From: Pseudomonadota bacterium
GTDB taxonomy: Bacteria; Pseudomonadota; Gammaproteobacteria; Steroidobacterales; Steroidobacteraceae
Assembly: GCA_021787615.1 (NCBI GenBank)
Contig: JAJYLP010000018.1
Location: forward strand, 1 to 46,883
Direction of reading: 5' to 3'
Length of the DNA: 46,883 bases
Shown here: positions 1 through 46,883 of the stretch, in pieces
Layout of the letters: every line of letters starts with the position of its first letter
How positions within the stretch are numbered: the stretch's first letter is position 1
Translations under genes and position numbers: made by a program
The notes under the pieces: generated by a model
Database searches by the model: none
Told to the model about the DNA's origin: nothing
The model's input: only the letters and a program-made list of their open reading frames with translations

Positions 1-578
1 TGGCGCGGGTCGACGGTCTGCTGGTGCGCGAGCAGCTGTGGCGGATGCTGCAGTATTCCAACAACTACATCGCCGATGTACTGACCCTCGACATGGGCGC
101 GGTGAGTCAGCCGCACGAGACGCTCGCCTCGGCCAGCCGGCTGCTGTCGGGTTTCGTGGCAGGCACCGAGTACGGCGACCCGCCGGATCTGGGCCCGCCG
201 CCGCTTTACAGCGGCAGCGGCCTGACCACCGACAACAGACTCTCGGCGAACGATCTGGTGCGGCTGCTGATCCACGAATACCACGACACGCGCCGCTTCC
301 CGGCCTTCTACGCCGGTCTCGTCGCCCCGCATGACGCGCCGTTTCTGTTCCTGCGCCAGGGTGATGCGGCCTGGCTGAACCGCGTGGCGCTGAAGACCGG
401 CACGCTGAACAATCCGCGCTCGGTGTGCGGCATCGCCGGCTACCTGCGCACGCGTGATGGCGGCTGGATCGCCTTCGCGGCCCTCGTCAACGGCGGACCG
501 CGCTGGCGCCACGTGCCGCTGTACCAGGCCATCGCCGCCGAACGCTCCGACATCGAGGCACTCGCCCGCCGGTACTGA
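1..578 (+). CDS. dacB: D-alanyl-D-alanine carboxypeptidase/endopeptidase, PBP4 type (S13), 3' part
   Basis: C-terminal part of an S13 penicillin-binding peptidase, a periplasmic enzyme that trims or cleaves D-Ala crosslinks in peptidoglycan. The reading frame is open from base 3 at the left edge, so the gene begins outside the window and a GTG at 24 is internal. Two of the three serine-peptidase motifs are visible: SNN within YSNNYIADVL near the start (SxN motif) and KTG within LKTGTLNN. The SxxK nucleophile motif would lie in the missing N-terminal part. The C terminus looks complete, ending in TGA at 576-578. A 57-bp gap separates it from the permease downstream. The family assignment rests on the SxN/KTG pair and the surrounding residues. 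Whether the protein is mainly a carboxypeptidase or an endopeptidase cannot be told here. Confidence 0.88.
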   Translation, partial: ARVDGLLVREQLWRMLQYSNNYIADVLTLDMGAVSQPHETLASASRLLSGFVAGTEYGDPPDLGPPPLYSGSGLTTDNRLSANDLVRLLIHEYHDTRRFPAFYAGLVAPHDAPFLFLRQGDAAWLNRVALKTGTLNNPRSVCGIAGYLRTRDGGWIAFAALVNGGPRWRHVPLYQAIAAERSDIEALARRY

Positions 579-635
579 GAGGCGCCAGCGCCCTCCGGCG
601 TTTGCTATCCTGCGAAAATTTACCGGAGGATTCCC

Positions 636-2009
636 GTGGCGCCATCCCTCGGCGACGAACAGAACGCGGCCGCCGACCCCTGGGGTGAGCGCATGCCGCG
701 CACGGTGGGGCTCTGGAGCGCCGTGGTCGTGCTGGTCGGGGTCACGGTGGGCAGCGGCATCTTCCGCGTGCCGGCCACCGTGGCGACGATGCTGCACTCG
801 CCGGGGCCTGCGATCCTGTGCTGGGCGATCGGCGGCGTGGTGGCGCTTTGCGGTGCGCTGTCGGTCGCGGAGCTGGCCGCGGCCATGCCGCGCTCGGGCG
901 GTATCTTCGCCTACCTGCTGGAGGCCTACGGCCAGCTGCCGGCGTTCCTGTTCGGCTGGACGGAACTCGCGGTCATCCGCGCCTCGGCCCTCGGGGCCAC
1001 CTCGACGATCTTCGCCGAGTATCTCGGCTACTTCATTCCGCTCAGCCCCGAGCAGGTGCACCTGGTGGCGGCCGCCACCATCTTCGTGGTCGGGACCATC
1101 AACTACATCGGCGTGAAGCGCGCGGTCGCCGTCCTGACGCCGGCCACCGTGGCCAAGTACGGGGCATTGCTCGTGCTGGGACTGCTGGCATTCACCGCCG
1201 TGGCCGGCGGCGGTGCGGTGCATCACCGCGTGATCTGGCAGGGCGGACCGCAACTGTCGCTGATCGCGACCGCGCTGGTCCCGGTGATGTGGACGTATGA
1301 CGGCTGGGCCGATCTGTCGTTCATGGGCGGGGAAGTGGCCCGGCCGCAGCGCACGCTGCCGCTGGCGCTGATCATCGGGACCTGTTGCGTCATGCTGGTC
1401 TACCTGGTGGTGAACGTGGGGTTCTGGTACGCGCTGCCGGCCGATCAGATTGCCCGTTCGCCGCTCGTGGCGACCACCGTGGCGCAGCACATTCCGCTCA
1501 TCGGCGCAGCCGGCGCGGAGGTGATCGCGGCCGTGGTGCTGCTGTCGACCTTCAGCGGACTGCACGCCTCGCTCATGACCGGCTCACGGGTGATATTCGC
1601 CATGGGCGACCGCGGGCTGCTGTTCCGCAGCGTCGGGCGGGTCTCGCCGCGCTTCCAAAGTCCCTCGGTGGCGATTTGGATCGCCACGCTGCTCGGCTGC
1701 GTCTACGTGATGCAAAACGACTTCGCCCAGCTCGCCGCCCGCTTCGTGCTCGGCTTGTGGCCGTTCTACGTGCTCACCGTAGCGGGGGTGTATGTCCTGC
1801 GACGGACGCAGCCGGACCTGCCGCGGCCGTACCGCACCTGGGGCTATCCGGTGGTGCCCGCGCTGTTCCTGCTGGCCTCGCTCGGGATGCTGGCGAACGC
1901 GCTCGTAACCGACCCGCGCGACACGGTGCTGACGCTGCTGGTGATCGTCGTGGGTGTCCCGATCTATTACGCCTGGCGGTGGTTCACGACGCGCCCGGCG
2001 ATGGTGTGA
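636..2009 (+). CDS. APC-superfamily amino acid permease
   Basis: Inner-membrane amino acid/polyamine/organocation transporter of 457 residues, the usual length for a 12-helix APC carrier. It starts at GTG 636, five bases after a clear GGAGGA ribosome site (625-630). An internal ATG at 693 (MPRTVG) is less well placed. The first helix contains the family motif VGSGIF (GxG substrate-binding break), followed by FAYLLEAYG-like helix 2-3 residues and a run of hydrophobic segments to the C terminus. Overall it resembles the LAT/YfnA-like branch, which moves neutral or cationic amino acids by exchange or proton symport. The substrate cannot be assigned from sequence alone. The 3' end overlaps the convergent RND pump gene by 26 bp. 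No obvious regulator is adjacent. Confidence 0.88.
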   Translation: MAPSLGDEQNAAADPWGERMPRTVGLWSAVVVLVGVTVGSGIFRVPATVATMLHSPGPAILCWAIGGVVALCGALSVAELAAAMPRSGGIFAYLLEAYGQLPAFLFGWTELAVIRASALGATSTIFAEYLGYFIPLSPEQVHLVAAATIFVVGTINYIGVKRAVAVLTPATVAKYGALLVLGLLAFTAVAGGGAVHHRVIWQGGPQLSLIATALVPVMWTYDGWADLSFMGGEVARPQRTLPLALIIGTCCVMLVYLVVNVGFWYALPADQIARSPLVATTVAQHIPLIGAAGAEVIAAVVLLSTFSGLHASLMTGSRVIFAMGDRGLLFRSVGRVSPRFQSPSVAIWIATLLGCVYVMQNDFAQLAARFVLGLWPFYVLTVAGVYVLRRTQPDLPRPYRTWGYPVVPALFLLASLGMLANALVTDPRDTVLTLLVIVVGVPIYYAWRWFTTRPAMV

Positions 2010-5000
2010 CTTCGCCGTGACCGGGCTCCTCGTCGAGCTTGTCGCCGAGGAGGCGCCGCACGCTCACGTAGCACAGCGGGATCAGCAGCACGCCTAGAAC
2101 CACCGCAGTCAGCATGCCGCCGACGACACAGGTGCCCAGATCGTGCCTTGCATTGGCGCCGGCGCCCGTCGAGACCACCATCGGAAACACGCCGAGAATG
2201 AAGGCGAATGAGGTCATGATGATGGGGCGGAAGCGCAGCCGGGCCGCCTCGAGCACGGCCTTGTGCAGGCTCAGCCCGTTGTGTTGTCCCGAGACCGCGA
2301 ACTCCACGATCAGGATGGCGTTCTTGGCGGTGAGGCCGATGATGGTGACGAGGCCGATCTTGAAGAACACATCGTCCGTCAGACCCCGCAGGCTCATCGC
2401 AATGGCGCTGCCGATGATCCCGATGGGCACTGCGAGCAGCACGGATGCCGGAATGCTCCAGCTCTCATAGAGTGCGGCGAGCGCCAGGTAGACCACCAGG
2501 ATCGAGAGGGTGAAGAGCATCGGCGCCTGAGCCCGGGAGCTGATCTCCTGCAGCGACTCGCCCGCCCAGCTGTAGCCGAGCCCGTGCGGCAGGTACCGGG
2601 TGACGATCTTCTGCATCTCGCTCATGGCCTGCCCGGAGCTGTAGCCGGGCGCCGCGGAGCCGACGATCTCCACCGCCGGATACTCATCGTATCCGGTCAG
2701 CGCCGGGTCGGCCATCATCCACTGGGTACGCACGAAGTCGGACAGCGGCACCATCGTGGGAGTCGAGCCGCCTGCACGGGCGGCGCTGCCCGAGGTGGTG
2801 GCATTCGGGGCATTGACATAGAACTGCTGCAGACTCTTGGCGCTCATGCGGTAGGGCGCCGCGGCCTGCACCAGCACCTGCTCCACCCGTCCGTCGTAGA
2901 TAAACTGGTTCGCAAACACCGGCGCCAGCATCAGCTGGATCGACTGGTAGACCTGTTGGGGCGAGACGCCCATCGACTCGGCCTCGACTCTATTGACGTG
3001 CAGCATCAGCTCCGGTTGCGGCTCGAGGCCATTGACGCGCACGTTGTAGAGCACCGGGTCCTTGGCGGCCTTGTCGAGCAGCGTCTTCACCGCCGAGTTG
3101 AGCGCCTTGCGCCCGAGCCCCGCGCGGTCCTCCAGGTAGAAATCGAAGCCGCCGAATTGCCCCAGGCCCTGGATCGTCGGCCGGTTGATCACGAAGACGC
3201 TCGCATTGTGGATCTGCTGCTTGGCCGTCCGGTTGGCCCAGCGGATGATCTGGGAGGCAGTCTGCGAGCGCTGGCTCCAGGGAACAAGGTGAATGAACGC
3301 CCGGCCGGCGCTTTCGGCAGTGCCGGAGAAGTTGCCGCCGGCGGCTTGGAACACATCGTGCACGGCCGGGTTCTTGATGAGGATCTGGTAGAAGTGATGC
3401 AGCACGGCCTCGGTGCGCTGCAGGGATGCCCCCGGCGGCAACTCGAAGGACGCCATGATGTCGCCCTGATCCTCCTGGGGCACGAAGCTGCTGGGCAGCT
3501 TGGCGAGCAGAAACAGGCCGAGCGCCACGATCACCGCGAAGCCCGTTATCCAGCGGGGCAGGTGCGCGACCGACTCGAATACCCGGCGCACGTATGCGGC
3601 GCGTGTGCCCTCGAAAATGCGGTTGAATCCTCGGAACACTGGGTTGCTCAGGTGGTGCGAGCGCATGAGCGAGGCGCACAGCGCCGGCGAAAAGGACATC
3701 GCCAGGAAGGCGGAGAACACCATGGAAATCGATAGCGTTAGGGCAAACTGACGGTAGATGACCCCGGTGCTGCCGGTCTGCAGCGCGCTCGGGATGAACA
3801 CCGCCGCGAGCACGAGCGTGATCGCCACGATGGCGCTGGTGATCTGGCGCATCGCCTTGCGCGCGGCCTCCTTGGCCGGCAGGTGCTCCTCGCGCATGAT
3901 GCGATCGACCGCCTCGACGACCACGATGGCATCATCGACGAGAATGCCGATGGCCAGCACCATGGCGAAGAGAGTGAGCTGATTGATCGAGTAGCCGAGA
4001 GCGTAGATGCCGATGAGCGCTCCGGACAACGCCGTTGGCACGACCAGCATCGGGATCAGGGTCGTGCGCAAGCTCTGCAGGAAGAACAGCATGACGATGA
4101 AGACCAACACGAAAGCCTCGGCGATCGTGATCAACACGTCCTTGATCGCCGCTTTGATGAAGATGGTGGAGTCGACCGGCGCAAACCAGGTCACTCCCGC
4201 CGGAAAGGTCATCTGCAGCCGGTTCATCTCGGCCTTGACCGCCTTCATCACCTGCAGGCTGTTGGCCCCGGGCAGCAGCTGGATGCCGAAGGCCGCCACC
4301 GGTGTGGTGTTCACCTTGACCGAGAACGCGTAGTTCTGCATGCCGAGCTGCACCTTGGCGACGTTCTTCAGGTACACCGAGGTGCCGTTGGGATTGGTGC
4401 GCAGCAGGATGTCGCCGAACTGCTCGGGCGAGTCGAACCAACCCTGGGTCGCCACCGTCGCGGTGGTCTGCTGCCCGGGGACCGCCGGCGCGGCGCCGAT
4501 CGAGCCGGCGGCGACCTGGATGTTCTGGCCCTGGATCGCCTGCAGGACGCTCGCGCCGGACATGCCGTAGGCATGCAGCTCGTTCGGGTTCAGCCAGATC
4601 CGCATGGCGTAATCGGAGCCGAACAGCGTCGCCGAGCCGACACCGGGAATGCGCTCGATCTGATCGAGCACGTGCGCCGCCACCCAATGATTGAGCGCCG
4701 CCCGATCCGGCCCGCCCGGCTGCGAGCGCAGCGCGATCACGCCGAGGAATCCCGCGCTCGACTGGTTGACCTGGATGCCCTGCTGGGTGACCTCGGTGGG
4801 CAACAGCGGCTCGGCGAGCGACACACGGTTCTGCGTCTGCACCTGGGCGATCGACGGGTTGGTTCCGGTCGCGAAGGTGAGTGTGATCTGCGATTGCCCG
4901 TAGCTCGACTGTGAGGTGAAGTAGAGGAGATTGTCGATGCCGGTGAGGTCCTGCTCGATGACCCGCGTGACCGTGGACTCGACCGTGCTCGCGTTCGCGC

Positions 5001-5151
5001 CCGGATAGTTCGCGGTGATGGTTACCTGCGGCGGGGCCACCACCGGGTAGGAATCCGTGGGCAGGCGGCTGAGCGCAATGCCGCCGCCGAGCAGGATCAG
5101 CAGCGCGATGACCCAGGCGAACACCGGCCGGTCGATGAAGAATTGCGGCAC
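1984..5151 (-). CDS. RND multidrug efflux pump, inner-membrane subunit (AcrB/MexB-like, HAE1)
   Basis: Proton-driven trimeric efflux transporter of 1055 residues, full length for the HAE1 family. It starts with the family-typical PQFFIDRPVFAWVIA at a GTG codon, and its Shine-Dalgarno TAGGAG overlaps the stop codon of the upstream adaptor gene (9-bp gap), so the pair is translationally coupled. The proton-relay aspartates are present in ILVDDAIVVVE (about residue 405), and the partner lysine is in GLTAKNAILIVEF (about residue 943). Both halves show the large periplasmic loops of the porter domain. Partners would be the adaptor encoded just upstream and a TolC-type outer-membrane channel, which is not in the window. 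The last codons run 26 bp into the convergent permease gene. Substrates are unknown, but drugs, dyes or detergents are typical of the family. Confidence 0.95.
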   Translation of the reverse strand: MPQFFIDRPVFAWVIALLILLGGGIALSRLPTDSYPVVAPPQVTITANYPGANASTVESTVTRVIEQDLTGIDNLLYFTSQSSYGQSQITLTFATGTNPSIAQVQTQNRVSLAEPLLPTEVTQQGIQVNQSSAGFLGVIALRSQPGGPDRAALNHWVAAHVLDQIERIPGVGSATLFGSDYAMRIWLNPNELHAYGMSGASVLQAIQGQNIQVAAGSIGAAPAVPGQQTTATVATQGWFDSPEQFGDILLRTNPNGTSVYLKNVAKVQLGMQNYAFSVKVNTTPVAAFGIQLLPGANSLQVMKAVKAEMNRLQMTFPAGVTWFAPVDSTIFIKAAIKDVLITIAEAFVLVFIVMLFFLQSLRTTLIPMLVVPTALSGALIGIYALGYSINQLTLFAMVLAIGILVDDAIVVVEAVDRIMREEHLPAKEAARKAMRQITSAIVAITLVLAAVFIPSALQTGSTGVIYRQFALTLSISMVFSAFLAMSFSPALCASLMRSHHLSNPVFRGFNRIFEGTRAAYVRRVFESVAHLPRWITGFAVIVALGLFLLAKLPSSFVPQEDQGDIMASFELPPGASLQRTEAVLHHFYQILIKNPAVHDVFQAAGGNFSGTAESAGRAFIHLVPWSQRSQTASQIIRWANRTAKQQIHNASVFVINRPTIQGLGQFGGFDFYLEDRAGLGRKALNSAVKTLLDKAAKDPVLYNVRVNGLEPQPELMLHVNRVEAESMGVSPQQVYQSIQLMLAPVFANQFIYDGRVEQVLVQAAAPYRMSAKSLQQFYVNAPNATTSGSAARAGGSTPTMVPLSDFVRTQWMMADPALTGYDEYPAVEIVGSAAPGYSSGQAMSEMQKIVTRYLPHGLGYSWAGESLQEISSRAQAPMLFTLSILVVYLALAALYESWSIPASVLLAVPIGIIGSAIAMSLRGLTDDVFFKIGLVTIIGLTAKNAILIVEFAVSGQHNGLSLHKAVLEAARLRFRPIIMTSFAFILGVFPMVVSTGAGANARHDLGTCVVGGMLTAVVLGVLLIPLCYVSVRRLLGDKLDEEPGHGEVTPSPGAS

Positions 5152-5160
5152 GAGCGGCTC

Positions 5161-6366
5161 CTAGCGGTCCGCCGCTGGCGCGCTGCGCGCCGCTTCGGGA
5201 GAGACCTTGGCGCCGGGGCGCGCATCCTGGATGCCGGAGACGATGACCCGATCGCCGTCGGTGAGGCCGCGCGAGATGATCCAGTCATTGCCGCTCGACC
5301 CCTCGGTCTTTACGCTCTTCTTGACGACCGTGTCGGCGGTCGAAACCGTCAGGACGTAGGGGTTGCCGGCGCTGTCGCGCTGCAGCGCCGCCTGCGGCAC
5401 CAGGAAGGCGTGATCGGCCGTGCCGACCGTGAGGCGCACGTTCACGAACATCCCGGGCAGGAGTTGGTGATTCGCGTTGGGCAGCACGCCGCGCAGGGCG
5501 ATTGTGCCGGTGGTCGGGTCGACGGTCGCGGCGCGGAAATCGAGCGCGCCGGGCTGTCCGTAGGGCGTGCCGTCGGACAGGGTGAGCCGGATCTGGGCCC
5601 GCTGCGGCGCCAGCGTGATCAGATGGGCCTGCGCGTCCGCGGTGAGCTGTTCCTGGCGCGAGGCGGGCTCGTCGAAATTGACGTAGATGGGATTGATCTG
5701 CTCGACGGTGGTCAGCAGCGTCGGGGTGCCCTGGCCGACCATGGCGCCCTCGGTGACCTGCTGTTCGCCGGCGATGCCTGCGATCGGCGAGGTGACGTCG
5801 GTGTAACTGAGATTGATGCGCGCCGCCTCCACGTTGGCCTGCGCCTGCTTCACCAGCGCGGCCGTGGAGCGCTCGGCCGCCTCGTCGGTGTCGAGCTGGG
5901 ACTCGGACACCAGATAGTGGCGGATCAGCACCCGATCGCGCTGCGCGGTGACGGCCGCGTTGGCGGCATTGGCTTTGGCCTGGGCGAGTGCGGCCATCGC
6001 TGCATCGAGAGCGGCCCGGTACGGCGACGGATCGATCTCGAACAGCGGCTGACCCGCCTTGACCTCGGCGCCCTCCGTGTAGCGACGCTGCAACAGCACG
6101 CCCGCGACCCGGGCCAACACGTTCGCCTGGCGGTACGCCGACAGTCGCCCCACGTACTGTTCCGTCAGCGGCAGCTGTTGCGGATGCACGCTGACGACTG
6201 ACACGACCGCAGGGGCGGCCGCAGCTTTCTTCTGGCCGGAGGAGCTGCAGCCCGCGAACAGCAGCGCGGCGGGCACGACCAACAGAAGCACAACACGATT
6301 CGCCGGGCGGGCATGGCGGTACGTGCATTTCTTTGCACTTCTTGACAAACGCGTCTCGGGGGGCAA
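5161..6366 (-). CDS. RND efflux periplasmic adaptor lipoprotein (membrane fusion protein)
   Basis: Adaptor subunit linking the RND pump to an outer-membrane channel. The 401-residue frame carries a signal peptide with lipobox LFAGC (Cys about residue 40), then the AcrA-like order of beta-barrel and lipoyl half-motifs around a coiled-coil hairpin. The family-typical stretch VGRLSAYRQANVLARVAG is followed by GVLLQRRYTEGAEVKAGQPLFEIDP. The start is uncertain: TTG 6366 follows a weak TGGGAG, and a second TTG lies six codons in. The n-region before the hydrophobic core is long with either choice. First gene of a two-gene operon with the pump. No TetR-type regulator is found next to it, which is unusual for such operons but not rare. 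Confidence 0.93.
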   Translation of the reverse strand: MPPETRLSRSAKKCTYRHARPANRVVLLLVVPAALLFAGCSSSGQKKAAAAPAVVSVVSVHPQQLPLTEQYVGRLSAYRQANVLARVAGVLLQRRYTEGAEVKAGQPLFEIDPSPYRAALDAAMAALAQAKANAANAAVTAQRDRVLIRHYLVSESQLDTDEAAERSTAALVKQAQANVEAARINLSYTDVTSPIAGIAGEQQVTEGAMVGQGTPTLLTTVEQINPIYVNFDEPASRQEQLTADAQAHLITLAPQRAQIRLTLSDGTPYGQPGALDFRAATVDPTTGTIALRGVLPNANHQLLPGMFVNVRLTVGTADHAFLVPQAALQRDSAGNPYVLTVSTADTVVKKSVKTEGSSGNDWIISRGLTDGDRVIVSGIQDARPGAKVSPEAARSAPAADR

Positions 6367-6386
6367 GAGTAAGACTCCCAGGTGCC

Positions 6387-6402
6387 AGCCACGTCAGTGG
6401 CT
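6387..6402. promoter_or_regulatory. Short perfect inverted repeat upstream of the efflux operon
   Basis: AGCCAC (6387-6392) and GTGGCT (6397-6402) form a perfect 6-bp inverted repeat with a 4-base centre, about 20 bp upstream of the adaptor start. It could be an operator half-site pair or a leader hairpin. Nothing else in the 242-bp gap 6367-6608 looks like a regulatory protein gene. The repeat is short enough to occur by chance. Confidence 0.25.
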
Positions 6403-6608
6403 CTGATTCCATCGCCAAATCACGGGCGCTAGACAGTCGATCTTAGCGATGCCTGCCTGGGCAAGCTAGTGATAATCGGCAGAACGACAGAATCGGAAGA
6501 TCAGTCCCGATGCACGCAGTGAGGCGTGCGGCGGCGCGTGCGCGCTCGGAGAGTGCGGACTCCGCGGACGTCCTTGTCCGAGAGCCCGGCGGCGGCGCGC
6601 AGAGGGGG

Positions 6609-8231
6609 TTAGGGCGCGCCGCCGCGCGAGGGATGATCGAGGCGCGGGTAGAGCGTGAGCAGCGCTTGCGTCACGCCGTTAGTCCAACCGAAGCCGTCCT
6701 GCAGCGGGTACTCGCCGCCGCCCCCCGGCAGTTCGCGCTCGACGTTGTATTTCTCGACCAGCTTGCCGGTGTTGCGGTATACGCGCCGCACGGTGGCCAC
6801 CCAGCGTCGCGCGATTCGGAAGGCGAGCCGGGGGTGGCCGTAGCGGCGCAGCCCCTGGACCGCGATCCACTGCAGAGGCGCCCAGCCGTTCGGCGCATCC
6901 CACTGTTGCCCGGTGACGATGGTGGTGGTCACTATGCCGCCGAGCTGCAGCAGGCGGGCGCGCGTGACGGCGGCCACTGCGTTCGCCCGTTGCGCATCGG
7001 CCAGTCCGACGAACAGCGGATAGAGCGTCGCGGCACTGAGCTCGCCGGTGCGTCGGCGGCTGCGCCAGTCATAATCGGAGAAGTACCCGCGCCGCGCAGC
7101 CCACAGATACCGGTCGAGGGCGTTGCGCCGGCGGCGCGCACGAGCCGCGAAGCGGCGCGCGCACGGCAGGTCATGCCGCGCGGCGCATCCGCGGGAGATG
7201 GCCCGCTCCATTCCATATAACAGACTGTTCAGGTCGATCGGCACGATGTCGGTGGTGCGGATGGTGGCGAGGTGACGCTCGTCACCCAGCCAGCGCGAGC
7301 TGAAGTCCCAGCCGCTCTCGGCCGCGGCGCGCAGGTCGCGATAGACGCGCGCCGGCGGCCGGCCGGATGCGCGAGCCAACAACACATCGTTGCGATAGGA
7401 CTCGTCGCGCGGCGTGTCAGCCTCGGACCAATAGCGGTTGAGCAAGGCCCCGTCGGGCATCGCCACCACGTTGCGCCGCGCCTGTCCAGGGCGAAGGCCT
7501 GCCGCGCCCCGCATCCAATACGCATACTCGCGGCGCAGCGTCGCGAGATGATCGGCCCAGGCCCGCGCCGGATCATGCGGATCGAGCAGCCCGACCATCA
7601 GGTAATAGACGGGGGGCTGGGAGCGCGAGAGATAATAGGTGCGCGTCCCGTTGGGAATGTGCCCGTAGGTGCGGATCAGATAGGAGAAGTCATCGATCAT
7701 GTCCCGCGCGCTCGCCATGCGCCCGTCGGGAATGAGCCCGAGCATCGTGAAATAGGAGTCCCAGTAATAGAACTCCCGGAACCGCCCGCCCGGAATGACG
7801 TAGGGCTTGGGCACGTACAGCAGCGAGGAGTACAGCGGCGGCACGGCCGCCGGGCGGGTCAGCAGCGGCCACAGCGCCGCGATGTGCGCCCGCAGCGTTG
7901 CGGTCTTGGGCACGCGCGTGCGGTCGGGCGGCGGCAGGGTGAAGTTGCGCTCCACGAAACGCAACAGCGCCTCGCGTGTGCGCGGATTGTTCTTGCGGAA
8001 GCGTTGCAGAACGACTTGGGGCGAGGCCTTGGGGACGGCGTCGACGAAGGTCTTCCCGTCCGGGAACACTCCGGCCATCTGCACGCGCACGAACAGGGGG
8101 CCGAACAGTTTCGCGGGGGTCGGATAGAAGGCGTGCGCCGCTGCGCCCGTGATCCCCGCCAGCGCCAGCGCGGCGCCCAGCGCCGCCGCGCGGCGCACCC
8201 CCTGGACGGGAATCCTCAGATGATTGCTCAT
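6609..8231 (-). CDS. treA: Periplasmic trehalase (GH37)
   Basis: Hydrolyses alpha,alpha-trehalose to two glucose molecules in the periplasm. The 540 residues match the length of bacterial TreA. A Sec signal peptide is visible (basic start, then an Ala/Leu-rich core to about residue 34). Both trehalase signatures are present: PGGRFREFYYWDSYF and QWDAPNGWAPLQW. The GH37 catalytic pair is predicted as Asp309 (in ESGWDFSSRWL) and Glu507 (in GGGGEYPLQDGFGW), matching the conserved acid and base of the E. coli enzyme. The ATG at 8231 lacks a strong Shine-Dalgarno. It is divergent from the glycosidase trio, and the shared intergenic region has a perfect inverted repeat with a good minus-strand promoter through it (TTGCAA, 17 bp, TATCAT), which would give a leader of about 240 nt. 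The context fits uptake and use of alpha-glucosides rather than stress-related trehalose turnover. Confidence 0.95.
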   Translation of the reverse strand: MSNHLRIPVQGVRRAAALGAALALAGITGAAAHAFYPTPAKLFGPLFVRVQMAGVFPDGKTFVDAVPKASPQVVLQRFRKNNPRTREALLRFVERNFTLPPPDRTRVPKTATLRAHIAALWPLLTRPAAVPPLYSSLLYVPKPYVIPGGRFREFYYWDSYFTMLGLIPDGRMASARDMIDDFSYLIRTYGHIPNGTRTYYLSRSQPPVYYLMVGLLDPHDPARAWADHLATLRREYAYWMRGAAGLRPGQARRNVVAMPDGALLNRYWSEADTPRDESYRNDVLLARASGRPPARVYRDLRAAAESGWDFSSRWLGDERHLATIRTTDIVPIDLNSLLYGMERAISRGCAARHDLPCARRFAARARRRRNALDRYLWAARRGYFSDYDWRSRRRTGELSAATLYPLFVGLADAQRANAVAAVTRARLLQLGGIVTTTIVTGQQWDAPNGWAPLQWIAVQGLRRYGHPRLAFRIARRWVATVRRVYRNTGKLVEKYNVERELPGGGGEYPLQDGFGWTNGVTQALLTLYPRLDHPSRGGAP

Positions 8232-8442
8232 GGGTACCGGTCGGCTTCCAGAAATGCGTCGCGCGCTGAGCGCCGCCTTGGGCGTTCAGCGGGTTGTCAT
8301 CGAATCAATACGTCAGGGTGCGCCTGTCGTGCTCGATCGACGCCAACGCCGGTCTGCTCACCGCATTCCCCTCGTGCCTGCTCCGCAGGTCGTGCGCCGT
8401 TCAACGCAGCTTCTCCTGTGTGGTGCGTGCCCTCGGTGCCGG

Positions 8443-8471
8443 TTGCCACTCTGGCATGACATCGATACCAT
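8443..8471 (+). promoter_or_regulatory. Candidate promoter of the glycosidase trio
   Basis: TTGCCA (8443-8448), a 17-bp spacer and TACCAT (8466-8471). The -10 element lies inside the left arm of the inverted repeat, so a bound regulator would block it. Sigma70-like by pattern only. Confidence 0.5.
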
Positions 8472-8488
8472 CATGATATCGATGTCAT
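8456..8488. promoter_or_regulatory. Operator: perfect 12-bp inverted repeat, copy 1
   Basis: ATGACATCGATA (8456-8467) and TATCGATGTCAT (8477-8488) are exact reverse complements, separated by 9 bp. Each arm is itself part of a 14-bp near-palindrome centred on ATCGAT: TGACATCGATACCA (8457-8470) and TGATATCGATGTCA (8474-8487), with centres 17 bp apart. That layout suggests two regulator dimers, or one tetramer, bound on nearly the same face of the helix. A CG-centred pseudo-palindrome is typical of LacI-family sites, but no LacI gene is in the window, so the regulator is unknown. The same 12-bp arms recur at 21195-21226 upstream of the TonB receptor. Confidence 0.85.
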
Positions 8489-8501
8489 CAGGGCGTTGCA
8501 A
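8473..8501 (-). promoter_or_regulatory. Candidate promoter of treA
   Basis: On the minus strand TTGCAA (8501-8496), a 17-bp spacer and TATCAT (8478-8473, five of six consensus bases). The spacer covers the right arm of the inverted repeat, so the same regulator could silence treA and the divergent trio together. Confidence 0.5.
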
Positions 8502-8545
8502 TACTATCCGACGGCCCCGCGGCAGGCCGCTAGAGGAAAGCATTC

Positions 8546-10639
8546 ATGCGAGTTCGTCTCTCATCCTGGACCCGGCCCGCGGCGGCGGCGCTGCTGAGCG
8601 CAGTCTCGTGCTGTCCCTTGGCCGCGGCCCGCGCCGCCCATCCGCCCTTGACGTTCGCCGTCCGGCAGGGCCGATTCTTCAATGCCTTTCTGCGCCAGGG
8701 TCCCGTGGCGGGCGACTTGGTGCTGCGCTCCGGGCCCGATCCGCGCCTCATTATGGCATTTCCGGCCGGCGACAGCGGCGTCGGCGTCTGGTTTACGCGC
8801 GAGCCGCATTGGGCGAACTGGCGCCTGCTCGGCCCGCTGCATCCGGTGCGCGCGCACGACCGGCACGGCCGTCCGCTCTACGGGATGTCCGCCGTGGTCG
8901 AGCTCACCGGCGATGCGGCGCTGCAGGTGCGCCAGGCTGTCCTCTCCAGCATCCGGGTGCTGCGCGATTACAACTCGCTCGGCAAGCTGCCGGCGGGCAT
9001 TGCGACGATGCCGATCAGCGATGCGCAGCGCATCGTCTGGTCGCGCGAGCGCCTCGACGGCAGGGTCAGCTACCGGCTGAAGCTCACCGTGCTGCGCGGC
9101 CGCGTGCGGGGCGCTCGCATTCTCGCCGACCGCGCCGGAGTGATTCGTCTGCGCATCACGGGCCTGACGGGCGAGCCGCCGCTGACATCGCTCGCCGCAA
9201 GGCAGCTGTTGCGCCATCCGCATGCGGGCAGCCGGGCGGCACGCGACACCCTGAGGTTCCTGGCGTACCGGCAGAAGTTTCTCGCCGGCTCGTGGCGCTT
9301 CGACACCTATTTCGGCCGGGATACGCTGATGAGCGTGCGTCTGCTGATGCCGGCGCTCACCGGCGCGGCGATCGATGACGCGCTCGACTCGGTGTTGGCG
9401 CGATTGTCCGCCGACGGCGAGGTAGCGCACGAGGAGGACATCGGCGAGGAAGCCGTGCTCATGAATCTCAAGCGCGGCGTGCGCTCGGACGCGCCGAGCT
9501 ACACCTATCTCATGATCGATGAGAACTACATGCTCGCGCCCGACGCGGCCGCCTGGCTGTTGAATCCGCGCGAGCGCCCGCACGCGGCGGCGTTCCTCTC
9601 CGCCCCGCTCGGCGGTCCGCAGGGGCGCCAGGGCAGCCATGGCGCGGCGCTGGTGAAGAACCTCCGCTTCGTGCTCGAGAGCGCCGCGGCCTTCGCCCGC
9701 GATCCGCGCCGCGCGCATCTGATCGGACTGAAGCCCGGCGTTCCGGTCGGCGATTGGCGGGACAGCAATACGGGCCTCGGCGGCGGGTACTATCCGTACG
9801 ACGTGAATGCGGCCCTCGTGCCGGCCGCGCTCGATGCGGCCGCCCGGCTCTATGCGAGCGGGCTCCTCGAGCCGTATCTGACGGCCGCCGAGCGCCCGTT
9901 GTTTGACAAGGCGGCCACGATGGCGCGGGTCTGGAGCCGGCGCGCCCCGCGCCTCTTCACCGTGACGGTGCCGAACGCGACGGCGGTGAGCGATGTCCTG
10001 CACTACGCCGGGCTCGACAAGGTCCCCGCGCAACCGGCGGTGCGCGCGCTCGGCCGCGGGCCGCTGACGTTCCCGGCGCTGTCGCTGAGCCGCTCGGGCC
10101 GCCCGGTCCCGGTGATGCAATCGGACGTCGGCTATCTGCTGCTGTTCGGCAAGCCGGCCCCGCAGGATCTCGCCCGGCTGGTCACCATGCTGACTCGGCC
10201 GTTTCCCGCCGGACTCATCACAGGGGCCGGCATGGTGGTGGCCAATCCCGCCTTCGCGCCTCCGAGCCTGCAGACGGAATTCACGCGCCACGCCTACCAC
10301 GGCACGGTCGTATGGTCCTGGCAGCAGGCGCTGCTCGCCGCGGGCCTGGCGCGCCAGCTGCATCGCACCGATCTGCCGCCAGCGGTGCGCGCCGACCTTG
10401 AGGATGCGCAGCGCACGCTGTGGCGGGTGATCGAGGCGACCCACTCGATGGCCAACACCGAGCTGTGGTCCTGGACGTATCGGCACGGTCATTACCGCAT
10501 CCGTCCGTTCGGCTCGGCGAGCTCCGATGCCTCCGAAGCGGACGCGGCGCAGCTTTGGAGCACGGTGTATCTGGCGATCAAGCCGCCATCGGGACTGGTG
10601 GACACGGTCCGCACGGCCGCAGCGGCCGGAGCCCGTTAA
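8546..10639 (+). CDS. Exported (alpha/alpha)6-barrel glycosidase-like protein, debranching-enzyme-like
   Basis: A 697-residue exported protein with a Sec signal peptide (basic start, hydrophobic core, AARAA cleavage region near residue 30). I do not recognise a characterised family with certainty. The N-terminal 240 residues look like a beta-rich domain. Near residues 248-265 the motif SWRFDTYFGRDTLMS resembles the WFGRDT motif of bacterial glycogen-debranching and amylo-alpha-1,6-glucosidase catalytic domains, which are six-hairpin barrels. It is followed by acidic stretches HEEDIGEEA (about 293) and GDWRDSN (about 400), candidate catalytic or substrate-binding residues. It is first in a trio: its TAA overlaps the next ATG by one base. 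Good ribosome site GAGGA. The context (GH37, GH65, GH31, TonB receptor, shared operator) suggests cleavage of an alpha-gluco-oligosaccharide. The linkage is unknown. Confidence 0.7.
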   Translation: MRVRLSSWTRPAAAALLSAVSCCPLAAARAAHPPLTFAVRQGRFFNAFLRQGPVAGDLVLRSGPDPRLIMAFPAGDSGVGVWFTREPHWANWRLLGPLHPVRAHDRHGRPLYGMSAVVELTGDAALQVRQAVLSSIRVLRDYNSLGKLPAGIATMPISDAQRIVWSRERLDGRVSYRLKLTVLRGRVRGARILADRAGVIRLRITGLTGEPPLTSLAARQLLRHPHAGSRAARDTLRFLAYRQKFLAGSWRFDTYFGRDTLMSVRLLMPALTGAAIDDALDSVLARLSADGEVAHEEDIGEEAVLMNLKRGVRSDAPSYTYLMIDENYMLAPDAAAWLLNPRERPHAAAFLSAPLGGPQGRQGSHGAALVKNLRFVLESAAAFARDPRRAHLIGLKPGVPVGDWRDSNTGLGGGYYPYDVNAALVPAALDAAARLYASGLLEPYLTAAERPLFDKAATMARVWSRRAPRLFTVTVPNATAVSDVLHYAGLDKVPAQPAVRALGRGPLTFPALSLSRSGRPVPVMQSDVGYLLLFGKPAPQDLARLVTMLTRPFPAGLITGAGMVVANPAFAPPSLQTEFTRHAYHGTVVWSWQQALLAAGLARQLHRTDLPPAVRADLEDAQRTLWRVIEATHSMANTELWSWTYRHGHYRIRPFGSASSDASEADAAQLWSTVYLAIKPPSGLVDTVRTAAAAGAR

Positions 10640-12927
10640 TGGCGGGGCGCGGGGGCGGATCGGCGCGTGCAGTGCGCCTCACGGCGGCCCTCTGCGCAAC
10701 ACTGCTCGCGGTAACGGCCGTGCGCCCGGCGCGGGCCGACACGGGGTTCCATCTGCGGGTGGGGTTCACGGGGCTTGCGAGCTACTTCCCGGGCATGCTC
10801 GGCAACGGCTACCTCGCCACGCTCACTGCGCCGCGCGGCACCGAAGCGACGCAAACGTACATGGTCGGGCTGATGGACCGCACGCCGGGGGACATCGCCC
10901 GCCCGGCGCTGCTGCCCGGATGGAACGCGATCGACTTCGACCCGGCTCCGGCGGCTGCCGCGGCCACATGGCTGAACCGTGCGGCGCTCACCCCGGCGCA
11001 TTTCCGCCATTACCGCCAGAGCCTCGATCTGCGCGATGCGACACTCACGACGCGGTATCGTTATGTTGATCACTCGCGGGCCACGGCGATCACCGTGGTG
11101 AGCTTCATCAGTGAGACCCAGCCGCATCTGAGCGTCGTCCGGCTGCGCATCACGCCACGCTACAGTGGCCAGGTCACACTGTCCTTCCCGCTCACCCTCT
11201 GGCCGGCGCATACGCCGCGGTTCGCGCTGGCGCGCCTCACCGGTCCGCAGGTCAATCGTGCGCTCGCCGCTCACGGTCTGTCGCTGACGCCCCGAGCACC
11301 GGCCACACCCGACCGCGCGGCGCTGTGGTATCCGGGCTACGTCGCCGTGCGCGCCACGGGCGGATCGGCGCGCACGCGCACGCTGTGGCTTGCGGGCCGG
11401 GCGGCCAACAGTCTGCCGCTCGCCATGGCGGCCGCCGTGTCGCTGCCCGCGGGAGCGCAGCGGACGGTCACGCTGCGCCGCGGCCCCGGCCGGCTCGCGC
11501 TCGAGGTGACGCTGCATGTCGAGCGGGATCGGACGTACACGTTCACGAAATTCGTGATGCTGTCTCGCGCCGGATGGGGCGGCGATGCGGCCGCGGATCT
11601 GCGCCTGGCCCGCGTGGCCCGCAGGCGCGGATTCGCGGCGCTGCTGGCCACACAGCGCGCCGCATGGCACGCGTTGTGGCGCCCCGACATTCTAATCAAA
11701 GGGGATCCGAAGGCTCAGCAGGTGGCGCATGCGGCACTCTACTACCTGCTGACCAACACCACGCCGGATACGGGGTGGGCGGTCGGACCCTGCGGGCTGA
11801 CGCTCTGTTACGCCGGGCACGTGTTCTGGGACAGCGACACCTGGGTTTATCCGGCCCTGCTGCTGCTGCACCCGCGTCGGGCCCGCTCACTGCTCGCCTT
11901 CCGCGAGCGCACGCTCGCGCCGGCCGAGGCGCGTGCGCGCGCGAACGGCTATGCCGGAGCGATGTATCCCTGGGAGTCCGATCCGTACAACGGCAGCGAT
12001 CAGACGCCGTATTCGGCGCACGCGCTCTCGCAGAGCGAGATCCACGTCAATGCCGAGATCGCCATCGCGCAGTGGCAGTACTACCTCGCCACGCTCGATC
12101 GCGCCTGGCTGCGGGCGCACGGCTGGCCGGTGATCCGCGCGGTGGCGCGCTTCTTCGCGAGCCGCGCGACGTATGACGCGCGTAGCCACCGCTACGGGAT
12201 TCTGCACGTGACGTCGGTGTCCGAGTCGCATGGCGACATTCCGAACGACACCTACACCAACATGGTGGCGGCCAAGGCGCTCGACATCGCGGCGGCGGCG
12301 GCACGCGTGCTCGGGGTGCGCGCCGATCCGCGCTGGCGCCGCATCGCCGGCGCGATGGACATTCCGCTCGCGCCGGGCGGGCGGCACCATCTGCCGTATC
12401 AGGAATCGGGCGCTGCCGCCGCCAGCACGGCCTTCGGCGGCGGACCGCTGCCGCTGCTGTTCCTGCCGGCACTCGATCTGCGCCTGCCGGCGGCGCTGCG
12501 CCAGGGCGATTACGACTATGCGGTGCGGCCGATCCCCTCGTCCCGGGTCGGGCGCGTCAGCATGGGGATTCTGCCGTGCGTGGCCGCGGCGGACGAGGTC
12601 GGTCTCGGGGCCGAGGCGGGCAAGCGGATCGAGCTGTATCTGACCGGCGGCACGCTGAAGCGGCCCTTCGACGTGCGCACGGAGACGGCGAGCAATAATG
12701 TCGGCCCGTTTCTGACCGGATCGGCAGGCTACCTGCAGAGTCTGATGTACGGGCTGACGGGGCTGCGCGTTCGCCGCGACGGGCTCGTGGATGCCTACAC
12801 TCCGGCTTTGCCGCGTGGCTGGCGTTCCCTGACGCTGCGTGAGGTGAGCTTTCGGGGCCGGCGCCTCGATATCACGGTCACGCGGGCCGCGGACGGCTCG
12901 GCGCAGCTGAAACGGACAGTCCTATGA
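10639..12927 (+). CDS. Exported GH65 glycosidase, probably a hydrolase
   Basis: A 762-residue GH65 protein. The ATG at 10639 is chosen because it overlaps the previous stop (TAATG) and opens a signal peptide ending near ARAD; the frame stays open upstream to 10420. The N-terminal domain has the GNGYLA motif, and the (alpha/alpha)6 barrel has FWDSDTW. The catalytic acid is predicted as Glu529 in SESHGDIPNDTYTN, which lines up without gaps with the DEYH...YTN motif of human PGGHG-type GH65. A second Glu at 682 (VRTETASNN), 153 residues on, is placed like the general base of GH65 hydrolases, whereas phosphorylases lack this base. Export to the periplasm also argues against a phosphorylase. Possible substrates are kojibiose-like alpha-1,2 or trehalose-like alpha-1,1 glucosides. 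Its stop overlaps the next start (ATGA). Confidence 0.85.
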   Translation: MAGRGGGSARAVRLTAALCATLLAVTAVRPARADTGFHLRVGFTGLASYFPGMLGNGYLATLTAPRGTEATQTYMVGLMDRTPGDIARPALLPGWNAIDFDPAPAAAAATWLNRAALTPAHFRHYRQSLDLRDATLTTRYRYVDHSRATAITVVSFISETQPHLSVVRLRITPRYSGQVTLSFPLTLWPAHTPRFALARLTGPQVNRALAAHGLSLTPRAPATPDRAALWYPGYVAVRATGGSARTRTLWLAGRAANSLPLAMAAAVSLPAGAQRTVTLRRGPGRLALEVTLHVERDRTYTFTKFVMLSRAGWGGDAAADLRLARVARRRGFAALLATQRAAWHALWRPDILIKGDPKAQQVAHAALYYLLTNTTPDTGWAVGPCGLTLCYAGHVFWDSDTWVYPALLLLHPRRARSLLAFRERTLAPAEARARANGYAGAMYPWESDPYNGSDQTPYSAHALSQSEIHVNAEIAIAQWQYYLATLDRAWLRAHGWPVIRAVARFFASRATYDARSHRYGILHVTSVSESHGDIPNDTYTNMVAAKALDIAAAAARVLGVRADPRWRRIAGAMDIPLAPGGRHHLPYQESGAAAASTAFGGGPLPLLFLPALDLRLPAALRQGDYDYAVRPIPSSRVGRVSMGILPCVAAADEVGLGAEAGKRIELYLTGGTLKRPFDVRTETASNNVGPFLTGSAGYLQSLMYGLTGLRVRRDGLVDAYTPALPRGWRSLTLREVSFRGRRLDITVTRAADGSAQLKRTVL

Positions 12928-15704
12928 GCGCAGCGGCGCACCGATCGACACCGGGCGGCCTGCGGTGCCTCGGCGCCGCAGCGGTTGCCCTTGCTGCGCT
13001 GGGGCTGACCGCGTGCGCGCGCGGCCCGGTGCGGCACGGCTCGGTCGTCCTCGCCGGCAAGGCGCGCTTCGAATTCCTCACCCCGTCACTGGTGCGTATG
13101 GAGTATTCGCCGAGCGGAGTGTTCGTGAACGCCCCGTCGGTGGTGGTGCGCAAGCGCCGCTGGCCGGCGGTGGCGGTGCACATGCGCCAGCGCGGCGGGT
13201 GGCTGATCGCCACGACCGGCGCGCTGACGCTGCGCTACCGGCTGCATTCGGGCCGCTTCACGCCGGACAATCTCATGGTCACCTGGACAGGTGCGCCGGG
13301 CGTCGCGCACGGCTGGCGCCCCGGGCAGCACGATCCGCTCAATCTCGGCGGACTCACCGACTCGCTCGACAACGTGAGCCGGGCCAATCTGCCGCCCGGC
13401 CGCTCGGACCTGGCGAGCCCGGTGCACGACATCATCCCGGGGATCGACGTGCCGCTTGCGCCCGCGCAGCCGGGATTGCTCAGCCGGTCCGGTTACGGAC
13501 TGATCAACGACAGCGGCACACCGGTGTGGAACGTCGGGCGCACCTGGATCGAGCCGCGCGAGCCGGCCCACGATCAGGACTGGTACCTCTTCGCCTACGG
13601 CGCGCATTACCGGCGCGCGCTGCGCGAGTACGCCGAGCTCTGCGGCCCGGTGCCCATGATTCCGCGTTACGCGCTCGGGCCGATGGTGACCGACCTGAAC
13701 TTCGAGTATTTCCCGGGTTCGCCCGAGACGCGTGATCCGGCGTTCGCGCGTTACGGCGTGCGGCACATCATGCGCGAGCTCGAACGGCTGCGCAGCGAGC
13801 ACATTCCGGTGGATACGCTGGTGCTCGATTTCGGTTGGCACAACTATGGCTGGGACGGCGGCTACGACTGGAGTCCGCTCATCCCGCACCCGCGCCGCTT
13901 CATGCGCTGGCTGCGCCGGCGCGGCTTCAAGCTCGCGCTGAACGATCACCCCGGGTACGCCAACACCCAGGAGAGCGGCCTGTCGTACTACGACAGCCAT
14001 GCGCTCGAGGTACTGCGCGACCTCGGGCGGCCGGTGCCGCCGCGGCCGACGTTCAATCTTGATCTGGCGCATCTGTGGCAGTTCAGCCCCGGACCCTACA
14101 CGCCGGGCGAAGCCAGCCGCACGCGCTGGCGGCCGGTGCGCGTCGGGTTCACCTGGCGGGCGCAGCTGCTGCGCGGCAGCGGCGGCACGGGCTGGTATCG
14201 CGCCACGGTGCGCGTGCCGGCGCCCCTGCCGCGCCATTTGTATCTGTATCTCGGCGGTGTCGCCGGCTCGTACCAGCTGTTCGTCAACGGCAAGCGCGTG
14301 CCGCACAGCCACGTTCAGTGGCCGCAACGACTGACCTTTGCGGATGTGTCGAGCGAGATCCTGCCCGGCACGGTGAATGCGATCGCGCTGCGCGTCGAGT
14401 CGGCAGCGCACGGCGGCGGGCTGGTGTTGGGACCGACCGCCATCCGCAACGTCCCGCCGCCGCCGCCGATCCGCTTCAACCTCGCCAACCACGCTCAGGC
14501 GGCGGTGTTCATGCACGACCTGCACGCGCCGCTCGTGCACGAGGGCGTGAGCTTCTGGTGGGTCGACGGCGGCAGCGGCGCGGCACGCATGCCGGGGTTG
14601 AACCCGCAGCTGTGGACCAACGAGCTGTACTACCGCTCGACGCAGCGCGAGTCGGGCCGGCGCGGATTCATCCTGGCGCGCTACGGCGGCTGGGGGAGTG
14701 AGCGCTATCCGGGATTCTTCACCGGGGATACCTACTCCGAGTGGCCGGTGCTCGCCTACGAGGTCGCCTTCTCCGCCCGCGGCGGCAACGAACTCATCGA
14801 CTATATCAGCCATGACATCGGCGGGTTCCACGGACGCAAGATCCCGTTCGCGCTGTACGCGCGCTGGATCGAGTTCGGCGCCTTCGGCCCGATTCTGCGC
14901 ATGCACAGCGCGCACGAGAACCCGTTCGAGGGCAATCTGCGCATGCCCTGGACGTACGGGGCGCGCGGCGTGTCGCTGATGCGCCGGTATTTCACGCTGC
15001 ACACCGAACTCATCCCGTATCTCTACACCTATGCATGGGTGGCGCACCGCAGGGCCTTGCCGATCATGCGCCCGCTGTACCTCGAGCACGTGGGCGGCCC
15101 GGAGGCCTACCGCCATCCGCACGAGTATTTCCTGGGCGATGACCTGCTGGTCGCGCCGGTGCTGGATGCGAGCGGCGTGCGCGCCGTGTACCTGCCGCCG
15201 GGACAGTGGATCGAGTTCTTCACCGGCAAGCACTACGTGGGCGGCAGGACCTTCACCGCGCACTACGCAGTGAGCGACACGCCGGTATTCGTGCGCGCCG
15301 GAGCGGTCATTCCGGAGCAAAAGCCGAGCACCTACTCCAACGCCAAGCCGCTCGATCCGCTCGTGCTGCAGGTGTACGGCTCGGGAGACGGGCGGTTCGG
15401 TCTGTATCAGGATGACGGCGTCTCGCTCGATTACCTCAAGGGGCAATACGCCCTGACGCCCATCGACTACGCGACGCACGGCGGACTGCACCGCCTGGTC
15501 ATCGGGCCGACACGCGGCGCCTATCACGGCCAGCTGCCCGCACGGGGCTATGTGCTGCGCATCCATACTCGACAGCGGCCCCAAGCGCTCGCGGTTGACG
15601 GGCACGATACCGCGGCGATTCGGTGGAACGCTGCCCGGCGCCTGGCGCAAGTCGTGCTGCCGAAACACAGCATTCGCGAGCGGGTGGTGGTCACATGGCG
15701 CTGA
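12924..15704 (+). CDS. GH31 alpha-glucosidase-family lipoprotein with inserted jelly-roll domain
   Basis: A 926-residue exported GH31 enzyme, starting at an ATGA overlap with the GH65 gene. The signal peptide ends in a lipobox (LTAC, Cys about residue 31), so it is predicted to be membrane-anchored. GH31 marks are DTLVLDFGWHNYGWDGG and LNDHPGY in the barrel, the predicted nucleophile Asp548 in FWWVDGGSG, the predicted acid/base Asp602 in FFTGDTYSEW, and a distal beta domain with LPPGQWIEFFTG and QDDGVSLDY. A segment of about 110 residues (roughly 400-510) is inserted before the nucleophile strand. It reads like the sugar-binding jelly roll of GH2 enzymes (GWYRATVRVP, LFVNGKRV, LPGTVNAIALRV). 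Specificity could be alpha-glucosidase, alpha-xylosidase or transglucosidase; alpha-glucosidase is favoured by the neighbours. Last gene of the trio. Confidence 0.9.
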   Translation: MSAAAHRSTPGGLRCLGAAAVALAALGLTACARGPVRHGSVVLAGKARFEFLTPSLVRMEYSPSGVFVNAPSVVVRKRRWPAVAVHMRQRGGWLIATTGALTLRYRLHSGRFTPDNLMVTWTGAPGVAHGWRPGQHDPLNLGGLTDSLDNVSRANLPPGRSDLASPVHDIIPGIDVPLAPAQPGLLSRSGYGLINDSGTPVWNVGRTWIEPREPAHDQDWYLFAYGAHYRRALREYAELCGPVPMIPRYALGPMVTDLNFEYFPGSPETRDPAFARYGVRHIMRELERLRSEHIPVDTLVLDFGWHNYGWDGGYDWSPLIPHPRRFMRWLRRRGFKLALNDHPGYANTQESGLSYYDSHALEVLRDLGRPVPPRPTFNLDLAHLWQFSPGPYTPGEASRTRWRPVRVGFTWRAQLLRGSGGTGWYRATVRVPAPLPRHLYLYLGGVAGSYQLFVNGKRVPHSHVQWPQRLTFADVSSEILPGTVNAIALRVESAAHGGGLVLGPTAIRNVPPPPPIRFNLANHAQAAVFMHDLHAPLVHEGVSFWWVDGGSGAARMPGLNPQLWTNELYYRSTQRESGRRGFILARYGGWGSERYPGFFTGDTYSEWPVLAYEVAFSARGGNELIDYISHDIGGFHGRKIPFALYARWIEFGAFGPILRMHSAHENPFEGNLRMPWTYGARGVSLMRRYFTLHTELIPYLYTYAWVAHRRALPIMRPLYLEHVGGPEAYRHPHEYFLGDDLLVAPVLDASGVRAVYLPPGQWIEFFTGKHYVGGRTFTAHYAVSDTPVFVRAGAVIPEQKPSTYSNAKPLDPLVLQVYGSGDGRFGLYQDDGVSLDYLKGQYALTPIDYATHGGLHRLVIGPTRGAYHGQLPARGYVLRIHTRQRPQALAVDGHDTAAIRWNAARRLAQVVLPKHSIRERVVVTWR

Positions 15705-16051
15705 GGCCCGCACCGTTCGGTGTGCGCGATGGTCGGCGCCGGATCGTATCGCTGCGATGACGGTTGCGGTCGCCTGCGCCGGATTGCCGCCCGCTCGCGC
15801 GACGATCGCGGCGAGCTGCCCCCGGGGTCGCACCGAAGGTCGCCGCACAGCCCTCAAGGTTCATTCTGCTGTGCCGAATCGAGCGCTTCCGGAGTAAATC
15901 CGTACCGAACGCGCCCGGCTCGAGCGGGCTGACAGTGTGCCTGCAGACATCTGCCTGGGGCTCGCGGCATCAGAGGCGCCGGCACGCACCCATTCGGCGA
16001 GCGGAGTCCGCCGGTTCTCGTCACGGGGCGCGGACGACTTGCACGAGGCGC
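15705..16051. other. Convergent intergenic region, no gene seen
   Basis: A 347-bp space between the convergent GH31 and TPR/oxygenase genes. Short open frames occur on the plus strand, but none has a ribosome site or a protein-like composition. A few short GC-rich inverted repeats are present (for example GCTCGC with GCGAGC near 15796-15819), none with a T-run, so no terminator is called. Confidence 0.5.
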
Positions 16052-17872
16052 TTATTGCAGCGGGACGGCGTCGAAGGCCACTGTCAGGCGCGGCTGAGCG
16101 CTCGCAAACGGGACGGTGCTGTGCCAGAAGTACGACGGAAACAGCACCAGCATGCCGACGGCAGGGCGCACGGCGTATTCGGACTCGAGCGCGGGGGTCG
16201 TGAGGATGCCCGGCCTGCCGAAGTCGAGCACGCCTTCCTCGGTGCGTGCCTCGGCCATGATGTCAGGCAGCTCGATGTAGAACGCCGATGAGATCCATCC
16301 CCGCGGATGGACGTGGCTCATGTGGAAGCCTCGATTACGCAGCCGCACCGACCAGCTGCCGTTGAAGCGCCAGCGGCCGCTGTTGCGCCCGCGGAGCGGA
16401 TCGGTGCCGCGGCCGATGTGCTCGAGATAGCGCTCGATCGGAGCGGCAAATGCCTGGAACAGGGCGCGGATCGGCTCCTCGGCGCTGCGGGTCAGGTCGC
16501 CGGTAGTCTCGGTGCCGTGGCGCAGCGATTGAAACAGCAGGGCATGGCCGTCGGGATCGTGCAGCCGATCGAGGCTCCCCTTCAGGTCCCGCAGGAACGT
16601 TGCCACGTCGGTCCAGGGCTTGGGGGCCTCGAGGGGCAGCGGCAGCACCAGATTGCGGTAGTCGCAAAGCTGTGCGTAACGCTCGTCGCCGAGCAGGCGC
16701 ATTGCGGTCGTCTGCAGCGCGATGAGGTACTGGTTAGTCGGGGCACGAGTCAGCAGCGCCTCGCAGTGGCTCAAAGCGCAGCGTGCATCGCCTACACCGA
16801 GTTCGGCCGCGGCCAGCAGGCTGCGCGCGGATGCGTCGTGCGGCATCGTTTGCAATGCTCGCTCGGCGAGGGACCGAGCCGTGGCAGGCTCGAATTCGAG
16901 CGCCGCGAGACCGGCGCGCACCACCAGGGACGGCGGTGCCTGCGCGCGCTGTGTCCGAGGCGCGAGGCAGGCGTAAGCGCCACGGGCGTCGCCCGCTCCC
17001 TGCAGGATGGCCGCCTTGGCCCCCCACAGCGCATCGTCGTTCGGAAACGTCCTGAGCGCGCGGTCGAGCTGCTCCGTCGCCTGCGCCAGGTCGCCACATC
17101 GCGCCCAGACCAGCTGCGCGAGGCTGTTGTGCGCCTCGATCAGGCGTGGCTCGAGTCTCAGACAATCGCGCAGGGCGGCTTCCGCGCCCCGGGAATCGCC
17201 GTCGGCCATGAGGCTGCGCGCCAGAGAATGAAAGATCGCGGCCGTCTTGTGCCCGTGCAACAGGGCCCGGCGAGCGACTTGGCCCGCCTCGCCGTGCTCG
17301 CCCGCGGCATTCAGGGCGATGGCCAGCGCCTCAGCGGCCGCCGGATCGGCCGGGGCCGAAGCGGCGATGCCCCGATAGTATTTGACCGCTTCAGCCTGGC
17401 GGCCGAGGGCGATCAGCGCGTTGACGTGCTGCGTGGCGAGCTGTGCATCCATCCGGCCCTGCGAGCAGAGCGGTGCAGCCACCGCGAGCGCTTGGCTCGG
17501 CCGGCCGCTGGCGTTGTAGCAGCGAGCCAGCACCATCGCTGCGCGCGGATCGGGTGACCCTGCGGCCAGCGCGCGCTGCAACACCGCCTCCGCCTCGGCT
17601 GAACGCCCGCTCGAGAGGAGGAGTTCGCCAAGCATCGTCAGGCTCGGGGTCCAGGCCGGGTCAACCTCGATCGCACGCCGCAGAAGTGCCTCCGCTCCCG
17701 CTGCATCGCCGAGAACGAGTTTCACGCCGGCCAGGAGACGCTGTGCTTCGGCGAACCCGGGATGGGACGCGACGATCGGCCCGAGCTGATCGTGCGCGGC
17801 GCGATACTGGCCGGCTTGAAGCTGTGCGCTGATTTCGCGCATCGCATCGAGGACAGAAGCCGGAACTGACAC
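16052..17872 (-). CDS. TPR protein with C-terminal 2-oxoglutarate/Fe(II) oxygenase-like domain
   Basis: A 606-residue protein without a signal peptide, starting at GTG 17872 after GAGGTCC. Residues 1 to about 400 are a series of TPR-like helical repeats (for example AEALLRRAIEVDPAWTPSLTMLGELLLSSGR). The last 100 residues resemble the putative 2OG-Fe(II) oxygenase family 2OG-FeII_Oxy_5: HMSHVHPRGWISSAFYIELPD gives candidate iron ligands, FPSYFWHSTVPF a second His, and PRLTVAFD the 2-oxoglutarate-binding Arg. It lies downstream of the TonB receptor on the same strand, but a hairpin terminator and 386 bp separate them. Oxygenases of this type often sit beside TonB receptors in xanthomonads and sphingomonads (general recollection). 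Its substrate is unknown; a protein or bound ligand held by the TPR scaffold is one guess. Confidence 0.75.
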   Translation of the reverse strand: MSVPASVLDAMREISAQLQAGQYRAAHDQLGPIVASHPGFAEAQRLLAGVKLVLGDAAGAEALLRRAIEVDPAWTPSLTMLGELLLSSGRSAEAEAVLQRALAAGSPDPRAAMVLARCYNASGRPSQALAVAAPLCSQGRMDAQLATQHVNALIALGRQAEAVKYYRGIAASAPADPAAAEALAIALNAAGEHGEAGQVARRALLHGHKTAAIFHSLARSLMADGDSRGAEAALRDCLRLEPRLIEAHNSLAQLVWARCGDLAQATEQLDRALRTFPNDDALWGAKAAILQGAGDARGAYACLAPRTQRAQAPPSLVVRAGLAALEFEPATARSLAERALQTMPHDASARSLLAAAELGVGDARCALSHCEALLTRAPTNQYLIALQTTAMRLLGDERYAQLCDYRNLVLPLPLEAPKPWTDVATFLRDLKGSLDRLHDPDGHALLFQSLRHGTETTGDLTRSAEEPIRALFQAFAAPIERYLEHIGRGTDPLRGRNSGRWRFNGSWSVRLRNRGFHMSHVHPRGWISSAFYIELPDIMAEARTEEGVLDFGRPGILTTPALESEYAVRPAVGMLVLFPSYFWHSTVPFASAQPRLTVAFDAVPLQ

Positions 17873-18258
17873 GTCGAATGGACCTCGCGAGGGGACGCAG
17901 CAGCCGGTGATTCTCGCACGCGGCGGCGGTCCCGCACAGCGGCTCGCGCGCCTCGCGCTCTTGCGGCGCAGCCGCCGCCGTCCGATGAGCCCGGGCCGGC
18001 AACATCCCGCCTCGCCTTATCCGGCGCGAGGAAGGCTCACGCAGGCGGGGTCCGCCAATTGCACTCGGCAGCAACGTTTGCCGAACGACGCTGCTCGGAG
18101 CGACCCGGATCAGCCCGCCGAGTCCAATCGCGTAGCCGGCATTGCTCGCGGCCGAGGGAATTCTCAGTTTTGGCGCGCTGGACTGTCGCTATCAATCGCG
18201 TACCCAACACGGCCAAAATCTCCCCTCACGTCGCCGTGAGGGGAGAATCGCAGTGGCC
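17873..18258. other. Intergenic region between TonB receptor and TPR/oxygenase gene
   Basis: A 386-bp space with no credible gene. Its right end holds the receptor's terminator (annotated separately). The left end holds the ribosome site of the TPR/oxygenase gene. No second copy of the 12-bp operator arm is present, so the oxygenase gene is not obviously part of the operator-linked set unless it is reached by read-through. Confidence 0.5.
18219..18246 (-). terminator. Rho-independent terminator of the TonB receptor gene
   Basis: TCTCCCCTCACG (18219-18230) pairs perfectly with 18235-18246 (12-bp stem, 4-base loop). On the minus strand the stem is followed by TTTT. It starts 13 bp after the receptor stop codon, the right place for an intrinsic terminator. 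Confidence 0.8.
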
Positions 18259-20859
18259 TTACCAGTGGTACTTGACCATTATGTTGACTTCGCGGCCAAC
18301 GATCGAGCGGCCGAAACCGACGTTGTTCTGCACCGTGTTGCCGCCGAACCGGGCGTTACCCTCGGTCAACCCGAGCTGGTTGGTGAGGTTGGAGCCGAGC
18401 ACGCGGAACTCCCAGTGTGAACCGATCATGGCATCGATGCCCGCAGCCAGGTCGTAATAGGCGGGCAACGGCGTCAACCCCGTGTTGTCCTGGAAGCGCA
18501 GGCCAATGTCCTCGTACGTCAACTCCTCAGTCAATGTGCCCCAGCTGAAAGCCTGTATGTCGCTCGGGCTTATCCGGAACTGATACTTCGGCAGACGCGC
18601 GAGCTGATTGCCGTTGATCGTGCCGCAGACCGTCTGATTGTTGATGTTTGTGTACAGGAAGCAGCCGCGGAAGTTGGTGTAATAAGCATCTTCCCAGTTG
18701 CCGTTGAGCGATATCCTGAAGGACCTCAGGGCCGAGATATCACTGGCCGCGAAGGGGCTGACACTGCCTACGAGCCGCACGCCGGTGGAGGTCGATCCAT
18801 AGGTGGAGGCCGGGCCGATCGGCACGTCATTGACATTCGTGGGAGTGTACGCGATGCCCTTGAATGTCTTGCGGTAAACCGATGCGTTGATGTAGGTCCA
18901 GCGGTTCTGAATCTTGAAGCCGAATTCGTAGTTCTGGACCGTTTGCAGGGGCACTCTGCTCGGGCATCCGTTCGATCCGTTGTAGACGTTGCACCGAACA
19001 GCGTCGAAGTTCTCGAAGAGCACGCCGTTGTTGACGCGCACGTAGGCGCTCATGTGATTGTTGAACTGGTAATTTGCACCCACGGAGTACGTCGGCATGG
19101 TGTTGTTTTCATGGCCATGCGACCACGTGCCGTTGGGCAATTCGACCGCGTTGTCCCACAGGTCGTACGGGGTTCCCATCTGAACCGGCGAGCTGTTGGT
19201 CGTCTCCTGAGACAGGTTGATGTGCTCGATGCGGATCCCGGCGTCGAACAACCACTTGTCAACCTTCCATTGGTCGGCAAAGTAGGGGGCAATATTCGTG
19301 GCGCTGCCGTTCTGGAGGATGTAATAACCCCCGTTGGCGCTCACGATGCCTTGCGGGCTGGTGACCTGGTAGATATTGCCACCGGCGGCGGCGGACAGGA
19401 TGATGGGCGCCGCATTTGGCCGATTGGTGATCAGCACGTTGGAGCTGAGCGACCAGTTGTCGCTCATGGTGTAGTGCGCCAGATACAGGCCGAGGGTCGC
19501 GGTATTGCCGAAGCCGAGGTCCTTGTTTACGCGAAATTCATCGATGTAGCTCCGGATCTTCTTCTGCACGTACCAGACCTGCTGGGTGACCACGCTTTGA
19601 TTGAAGTTCGCGGGCTGACCGTTGGCATAGGAGGCCTGCACCATGCCGGTGGTCAGGATGCTGGGCAGGGTCAAGCCCGAAATGAACGACGACAGCGTAG
19701 AGGGATTGCCGTTGTTGATCAGAGCGTGCGTCGGCACAAGCCCGCCGTCGAAGATGAAGTTATTGCTGATCGACCAGCCGTTGCCCAATCGGTCGTGCAT
19801 CGCCGAGCCGATATAGTTCAGATCCGCGCCTCGGCCCTTGCTGATGTTGTCGTTCTCGAAACAGTTGCACGCCGGATTCGGTACTTGGAAATTCTCGAGC
19901 TGGTAGCTGTTGTAGGTGGAATCGAGCTGATTGAAGCCGGGATAGATCCCAACCGAGCCGTTGTGCACGGTATAGGGGAAGTCGGCGACCCATTGATTAT
20001 GGTCGTGCAGGGTTCGGGCCCAGAACATGATCGATCCATGGGCGAGATCATGCTTCAATGTGACCGTCAGCTGCCCACCGTTGTCGGCGGGATATTGAGG
20101 GTTTCGGATACCGTTTGATTTGCGGTAAAAGCCGCCGATGCTGCCGTACCAGCCGTCAGTCAGCTTGCCGCTTGCGAACGCGTCGATGCGGTACAGACCC
20201 TGGGTTCCGTAAGTGACGCCCACCGATCCTTTGGCCTGGTTCGAGCCGGTCCGCAGGATGAAGTTGGCCGTCGCACCCGGCTGGCCGGGGCCGAAGATTG
20301 CGCTGGGGCCGCCCTGGACAATCTCCACCCGTTTGACCGTGTCGTCCATGCGGATCAGCGAGCTGTTGTCCATGAACGATAGATACGGGGCGCCGTAGAG
20401 GGGCGAACCCTCGATCATGGTCGTGAAATACGGTGAATCGCCGCCGCCGAGCGGAAAGCCGGCCACGTCGATATTGACGCCGGTCTGTCCGCCGGAGGCC
20501 TCCGGCCAAACGCCGGGCGAAAGTTTATAGATTTCGGCTGCACTCGACGGGTCCGACATTGCGATCTGATGTCTGGACAGCGCGACGATGTTGTAGCTCG
20601 CATCCAGCTGTTTCACCGCCATCGCGGTGGCGGTTACGACGACTTCTTGCAGCGACTGGGCCGGCTGAGTCGCCGCAGCGGCGGGCCTGGCGGGCGCCGG
20701 CTTGGCGAGGGCCGTGCCGGAGGCCGTGAGCACGGCGGCCCCCCCGAGAATGCTGGCAACCACCGCGGCGACGCTGTGCGGCGCAGCGGCATTGCGTGCC
20801 GCCGGACGGCTTGCCGGGCCGACGCCCGCGCGGGGCGCCTTCTTCTTGTTCACTCTCAT
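18259..20859 (-). CDS. TonB-dependent outer-membrane receptor, probably for an alpha-gluco-oligosaccharide
   Basis: An 866-residue TonB-dependent receptor. The long basic signal peptide ends near ALAKP, and a TonB box-like LQEVVVTATA follows. The plug domain includes IEGSPLYG and VKRVEIVQGGPSAIFGPGQPGATANFILR, and a 22-strand barrel ends in the aromatic residue Trp (MVKYHW). A strong AGGAGG ribosome site precedes the ATG. The gene is less GC-rich and richer in Asn/Thr/Tyr than its neighbours, as usual for barrels. A perfect copy of the treA/GH operator overlaps a TTGACA promoter about 340 bp upstream, and an intrinsic terminator follows. By sequence alone a siderophore ligand is possible, but the shared operator favours a carbohydrate. 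ExbB, ExbD and TonB are not in the window. Confidence 0.92.
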   Translation of the reverse strand: MRVNKKKAPRAGVGPASRPAARNAAAPHSVAAVVASILGGAAVLTASGTALAKPAPARPAAAATQPAQSLQEVVVTATAMAVKQLDASYNIVALSRHQIAMSDPSSAAEIYKLSPGVWPEASGGQTGVNIDVAGFPLGGGDSPYFTTMIEGSPLYGAPYLSFMDNSSLIRMDDTVKRVEIVQGGPSAIFGPGQPGATANFILRTGSNQAKGSVGVTYGTQGLYRIDAFASGKLTDGWYGSIGGFYRKSNGIRNPQYPADNGGQLTVTLKHDLAHGSIMFWARTLHDHNQWVADFPYTVHNGSVGIYPGFNQLDSTYNSYQLENFQVPNPACNCFENDNISKGRGADLNYIGSAMHDRLGNGWSISNNFIFDGGLVPTHALINNGNPSTLSSFISGLTLPSILTTGMVQASYANGQPANFNQSVVTQQVWYVQKKIRSYIDEFRVNKDLGFGNTATLGLYLAHYTMSDNWSLSSNVLITNRPNAAPIILSAAAGGNIYQVTSPQGIVSANGGYYILQNGSATNIAPYFADQWKVDKWLFDAGIRIEHINLSQETTNSSPVQMGTPYDLWDNAVELPNGTWSHGHENNTMPTYSVGANYQFNNHMSAYVRVNNGVLFENFDAVRCNVYNGSNGCPSRVPLQTVQNYEFGFKIQNRWTYINASVYRKTFKGIAYTPTNVNDVPIGPASTYGSTSTGVRLVGSVSPFAASDISALRSFRISLNGNWEDAYYTNFRGCFLYTNINNQTVCGTINGNQLARLPKYQFRISPSDIQAFSWGTLTEELTYEDIGLRFQDNTGLTPLPAYYDLAAGIDAMIGSHWEFRVLGSNLTNQLGLTEGNARFGGNTVQNNVGFGRSIVGREVNIMVKYHW

Positions 20860-21194
20860 GCAAAATCCTCCTATCGGATAGCTGAAGATGTCAGGGCTGA
20901 TTGGCCGCGCCGGCTGACGCGCGCAGAGGCAACACAGGAGTCTCCGTGAGTGGAATACGCACGTAAGGACTGGACGGCCCCTGTGCTGCGGCTGGCATCA
21001 CACCCCGGTGTTGCACCGAGGTCACATCGACATGTCCACTGCCGCCACGCCGTGTGCTGCGTTCGGACGCGCGCCGAGGACGGCTTCGCGCAAGGCGATC
21101 CGGCTGCGGCGGATGCAGGTCCAACGACAAGGAGCACGGCGGTTCCCCCCCCGAAATACCGCTGAAAGACTCGGTGTCATCCCTCGCAAGGTCG

Positions 21195-21226
21195 ATGACA
21201 TCGATAACAAATGGTATCGATGTCAT
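21195..21226. promoter_or_regulatory. Operator: perfect 12-bp inverted repeat, copy 2
   Basis: ATGACATCGATA (21195-21206) and TATCGATGTCAT (21215-21226), exact reverse complements with an 8-bp centre. Both arms are identical to those of the treA/GH operator at 8456-8488. Again each arm extends to a 14-bp near-palindrome around ATCGAT (TGACATCGATAACA and TGGTATCGATGTCA), here with centres 16 bp apart. Position: upstream of the TonB receptor, immediately downstream of a TTGACA element on the receptor strand. Confidence 0.85.
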
Positions 21227-21234
21227 GATGTCAA
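21206..21234 (-). promoter_or_regulatory. Candidate promoter of the TonB receptor gene
   Basis: On the minus strand a perfect -35 TTGACA (21234-21229) is followed after 17 bp by TTTGTT (21211-21206), a poor -10. The spacer is filled by the operator. The consensus -35 beside the operator supports repression by occlusion, but the weak -10 leaves the start site uncertain. Confidence 0.45.
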
Positions 21235-21335
21235 TGCAATAGCAGCTGTGGCGCGCGCCGCAATGAAGGGCTTGGCCGCGGTGCGCCGAGGCGGTTTCAG
21301 ATGTGGTAAGAACGCAACGCGCGGAATGTTGGGTT

Positions 21336-21398
21336 CGACGCCTCAGTATTATCAGAGACTTACGAAGTACGCCGAGGCGCGCGCGCCTTGAGGCGTCG
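21336..21398. repeat. Inverted repeat with 10-bp perfect arms
   Basis: CGACGCCTCA (21336-21345) and TGAGGCGTCG (21389-21398) are exact reverse complements 43 bp apart, about 210 bp upstream of the XRE regulator start. It could be a regulator site, a structured leader or a chance event in GC-rich DNA. Confidence 0.35.
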
Positions 21399-21606
21399 CG
21401 AGTTGAGCGCCCGAGCCGCGCCGGGCTCGCGGGACGGCCGGAGGTCTGAGCACGGTGCGGGAACGATGCAGCCCGACCGTTGCGAGCGCGCGTTAGAGGG
21501 GTGCGGCGCGCCGAGCGGGGCGGGGTTTGTCGGCTATATCCCGTGGACCAAATCCCACAGCACGCCGCATCTTCGCGCCGCCCGCAGGGCCAAGCGCAAG
21601 GTCGGC

Positions 21607-21850
21607 ATGAAGGCGCCGCGTCACACGAATGTCAATCAGATTCCCGCGGTGTTCGGCCGGGTCCTGCGCGAGGAGCGCAGGCGCCAGAACATCTCGCAGG
21701 AGCAGCTGGCGCTGTACGCCGACGTCGATCGGACGTTCGTCAGTCAGATCGAGCGCGGCATCCGCCAGCCGACCATCACCACTCTGGTGAAACTCTCGCG
21801 CGTCCTGCAGCTCGCGCCATCGACACTGGTGGCGCGCATGGAGCGCTCCC

Positions 21851-21861
<11 letters not shown>
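21607..21861 (+). CDS. Small XRE-family helix-turn-helix regulator
   Basis: An 84-residue DNA-binding protein that is little more than a single HTH_3 domain. From residue 14: [36 protein letters not shown], then [18 protein letters not shown]. The recognition helix is around [11 protein letters not shown]. The ATG at 21607 is chosen because the domain starts about 14 residues later and AAGG lies upstream; the frame is open to 21388, but the extra 73 residues are low-complexity. The gene ends 11 bp inside the convergent typA gene. The target is unknown. It lies next to the operator upstream of the TonB receptor, but nothing shows that it binds there, and the operator looks more LacI-like. Confidence 0.85.
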
Positions 21862-23689
<1,828 letters not shown>

Positions 23690-23839
23690 GGGGAACGCGG
23701 GGCCGTCTCGCGGCCGGGTGACAAAGACTTAGAATCATAGCACAGGCGGCCCGCCCCAGGCCGGGTGAATTCCGTCCGGGTGGCGGGCGCACTATCATGC
23801 CGCCACGCCCAAGCTCTGCATCGTCTTCGGGGGAAACTC

Positions 23840-25471
23840 ATGTGCGCCAGCCCTTCCACCAAGCCCGACTGTGACGCGCTGATCATCGGCGCCGGACACA
23901 ACGGCCTGGTCTGCGCGGCCTATCTGGCCGCCGCCGGTCTTCGCGTCACGATGCTCGAGCAACGCGCCGTGCCCGGCGGGGCCGCGGTGACCGAGGAATT
24001 TCATCCGGGTTTCCGCAACTCGGTGGCCTCGTACACGGTGTCGCTGCTCAACCCCCGGGTGATCGCCGATCTGCAGCTCGCGCGCCACGGCCTGCGCATC
24101 GTCGAGCGGCGCCTCGGGAATTTCCTGCCCACCGAGGATGGGAGCTACCTCGCCGTCGGCGCGGGTCGTACGGCCGCGCAGGTCGCGCGCTTCTCGGCGC
24201 GCGATGCCGGGCGGCTCGAGGACTATGCAGCGCGGCTCGCGGCGATCGCCGATGTGCTGCGCGAGCTGGTGCTGCTCACCCCGCCGAACGTCGGCGACGG
24301 CGGCTGGCGCGAGGCGCTGCCGGAGCTGCTGCGCACCGCCCGTCTGGGCGGGCGGCTGAGCCGCCTGGAGATGCCCCTGCGGCGCGAGCTGCTGACGCTG
24401 TTCGCGAGCTCCGCGGGCGATTACCTCGACGGCTGGTTCGAGAGCGATCCGATCAAGGCCGTCTACGGCTTCGACGGCATCGTGGGCAACTACGCGAGCC
24501 CGTATGCGGCGGGCAGCGCCTACGTGCTGCTGCATCACGCCTTCGGCGAGGTGAACGGCCGCAAGGGCGCCTGGGGCCATGCCATCGGCGGCATGGGCGC
24601 GATCACCCAGGCCATGGCGCGCTGCTGCGCGTCCCGCGGGGTCGAGATCCGCCTCGAGAGCCCGGTCCGCGAGCTGCTCGTGGAGCGGGGCAGGGTGATT
24701 GGGGCGCGCACCGAGAGGGGCGAGACGGTGCGTGCCGGGGTGGTCATCGGCAACGTCAATCCGAGGCTGCTGTACCTGCGCCTGCTCGACCCGGCGGCGC
24801 TGCCGGGGGACTTCCGCGAGCGCATCGAGCGGTGGCGCTGCGGCTCGGGCACGTTCCGCATGAACGTGGCGCTCGCCGAGCTGCCGCAGTTCAGCTGCCT
24901 GCCCGCGCACGGGGTCGCCGACCATCACACCGCCGGGATCATCCTCGCCCCGACGCTCGCCTACATGGAGCGGGCGTATTTCGACGCGCGCACCCACGGC
25001 TGGTCGCGCCGGCCGATCATCGAGCTGGTGATCCCCTCCACGCTCGATGACACGCTCGCCCCCACGGGGGCGCACGTGGCGAGCCTGTTCTGCCAGCACG
25101 TTGCGCCTGAGCTGCCGAACGGGCAGTCCTGGGACGCGCACCGCGAGGCGGTGGCCGACCTGATGATCGACAGCGTCGATGCCTACGCCCCGAACTTCAA
25201 GCGCGCGGTGCTCGGCCGGCAGATCATGAGCCCGCTCGATCTGGAGCGCACCTTCGGGCTCATCGGCGGCGATATCTTCCATGGCGCGCTCAGCCTCGAT
25301 CAGCTCTTCTCGGCCCGTCCCGTGTTGGGCCATGCGCACTACCGTGGTCCGCTGGCGGGGCTGTACATGTGCGGCTCGGGCACTCATCCGGGCGGCGGGG
25401 TCACCGGCGCGCCCGGGCACAACGCCGCGCGTGAGATCCTCGCGGACCTGCGGCGCCGGCCGGCGCGCTGA
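23840..25471 (+). CDS. FAD-dependent oxidoreductase, phytoene desaturase/PYROXD2-like
   Basis: A flavoprotein of 543 residues from ATG 23840, which follows GGGGG; the frame is open a little further upstream. The N-terminal Rossmann motif DALIIGAGHNGLVCAAYLAAAGLRVTMLE (GxGxxG then Glu) and AVPGGAAVTEE are typical of the carotenoid-desaturase-like amine-oxidase superfamily. The C-terminal GLYMCGSGTHPGGGVTGAPGHNAARE is the matching FAD-binding end. GHNGL and the GxHPGGGVxGxxG end resemble PYROXD2-type proteins more than true CrtI, and no other carotenoid gene is nearby. Reaction unknown. It is divergent from typA. The ABC exporter starts 44 bp downstream on the same strand and may be cotranscribed. 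Confidence 0.85.
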   Translation: MCASPSTKPDCDALIIGAGHNGLVCAAYLAAAGLRVTMLEQRAVPGGAAVTEEFHPGFRNSVASYTVSLLNPRVIADLQLARHGLRIVERRLGNFLPTEDGSYLAVGAGRTAAQVARFSARDAGRLEDYAARLAAIADVLRELVLLTPPNVGDGGWREALPELLRTARLGGRLSRLEMPLRRELLTLFASSAGDYLDGWFESDPIKAVYGFDGIVGNYASPYAAGSAYVLLHHAFGEVNGRKGAWGHAIGGMGAITQAMARCCASRGVEIRLESPVRELLVERGRVIGARTERGETVRAGVVIGNVNPRLLYLRLLDPAALPGDFRERIERWRCGSGTFRMNVALAELPQFSCLPAHGVADHHTAGIILAPTLAYMERAYFDARTHGWSRRPIIELVIPSTLDDTLAPTGAHVASLFCQHVAPELPNGQSWDAHREAVADLMIDSVDAYAPNFKRAVLGRQIMSPLDLERTFGLIGGDIFHGALSLDQLFSARPVLGHAHYRGPLAGLYMCGSGTHPGGGVTGAPGHNAAREILADLRRRPAR

Positions 25472-25515
25472 GCGGCGCTTGCAATCGGCCGGCGGCGCCT
25501 CCAATTCCAGTTTGA

Positions 25516-27366
25516 ATGTCGACCACCGCGCACGCCCGCCGACCGGCTGCTCCGCCGCCGCCCGAGGCGCTGACGCTGCGCGCCTTCCTCGGCGTGTTCC
25601 GCTACAGCCGCCACGCGCTCGATCTGGTCTGGTCGACCAACCGGAATCTGACCGTCCTCTTTGCCGCGCTGACGCTGTTCGCCGGGGTGCTGCCCGTCTC
25701 GGTGGCGTACGTCGGCGGCTCGATCGTCGATGCGGTCCTGGCGGCGATGCACGCCCATGGCGCAGGCATCCACCGCGTGCTCGAGTGGGTGATTCTCGAA
25801 GGGGTGCTGGTCGCGGCGCTCGCGGCCGCCGAGCGGGGGCTGACGCTCGCACGCTCGCTGCTGCGCGTGCAGCTCGGACAGCGCGTCAACGAGATGATCC
25901 TGCAAAAGGCGGTGACGCTGGAACTGCGCCATTTCGAGGACTCGGAGTTCTACGATAAGTTGACGCGGGCGCGCCGCGAGGCCTCCACCCGGCCCGTCAG
26001 CCTGGTTACGCAGACCTTCGGCATGGCGCGCAACATCATCTCGCTGGTGAGCTTTGCGCTCCTGCTCGCGGCGTTCTCGCCCTGGACGGTGCTCGCGCTG
26101 CTCGTCGCCGGCGTTCCGGCATTCATCGCCGAGGCGAAGTTCTCCGGGGACGCGTTCCGGCTGTTCCGCTGGCGCTCGCCCGAGACGCGGATGCAGACCT
26201 ATCTCGAGACCGTGCTCGCGCGCGAGGACTACGCCAAGGAGGTCAAGCTCTACGGGCTCGGGCCCCGGCTGCTCGAGCGCTATCGGGACATCTTTCAGCG
26301 GCTCTATAAGGCCGACCGCGCCTTGACCCTGCGCCGCGGCGGCTGGGGCTTTCTGCTCGGGCTGGTGGCGAGCGTCACTCTGTACGCCGCCTATGCGTGG
26401 ATCGCGTTGAGCGCCGTCGGCGGGCTGATCACCCTCGGGGCCATGACCCGGTACGTGGCGGCCTTCCGCCAGGGCCAAACGGCTGTCTCGGCGATGCTCG
26501 CGGCGATCGGCGGAATGTACGAGGACAACCTTTACCTCTCGACGCTGTACGAGTATCTGGAGACCTACGTACCGCCGCCGCCCGGCACGGTGCGCGCCGG
26601 TGCGCAGCCGGGAGACGGCATCCGCTTCGAGGACGTCAGCTTCGTCTATCCGGGCACCGACAGCCCGGCGCTCGAGCACATCACGCTGCATCTGCGCCCG
26701 GGCCGCAGCCTCGCGCTCGTTGGAGAGAACGGCTCGGGCAAGACAACGCTGATCAAACTGCTGACGCGCCTGTATACCCCGACCTCGGGGCGCATCCTTC
26801 TCGATGGGGCGGACCTTGCCGAGTGGGACGAGCAGCGGCTGCGCGAGCGCATCGGGGTGATCTTTCAGGACTTCGCGCGCTATCAGCTGCCAGCCGGTCA
26901 CAACATCGGCGCGGGCGATGTGCGCGCCTTTGAGGATGAGGCGCGCTGGCGAGAGGCGGCGGCGAAGGGGCGCGCGAGCGAGTTCATCGAGTCGCTGCCG
27001 GCCGGTTACCACACTCAGCTCGGCAAGTGGTTCCAGGACGGACGCGAGCTCTCCGGCGGCCAGTGGCAGAAGGTGGCGCTGTCACGCGCGCTGATGCGCA
27101 CCAGCGCGGATGTGCTGGTGCTCGATGAGCCGACCGCGGCAATGGACGCGCAGGCCGAGGCGGAGGTTTTCGAGCACGTCCGTCAGCTCGCCCGCGAGCG
27201 CATGACCATCCTCATCTCCCACCGCTTCTCGACGGTGCGCATGGCCGATGAGATCGTGGTGCTCGAGCACGGGCGCATTCTCGAGCAGGGCAGCCATGGC
27301 GAACTGATGCGCGCCGATGGGCTGTACGCGCGGCTCTTTGACCTGCAGGCGCGCGGCTACCGCTGA
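25516..27366 (+). CDS. ABC exporter half-transporter (permease-ATPase fusion)
   Basis: A 616-residue half-transporter: a membrane domain in residues 1 to about 340 with about six helices, then an ATPase domain. Walker A is GENGSGKTT (about 402), the signature LSGGQWQKVALSRAL (about 512), Walker B VLVLDEPTAAMD (about 534) and the H-loop ISHRFSTV. It would work as a homodimer in the inner membrane and export a lipid, peptide or drug. The substrate is not evident. The ATG sits a short distance after the oxidoreductase stop with no strong ribosome site. The last 10 bp overlap the convergent small lipoprotein gene. Confidence 0.9.
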   Translation: MSTTAHARRPAAPPPPEALTLRAFLGVFRYSRHALDLVWSTNRNLTVLFAALTLFAGVLPVSVAYVGGSIVDAVLAAMHAHGAGIHRVLEWVILEGVLVAALAAAERGLTLARSLLRVQLGQRVNEMILQKAVTLELRHFEDSEFYDKLTRARREASTRPVSLVTQTFGMARNIISLVSFALLLAAFSPWTVLALLVAGVPAFIAEAKFSGDAFRLFRWRSPETRMQTYLETVLAREDYAKEVKLYGLGPRLLERYRDIFQRLYKADRALTLRRGGWGFLLGLVASVTLYAAYAWIALSAVGGLITLGAMTRYVAAFRQGQTAVSAMLAAIGGMYEDNLYLSTLYEYLETYVPPPPGTVRAGAQPGDGIRFEDVSFVYPGTDSPALEHITLHLRPGRSLALVGENGSGKTTLIKLLTRLYTPTSGRILLDGADLAEWDEQRLRERIGVIFQDFARYQLPAGHNIGAGDVRAFEDEARWREAAAKGRASEFIESLPAGYHTQLGKWFQDGRELSGGQWQKVALSRALMRTSADVLVLDEPTAAMDAQAEAEVFEHVRQLARERMTILISHRFSTVRMADEIVVLEHGRILEQGSHGELMRADGLYARLFDLQARGYR

Positions 27367-27788
27367 CTCGCGCCGCGCGGCTTGCGCTCATCCTGCCGCA
27401 TGCGCTGGTAATCGACGGGCTGGATGGTCTCGATCATGCACTTCCAGCCGTCCGCCGTGACGAAATCGAAGCGCGCCTGCGTGATGTCGATCGTCGAGGT
27501 GATGCCGATGCCGTGGGCGAACAGCAAGTCGGTGCAGGGCGGGAACACCGTCATCAGGTAGGGCTGCTCGATGTTGGTCCACACCAGCAGCTTGTTCGCC
27601 GCGATCGGCGACCAGCGCTTGTAGTTGTTGACCCACCGGATCTGCTTGACCGGCTTGCCCGCGTAGGCCTCGTAGCGGTGCAGCACGGCGGCCTGCCGCT
27701 CGCGCAGCGGGACGCCCGAGCAGGACGCGAGCACGAGCGGTGCCGTGAGCAGCGCCGCGCCGAGCAGCCGTTTGAACCAATTGCGCAT
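27357..27788 (-). CDS. Small lipoprotein, DUF6491-like
   Basis: A 143-residue lipoprotein. The ATG at 27788 is preceded by AAGGAG at eight bases, although the frame is open much further upstream. The signal peptide ends in lipobox LASC (Cys about residue 23). The rest has QIRWVNNYKRWSPIAANKLLVWTNIEQPYLMTV, then a PC pair and IDITQARFDFVTADGWKCMIETI. This pattern resembles the DUF6491 lipoproteins of gammaproteobacteria, from memory rather than a search. Two Cys in the mature part (PPCTD and WKCMIE) could form a disulfide. Function unknown. Confidence 0.75.
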   Translation of the reverse strand: MRNWFKRLLGAALLTAPLVLASCSGVPLRERQAAVLHRYEAYAGKPVKQIRWVNNYKRWSPIAANKLLVWTNIEQPYLMTVFPPCTDLLFAHGIGITSTIDITQARFDFVTADGWKCMIETIQPVDYQRMRQDERKPRGASQR

Positions 27789-27874
27789 GGGCCGCGCTCC
27801 TTGGGGATCGCCCCTGCTGAGACAGGCAACGCTCGCAACGGCCATCCGTTGACCGCGCCGGAAGCGCCGTTCGC

Positions 27875-29770
27875 CTACTCGGGCGTCAGCACCACCGCCG
27901 CCAGCGGCGGCAGCCTCAGGGTAAGCGAATACGGTCGGCCGTGCGAGGGGTGCTGCTGCGCATCCGCCGCGCCCAGGTTGCCGATGCCGCTGCCGCCGTA
28001 CTCGGGCGCGTCGCTGTTCAGCCTCTCGAGCCACTTGCCGGGGAGCGGAACGCCCACCCGATAATGCTCGCGCGCCACGGGCGTGAAGTTGCAGGCGACC
28101 AGGACCATCTCGCGCGGACCCTGGCCGCGCCGCAGATACACGATCACGCTGTCGTCGGCGTTGTCGCAGTCGATCCACTCGAACCCGTCGGCGCTGAAGT
28201 CGCGCTGGTGGAGCGCCGGGGTGGCCCGGTAGAGGCGGTTGAGGTCCCGCACCCACTGCCGTATCCCCTGGTGCGGCGCGAACTCGAGCAGGTGCCACTC
28301 GAGGCTCTGCTCGTGCTGCCACTCGCTGGTCTGCGCGAATTCCCCGCCCATGAACAGCAGCTTCTTGCCGGGGTGGGTCCACAGGTACCCGTAGAGCAGC
28401 CGCAGGTTGGCGAAGCGCTGCCACTCGTCGCCGGGCATCTTGCCGATCAGCGAGCCCTTGCCGTGCACCACCTCATCGTGCGAGAGCGGCAGCACGAAGT
28501 TCTCGCTGAAGGCGTACCAGAGGCTGAAGGTGATCTGCCCATGGTGAAACTTGCGGTACACCGGATCGGCCGTGAAGTACGTCAGGGTGTCGTGCATCCA
28601 GCCCATGTTCCACTTCATGCCGAACCCGAGGCCGCCGAGGTAGGTCGGGCGTGAGACCATGGGCCAGGCGGTCGACTCCTCGGCGATGGTGTGGGTGTCG
28701 GGATGGTCGCGGTACACCGCCAGGTTCATCTGCTTGATGAACTCCACCGCCTCCAGGTTCTCGCGGCCGCCGTAACGGTTGGGAATCCACTCGCCCTCGC
28801 GCCGCGCATAGTCGAGATAGAGCATGGAGGCGACCGCATCGACGCGCAGCGCATCGACGTGATAGGCCTCGAGCCAGAACAGCGCGCTGCTCAGCAGGAA
28901 GTTGCGCACCTCGGAGCGGCCGTAGTTGAAGATCGAGCTCTTCCAGTCGGGGTGATGACCCTGGCGCGGGTCGGCGTGCTCGTAGAGGTGGGTGCCGTCG
29001 AAGAAGGCGAGGCCGTGCTGGTCGGCCGGGAAATGCGAGGGGACCCAGTCGAGGATGACGCCGATGCCGCGCTGGTGCAGGTAATCGACGAAGTACATGA
29101 AGTCCTGGGGTGTGCCGTAGCGCGAGGTCGGCGCGAAATATCCAGTCACCTGGTAACCCCACGAGCCATAGAAGGGGTGCTCCATCACCGGCAGCAGCTC
29201 AACGTGCGTGAAGCCCATGTCGGTGACGTGCGCGGCGACCGCTTCGGCGAGCTCGCGGTAGGTGAGCGGCCGGTTGCCGTCCCCGGGGACGCGCCGGAAC
29301 GAGCCCAGGTGCAGCTCGTAGATCGACCAGGGGGCTGTGAGCGCATTGCGCTCGGGGCGCCGGGCCAGCCACTCGGCATCGCCCCACGCGTAGGCGAGAT
29401 CCCACACCACCGAGGCGGTGCGCGGCGGGGTCTCGCAGTGGAAGGCGAACGGGTCGCTCTTGTCGACCGTGTAGCCCTCCTGGCGGGAGACTATGTGATA
29501 CTTGTACAGTGTGCCTGCGCCGAGGTCCGGCACGAACGCTTCCCAGATGCCCGAGGAGTCGGGGCGTGGCACAAGCGGATGAGCGAGGCCGTTCCAGCCG
29601 TTGAAATCGCCGACGACCGAGACCGAGGCGGCATTCGGCGCCCATACGGCGAAGCGCGTGCCCGCCGGACGGCCCTCGCCCGCGGGCAGCGGGTGCGAGC
29701 CGAGCTTCTCGTAGGCCCGGCCGTGCGTCCCTTCGCGGAACAGATAAATGTCATGTTCGGTGAGCAGCAC
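27875..29770 (-). CDS. glgB: 1,4-alpha-glucan branching enzyme (GH13)
   Basis: Makes alpha-1,6 branches in glycogen. At 631 residues it lacks the extra N-terminal N1 domain of the longer E. coli enzyme and begins with the CBM48 module ([22 protein letters not shown]), followed by the GH13 barrel. Catalytic residues are recognisable: the nucleophile in [11 protein letters not shown] (about 310), the acid/base in TIAEESTAW (about 362) and the transition-state Asp in [13 protein letters not shown] (about 433). Other branching-enzyme marks are [23 protein letters not shown] and [12 protein letters not shown]. It starts at GTG 29770 with no strong ribosome site. It stands alone here: glgA, glgC, glgP and glgX are absent. 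It is divergent from the glycerophosphodiesterase gene by 23 bp. Confidence 0.96.
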
Positions 29771-29793
29771 CCGCCGAGTGTAGCAACTGCCTG

Positions 29794-30855
29794 ATGTCCA
29801 TGCCCGTCGTCATCGCTCACCGCGGCGCGAGCGGCTACCTGCCGGAGCACACCCTGGCGGCCTACGACCTCGCGTTGCAGCAGCGCGCCGACGCCCTGGA
29901 GCCGGACCTGGTCATGACGCGGGACGGGGTGTTCGTGGCGCGTCACGAGAACGAGCTCGGCGGCACAACGGATGTGGCCGAGCATCCCCGCTTCGCCGCC
30001 CGCCGGGTCACCAAACGCATCGACGGCAAGCCGGTCACCGGCTGGTTCAGCGAGGATTTCACGCTCGAGGAGCTGAAGAGCCTGCGCGCCCGCGAGCGCA
30101 TCCCGGCGCTGCGCCCGCACAACAGCCGGTTCGACGGGCAGCTCGAGATCGCGACGCTCGAGGAGATCCTGCTGCTGCGCGAGCAGGCCGGCCGCGAACG
30201 CGCCGCGCGCGCCGCCGCGCTCGGCCGGCCGGCGCCACCGCCCATCGGCCTGTATCCTGAGTTGAAGCACCCGAGTCACTTCGCGGCGTGCGGTCTGCCC
30301 ATGGCCGAAGCGCTGCTCGGGGTGCTCGAGGCGCACGGCTGCGCCGCGCCCGCTGCGGGGGTGTTCATCGAATCGTTCGAGACCGGCATCCTGCGCACGC
30401 TGAGCACCCTCACGGGCGTGCCGCTGGTGCAGCTGATCGAGGCCGAGGGAGCCCCGTACGAGGCGCGCGCGGCGGGTGAGGCGCGCACCTTTGCGCAGCT
30501 CACCACACCGGCGGGGCTCGCCGAGGTGGCCACCTATGCTGCGGCGGTCGGGCCGGAGAAGTCCCTGGTGATCGCGCGCGATGCGGACGGACGGCTCATG
30601 CGTCCCACGCGGCTCGTCGCCGACAGCCATGCGCACGGCCTCAAAGTCATTCCCTGGACATTCCGCGCGGAGAACGCGTTTCTGCCGGTCGAGGCGCGCA
30701 CCGCGGGACCGGCGCACGAGCGGGGCGATCTCGAGCACGAGATCCGCCGTTTTCTCGCTGCCGGTATCGATGGGTTCTTTACGGATCAACCCGACATCGG
30801 CGTGCGCGCCCGCGACGGGTTCATGCGCGCGGTGGGGCCGGACGCTGGGGCTTGA
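29794..30855 (+). CDS. Glycerophosphodiester phosphodiesterase (GlpQ-like)
   Basis: A 353-residue GDPD-family TIM barrel that hydrolyses glycerophosphodiesters to glycerol-3-phosphate and an alcohol. Catalytic and metal residues are visible: [16 protein letters not shown] (first His, then Glu), [21 protein letters not shown] (ExD metal ligands and the second His), and a later Glu in YPELKHP. Length and insertions resemble the larger GlpQ-type enzymes. No signal peptide is seen, so a cytoplasmic location is predicted, unlike E. coli GlpQ. ATG 29794 and ATG 29800 are both possible; neither has a good ribosome site. It is divergent from glgB. Confidence 0.92.
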
Positions 30856-30941
30856 CCTGGAGCGGGCCGTCGTGCCCGGCCGGGCCGGGCGTTGCCACGA
30901 CCTATTGCCGTATACTAGCGATATATGGGAGAAGAGGGCCC

Positions 30942-31241
30942 ATGACCGAAATCGCTGATACGTTCGATTCCGCATTCACCAAGGCCGTTGATCTGGGCAA
31001 CAAGATCGCGGACAAGGACCGCGACGCTGATTTGTGGGACATCGCCGACGGGCTGCTCGCCGGGGCGCTGCAGTACTGGCTCTATTCGCGCCAACCCTGC
31101 GGCGACCCGCGCTGCCAGGACTGCATGCCGATCAGCACGGCCGAGGGTCGCATGGCTGAGCTGAAGCGCCTGATCGAGCAGCTGGCCGCCGAGAGCGAGT
31201 ACTTCCATACGCCGACGGACTCGAACGCGGGCCGCGCCTAG
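30942..31241 (+). CDS. Small conserved-looking protein with a CX4CX2C cluster
   Basis: A 99-residue soluble acidic protein that I do not assign to a family. ATG 30942 follows a purine-rich GGGAGAAGAGG, and a TATACT (30911-30916) could be its -10 element. The N-terminal half is helical and rich in Asp/Lys. In the middle, QPCGDPRCQDCMP places three Cys as CX4CX2C, which could bind a metal if a fourth ligand comes from elsewhere or from a second subunit. The C-terminal part (RMAELKRLIEQLAAESEYF) looks like an amphipathic helix. Upstream start options (30852 onward) are ignored, since the added residues overlap the previous gene and have no ribosome site. Confidence 0.7.
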   Translation: MTEIADTFDSAFTKAVDLGNKIADKDRDADLWDIADGLLAGALQYWLYSRQPCGDPRCQDCMPISTAEGRMAELKRLIEQLAAESEYFHTPTDSNAGRA

Positions 31242-31299
31242 CGGCGCGGCGCGCTCTGAAGCTCTGTAGAATGGCGGCTTTGCACCCGATGGGGGCGAA

Positions 31300-32367
31300 G
31301 TGAGCCACATGAGCGAGCACAGCGCAGCGCCTGAAGGGGGCGCGCCGATCGATGTCGAGGCGCTGATCGTCGGAGCCGGACCCTGCGGGCTGTTTCAAGT
31401 GTTCGAGCTCGGCCTGCTCGGGATCGGCGCGCACGTCGTCGACTCGCTGGCGCATCCCGGGGGGCAGTGCACGGAGCTCTACCCCGACAAGCCCATCTAT
31501 GACATTCCGGCGCTGCCGGTCTGCGGCGCGCAGGAGCTGATCGACCGGCTGCTCGAGCAGATCAAACCGTTCAATCCGCAGTTCCATCTCGGCCAGGAGG
31601 TCACGCAGCTCGTGCGCCGCGCGGACGGGCGCTTCGAGGTGAGCACCGCCGCTGGCACGCGCTTCAACGCCGGTGCCGTGGTGATCGCCGCGGGCGTCGG
31701 TTCGTTCCAACCGCGCCGCATCGGCATCGAAGGGGCCGAGGCGTTCGAGGGCGGCGCGATTCAGTATCGCGTCAAGGAGGCCGCCGCGCTTGCCGGCCGG
31801 CACATTGTCATCTTCGGCGGCGGAGACTCGGCGCTCGACTGGACGCTCGAGCTGGTGCCGAAGGCCAAGAGCGTGACGCTGGTGCACCGCCGCGCCGAAT
31901 TCCGCGCCGCCCCGGCCTCGGTGGCCAAGATGCGCGAGCTCGTCGCCGTCGGGCGCATGCGCTGCTGCGAGGCGCTGCCGCATTCACTGATCACCGAGGG
32001 GGCTCGCCTGACCGGGGTGCACGTCAAGAAGCCCGACGGCGGCACCGAGGCGCTCGCGGCCGAGCAGCTGCTTGTGTTCTTCGGACTGCACCCGAAGCTC
32101 GGGCCCATCGCCGAGTGGGGACTCGAGCTCGACAAGCGCGCCCTCAAGGTCGATACCGAGCGATTCCAGACGAGCGCGCCGGGTATTTTCGCCGTCGGTG
32201 ACATCAACACCTATCCCGGCAAGAAGAAGCTCATTCTCTCGGGCTTTCACGAGGCGGCGCTCGCCGCCTTCGGGATCCAGCACCATCTGTACCCCGAGAA
32301 GCGCCAGTTTCTGCAGTACACGACCACGAGCCCCATCATGCATCAGCGGCTCGGCGTTCCCGACTGA
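31300..32367 (+). CDS. Ferredoxin/flavodoxin-NADP+ reductase, TrxB-like type
   Basis: A 355-residue flavoprotein of the thioredoxin-reductase-like ferredoxin-NADP+ reductase group. FAD motif [20 protein letters not shown], the group-typical [22 protein letters not shown], the NADPH motif [11 protein letters not shown], and the second FAD motif [18 protein letters not shown]. The CxxC active site of true thioredoxin reductase is absent, as expected. The C-terminal extension ([15 protein letters not shown]) matches this group. It would pass electrons between NADPH and ferredoxin or flavodoxin. GTG 31300 sits four bases after GGGGG, and ATG 31309 is an alternative. The tesB gene follows 26 bp later and may be cotranscribed. 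Confidence 0.92.
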
Positions 32368-32393
32368 GCGGCGGCGCGGCGGAGGCACACCCG

Positions 32394-33263
32394 ATGGATC
32401 CTCGGCTCGCCGATTTGGTCAAGCTCCTCGATCTGGAGCGGCTCGAACTCGATCTGTTTCGCGGCGAGAGCCGCGACATCGGCAGCCCCCAGGTCTTCGG
32501 GGGCCAGGTGCTCGGGCAGGCGCTCACCGCGGCCGCCGCCACGGTCGAGGGGCGTATCGTGCACTCGCTGCACGCGTACTTCCTGCGCCGCGGCGATTTC
32601 AGCGCGCCGATCGTGTACCAGGTCGACCGCAGCCTCGACGGGCACGCCTTCTGCAACCGCCGCGTGGTGGCCATTCAGCACGGCGCGCCCATATTCAACA
32701 TGGCCGCCTCGTTCCAGATCGTCGAGGAGGGCTTCGATCATCAGCTCGAGATGCCGCAGGTGCCGCCGCCGGAGTCGCTGCCCGACTCGAGCCGCCCGCC
32801 GCCGCAGCTGCTCGAGCGTCTGCCGCAGGCCGTGCGGCGCTTTCTCGAGCGGCCGCGGCCCTTCGAGTTCCGCCTGGTGCAGCCGATGGAGTTCCTGCTG
32901 GCAGGCCGCGCGCCGCCGGCGCGTCAGGTGTGGTTCCGGGCGGTCGACCGGTTGCCCGACGATGAGAGCCTGCACCGCCGGCTGCTCGCGTATCTGTCGG
33001 ACTATTTTCTGCTCGACACGGCGACGCTGCCGCACGGCAAGACCTCGTTCAGCGACGCGCTGGTTATGGCGAGCATCGATCACGCCATGTGGTTTCACCG
33101 GCCGCTGCGCGTCGATGACTGGCTGCTGTATGCGGTCGAGAGCCCGAGCGCCTCCGGCGCGCGCGGCTTCGCGCGCGCCGAGGTGTACGGGCGCGACGGC
33201 AGGCTGGTCGCGAGCACGGCGCAGGAAGGGCTCGTGCGGCTGCGCAGGCCCACGCGGACCTAA
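32394..33263 (+). CDS. tesB: Acyl-CoA thioesterase II
   Basis: A 289-residue double-hotdog thioesterase, the same length as E. coli TesB, that hydrolyses medium- and long-chain acyl-CoA. Characteristic motifs: GGQVLGQALTAAAATV and LHAYFLRRGD in the first hotdog, and MASIDHAMWFH, YAVESPSASGARGF and STAQEGLVR in the second. The Asp of SIDHAM and the Gln of AQEGL match two residues of the TesB catalytic Asp/Thr/Gln triad. GGAGG precedes the ATG. It lies 25 bp from the end of the convergent membrane-protein gene. Confidence 0.95.
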   Translation: MDPRLADLVKLLDLERLELDLFRGESRDIGSPQVFGGQVLGQALTAAAATVEGRIVHSLHAYFLRRGDFSAPIVYQVDRSLDGHAFCNRRVVAIQHGAPIFNMAASFQIVEEGFDHQLEMPQVPPPESLPDSSRPPPQLLERLPQAVRRFLERPRPFEFRLVQPMEFLLAGRAPPARQVWFRAVDRLPDDESLHRRLLAYLSDYFLLDTATLPHGKTSFSDALVMASIDHAMWFHRPLRVDDWLLYAVESPSASGARGFARAEVYGRDGRLVASTAQEGLVRLRRPTRT

Positions 33264-33288
33264 CTGCGCTGCGCGAGACGGGTCGGCG

Positions 33289-33846
33289 TCAGGCCGTCCG
33301 CCGCTGCGGCTGCGCCTTCGAGCGCGCTGGCAGGCCGGCGGCGCGCGTGGTGAGCGCACCGACGAGCAGCAGAGCGGCGAACGTCACGGCGTTAAGGACC
33401 AGGACCTGGGTCAGGATGCCTGAAGTGAACGCGCCCGCGGCCGCACCGACGAGCCGGCTGACGGCCCACAGCACACTCTCGTAGACGGCAAGCGCGGTCG
33501 CGAACGTGGCCAAGAGGCCCGCGGTGCGCGGGACACGGCGCGCCACCGAGCCCGCCGCCCACGTGGCCGCGAGCAACGCCGCGCCGACGAGCGCGGCCCA
33601 GCCGAACGCCACCGCTCCGACCGGGAAGCCGAGCAGCGTGAAGCCGATCAGTTCGCTGGCGAGCCACAGCAGCCCCATGGAGAGCAGCGCCTGCCCGCGG
33701 CGCTGGCGCAGGGCGCAGATCGCGGCGAACGCGACCAGCGGGACCGCGCAGGTCAGTCCGGCGGTGAACAGCGTCGTGGCGAGCACGAATGCCGCCAGCC
33801 ACGCCGCGCGGGCACCCCAGGATGCGGATGATCTGTGCTGATGCAT
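33289..33846 (-). CDS. Small multi-spanning membrane protein downstream of btuB
   Basis: A 185-residue, very hydrophobic protein with about five to six predicted helices. The ATG at 33846 is preferred over GTG 33858 because GAGG lies seven bases before it. Two Cys lie near the start (AGLTC and AAIC), and a basic tail ends the chain. It follows btuB by 81 bp on the same strand, so it may be cobalamin-related. Small, solitary B12-linked membrane proteins (for example BtuM) occupy such positions in other proteobacteria, but I see no diagnostic residue for that family. A promoter-like CTGCCA/TACAAT lies just upstream, so it could also be expressed on its own. Confidence 0.65.
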   Translation of the reverse strand: MHQHRSSASWGARAAWLAAFVLATTLFTAGLTCAVPLVAFAAICALRQRRGQALLSMGLLWLASELIGFTLLGFPVGAVAFGWAALVGAALLAATWAAGSVARRVPRTAGLLATFATALAVYESVLWAVSRLVGAAAGAFTSGILTQVLVLNAVTFAALLLVGALTTRAAGLPARSKAQPQRRTA

Positions 33847-33864
33847 ATTGGACCTCACATTTTC

Positions 33865-33893
33865 ATTGTACCGTGTCGGCGGCGCTCTGGCAG
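33865..33893 (-). promoter_or_regulatory. Candidate promoter of the small membrane protein gene
   Basis: On the minus strand CTGCCA (33893-33888), a 17-bp spacer and TACAAT (33870-33865, five of six consensus bases). It lies in the gap between btuB and the membrane-protein gene. Confidence 0.4.
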
Positions 33894-33927
33894 CCCATCG
33901 GACGGAGCACGCGCCGAGTGGCTTGAC

Positions 33928-35880
33928 TCACGGACCGAGCGGCCGCCACGTCAGGCCCACGAACAGCCCGAAGGGCACCGAATTGTAGCTGTAGGCGGTC
34001 TCGTATCGTTTGTCGAGCAGGTTCTCGGCGCGCACGCTCCAGCGCCAGCTGGCGCTGATCGGTCCGCCCGCGGTCAGCGTCACGGTGGCATAGCTGCCGA
34101 GCGTCACGGGCAGGGTCGTGAACGTCGGCGTGTACGTGACGTCCGGCCGGGGACCGGTGTAATGAACGGCCAGAGCGGTCGATACGCGCCCGAAGTCGTA
34201 CTCGAGACTGACGTTGGCGATGCTGCGCGCGAGGCGCTGCAGGGTCGGATGCCCGGGGTTGCTGAGGGCGAGCGGCTGCTGCAGGGTCAGGTTCGCCTCG
34301 TAGCTCCATCGCCGCCAGGCGCCGCGGGCGCTGAGTTCCAGACCACGGGTGCGGGTCCGGGCGATGTTCTGAAACTGCGTCAGCCCGCCGGGTGTCGTGC
34401 CATAGCCCCACAGGTCGCTGCCGGTGGTCTGGAAGAGTGTGACGCGCACGTCGTTCAATGCCTTCGACCACTGCAGCGCCGCCTCGACCGTGTGCGCCGA
34501 CTCGGGCTTCAGGCGCGGATTGGCGGCCCAGTAGGGGCTGTTGTAGTAAAGGTAGCCGAGCGGGGGCGCGTTGAACGCGCTGGCGTAGCTGGCGATCGCC
34601 TTCAATCCGTGGCCCAGGGCGCGCCCGTAGCCGGCGAAGAAGGTGTTCTCGTTGCCCGTGTAGCCGTCGATCTGGTCGTGGCGCACATTGAGCTGCAGCT
34701 CGTTGCCGCCGAGCGAGCCGTCAAGGCCGGCGAACACCGCGGTGAGGCCGCGCGAGGTGCTCGGGATCCCGCCCTGCCCGGTGCTCGTAACCGATTGGTG
34801 CTGATGAGTCGCGCCCGCGGTCAGCGTCCAGCCCTGCGACAGCCGGACCACGTTGCGCCACAGCACATCCAGATTGGTCGAGCGGAACGTCTCGGGGTAG
34901 CTGCCGAGATTGATGTTTTCGGTGCGCTCGCGCGAGAGGCTCAGGTGCGAGGTCCAGATCGAGCCGAGGCGATTGTCGCTGAACAGCTGCAGCAGCGACT
35001 GTCGGGTGCGTCCGCCGGAGGTGTCGTTGTCGTAAGTATAGCGTCCGTCGCTCAGGAATGCGCGCGCCCCGAGCTGTTGGTGGGCGGCGAGGTCCTGCAC
35101 GAGCGATCCATTGACCGTCAGGTTGTGGTAGCCGTCGGACCTGTTGGAGGTGACGAGGGTGCTTTGCGCCGGGTTGATCGAGGGGATGCCGGCGGTCGTG
35201 TAGCGGCTGACGCCAATCTGCAGGCGGGTGTGATCGATCTGTCCACTGGCGTTGGCCGAGACCGTGGCCGTGTTGCGGCTGCCCGCGCTCAGGGAGACTT
35301 CGGCCTGTCTCTTGCGGCCACCCTCGCGCGTGGTGATCAGGATCGCCCCGCCGATGGCCCCCGAGCCGTAGATCGCCGACACGTTGCCGTGAATGACCTC
35401 GATGCGCTGGATCTGGTCGGTGGTGAGATTCTCCAGGTAGTTGCTGCCGCCGGAGGCGTCCTGGGGCGTGATCGGCACGCCGTCGACGAGGACCAGCACG
35501 CCCGCGTCGATGCCGCCGAAGCCCTCGAGGTAGGTCGTGGCCGGCTGTCCCGGGCCCCCGTTGGAAGTGATCTGCACGCCGGCGAGCCGTTGCAGCAGCG
35601 TCGTCAGGTTCTGCACGCCGCTTGTCTCGATCTGCTCGCGGGTGATCACGCTCACGCTGGGCAGCGCCTGGGCCAGGGTCTGGGGGAACGTGGCCGCCGA
35701 TATGACTACGGTCGGCACCGTGCCCGGCGCCGCCGCGGCGACGACCGGCACGGCGGCAGCGGCCAGGCACACCAGCATCGCCGGGGCGCCTCGCGCGCCG
35801 GCGGCCGGCGTGCGGCTCGCCGGTGTGCGCGTGAGGCGGAAAAGTGCAGAGGCGGGAGGCGGAATCGGCATCAATCGCAT
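33928..35880 (-). CDS. btuB: TonB-dependent vitamin B12 receptor
   Basis: Outer-membrane cobalamin receptor. The ATG at 35880 (650 residues) is preferred: ACGGAG lies seven bases upstream and the signal peptide follows. The frame is open to 36000, but the extra residues look non-coding. After the signal comes a TonB box-like VPTVVISA, then a plug with LLQRLAGVQITSNGGPGQ, VLVLVDGVPITP and IQRIEVIHGNVSAIYGSGAIGGAILITT, which is strongly BtuB-like, and a 22-strand barrel. The C terminus is GLTWRPLGP, not ending exactly on the usual aromatic residue. The cobalamin riboswitch upstream makes the substrate assignment strong. Expression is predicted to fall when adenosylcobalamin or a related corrinoid is plentiful. 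Confidence 0.95.
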   Translation of the reverse strand: MRLMPIPPPASALFRLTRTPASRTPAAGARGAPAMLVCLAAAAVPVVAAAAPGTVPTVVISAATFPQTLAQALPSVSVITREQIETSGVQNLTTLLQRLAGVQITSNGGPGQPATTYLEGFGGIDAGVLVLVDGVPITPQDASGGSNYLENLTTDQIQRIEVIHGNVSAIYGSGAIGGAILITTREGGRKRQAEVSLSAGSRNTATVSANASGQIDHTRLQIGVSRYTTAGIPSINPAQSTLVTSNRSDGYHNLTVNGSLVQDLAAHQQLGARAFLSDGRYTYDNDTSGGRTRQSLLQLFSDNRLGSIWTSHLSLSRERTENINLGSYPETFRSTNLDVLWRNVVRLSQGWTLTAGATHQHQSVTSTGQGGIPSTSRGLTAVFAGLDGSLGGNELQLNVRHDQIDGYTGNENTFFAGYGRALGHGLKAIASYASAFNAPPLGYLYYNSPYWAANPRLKPESAHTVEAALQWSKALNDVRVTLFQTTGSDLWGYGTTPGGLTQFQNIARTRTRGLELSARGAWRRWSYEANLTLQQPLALSNPGHPTLQRLARSIANVSLEYDFGRVSTALAVHYTGPRPDVTYTPTFTTLPVTLGSYATVTLTAGGPISASWRWSVRAENLLDKRYETAYSYNSVPFGLFVGLTWRPLGP

Positions 35881-35899
35881 CGCAATGCTCCGTAGCGGT

Positions 35900-35914
35900 G
35901 CCCCCGTCGGGGGC
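35900..35914 (-). promoter_or_regulatory. GC hairpin just before the btuB ribosome site
   Basis: GCCCCC (35900-35905) pairs with GGGGGC (35909-35914) around a 3-base loop, about 20 bases upstream of the chosen btuB ATG. It has no U-run, so it is not a standard terminator. It may take part in riboswitch control of ribosome access, or it may be incidental. Confidence 0.35.
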
Positions 35915-36095
35915 GTGGCAACGACAGCCGATGCGCATGGCATCATCGAGCGCACAGTCCGCGTGCCGAGCTTTTGCGCCGCACACGCCTCTTGCATCAC
36001 TCTGCGTGGAACGTCGATCCCACGGTCCGCGCACCGGCTCCAGTGTCACCGCTGCGATTGACCGCTCCGTATGGTGCTCCCCGCCCACCGGTTGG

Positions 36096-36285
36096 GTGAC
36101 CGCACTGGCAGGTCTCCTGGCTCGCGGGTCGTAATCGTGCGTCCGGCCTTCCCAGTATTCCCAGTGGCCATGTTGGACGCGGACTCGCCGCTTACAGTTA
36201 CGGGGGTAGCCGCGGCATCGACTCGTCTAAAGTCTCACCGCGTTCCCTCTTGCCTCCCCGGCGAGAGCCGGGGAACCAGCACGTG
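36096..36285 (-). ncRNA. Cobalamin riboswitch upstream of btuB
   Basis: Read on the minus strand, the conserved cobalamin-riboswitch parts occur in order: the P2 strands GGTTCCC (36277-36271) and AAGAGGGAAC, then GCGGTGAGAC, GCCGCGGCTACCCCCG followed by AACTGTAAGC, the B12 box GCCACTG (36168-36162) continuing to GGGAATACTGGGAAGGC, and finally GAGCCAGGAGACCTGCCAGTG. Only the outer borders (P1) are approximate. It lies about 215 nt upstream of the chosen btuB start. The remaining leader contains a GC hairpin near the ribosome site, so translational control seems more likely than termination. Confidence 0.96.
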
Positions 36286-36339
36286 GCGGGCAGTCTCCTC
36301 AATTCGGTCGCCGGCGTCAAGCCGCGCGGCGCGCGTTCC

Positions 36340-36780
36340 TCAGGAACGCGAGGCGAGCCGGCGGCCGCGGGCCATCCAGGACTCATCGGCGAGGTTCATC
36401 GCCGAGACCGTGGTCAACACCAGCATCACGATGGTGGTGGTCCTGGAGAGCGGATTGTGCAGCACGAACCATGCGGCCCCCAGGTTGAAAATCAGCAGCA
36501 GCGCCGCATTCACGCGGATCGAGCCCACAGTGCCACGCTGATCGCGCGTGTCGGGGAAGAAGATGCCGAAGTCCCCGCGGCGCCGGTGCAGCAGCAGGCG
36601 CAGCGTCAGGGAGAGCGCACCGAGGGCGAGCAGCAGCGGCAGCACGGTGTCCGCCAGCGCCGCCGCTCCGATGCGCAGCGCGACACACCAGAACGGCAGC
36701 GGCCAGCTCGCGAGCGCCGCGGTCGCGAGCAGCCGGACCGCAAGGCTCGGGCGACGGGCGGGCGGCACGGGCCGGCTCAC
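36340..36780 (-). CDS. Small membrane protein of unknown function
   Basis: A 146-residue protein with about four hydrophobic segments (for example LATAALASWPLPFWCVAL, TVLPLLLALGALSL, ALLLIFNLGAAWFVL and TIVMLVLTTVSAM). It starts at GTG 36780, four bases inside the end of the flavoprotein gene (GTGA overlap), so it is translationally coupled to that gene. A charged loop, HRRRGDFGIFFPDTRDQRG, is likely cytoplasmic. I do not recognise the family. Coupling suggests it could be a membrane partner of the oxidase, but this is only inference. It ends 54 bp from the riboswitch, which belongs to a different transcript. Confidence 0.7.
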   Translation of the reverse strand: MSRPVPPARRPSLAVRLLATAALASWPLPFWCVALRIGAAALADTVLPLLLALGALSLTLRLLLHRRRGDFGIFFPDTRDQRGTVGSIRVNAALLLIFNLGAAWFVLHNPLSRTTTIVMLVLTTVSAMNLADESWMARGRRLASRS

Positions 36781-38207
36781 CGCTGCTCCCGCAGCACTTT
36801 GCCCGGGTTCAGGATGCCGTTGGGATCGAAGGCGTGCTTCACCGCACGCATCAGTTCCAGCTCCACCGGCGGCGCGTAGCGCTCGAGTTCGGCGACCTTG
36901 AGCCGACCGATGCCGTGCTCGGCGCTGATGCTGCCGTCGAACTCGCGCACCAGGTCATGGATCGCGCGCTTGACAGTCTCCCCACGCGCGAGAAACGCGG
37001 TGCGGTCGGTTGTGCTCGCCTGGTTGATGTTGAAGTGGAGATTGCCGTCGCCCACGTGGCCGTAGGAGACCAGCCGGCCTTCGGGCACGTGATCGCGCAC
37101 CCATTGACCGGCGCGCTCGATGAACGCCGGGATCGCCGCCACCGGGACGGAGATGTCATGCTTGAGGCTCGCGCCGTCGCGCCGCTGCGCTTCGGGGATG
37201 GTCTCGCGCAGTTTCCACAGGGCCGATCGTTCGCGTTCATTGCGCACCACGACGGCATCCTCCACGAGGCCCTCCTCGAGCGCCGGCTCGAGGCACTCGG
37301 TCAGCATCGCATCACACGGGTCCGCCGCGCGTGCTGAGGTCAGCTCGCACAACACATACCACGCGTGGGCAGCGTCGAGCGGGTCGCGCACGCCCGGGAT
37401 GTGCCGCGTGGTCAGCTCCACCGCGATGCGCGGAATGAGCTCGAAGGAGCTCACCCGCTCGCCGCTCGCCTCGCGCAGCCGGGCGAGCAGCTCGACGGCC
37501 GCGCCCGGATCGCGCACCGCCGCGAACGCGGTCGCCGTCGCGCGGATGCGCGCAAAGAGCTTGAGGCTCGCGGCGGTGATGATGCCGAGGGTGCCCTCGG
37601 CGCCGAGAAACAGCGATTTGATGTCGTAGCCGGTGTTGTCCTTGCGCAGCCGGGTGAGCGAGGACAGCAGCCGGCCGTCGGCGAGCGCCACCTCGAGCCC
37701 CAGCACCAGATCGCGCATCATGCCGTAGCGCAGCACGTGCACCCCGCCGGCATTGGTCGAGAGGTTGCCGCCGATCTGACAGCTGCCCTCGGAGCCGAGG
37801 CTGAGCGGGAAGAAGCGCTGCGCGGCCTGCGCCGCACGCTGTACGTCGGCGAGCAGGCAGCCGGCTTCGCCGATCAGTGAGTCGTTGAGCGCATCGACCG
37901 CGCGGATGCGGTTCAGCCGTGCGAGGCTGATCACGAGCTGAGCGCCGCTGTCATCCGGAGTGGCGCCGCCGCAATAGCCGGTGTTGCCGCCCTGGGGGAC
38001 GACGCCGATGCGGTGCGCGTTGCACACGGCGAGGAGCTCCGCGACCTGGCCGGCCGTGTCAGGCTGTGCGACGGCGAATGCGCGGCCGTGGTAAATCTCA
38101 CGGTGGTCGGTCAGAAAGGGCGCCAGGTCCGAATCGGCCGTGAGCAGGCGGCCCGGCCCGACAACGCGGGCGAGGCGCTCGAGCAGCGGCGGTGCGGGAG
38201 CGCTCAT
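36777..38207 (-). CDS. FAD-linked 2-hydroxy-acid dehydrogenase (GlcD/D2HGDH type)
   Basis: A 476-residue flavoprotein of the PCMH type: an N-terminal FAD_binding_4 domain and a C-terminal FAD-oxidase_C domain. Visible marks are VVPQGGNTGYCGGATPD, LSLGSEGSCQIGGNLSTNAGG and DNTGYDIKSLFLGAEGTLGIIT in the FAD domain. In the C-terminal half are HDISVPV, GHVGDGNLHFNI, AEHGIG and DPNGILNPGK, which carry the metal and substrate His residues of the D-2-hydroxyglutarate/D-lactate/glycolate dehydrogenase family. The exact 2-hydroxy acid cannot be told; D-2-hydroxyglutarate (from serine biosynthesis) or D-lactate are the main options. It is followed by a coupled membrane-protein gene. The VIT1 gene lies 82 bp upstream on the same strand. 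Confidence 0.93.
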   Translation of the reverse strand: MSAPAPPLLERLARVVGPGRLLTADSDLAPFLTDHREIYHGRAFAVAQPDTAGQVAELLAVCNAHRIGVVPQGGNTGYCGGATPDDSGAQLVISLARLNRIRAVDALNDSLIGEAGCLLADVQRAAQAAQRFFPLSLGSEGSCQIGGNLSTNAGGVHVLRYGMMRDLVLGLEVALADGRLLSSLTRLRKDNTGYDIKSLFLGAEGTLGIITAASLKLFARIRATATAFAAVRDPGAAVELLARLREASGERVSSFELIPRIAVELTTRHIPGVRDPLDAAHAWYVLCELTSARAADPCDAMLTECLEPALEEGLVEDAVVVRNERERSALWKLRETIPEAQRRDGASLKHDISVPVAAIPAFIERAGQWVRDHVPEGRLVSYGHVGDGNLHFNINQASTTDRTAFLARGETVKRAIHDLVREFDGSISAEHGIGRLKVAELERYAPPVELELMRAVKHAFDPNGILNPGKVLREQR

Positions 38208-38289
38208 CGGCTCGCCCGCGGGCAGTGAAAGACGTCCATCGGCAACGGACTATGCCTCACGGAGCCCGCCGCGCAAAACACCCTGCGGC

Positions 38290-39333
38290 TCAGTGCAGCA
38301 CCCCGCCGAGCGCGCGGCCGAGCAGATAGGTTACGAGCCCGGTCGCGCCGCCGATCAGCACCATGCGCAGCGCGCCGCGCAGCGCGTGCCGGCCGGTGAA
38401 CAGGCTGATCGCCAGACCCACGATGAACAGCGCTGCGGCGGTCAGGGCTGCGGCCGCTACGATGGCTGCACCGCCGGTGCTGCCCGCCAAAAAGGGCACC
38501 AGCGGCACCGCAGCGCCCAAGGCAAAGGAAAGAAAGGAGGCCCAGGCCGCGCCCCAGGGCGAGCCCAGCAGCTCCGGACTCAGCCCGAGTTCCTCGCGGG
38601 CGAGCACATCCAGGGCGTGCTCGGGGCGGGAGAGCAGCGACTGGCTGACCTCCCGGGCCTGCGGCAGGGGCATGCCGCGAGCGGCGTAGATCAGCGCCAG
38701 CTCCTCGGCTTCCTCCTCGGGGTACTCGGCGATTTCGGCGCGCTCGAGCGCAATCTGGTACTCGTACATCTCGCGCTGCGAGCGCACCGAGACGTACTCG
38801 CCGGCCGCCATCGACAGAGCGCCGGCCAGCAGCCCCGCGACGCCCGTGAGCAGCACCCAACCGGAGGCGTTGCTCGCCCCCGAGATGCCCATGACCAGAC
38901 TGGCATTGGCGAGCAGACCGTCGTTGACGCCGAACACCGTCGCCCGGAGGTTCCCGCCGAGACCGCCACGATGCCGTGCTCCGACCTCCGACAGCGTGGT
39001 CGGCATGTCGTGGCCGGGCACGGCCGGGCCGCTGTACACCGAGAGGCCCCGCAGCTTCATGGCGGCCAGCACGGAGCGCAGTGCACGGGGCCCGAACCAG
39101 CGGACCAGGCGGGCCACCACGCGGGCGCGCGCCGAAGGTTGGAACTCGAGTGTGAGCGATCCGCCCGAGCGGCGCGCAGACTCCTCCCAGCGCTGCGCCT
39201 GCTCTTCGGCGGCGGCGGCCAGCTGTTCGAACAGGCGCCGGTGGTGCGGATCGCTTTGCGCAGCGGCGACGTGACGGTACAGCCAGGCGGATTCCTTCTC
39301 GTGCAGCCAGCTCGCCGCGACGTCGTGATTCAT
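38290..39333 (-). CDS. VIT1/CCC1-family metal transporter with N-terminal ferritin-like domain
   Basis: A 347-residue protein joining a rubrerythrin/ferritin-like helical domain (residues 1 to about 90, with metal-ligand candidates in HEKESAWLYRHVAA, HRRLFEQLAAAAEEQAQRWEES) to a VIT1 membrane domain (from about 115: RATVFGVNDGLLANASLVMGISGA). VIT1 helices, the acidic helix-rich cytoplasmic segment and a C-terminal membrane pair (MVLIGGATGLVTYLLG) follow. Such fusions are thought to move Fe2+ or Mn2+ out of the cytoplasm, with the ferritin-like part sensing or delivering metal (family knowledge). ATG 39333 has no strong ribosome site. It may be cotranscribed with the downstream flavoprotein gene. 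Confidence 0.9.
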   Translation of the reverse strand: MNHDVAASWLHEKESAWLYRHVAAAQSDPHHRRLFEQLAAAAEEQAQRWEESARRSGGSLTLEFQPSARARVVARLVRWFGPRALRSVLAAMKLRGLSVYSGPAVPGHDMPTTLSEVGARHRGGLGGNLRATVFGVNDGLLANASLVMGISGASNASGWVLLTGVAGLLAGALSMAAGEYVSVRSQREMYEYQIALERAEIAEYPEEEAEELALIYAARGMPLPQAREVSQSLLSRPEHALDVLAREELGLSPELLGSPWGAAWASFLSFALGAAVPLVPFLAGSTGGAAIVAAAALTAAALFIVGLAISLFTGRHALRGALRMVLIGGATGLVTYLLGRALGGVLH

Positions 39334-39336
39334 GGC

Positions 39337-39398
39337 CGCCGCAGCCGCTCGAGCCTCCGGCGAAGCGCCGGCGGGCGCGCCGCAGCCGCTCGAGCCTC
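39337..39398. repeat. Tandem 21-bp repeat with a hairpin between copies
   Basis: A 21-bp sequence beginning CGCCGCAGCCGC occurs at 39337-39357 and 39378-39398 (41-bp period). Between the copies CCGGCG (39357-39362) and CGCCGG (39366-39371) form a perfect 6-bp hairpin with a 3-base loop. It lies just upstream of the VIT1 gene. It may be a terminator for the acidic-protein gene or simply a local duplication. Confidence 0.6.
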
Positions 39399-39466
39399 AG
39401 CGCCGAGGCGCGTCACAGGACGCACGCACGGGGCGCAGCGACACCGGGGCGACACGCGGGGCAGAC

Positions 39467-39811
39467 TCAGTACTCCTCGCGCTCATCGTCGTCGTCCCAG
39501 TCGTCCTCATCCTCGTCCTCATCCTCGTCCTCGTCCTCGTCCTCGTCGTCCTCCTCGTCCTCGTCCCAGTCCTCGTCCTCTTCTTCTTCGTCCTCATCCT
39601 CATCCTCGGGCTCGGCCCAGCCCTCGGGCTCTTCGGTCTCCTCGAGGTCCATCTCGTGCCAGGTTTCCAGGTCGAGCTGCTCGATCTCGCCGTCGAGGTG
39701 CTCGATCTGGACCAGCTCGGCATCCTCGTCCACTTTGAGTACGCGGAAGGATTCGTCTTCTTCAAGGTTCTCGTACCACTGGCCGGGAACCGGTTCGTAA
39801 TCTCTGCTCAC
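39467..39811 (-). CDS. Acidic protein with Asp/Glu tail, DUF6763-like
   Basis: A 114-residue protein. GTG 39811 is chosen because GAGAGGA precedes it and the recognisable domain begins at once; the frame is open to 39967. The first 60 residues (YEPVPGQWYENLEEDESFRVLKVDEDAELVQIEHLDGEIEQLDLETWHEMDLE) form a small beta-rich domain that resembles DUF6763 proteins of gammaproteobacteria, by memory. The last 45 residues are almost only Asp and Glu, encoded by a 6-bp-period DNA repeat. The length of the tail may vary between strains. Function unknown. It is divergent from proB. Confidence 0.8.
   Translation of the reverse strand: MSRDYEPVPGQWYENLEEDESFRVLKVDEDAELVQIEHLDGEIEQLDLETWHEMDLEETEEPEGWAEPEDEDEDEEEEDEDWDEDEEDDEDEDEDEDEDEDEDDWDDDDEREEY
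39481..39608. repeat. Coding low-complexity repeat (Asp/Glu codons)
   Basis: A run of TCCTCG/TCCTCA hexamers on the plus strand, encoding the acidic tail on the minus strand. Such a tract can slip during replication and change length in steps of two residues without breaking the frame. Confidence 0.8.
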
Positions 39812-39912
39812 CGATGGGGTCCTCTCACTTGGCGGCCGCGCAAGTTTAGGGGTTGCGCTGGCCGGGAGCAACGCACGGCCGAGCCGCGCTCGCGCGAACG
39901 ATTCGCCGCACG

Positions 39913-39918
39913 TATAGT
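39913..39918 (+). promoter_or_regulatory. Candidate -10 element placing the proB transcript start at its ATG
   Basis: TATAGT (five of six consensus bases) ends six bases before the A of the proB ATG at 39925. The expected start of transcription, about seven bases downstream, falls on or next to that ATG. No Shine-Dalgarno is present before it. The -35 region is poor. Confidence 0.4.
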
Positions 39919-39924
39919 TTTCGC

Positions 39925-41073
39925 ATGTCCACCCGACTGCAAGCGGACTCTCCTCTGGCCAAGGCACGGCGCATCGTGGTTAAGGTCGGCTCGGCATTGC
40001 TGGTCGAGGGGCGCAGTGGTCGCATCAATCGCGCCTGGCTCGAGAGCCTCGTCGAGGACCTCCTGCGGCTGCGCCGCCGGGGCCAGCAGGTCATCCTGGT
40101 GTCATCGGGGGCCATTGCGCTCGGGCGCAGGCAGCTCTCGCTCGCCAAGGGACCGCTGCGACTCGAGGAAAGCCAGGCCGCCGCGGCCGTCGGCCAGATC
40201 CGCTTGGCGCACGCCTACAAGGAACTGCTCGAGAGCCGCCAGGTGACGGTCGCTCAGGTGCTGCTGACGCTCGAGGACAGCGAGCGGCGCCGGCGCTACC
40301 TCAACGCGCGTGCCACACTCGAGACCTTGCTGGCCCTCGGTGCTCTGCCCGTCATCAATGAGAACGACACGGTTGCCACGGCTGAGATCCGCTACGGGGA
40401 CAACGACCGACTTGCCGCGCGCGTGGCACAGATGGCCGGCGCCGACTGTCTCATCCTGCTCTCGGATGTCGATGGCCTTTACACGGCCGACCCGAACCGC
40501 GATCCGAGAGCGCAGTTCATCGACGAAGTTCGCCAAATCACCCCTGAAATCGAGGCGATGGGCGGCCGATCGGCCTCCGGGGTCGGCTCCGGCGGCATGG
40601 CTACGAAGCTGCTCGCCGCGCGGATCGCGGTGGCCGCCGGCTGCCGCATGTGCATCGCGGCCGGGCACCCGCGCCATCCGGTCCGCCGTCTCGAGGAGGG
40701 GGCGCGCTGCACCTGGTTCCTGCCGGGCGCGAGTCCGGCGACGGCCCGCAAGCAGTGGATCGCCGGGACGCTGCGGCCGGCCGGCGCGCTGACCATCGAT
40801 CACGGCGCGCTGCGCGCGCTGCTTGCCGGCCGCAGCCTGCTGCCCGCTGGAGTGACTGGTGCACGCGGGCAGTTCGAGCGCGGCGACACGGTGAGCGTTC
40901 TGACGCCGGAGGGCATCGAAGTGGCCCGTGGCATCATCGCGTACAGCGACAGCGACGCGGCGAAGATCATCGGCCGCCAGTCGGCTCAGATTCCGGACAT
41001 CCTCGGATTCCGCGGCCGCGATGAGCTGATTCATCGCGACGATCTGGTACTGTTGCAGTCCTCACCGACATGA
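39925..41073 (+). CDS. proB: Glutamate 5-kinase with PUA domain
   Basis: First step of proline synthesis: ATP-dependent phosphorylation of glutamate. 382 residues from ATG 39925, the usual size for the two-domain enzyme. The amino-acid kinase domain has [44 protein letters not shown] and [14 protein letters not shown], and [14 protein letters not shown] near its end. A C-terminal PUA domain follows (about residues 285-370, [16 protein letters not shown]). Proline feedback inhibition is known for the family. The ATG has no Shine-Dalgarno, and a -10-like TATAGT is close by, so the message may be leaderless. The stop overlaps the proA start (ATGA). Confidence 0.97.
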
Positions 41074-42347
41074 GCGCGAACTCAAACTCTGGGCTTGGCG
41101 AGACGATGGAGCGCATGGGCCGCGATGCGGTGGCCGCCGCGGCGGTGCTGGCGCGCGCCACTGCCGCCGTGAAGGACGAGGCGCTCGGCCGCGCCGCGAA
41201 CGCGATCCGCGCGCAGGCGGGCGAGGTTCTGAGCGCCAATGCTCATGACCTCGCCGCCGCCCGCGCCGCCGGACTCGGCGGCGCGCTGCTCGATCGCCTG
41301 GCGCTCAACGCCGAGCGGCTCGAGGCGATGGCGGGCGGCATCGAGGCCGTCATGAGGCTTGCGGACCCCATCGGCACCATCATGGCCGAATGGCAGCGCC
41401 CGAATGGACTGAAGATCCAGCGCGTGCGCGTACCGCTCGGGGTGATCGGAATTATTTACGAGAGCCGCCCGAACGTCACGGCCGACGCCGGCGCGTTGTG
41501 CTTGAAGTCGGGCAACGCCGTGATTCTGCGCGGCGGGTCCGAAAGCCGCCACTCGAACGTCGCCATTCACGCCTGCCTGACCGAGGGGCTGCGCGGCGCG
41601 GGACTGCCGGCCGAGTGCATCCAGCTGGTGCCGACCACCGATCGCGCCGCGGTCGGCTACATGCTCTCGGGCATGACCGAATATCTCGACGTGATCGTGC
41701 CGCGCGGCGGCAAGAGTCTGGTCGCGAGGGTCAGGCAGGAGGCGCGGGTGCCGGTGATAGGGCATCTCGAGGGCAACTGTCACGTGTACATCGATCGGGA
41801 CGCCGACGTGCGCATGGCCGAGGCCATCGCGCTCAACGCGAAGATGCGCCGCACCGGCATCTGCGGCGCCGCCGAGACGCTGCTCATCGATCGGGCGTGT
41901 GTCGCGACGCACATGACCCCCGTGGTGCGTACTCTGCTCGATGCCGGCTGCGAGGTGCGCGGCGATGAGACCGTGCAAAGCGCCGACCCGCGCGTGCGGC
42001 CGGCGAGCGAGGAGGACTGGTACACCGAGTACCTCGATGCGATCATCGCGGCAAAGGTGGTCGATGGCGTGGACGGGGCGATCGCGCATATCGGCCGCTA
42101 CGGCTCGGCGCACACCGAATCGATCGTGACTGAGAATCAGGCCACCGCCGAGCGCTTTCTGCAGCGGGTCGACAGCGCCATCGTGCTGCACAACGCCTCG
42201 ACGCAGTTCGCCGATGGGGGCGAGTTCGGCCTGGGGGCGGAGATCGGCATCTCCACCGCGCGCTTCCACGCCCGCGGACCGGTCGGTGTCGAACAGTTGA
42301 CGAGTTACAAGTACATTGTGCGCGGCGCCGGCCAGGTCAGGCCGTAG
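41070..42347 (+). CDS. proA: Gamma-glutamyl phosphate reductase
   Basis: Second step of proline synthesis: NADPH-dependent reduction of gamma-glutamyl phosphate to glutamate semialdehyde. The 425 residues match ProA. Motifs: [48 protein letters not shown] and the active-site Cys in [48 protein letters not shown] is the family-typical C-terminal block. Its ATG overlaps the proB stop by four bases, so the two enzymes, which share a labile intermediate, are made together. The 3' end overlaps the convergent molybdopterin fusion gene by 11 bp. Confidence 0.97.
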
Positions 42348-43932
42348 CGGCGCGCGCGAGCGCGGCCAGCCCTCCGCGCAGGGAGAACACGTGCGCATGG
42401 CCCCTGGCGCGCAGCTCGCTCGCGGCCGCGAGGCTGCGCACGCCGCTTGAGCAGATCAGCAGGCAGCGCTGCGAGAGCGAGGCGGGCGGCGGGCCGTAGA
42501 GCAGCTGCGCGAGCGAAATCGCGCTGACGGCCGCGCCCGGGGCCGGCTCGCGCGCGCACTCGGCCGGCTCGCGAATGTCGATGAGGGTGTAGCCCGCCGC
42601 GAGCGCCGTGTGCAGCGAATCGAACTCGATCTCCACGCTCCCCGCGTCCGCGCTCGGCAGAGTGCCTGCGCCGCGCGCGGCGTGCCGGGGACAGTCCGGC
42701 GCGCGCCGGGCGCGCAGGCGGGTCACGTTCAGGGTGAGCAGATCCACCATCAACACCGCATCGGTGAGCTGCCCGGGCAGCCCGAGCAGCACCTTCAGCG
42801 CCTCGAGCGCCTGCAGAGTACCGAGCACGCCGGGAACCGGTCCGAGCACGCCCGCTTCCGCGCAGGCGCCGACCAGGCCGTCGCGGGCCGTTTCCGGCCA
42901 GACGCAGCGCAGGCAGGGTCCCTGCCCCGGCCGCACCACCTGCAGCTGTCCCTCGTACTGATACACGCTGGCGAACACTGCCGGCTGGGCGGAGCGCACG
43001 CACGCGTCGTTCAGCGCCAACTTGCTCGCGATGGTGTCCGTGCAGTCGATGACGATATCGTACCCGGCAATGAGGTCGGACGCGTTGTCCGGGTCGAGCC
43101 GGGTGCGATAGGTCCGAACGTCGAGGGCGGGATTCACCGCGCGCAACCGCTCGGCGGCGAGATCGACTTTGGGGCGCCCGGCGTCCCCGAGCGCGTAGAG
43201 CGGCTGGCGGTGCAGGTTGGATGCTTCCAGCACATCGGCATCCACCAGGCCCAGCCGGCCGATCCCCGCCGCAGCGAGATAGCTCATTGCAGGCACGCCG
43301 AGCCCGCCGCAGCCGACGATCAGCACCGCGGCCCGCCCGAGCCGCGCCTGGCCGGCCGCGCCGACCTCCGGCAGCACCATCTGGCGCGAATAGTCCGGAG
43401 CCGGCGCACGGTGCGCCTCGGAATGCCGCGCGGCCGTGTGTTCGTGCTCGTGGCGGTGCCGATGCGCCGGCGCGCGGGCGCCGGCCTCGGCGAGCGGCTC
43501 GGCGCCCGCCGCGCAGCGCTCGCAGTTCACCCAGCCGGAGTCCCCGTCGAGGTAGTGTTCCTTCTTCCAGATCGGTACGCGGTGCTTGACCGCATCGATG
43601 ATGTAGCGGCAGGCGAGGAACGCCTCGTGGCGGTGCCGCGCCGCGACGCCGACCCAGACCGCGGTTTCGCCGATCTCGAGCGCTCCGAGGCGATGCACGC
43701 AGGCGGCCCGTTCGACGCCAAACCGCGCGACCGCTTCGCTGACGATCCGCTCGCCCTCCTTGAGGGCGAGCGCCTCGAACGCCTCGTATTCCAGGCGGCG
43801 CACGCGCCGCCCCTCGTTGTGGTCGCGGACCCAGCCCTCGAAGCTGCTGTAGCCGCCCGCAGCCGCGCTCGTAAGCGCCGCACGCAGCGCGGCGGGATCG
43901 ATGGGTTCGGTGCTGAAGCGAAAAAGCGTCAT
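42337..43932 (-). CDS. MoaE-MoeB-rhodanese fusion (molybdopterin synthase large subunit, MoaD adenylyltransferase and sulfurtransferase)
   Basis: A single 531-residue chain with three molybdenum-cofactor functions. Residues 1-145: MoaE, with [18 protein letters not shown] and the catalytic Lys pair (K116 and K123 in VPIWKKE). Residues 155-175: His-rich linker (seven His). Residues 180-415: MoeB/ThiF adenylyltransferase with [18 protein letters not shown] (207-212), SNLHRQ and DCTDT (296-300). Its first zinc pair is Cys340/Cys343 (CLRC), but the second is Cys414-Pro-Arg-His417 in place of CxxC. Residues 435-531: rhodanese domain with intact active-site loop CSSGVRS (Cys494). ATG 43932 lies 53 bp after the MobA-MoaD stop; the ribosome site is weak. 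It would use MoaD from the neighbour as substrate. Last gene of the cofactor operon. The fusion runs through one unbroken frame. Confidence 0.93.
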
Positions 43933-43985
43933 GTCGTCACATCGGGTTCGAGGCACATCCGCCACGCCCTCGGGGGCGCCTCGGG

Positions 43986-44846
43986 CTAGCCGCCGGCCAC
44001 CGGCGGGATGAACACCACAGTGTCGCCGTCGGCGAGCGGGGCGGCCCACTCGGCGAACTCGGCGTTCACTGCTACGCGCAGCAGCTCCGGCGGCAGCGTG
44101 AAGGGGTGGCGTTGCTTCAGTTCGCGGTACAGCTCGCGCGCGGTGGCGGCGGCGGTGTGCAGCGACTCGCCGCTGCGCCCGGCCTGCTCACGCAGCAGCG
44201 CGTAATACTGCACCGAGATGTGTTTGTCCGCTGCCAGCCGCGGCGTGCTCAGGGTATCGGATGCCTGTTGAAACTCCTCCGGCGTGTTGACGTTCTCCAG
44301 CGCGCCGGGCGCCGGCTGATCGAGCAGCTCGGTGTCGGCGCCGAGCAGAAACTTCCGCGGACAGAGCTGCCCGGCAGCCGCGGCAGCGGCCAGCGCCGAA
44401 TGGCTCGCCGGCTCGTAGATCGCGCACAGCGGTTCGGGCAGCCCGTCGTGGCTCGAGCGATAGGCGGTGGCGGCGCGCCCGGGGGCGCGCGCAGCGATCA
44501 GGTGCCCGAGCGTGTGCGCATCGAGGAACGGCAGGTCGCAGGCGAGCACGAGCCAGGCCGCGTGTGGATGGGCCGCCTGGGCGGCGAGGATGCCGCCGAC
44601 GGGACCGAGGTCCTGGGGCGCATCCACGATCAGCTCGTAACGCGTGCGCAGCGGATCGTCGCGCTGCTCGGCGCGAACCGACACAAAGGCGTGCTCGAGG
44701 CGGTCCTGGAGCAGCGCCATGGTTCGCTCGAGCTGACTCAGGCCGTGGTATTCGAGCGCGGCCTTGTCCCGCTGCATGCGGCGGCTGCGTCCGCCTGCGA
44801 GCACCAGGCCGTAGAGCGGTGCGGCGGGAGTGCCGGCGTCCGTCAT
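43986..44846 (-). CDS. MobA-MoaD fusion (molybdenum cofactor guanylyltransferase and molybdopterin synthase small subunit)
   Basis: A 286-residue two-domain protein. Residues 10-195 are MobA: LAGGRSRRMQRDKAALEYHG (16-35, GTP/Mg loop), ACDLPFLD with the Mg-binding Asp103, EPLCAIYEP and the C-terminal NVNTPEEF. Residues 209-286 are MoaD, a ubiquitin-like sulfur carrier: ISVQYYALLREQAG and the end VVFIPPVAGG, with the Gly-Gly needed for adenylation and thiocarboxylation left free at the true C terminus. The join is a short linker (SDTLSTPRLAADK). ATG 44846 overlaps the moaC stop (ATGA). No separate moaD or mobA is seen in this operon. The physical link may bring the last nucleotide-attachment step close to molybdopterin synthase. 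Confidence 0.93.
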   Translation of the reverse strand: MTDAGTPAAPLYGLVLAGGRSRRMQRDKAALEYHGLSQLERTMALLQDRLEHAFVSVRAEQRDDPLRTRYELIVDAPQDLGPVGGILAAQAAHPHAAWLVLACDLPFLDAHTLGHLIAARAPGRAATAYRSSHDGLPEPLCAIYEPASHSALAAAAAAGQLCPRKFLLGADTELLDQPAPGALENVNTPEEFQQASDTLSTPRLAADKHISVQYYALLREQAGRSGESLHTAAATARELYRELKQRHPFTLPPELLRVAVNAEFAEWAAPLADGDTVVFIPPVAGG

Positions 44847-45349
44847 GCCCGCGTGCCCTTGCGCGCCGCGGCGCGCTGGTAGGGGCGCTTGCCGCCGGAC
44901 TTGGCGAGCAGCCGCACCCCTTCGATTTCGATGTCGTGGGAGAGCGCTTTGCACATGTCGTAAATGGTCAGGGCCGCGACCGAGGCGCCGGTGAGCGCCT
45001 CCATTTCCACACCGGTGCGGTGGTGGACCGCCACGCGGCAGCGGATGCGGATCTGCCCGCCCGGGCGCTGCTCGATCTGCACCGAGCAGTGCTCGAGTCC
45101 CAGGGGGTGACAGAAGGGGATCAGCTCGTGCGTCCGTTTGGCCGCCATCACACCGGCGATGATCGCCGTGTCGAATACCGGACCCTTGCGGGTGCGATGG
45201 CCGCTGCGGCGCAGCTCGGTGGCGACCGGGCGCGGCAGAATCACGCGCGCCTCCGCGGTCGCCTCGCGCAGCGTGACCTCCTTGCTGCCGACGTCCACCA
45301 TGGCCGGGCGATTGCGCGCATCGAGATGGGACAGCTTGCTCGGCGCCAT
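44843..45349 (-). CDS. moaC: Cyclic pyranopterin monophosphate synthase
   Basis: With MoaA it converts GTP to cyclic pyranopterin monophosphate, the first cofactor intermediate. 168 residues from ATG 45349, which overlaps the moaA stop by one base. Conserved features: LDARNRPAMVDVGSKEVTLREA near the start, KGPVFDTAIIAGVMAAKRTHELIPFCHPLGL in the middle, and TGVEMEALTGASVAALTIYDMCKA with the substrate Glu/Asp and Lys residues. The frame is open upstream into moaA, which is ignored. Its TGA overlaps the MobA-MoaD start. Confidence 0.96.
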   Translation of the reverse strand: MAPSKLSHLDARNRPAMVDVGSKEVTLREATAEARVILPRPVATELRRSGHRTRKGPVFDTAIIAGVMAAKRTHELIPFCHPLGLEHCSVQIEQRPGGQIRIRCRVAVHHRTGVEMEALTGASVAALTIYDMCKALSHDIEIEGVRLLAKSGGKRPYQRAAARKGTRA

Positions 45350-46401
45350 TAGCCACCAATGTAGAACATTTCGACCTTGCGCGCGCCTTCGGCGGCGAGG
45401 GCTCCCTGATGACGCTGCTCGCTGTAATTGTCGGCGCGCTCGCGCCACAGCGCGCGCAGCGCATCGAGCAGGTCCTCGTCGCTGGCGCCGCTGCGCAGCC
45501 GGTCGCGCAGCGGCGTGCCGTGCGTGGCAAAGAGGCAGGTGTAGAGCACCCCGTCCGAGGAGAGCCGCGCGCGGGTGCAATCCCCGCAGAACGGCTGCGA
45601 GACTGAGGAGATGAAGCCGAGTTCACCGCCGCCGTCGGTGAAGGCGTAGCGCGCGGCCACCTCGCCGCGATAGGCGGGCTCGAGCGGCACGAGCGGCCAG
45701 CGCGCGGCGATGCGCTTGAGCAGCTCCCGCGAGGGAACCACCGCCTCGCGCTGCCAGTGGTTGCGGTTGCCGACATCCATGTATTCGATGAATCGCACGA
45801 TCACGCCCGTGCCGTGGAAGCGCGCCACCAGCTCGAGCACCGTATGATCGTTCACGCCGCGCTGCATGACCGCGTTGACTTTGATCGGGCCGAGGCCTGC
45901 GCGCCGCGCCTGCTCGATGCCGGCGAGGGCCTCTTCCAGTCCGCCGAAACCGCCGCTCATGCGCATGAACACGTCCGGATCCAGACTGTCGAGACTGACC
46001 GTGACGCGCTGCAGGCCGGCCGCGCGCAGCTCGAACGCATGTTTGGCGAGCAGCGTGCCGTTGGTGGTGAGCGCCACGTCCTCGATGCCCTCGATGGCGG
46101 TGAGGTCACCGATCAGGTCGGTCAGGTTGGGCCTCAGCAGCGGCTCCCCGCCGGTCAGGCGCAGCTTGCGCACCCCGAGGCGCACCAGCAGCCGCGCCAC
46201 GCGGACGATTTCATCGAACGAGAGCCGCTCGTGCGAGCCGAGAAAGCGGTAGGTCTCGTGGAAGGTCTCCCGCGGCATGCAGTAGGGGCAGCGGAAGTTG
46301 CACCGGTCCATGACCGAGATGCGCAGGTCGCGCAGCATCCGGCCGCGCCGGTCGCGCAATCCGAGCGGCGCGCGCGCGGTGGGGGCATCGCTTGCAGTCA
46401 T
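45349..46401 (-). CDS. moaA: GTP 3',8-cyclase (radical SAM)
   Basis: A 350-residue radical SAM enzyme that rearranges GTP for molybdopterin synthesis. The N-terminal cluster motif CNFRCPYC (CxxxCxxC) follows LRISVMDR. TGGEPLLRPN binds SAM, and the C-terminal cluster ligands are in CGDCTRARLSSDGVLYTC. The chain ends in Gly-Gly (MFYIGG), needed for MoaA activity. ATG 46401 follows AAAGGTG at a good distance. It starts 47 bp after the moeA stop and overlaps moaC by one base, so it is in the same operon. Confidence 0.97.
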   Translation of the reverse strand: MTASDAPTARAPLGLRDRRGRMLRDLRISVMDRCNFRCPYCMPRETFHETYRFLGSHERLSFDEIVRVARLLVRLGVRKLRLTGGEPLLRPNLTDLIGDLTAIEGIEDVALTTNGTLLAKHAFELRAAGLQRVTVSLDSLDPDVFMRMSGGFGGLEEALAGIEQARRAGLGPIKVNAVMQRGVNDHTVLELVARFHGTGVIVRFIEYMDVGNRNHWQREAVVPSRELLKRIAARWPLVPLEPAYRGEVAARYAFTDGGGELGFISSVSQPFCGDCTRARLSSDGVLYTCLFATHGTPLRDRLRSGASDEDLLDALRALWRERADNYSEQRHQGALAAEGARKVEMFYIGG

Positions 46402-46448
46402 GCGACACCTTTACCACTCGCCGGGGCGGATTGCCATCCTCCGGCCGG

Positions 46449-46883
46449 CTACCAGCGGTACAGTGGCGCGACGAATCCGGCCGGATAGGTGTTCGGGCCG
46501 GGCGGCAGCTCCACGAACCCGTCGGTGCCGGCGAGAGAGGTGAAGTCGCCGGAGCCCTGGGTGGGGCGCGGCAGTGCCCGGCAGCACCCGTGCTCGTCCG
46601 TGACGAGCCGCACCGGCAGGAATAGCGTGAGCGCGGGCTTCACGGTAAAGGCCTCGGCGAGCGCGATCCGCTCGGGCGCGGTGGTGCGCTCGCCCTGGGC
46701 GGCCGCGAGCGCCGGGAGCACGTAGCGCGAGACGCACACGGCGGTGGAGACGGGATTGCCGGGCAGGGCGAGCACGGCGGCGCCGGTGGGAGCCATGCCG
46801 AACCACAGCGGCTTGCCGGGCCGTTGCGCCACCTTGTGGAATACGCAGCGCACGCCGAGCGCATCGAGTGCCTGGGGCACCAG
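46449..46883 (-). CDS. moeA: Molybdopterin molybdenumtransferase MoeA, C-terminal part
   Basis: The C-terminal 144 codons of MoeA, which inserts molybdate into adenylylated molybdopterin. The frame runs off the right edge, so the start is outside; a GTG at 46880 is internal. Visible motifs: VAQRPGKPLWFG and VLALPGNPVSTAVC, which belong to the MPT-binding (MoCF_biosynth) domain, then the C-terminal domain IV beta-barrel. The gene is first of the visible part of the operon moeA-moaA-moaC-mobA::moaD-moaE::moeB::rhodanese. Confidence 0.93.
   Translation of the reverse strand: MVPQALDALGVRCVFHKVAQRPGKPLWFGMAPTGAAVLALPGNPVSTAVCVSRYVLPALAAAQGERTTAPERIALAEAFTVKPALTLFLPVRLVTDEHGCCRALPRPTQGSGDFTSLAGTDGFVELPPGPNTYPAGFVAPLYRW

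Follow-up and report, generated by a model that had tools for sequence, protein, structure and literature searches.

A MoaE-MoeB-rhodanese fusion at the end of a molybdenum cofactor operon in the Steroidobacteraceae

The window analyzed here, the whole 46,883-nt stretch of contig JAJYLP010000018.1 (assembly GCA_021787615.1), encodes a protein of the Steroidobacteraceae in which MoaE, MoeB and rhodanese domains are joined. Judged from its sequence, this fusion contains the residues for all three activities in one intact chain. The chain is likely to be a working large subunit of MPT synthase, with adenylation and sulfuration of its own MoaD as further functions. Carrier activation, sulfuration and use for the molybdopterin dithiolene would then be placed on a single chain.

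Domains and catalytic residues of the fused chain

The initial annotation described MoaE, MoeB and rhodanese in one unbroken 531-residue frame, and this description holds. The frame lies on the minus strand, which that annotation left unstated, and runs from 43932 down to 42337 as 531 codons plus a stop, while the plus-strand reading of the same interval is interrupted by a stop (Table 1). All three Pfam domains exceed their cut-offs. MoaE (PF02391) is found with E=3.7e-36 and 124.2 bits against a cut-off of 23.4, and ThiF (E=3.9e-76) and Rhodanese (E=2.3e-05) both lie above their gathering scores. Among the 25 NCBIfam families listed, the MoeB/MoeZ equivalog cut-offs are not reached, the best being PRK08762.1 with 313.1 bits against 449.

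Table 1. Features of the fused gene and its operon in the window
Feature	Coordinates	Strand	Evidence
moaE::moeB::rhodanese fusion gene (531 aa)	42337..43932	minus	translation, Pfam, unbroken orthologues
MoaE domain, residues 7-118; K116, K123, R36, H100, R101	43579..43914	minus	Pfam, E. coli equivalence, 96/96 conserved
C137-E-R-C140 then His-rich linker, residues 137-178	43399..43524	minus	conservation, composition, pLDDT
ThiF/MoeB adenylyltransferase domain, residues 181-415; R242, K255, D299, C340/C343, C357, C414	42688..43392	minus	Pfam, alignment, conservation
Rhodanese domain, residues 442-525; C494 in CSSGVRS	42358..42609	minus	Pfam; C494 conservation
mobA::moaD fusion (286 aa), MoaD tail VAGG	43986..44846	minus	Pfam NTP_transf_3 + ThiS; structure model
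moaC	44843..45349	minus	Pfam MoaC
moaA	45349..46401	minus	Pfam Radical_SAM + Mob_synth_C
moeA 3' part, continuing past the window end	46449..46880	minus	Pfam MoeA_C + MoCF_biosynth

The residues claimed for the chain (K116, K123, GCGGLG, DCTDT and C494) proved correct when it was aligned with the E. coli K-12 genes. In the MoaE domain, K116 and K123 correspond to E. coli MoaE K119 and K126, R36 to R39, and H100/R101 to H103/R104. In the ThiF domain, which carries the GCGGLG and DCTDT motifs, R183, R242, K255 and D299 correspond to R14, R73, K86 and D130 of E. coli MoeB, and C340, C343, C357 and C414 to C172, C175, C187 and C244. These E. coli positions are the catalytic or zinc residues. Among 96 distinct fused proteins, R36, H100, R101, K116, K123 and R242 are each present in all 96, while D299 and K255 each occur in 95 and fall in a gap in the remaining one. 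C357 is found in 93/93 proteins reaching that column (three gaps) and C494 in 92/92 (four gaps); the gaps come from L107, with an in-frame stop inside ThiF, and from L064, L108 and L114, which are ended by contig ends. The stop in L107, a Krumholzibacteriota record with its fused gene at 5989-7485, may be a sequencing error or decay. Three zinc-position cysteines, C340, C343 and C414, are retained, and the fourth position is H417, giving CxxH rather than CxxC. This position is His in 57 and Cys in 16 of the 96 proteins, the others having G, A or R. Histidine is able to bind zinc.

The AlphaFold2 model of the chain has three confident domains, with a mean pLDDT of 88.1 and a pTM of 0.59. Residues 147-171 fall below a pLDDT of 50, so that the first linker is predicted to be disordered, as do residues 421-429. 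With a disordered linker and a pTM of 0.59, no fixed channel or domain arrangement is predicted. The best fold matches in Foldseek are Uba4 (6yub_A) and then ThiF, with MoeB (1jw9_B) eighth, and by sequence the best PDB match is E. coli ThiF. No MoaE structure is among the 50 Foldseek matches listed, and MoaE was assigned by sequence.

The linker between MoaE and MoeB has a composition of its own. Over 93 proteins, 583 of the 2763 residues at positions 141-178 are histidine (21.1%), whereas the second linker has 1.8% and the rest of the chain 2.7%, and an HxH motif occurs in 84/96 fused proteins but in only 2/96 in the second linker. The preceding cysteines are also conserved, C137 in 95 and C140 in 71 of the 96 proteins. 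All 20 standalone MoaE proteins of the genus likewise end in a short tail with CxxC followed by His, which indicates that the MoaE tail became the linker. The conserved Cys and His-rich linker is a new observation of this analysis, and it is a guess that the CxxC of the MoaE tail and the His-rich stretch might bind metal.

The operon and its MoaD

The fusion gene is the last of a same-strand Moco operon, following the 3' end of moeA, moaA, moaC and mobA::moaD, and the ATG of mobA::moaD overlaps the moaC stop. On the other side, a convergent gene terminates at 42347, 11 bases inside the fusion gene. By Pfam this gene belongs to the aldehyde-dehydrogenase family and its neighbor is an amino-acid-kinase/PUA protein; we take the two to be proA and proB. 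Elsewhere in the window, an 866-aa ORF on the minus strand (18259-20859) resembles by eye a TonB-dependent outer-membrane receptor and coincides with a dip in GC to 59% at 18001-20000. A small minus-strand ORF at 39467-39967 has a C-terminal part consisting of a long acidic Asp/Glu run.

In the window, MoaD is the C-terminal half of the MobA::MoaD chain, and its GG end is free. MoaE and MoaD are thus not on one chain, as they are in the MoaX type, since MoaD lies on the MobA chain. The AlphaFold2 model of MobA::MoaD is confident (mean pLDDT 91.4, pTM 0.72). A moaD gene lies immediately upstream in 105 of 107 fused loci, a count from which two repeats of the window (L001 and L007) were removed and in which some genomes are still counted twice. 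In 50 of these 107 loci, mainly from the family of the window, MobA::MoaD is one ORF. The MoaD C-terminus is GG in all 141 loci where moaD was seen. MobA::MoaD is the only plausible Moco carrier of the fusion in the window.

Distribution of the fusion

The window's assembly is a draft of 176 contigs, and an assembly error or frameshift might in principle have joined separate genes. However, two sister species with 93-94% identity carry the same unbroken frame, and the fusion is found in one frame in 29 of 58 genus genomes: 26 have one full-length match (own genome included) and three more (G005, G010 and G050) have a single ORF that aligned in two pieces. Isolate genomes of Rhodanobacter and Dyella, e.g., Dyella jiangningensis (CP007444.1), also contain the unbroken fusion. 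The initial annotation had called for independent assemblies, and in these no frameshift splits the gene. An artefact, whose probability is negligible, is ruled out by the independent assemblies and isolates. A simple base-composition model puts the chance of an open 531-codon frame at 73% GC at about 2e-4, and the frame is judged real more because of homology, full-length relatives reaching down to 35-41% identity, than because of this estimate.

The spread of the architecture, which the initial annotation had proposed to search, is now clearer. Among 99 relatives, 92 have a match to the protein at E <= 1e-20. In the order, 82 of 247 genomes, own genome included, match at E <= 1e-75; 63 of the matches are full-length, of which 52 are free of stops and the other 11 have at least one inside. 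Outside the order the fusion is rare: it was counted in 2/370 genomes of the class (even draw) and 4/397 of the phylum, own genome included in both, by full-length matches at E <= 1e-95 or 1e-75; counts of this kind, that of the order included, can miss distant or contig-broken fusions. The best 80 loci listed in GTDB contigs include Rhodanobacter, Dyella, Frateuria and Povalibacter. They also include MAGs or scaffolds titled Hydrogenedentota, Kiritimatiellota, Lentisphaerota, Melainabacteria, Bdellovibrionota, Zixiibacteriota, Chlamydiota and Armatimonadota, so the phyla reach beyond Pseudomonadota as far as record titles go, and MAG titles may be wrong. Spread by plasmids was rejected, as none of the 66 plasmid records matching the fusion covers 80% of the query.

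Split and reduced relatives

In some relatives the two halves are separate adjacent genes, and in others MoaE stands alone; the physical link is therefore dispensable. In four of the split loci (L056, L059, L065 and L083), 3-6 nt separate the moaE stop from the start codon (ATG) of the MoeB-rhodanese gene, which lies in the same frame. In L117 the gap is 9 nt, again in frame, and in L118 the two genes overlap. Because the split loci are nearly contiguous in frame or overlap, joining or splitting the genes takes little.

MoaE alone occupies the same operon position in 20 of the 58 genus genomes. In a quick IQ-TREE of concatenated MoaC, MobA, MoaD and MoaE segments (80 rows, SH-aLRT support only, midpoint root), the fused, split-adjacent and standalone states need 7 changes. 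The 20 standalone rows of the genus, counted without L128 and L129, which belong to other genera, fall into a single clade with support 96, adjacent to a clade of 32 fused rows with support 95. Both belong to a group of 60 rows whose remaining members are all fused apart from L116, where what looks like a split falls at a run of N. From this placement, the standalone clade of the genus appears to have lost the MoeB-rhodanese half. Most outgroup rows were fetched with a fused query, so the sampling leans toward fused forms, and a quick tree of this kind cannot decide on transfer.

Other MoaE and ThiF-family genes

The initial annotation had raised the possibility that separate moaE or moeB genes lie elsewhere while the fused copy has decayed. 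No second moaE was found in the window's genome, where the fusion is the only MoaE, and the residues of the fusion are intact. For moeB the outcome is divided, since a second MoeB-rhodanese paralogue does exist, yet the fused copy is not decayed. Two further ThiF-family genes are present in this genome. One, called here C5-type, encodes a 379-aa ThiF-rhodanese protein and adjoins an 88-aa ThiS-family gene; this arrangement is at 2985-4394 of L119, and the ThiS-family protein ends in GG. The other is a ThiF gene about 1.3 kb from a ThiS-family gene and probably serves thiamine.

In relatives with a standalone MoaE, no MoeB-type gene other than the C5-type was found. The comparison used 28 genus genomes with a completeness of 90% or more and a contamination of 5% or less, G037 being left out as having no MoaE match. 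The C5-type gene is present in 10/10 genomes with standalone MoaE and 6/17 with the fusion; G003, where the match is a fragment of 90 residues, and G049, with a match of 47%, were scored as lacking it. This contrast has a Fisher p of 0.001, although the standalone group is one clade and not independent evidence. In G046 and G056, the ThiF-family genes are the fusion and a ThiF only, and in G113, a member of the family, the fusion is the only ThiF-family gene found. Where this is the case, the fusion must supply the MoeB function, if Moco is made.

Proposed mechanism and alternatives

If the chain acts as its residues suggest, the MoeB domain would adenylate the glycine at the C-terminus of MoaD, which in this operon is the second half of the MobA::MoaD chain, and the rhodanese domain would give persulfide sulfur to form the MoaD thiocarboxylate. 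The MoaE domain would use two thiocarboxylates to convert cPMP to molybdopterin, with MoaD leaving one site and binding the next. The disordered His-rich linker would keep both sites close at a fixed 1:1 ratio, and the chain would amount to an MPT synthase that carries its own recharging station on a tether. What is observed is the intact frame, the three domains, the conserved residues, the operon, the sole MoaE and, in one relative, a sole ThiF-family gene; we infer from there to the reactions, to a use of this MoaD at both sites and to a possible kinetic gain through tethering. Several points weigh against a three-function enzyme. The C5-type protein, with its own ThiS-family neighbor, could also serve MoaD, the split and reduced forms indicate that the tether is not needed, and the pTM gives no arrangement of the domains.

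A benefit of the tether is possible, but it has limits. As described in PMC4326299, adenylation needs MoaD to dissociate from MoaE and then form a complex with MoeB, the second sulfur needs dissociation or exchange of the spent MoaD, and two charged MoaD are needed per MPT. The MoaD-COSH then reassociates with MoaE, according to PMC5372717. Because MoaD must leave MoaE for recharging, the tether can shorten the trip but not remove it. This bears on the initial annotation, which had one chain use, activate and sulfurate MoaD and further suggested that MoaD could pass between active sites without release. The first part probably stands, based on the residues, the operon, the sole MoaE and the wide conservation, while the second is not supported, given the required dissociation (PMC4326299), the disordered linker and the split or reduced relatives. 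Strict channelling would mean that MoaD cycles from MoeB through rhodanese to MoaE and returns, all inside a single dimer and with no equilibration with the cell. It is accordingly unlikely; moreover, the MoaD of the window is bulky, being fused to MobA. Channelling would fit the location of all sites on one chain, the adjacency of moaD where seen and the demand for two charged MoaD per MPT.

It is quite possible, though we lean slightly against it, that the joined form is a plain co-expression fusion, made when the stop codon between adjacent and translationally coupled moaE and moeB-rhodanese genes was lost; the two enzymes would then go on acting independently by way of free MoaD, with no benefit from the tether. 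The near-contiguous and overlapping split loci agree with such an origin, as do the 11 of 63 full-length order matches that read through one or more stops and the genus members with MoaE alone, which do without a joined MoeB-rhodanese half. Against it, the joined form has been conserved for long and keeps all its residues in records titled as nine phyla among the best 80 loci listed. This and the 52 unbroken order matches suggest some value of the joined form, but both fit neutral retention too. It seems improbable that the MoeB-rhodanese half has a quite different role, acting in some other Ubl or sulfur pathway (e.g., that of thiamine or of tRNA thiolation) and just sharing a chain with MoaE. 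ThiF-type E1 domains are common to several pathways, and the ThiF match in the PDB and the unreached NCBIfam cut-offs would be consistent with that role. However, the upstream moaD, the Moco operon and the genomes where no other MoeB-type gene was found argue for molybdopterin synthesis.

An elaboration of the tethered MPT synthase is more speculative still. The half-sulfurated intermediate might stay bound to MoaE while its own chain reloads the spent MoaD, and a single cPMP would then receive both sulfurs locally. A metal ion bound by the conserved Cys and His-rich linker beside the MoaE site, e.g., copper, might hold or protect the new dithiolene. Copper has reportedly been seen on molybdopterin in plant Cnx1G, in work by Kuper from 2004.

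Comparison with known systems

The mycobacterial MoeBR and MoeZR, human MOCS3 and yeast Uba4 share the ThiF-rhodanese order and active cysteines of the fusion but lack its N-terminal MoaE; MoeBR and MoeZR are described without MoaE in the relevant part of PMC3227635. MoaX of Mycobacterium tuberculosis (MoaD::MoaE) and other MoaD-MoaE fusions likewise connect MoaE with another component of this sulfur cycle. However, MoaX joins the carrier to the enzyme and, according to PMC4326299, must be cut after GlyGly to work, whereas here the GG end of the carrier is free on another chain. The MoaD::MoeB, MoaD::MoeBR and MoaC::MoaE fusions of Archaea and some bacteria concern the same pathway step with other pairs. 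The MoaE::MoeB::rhodanese arrangement is absent from the fusions given in the corresponding section of PMC11237513. In excerpts of the open-licence literature it is undescribed, while MoaD-MoaE, MoaC-MoaE, MoaD-MoeB, MoaD-MoeBR and MoeB-rhodanese fusions are described. Architecture databases surely list the fusion, as the genomes have been public for years. The survey of E1 enzymes by Burroughs, Iyer and Aravind may include related architectures.

For annotators, the fusion means that a genome with no separate moaE and moeB genes may nevertheless be able to make the cofactor. With joined, split-adjacent and reduced forms found in nature at one operon position, the gene is also a good system for asking if cofactor synthesis is limited by MoaD shuttling and if a tether is of help. 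E. coli MoaE and MoeB share the aligned catalytic residues and most zinc residues with the fusion, although the fourth zinc-ligand position lies in CxxC in E. coli and CxxH in the fusion. In contrast to the single chain, E. coli moaE and moeB are two genes about 45 kb apart, and its MoeB has no rhodanese domain. Overall, what is new in the fusion is the way its known parts are arranged, and it does not amount to a new kind of system.
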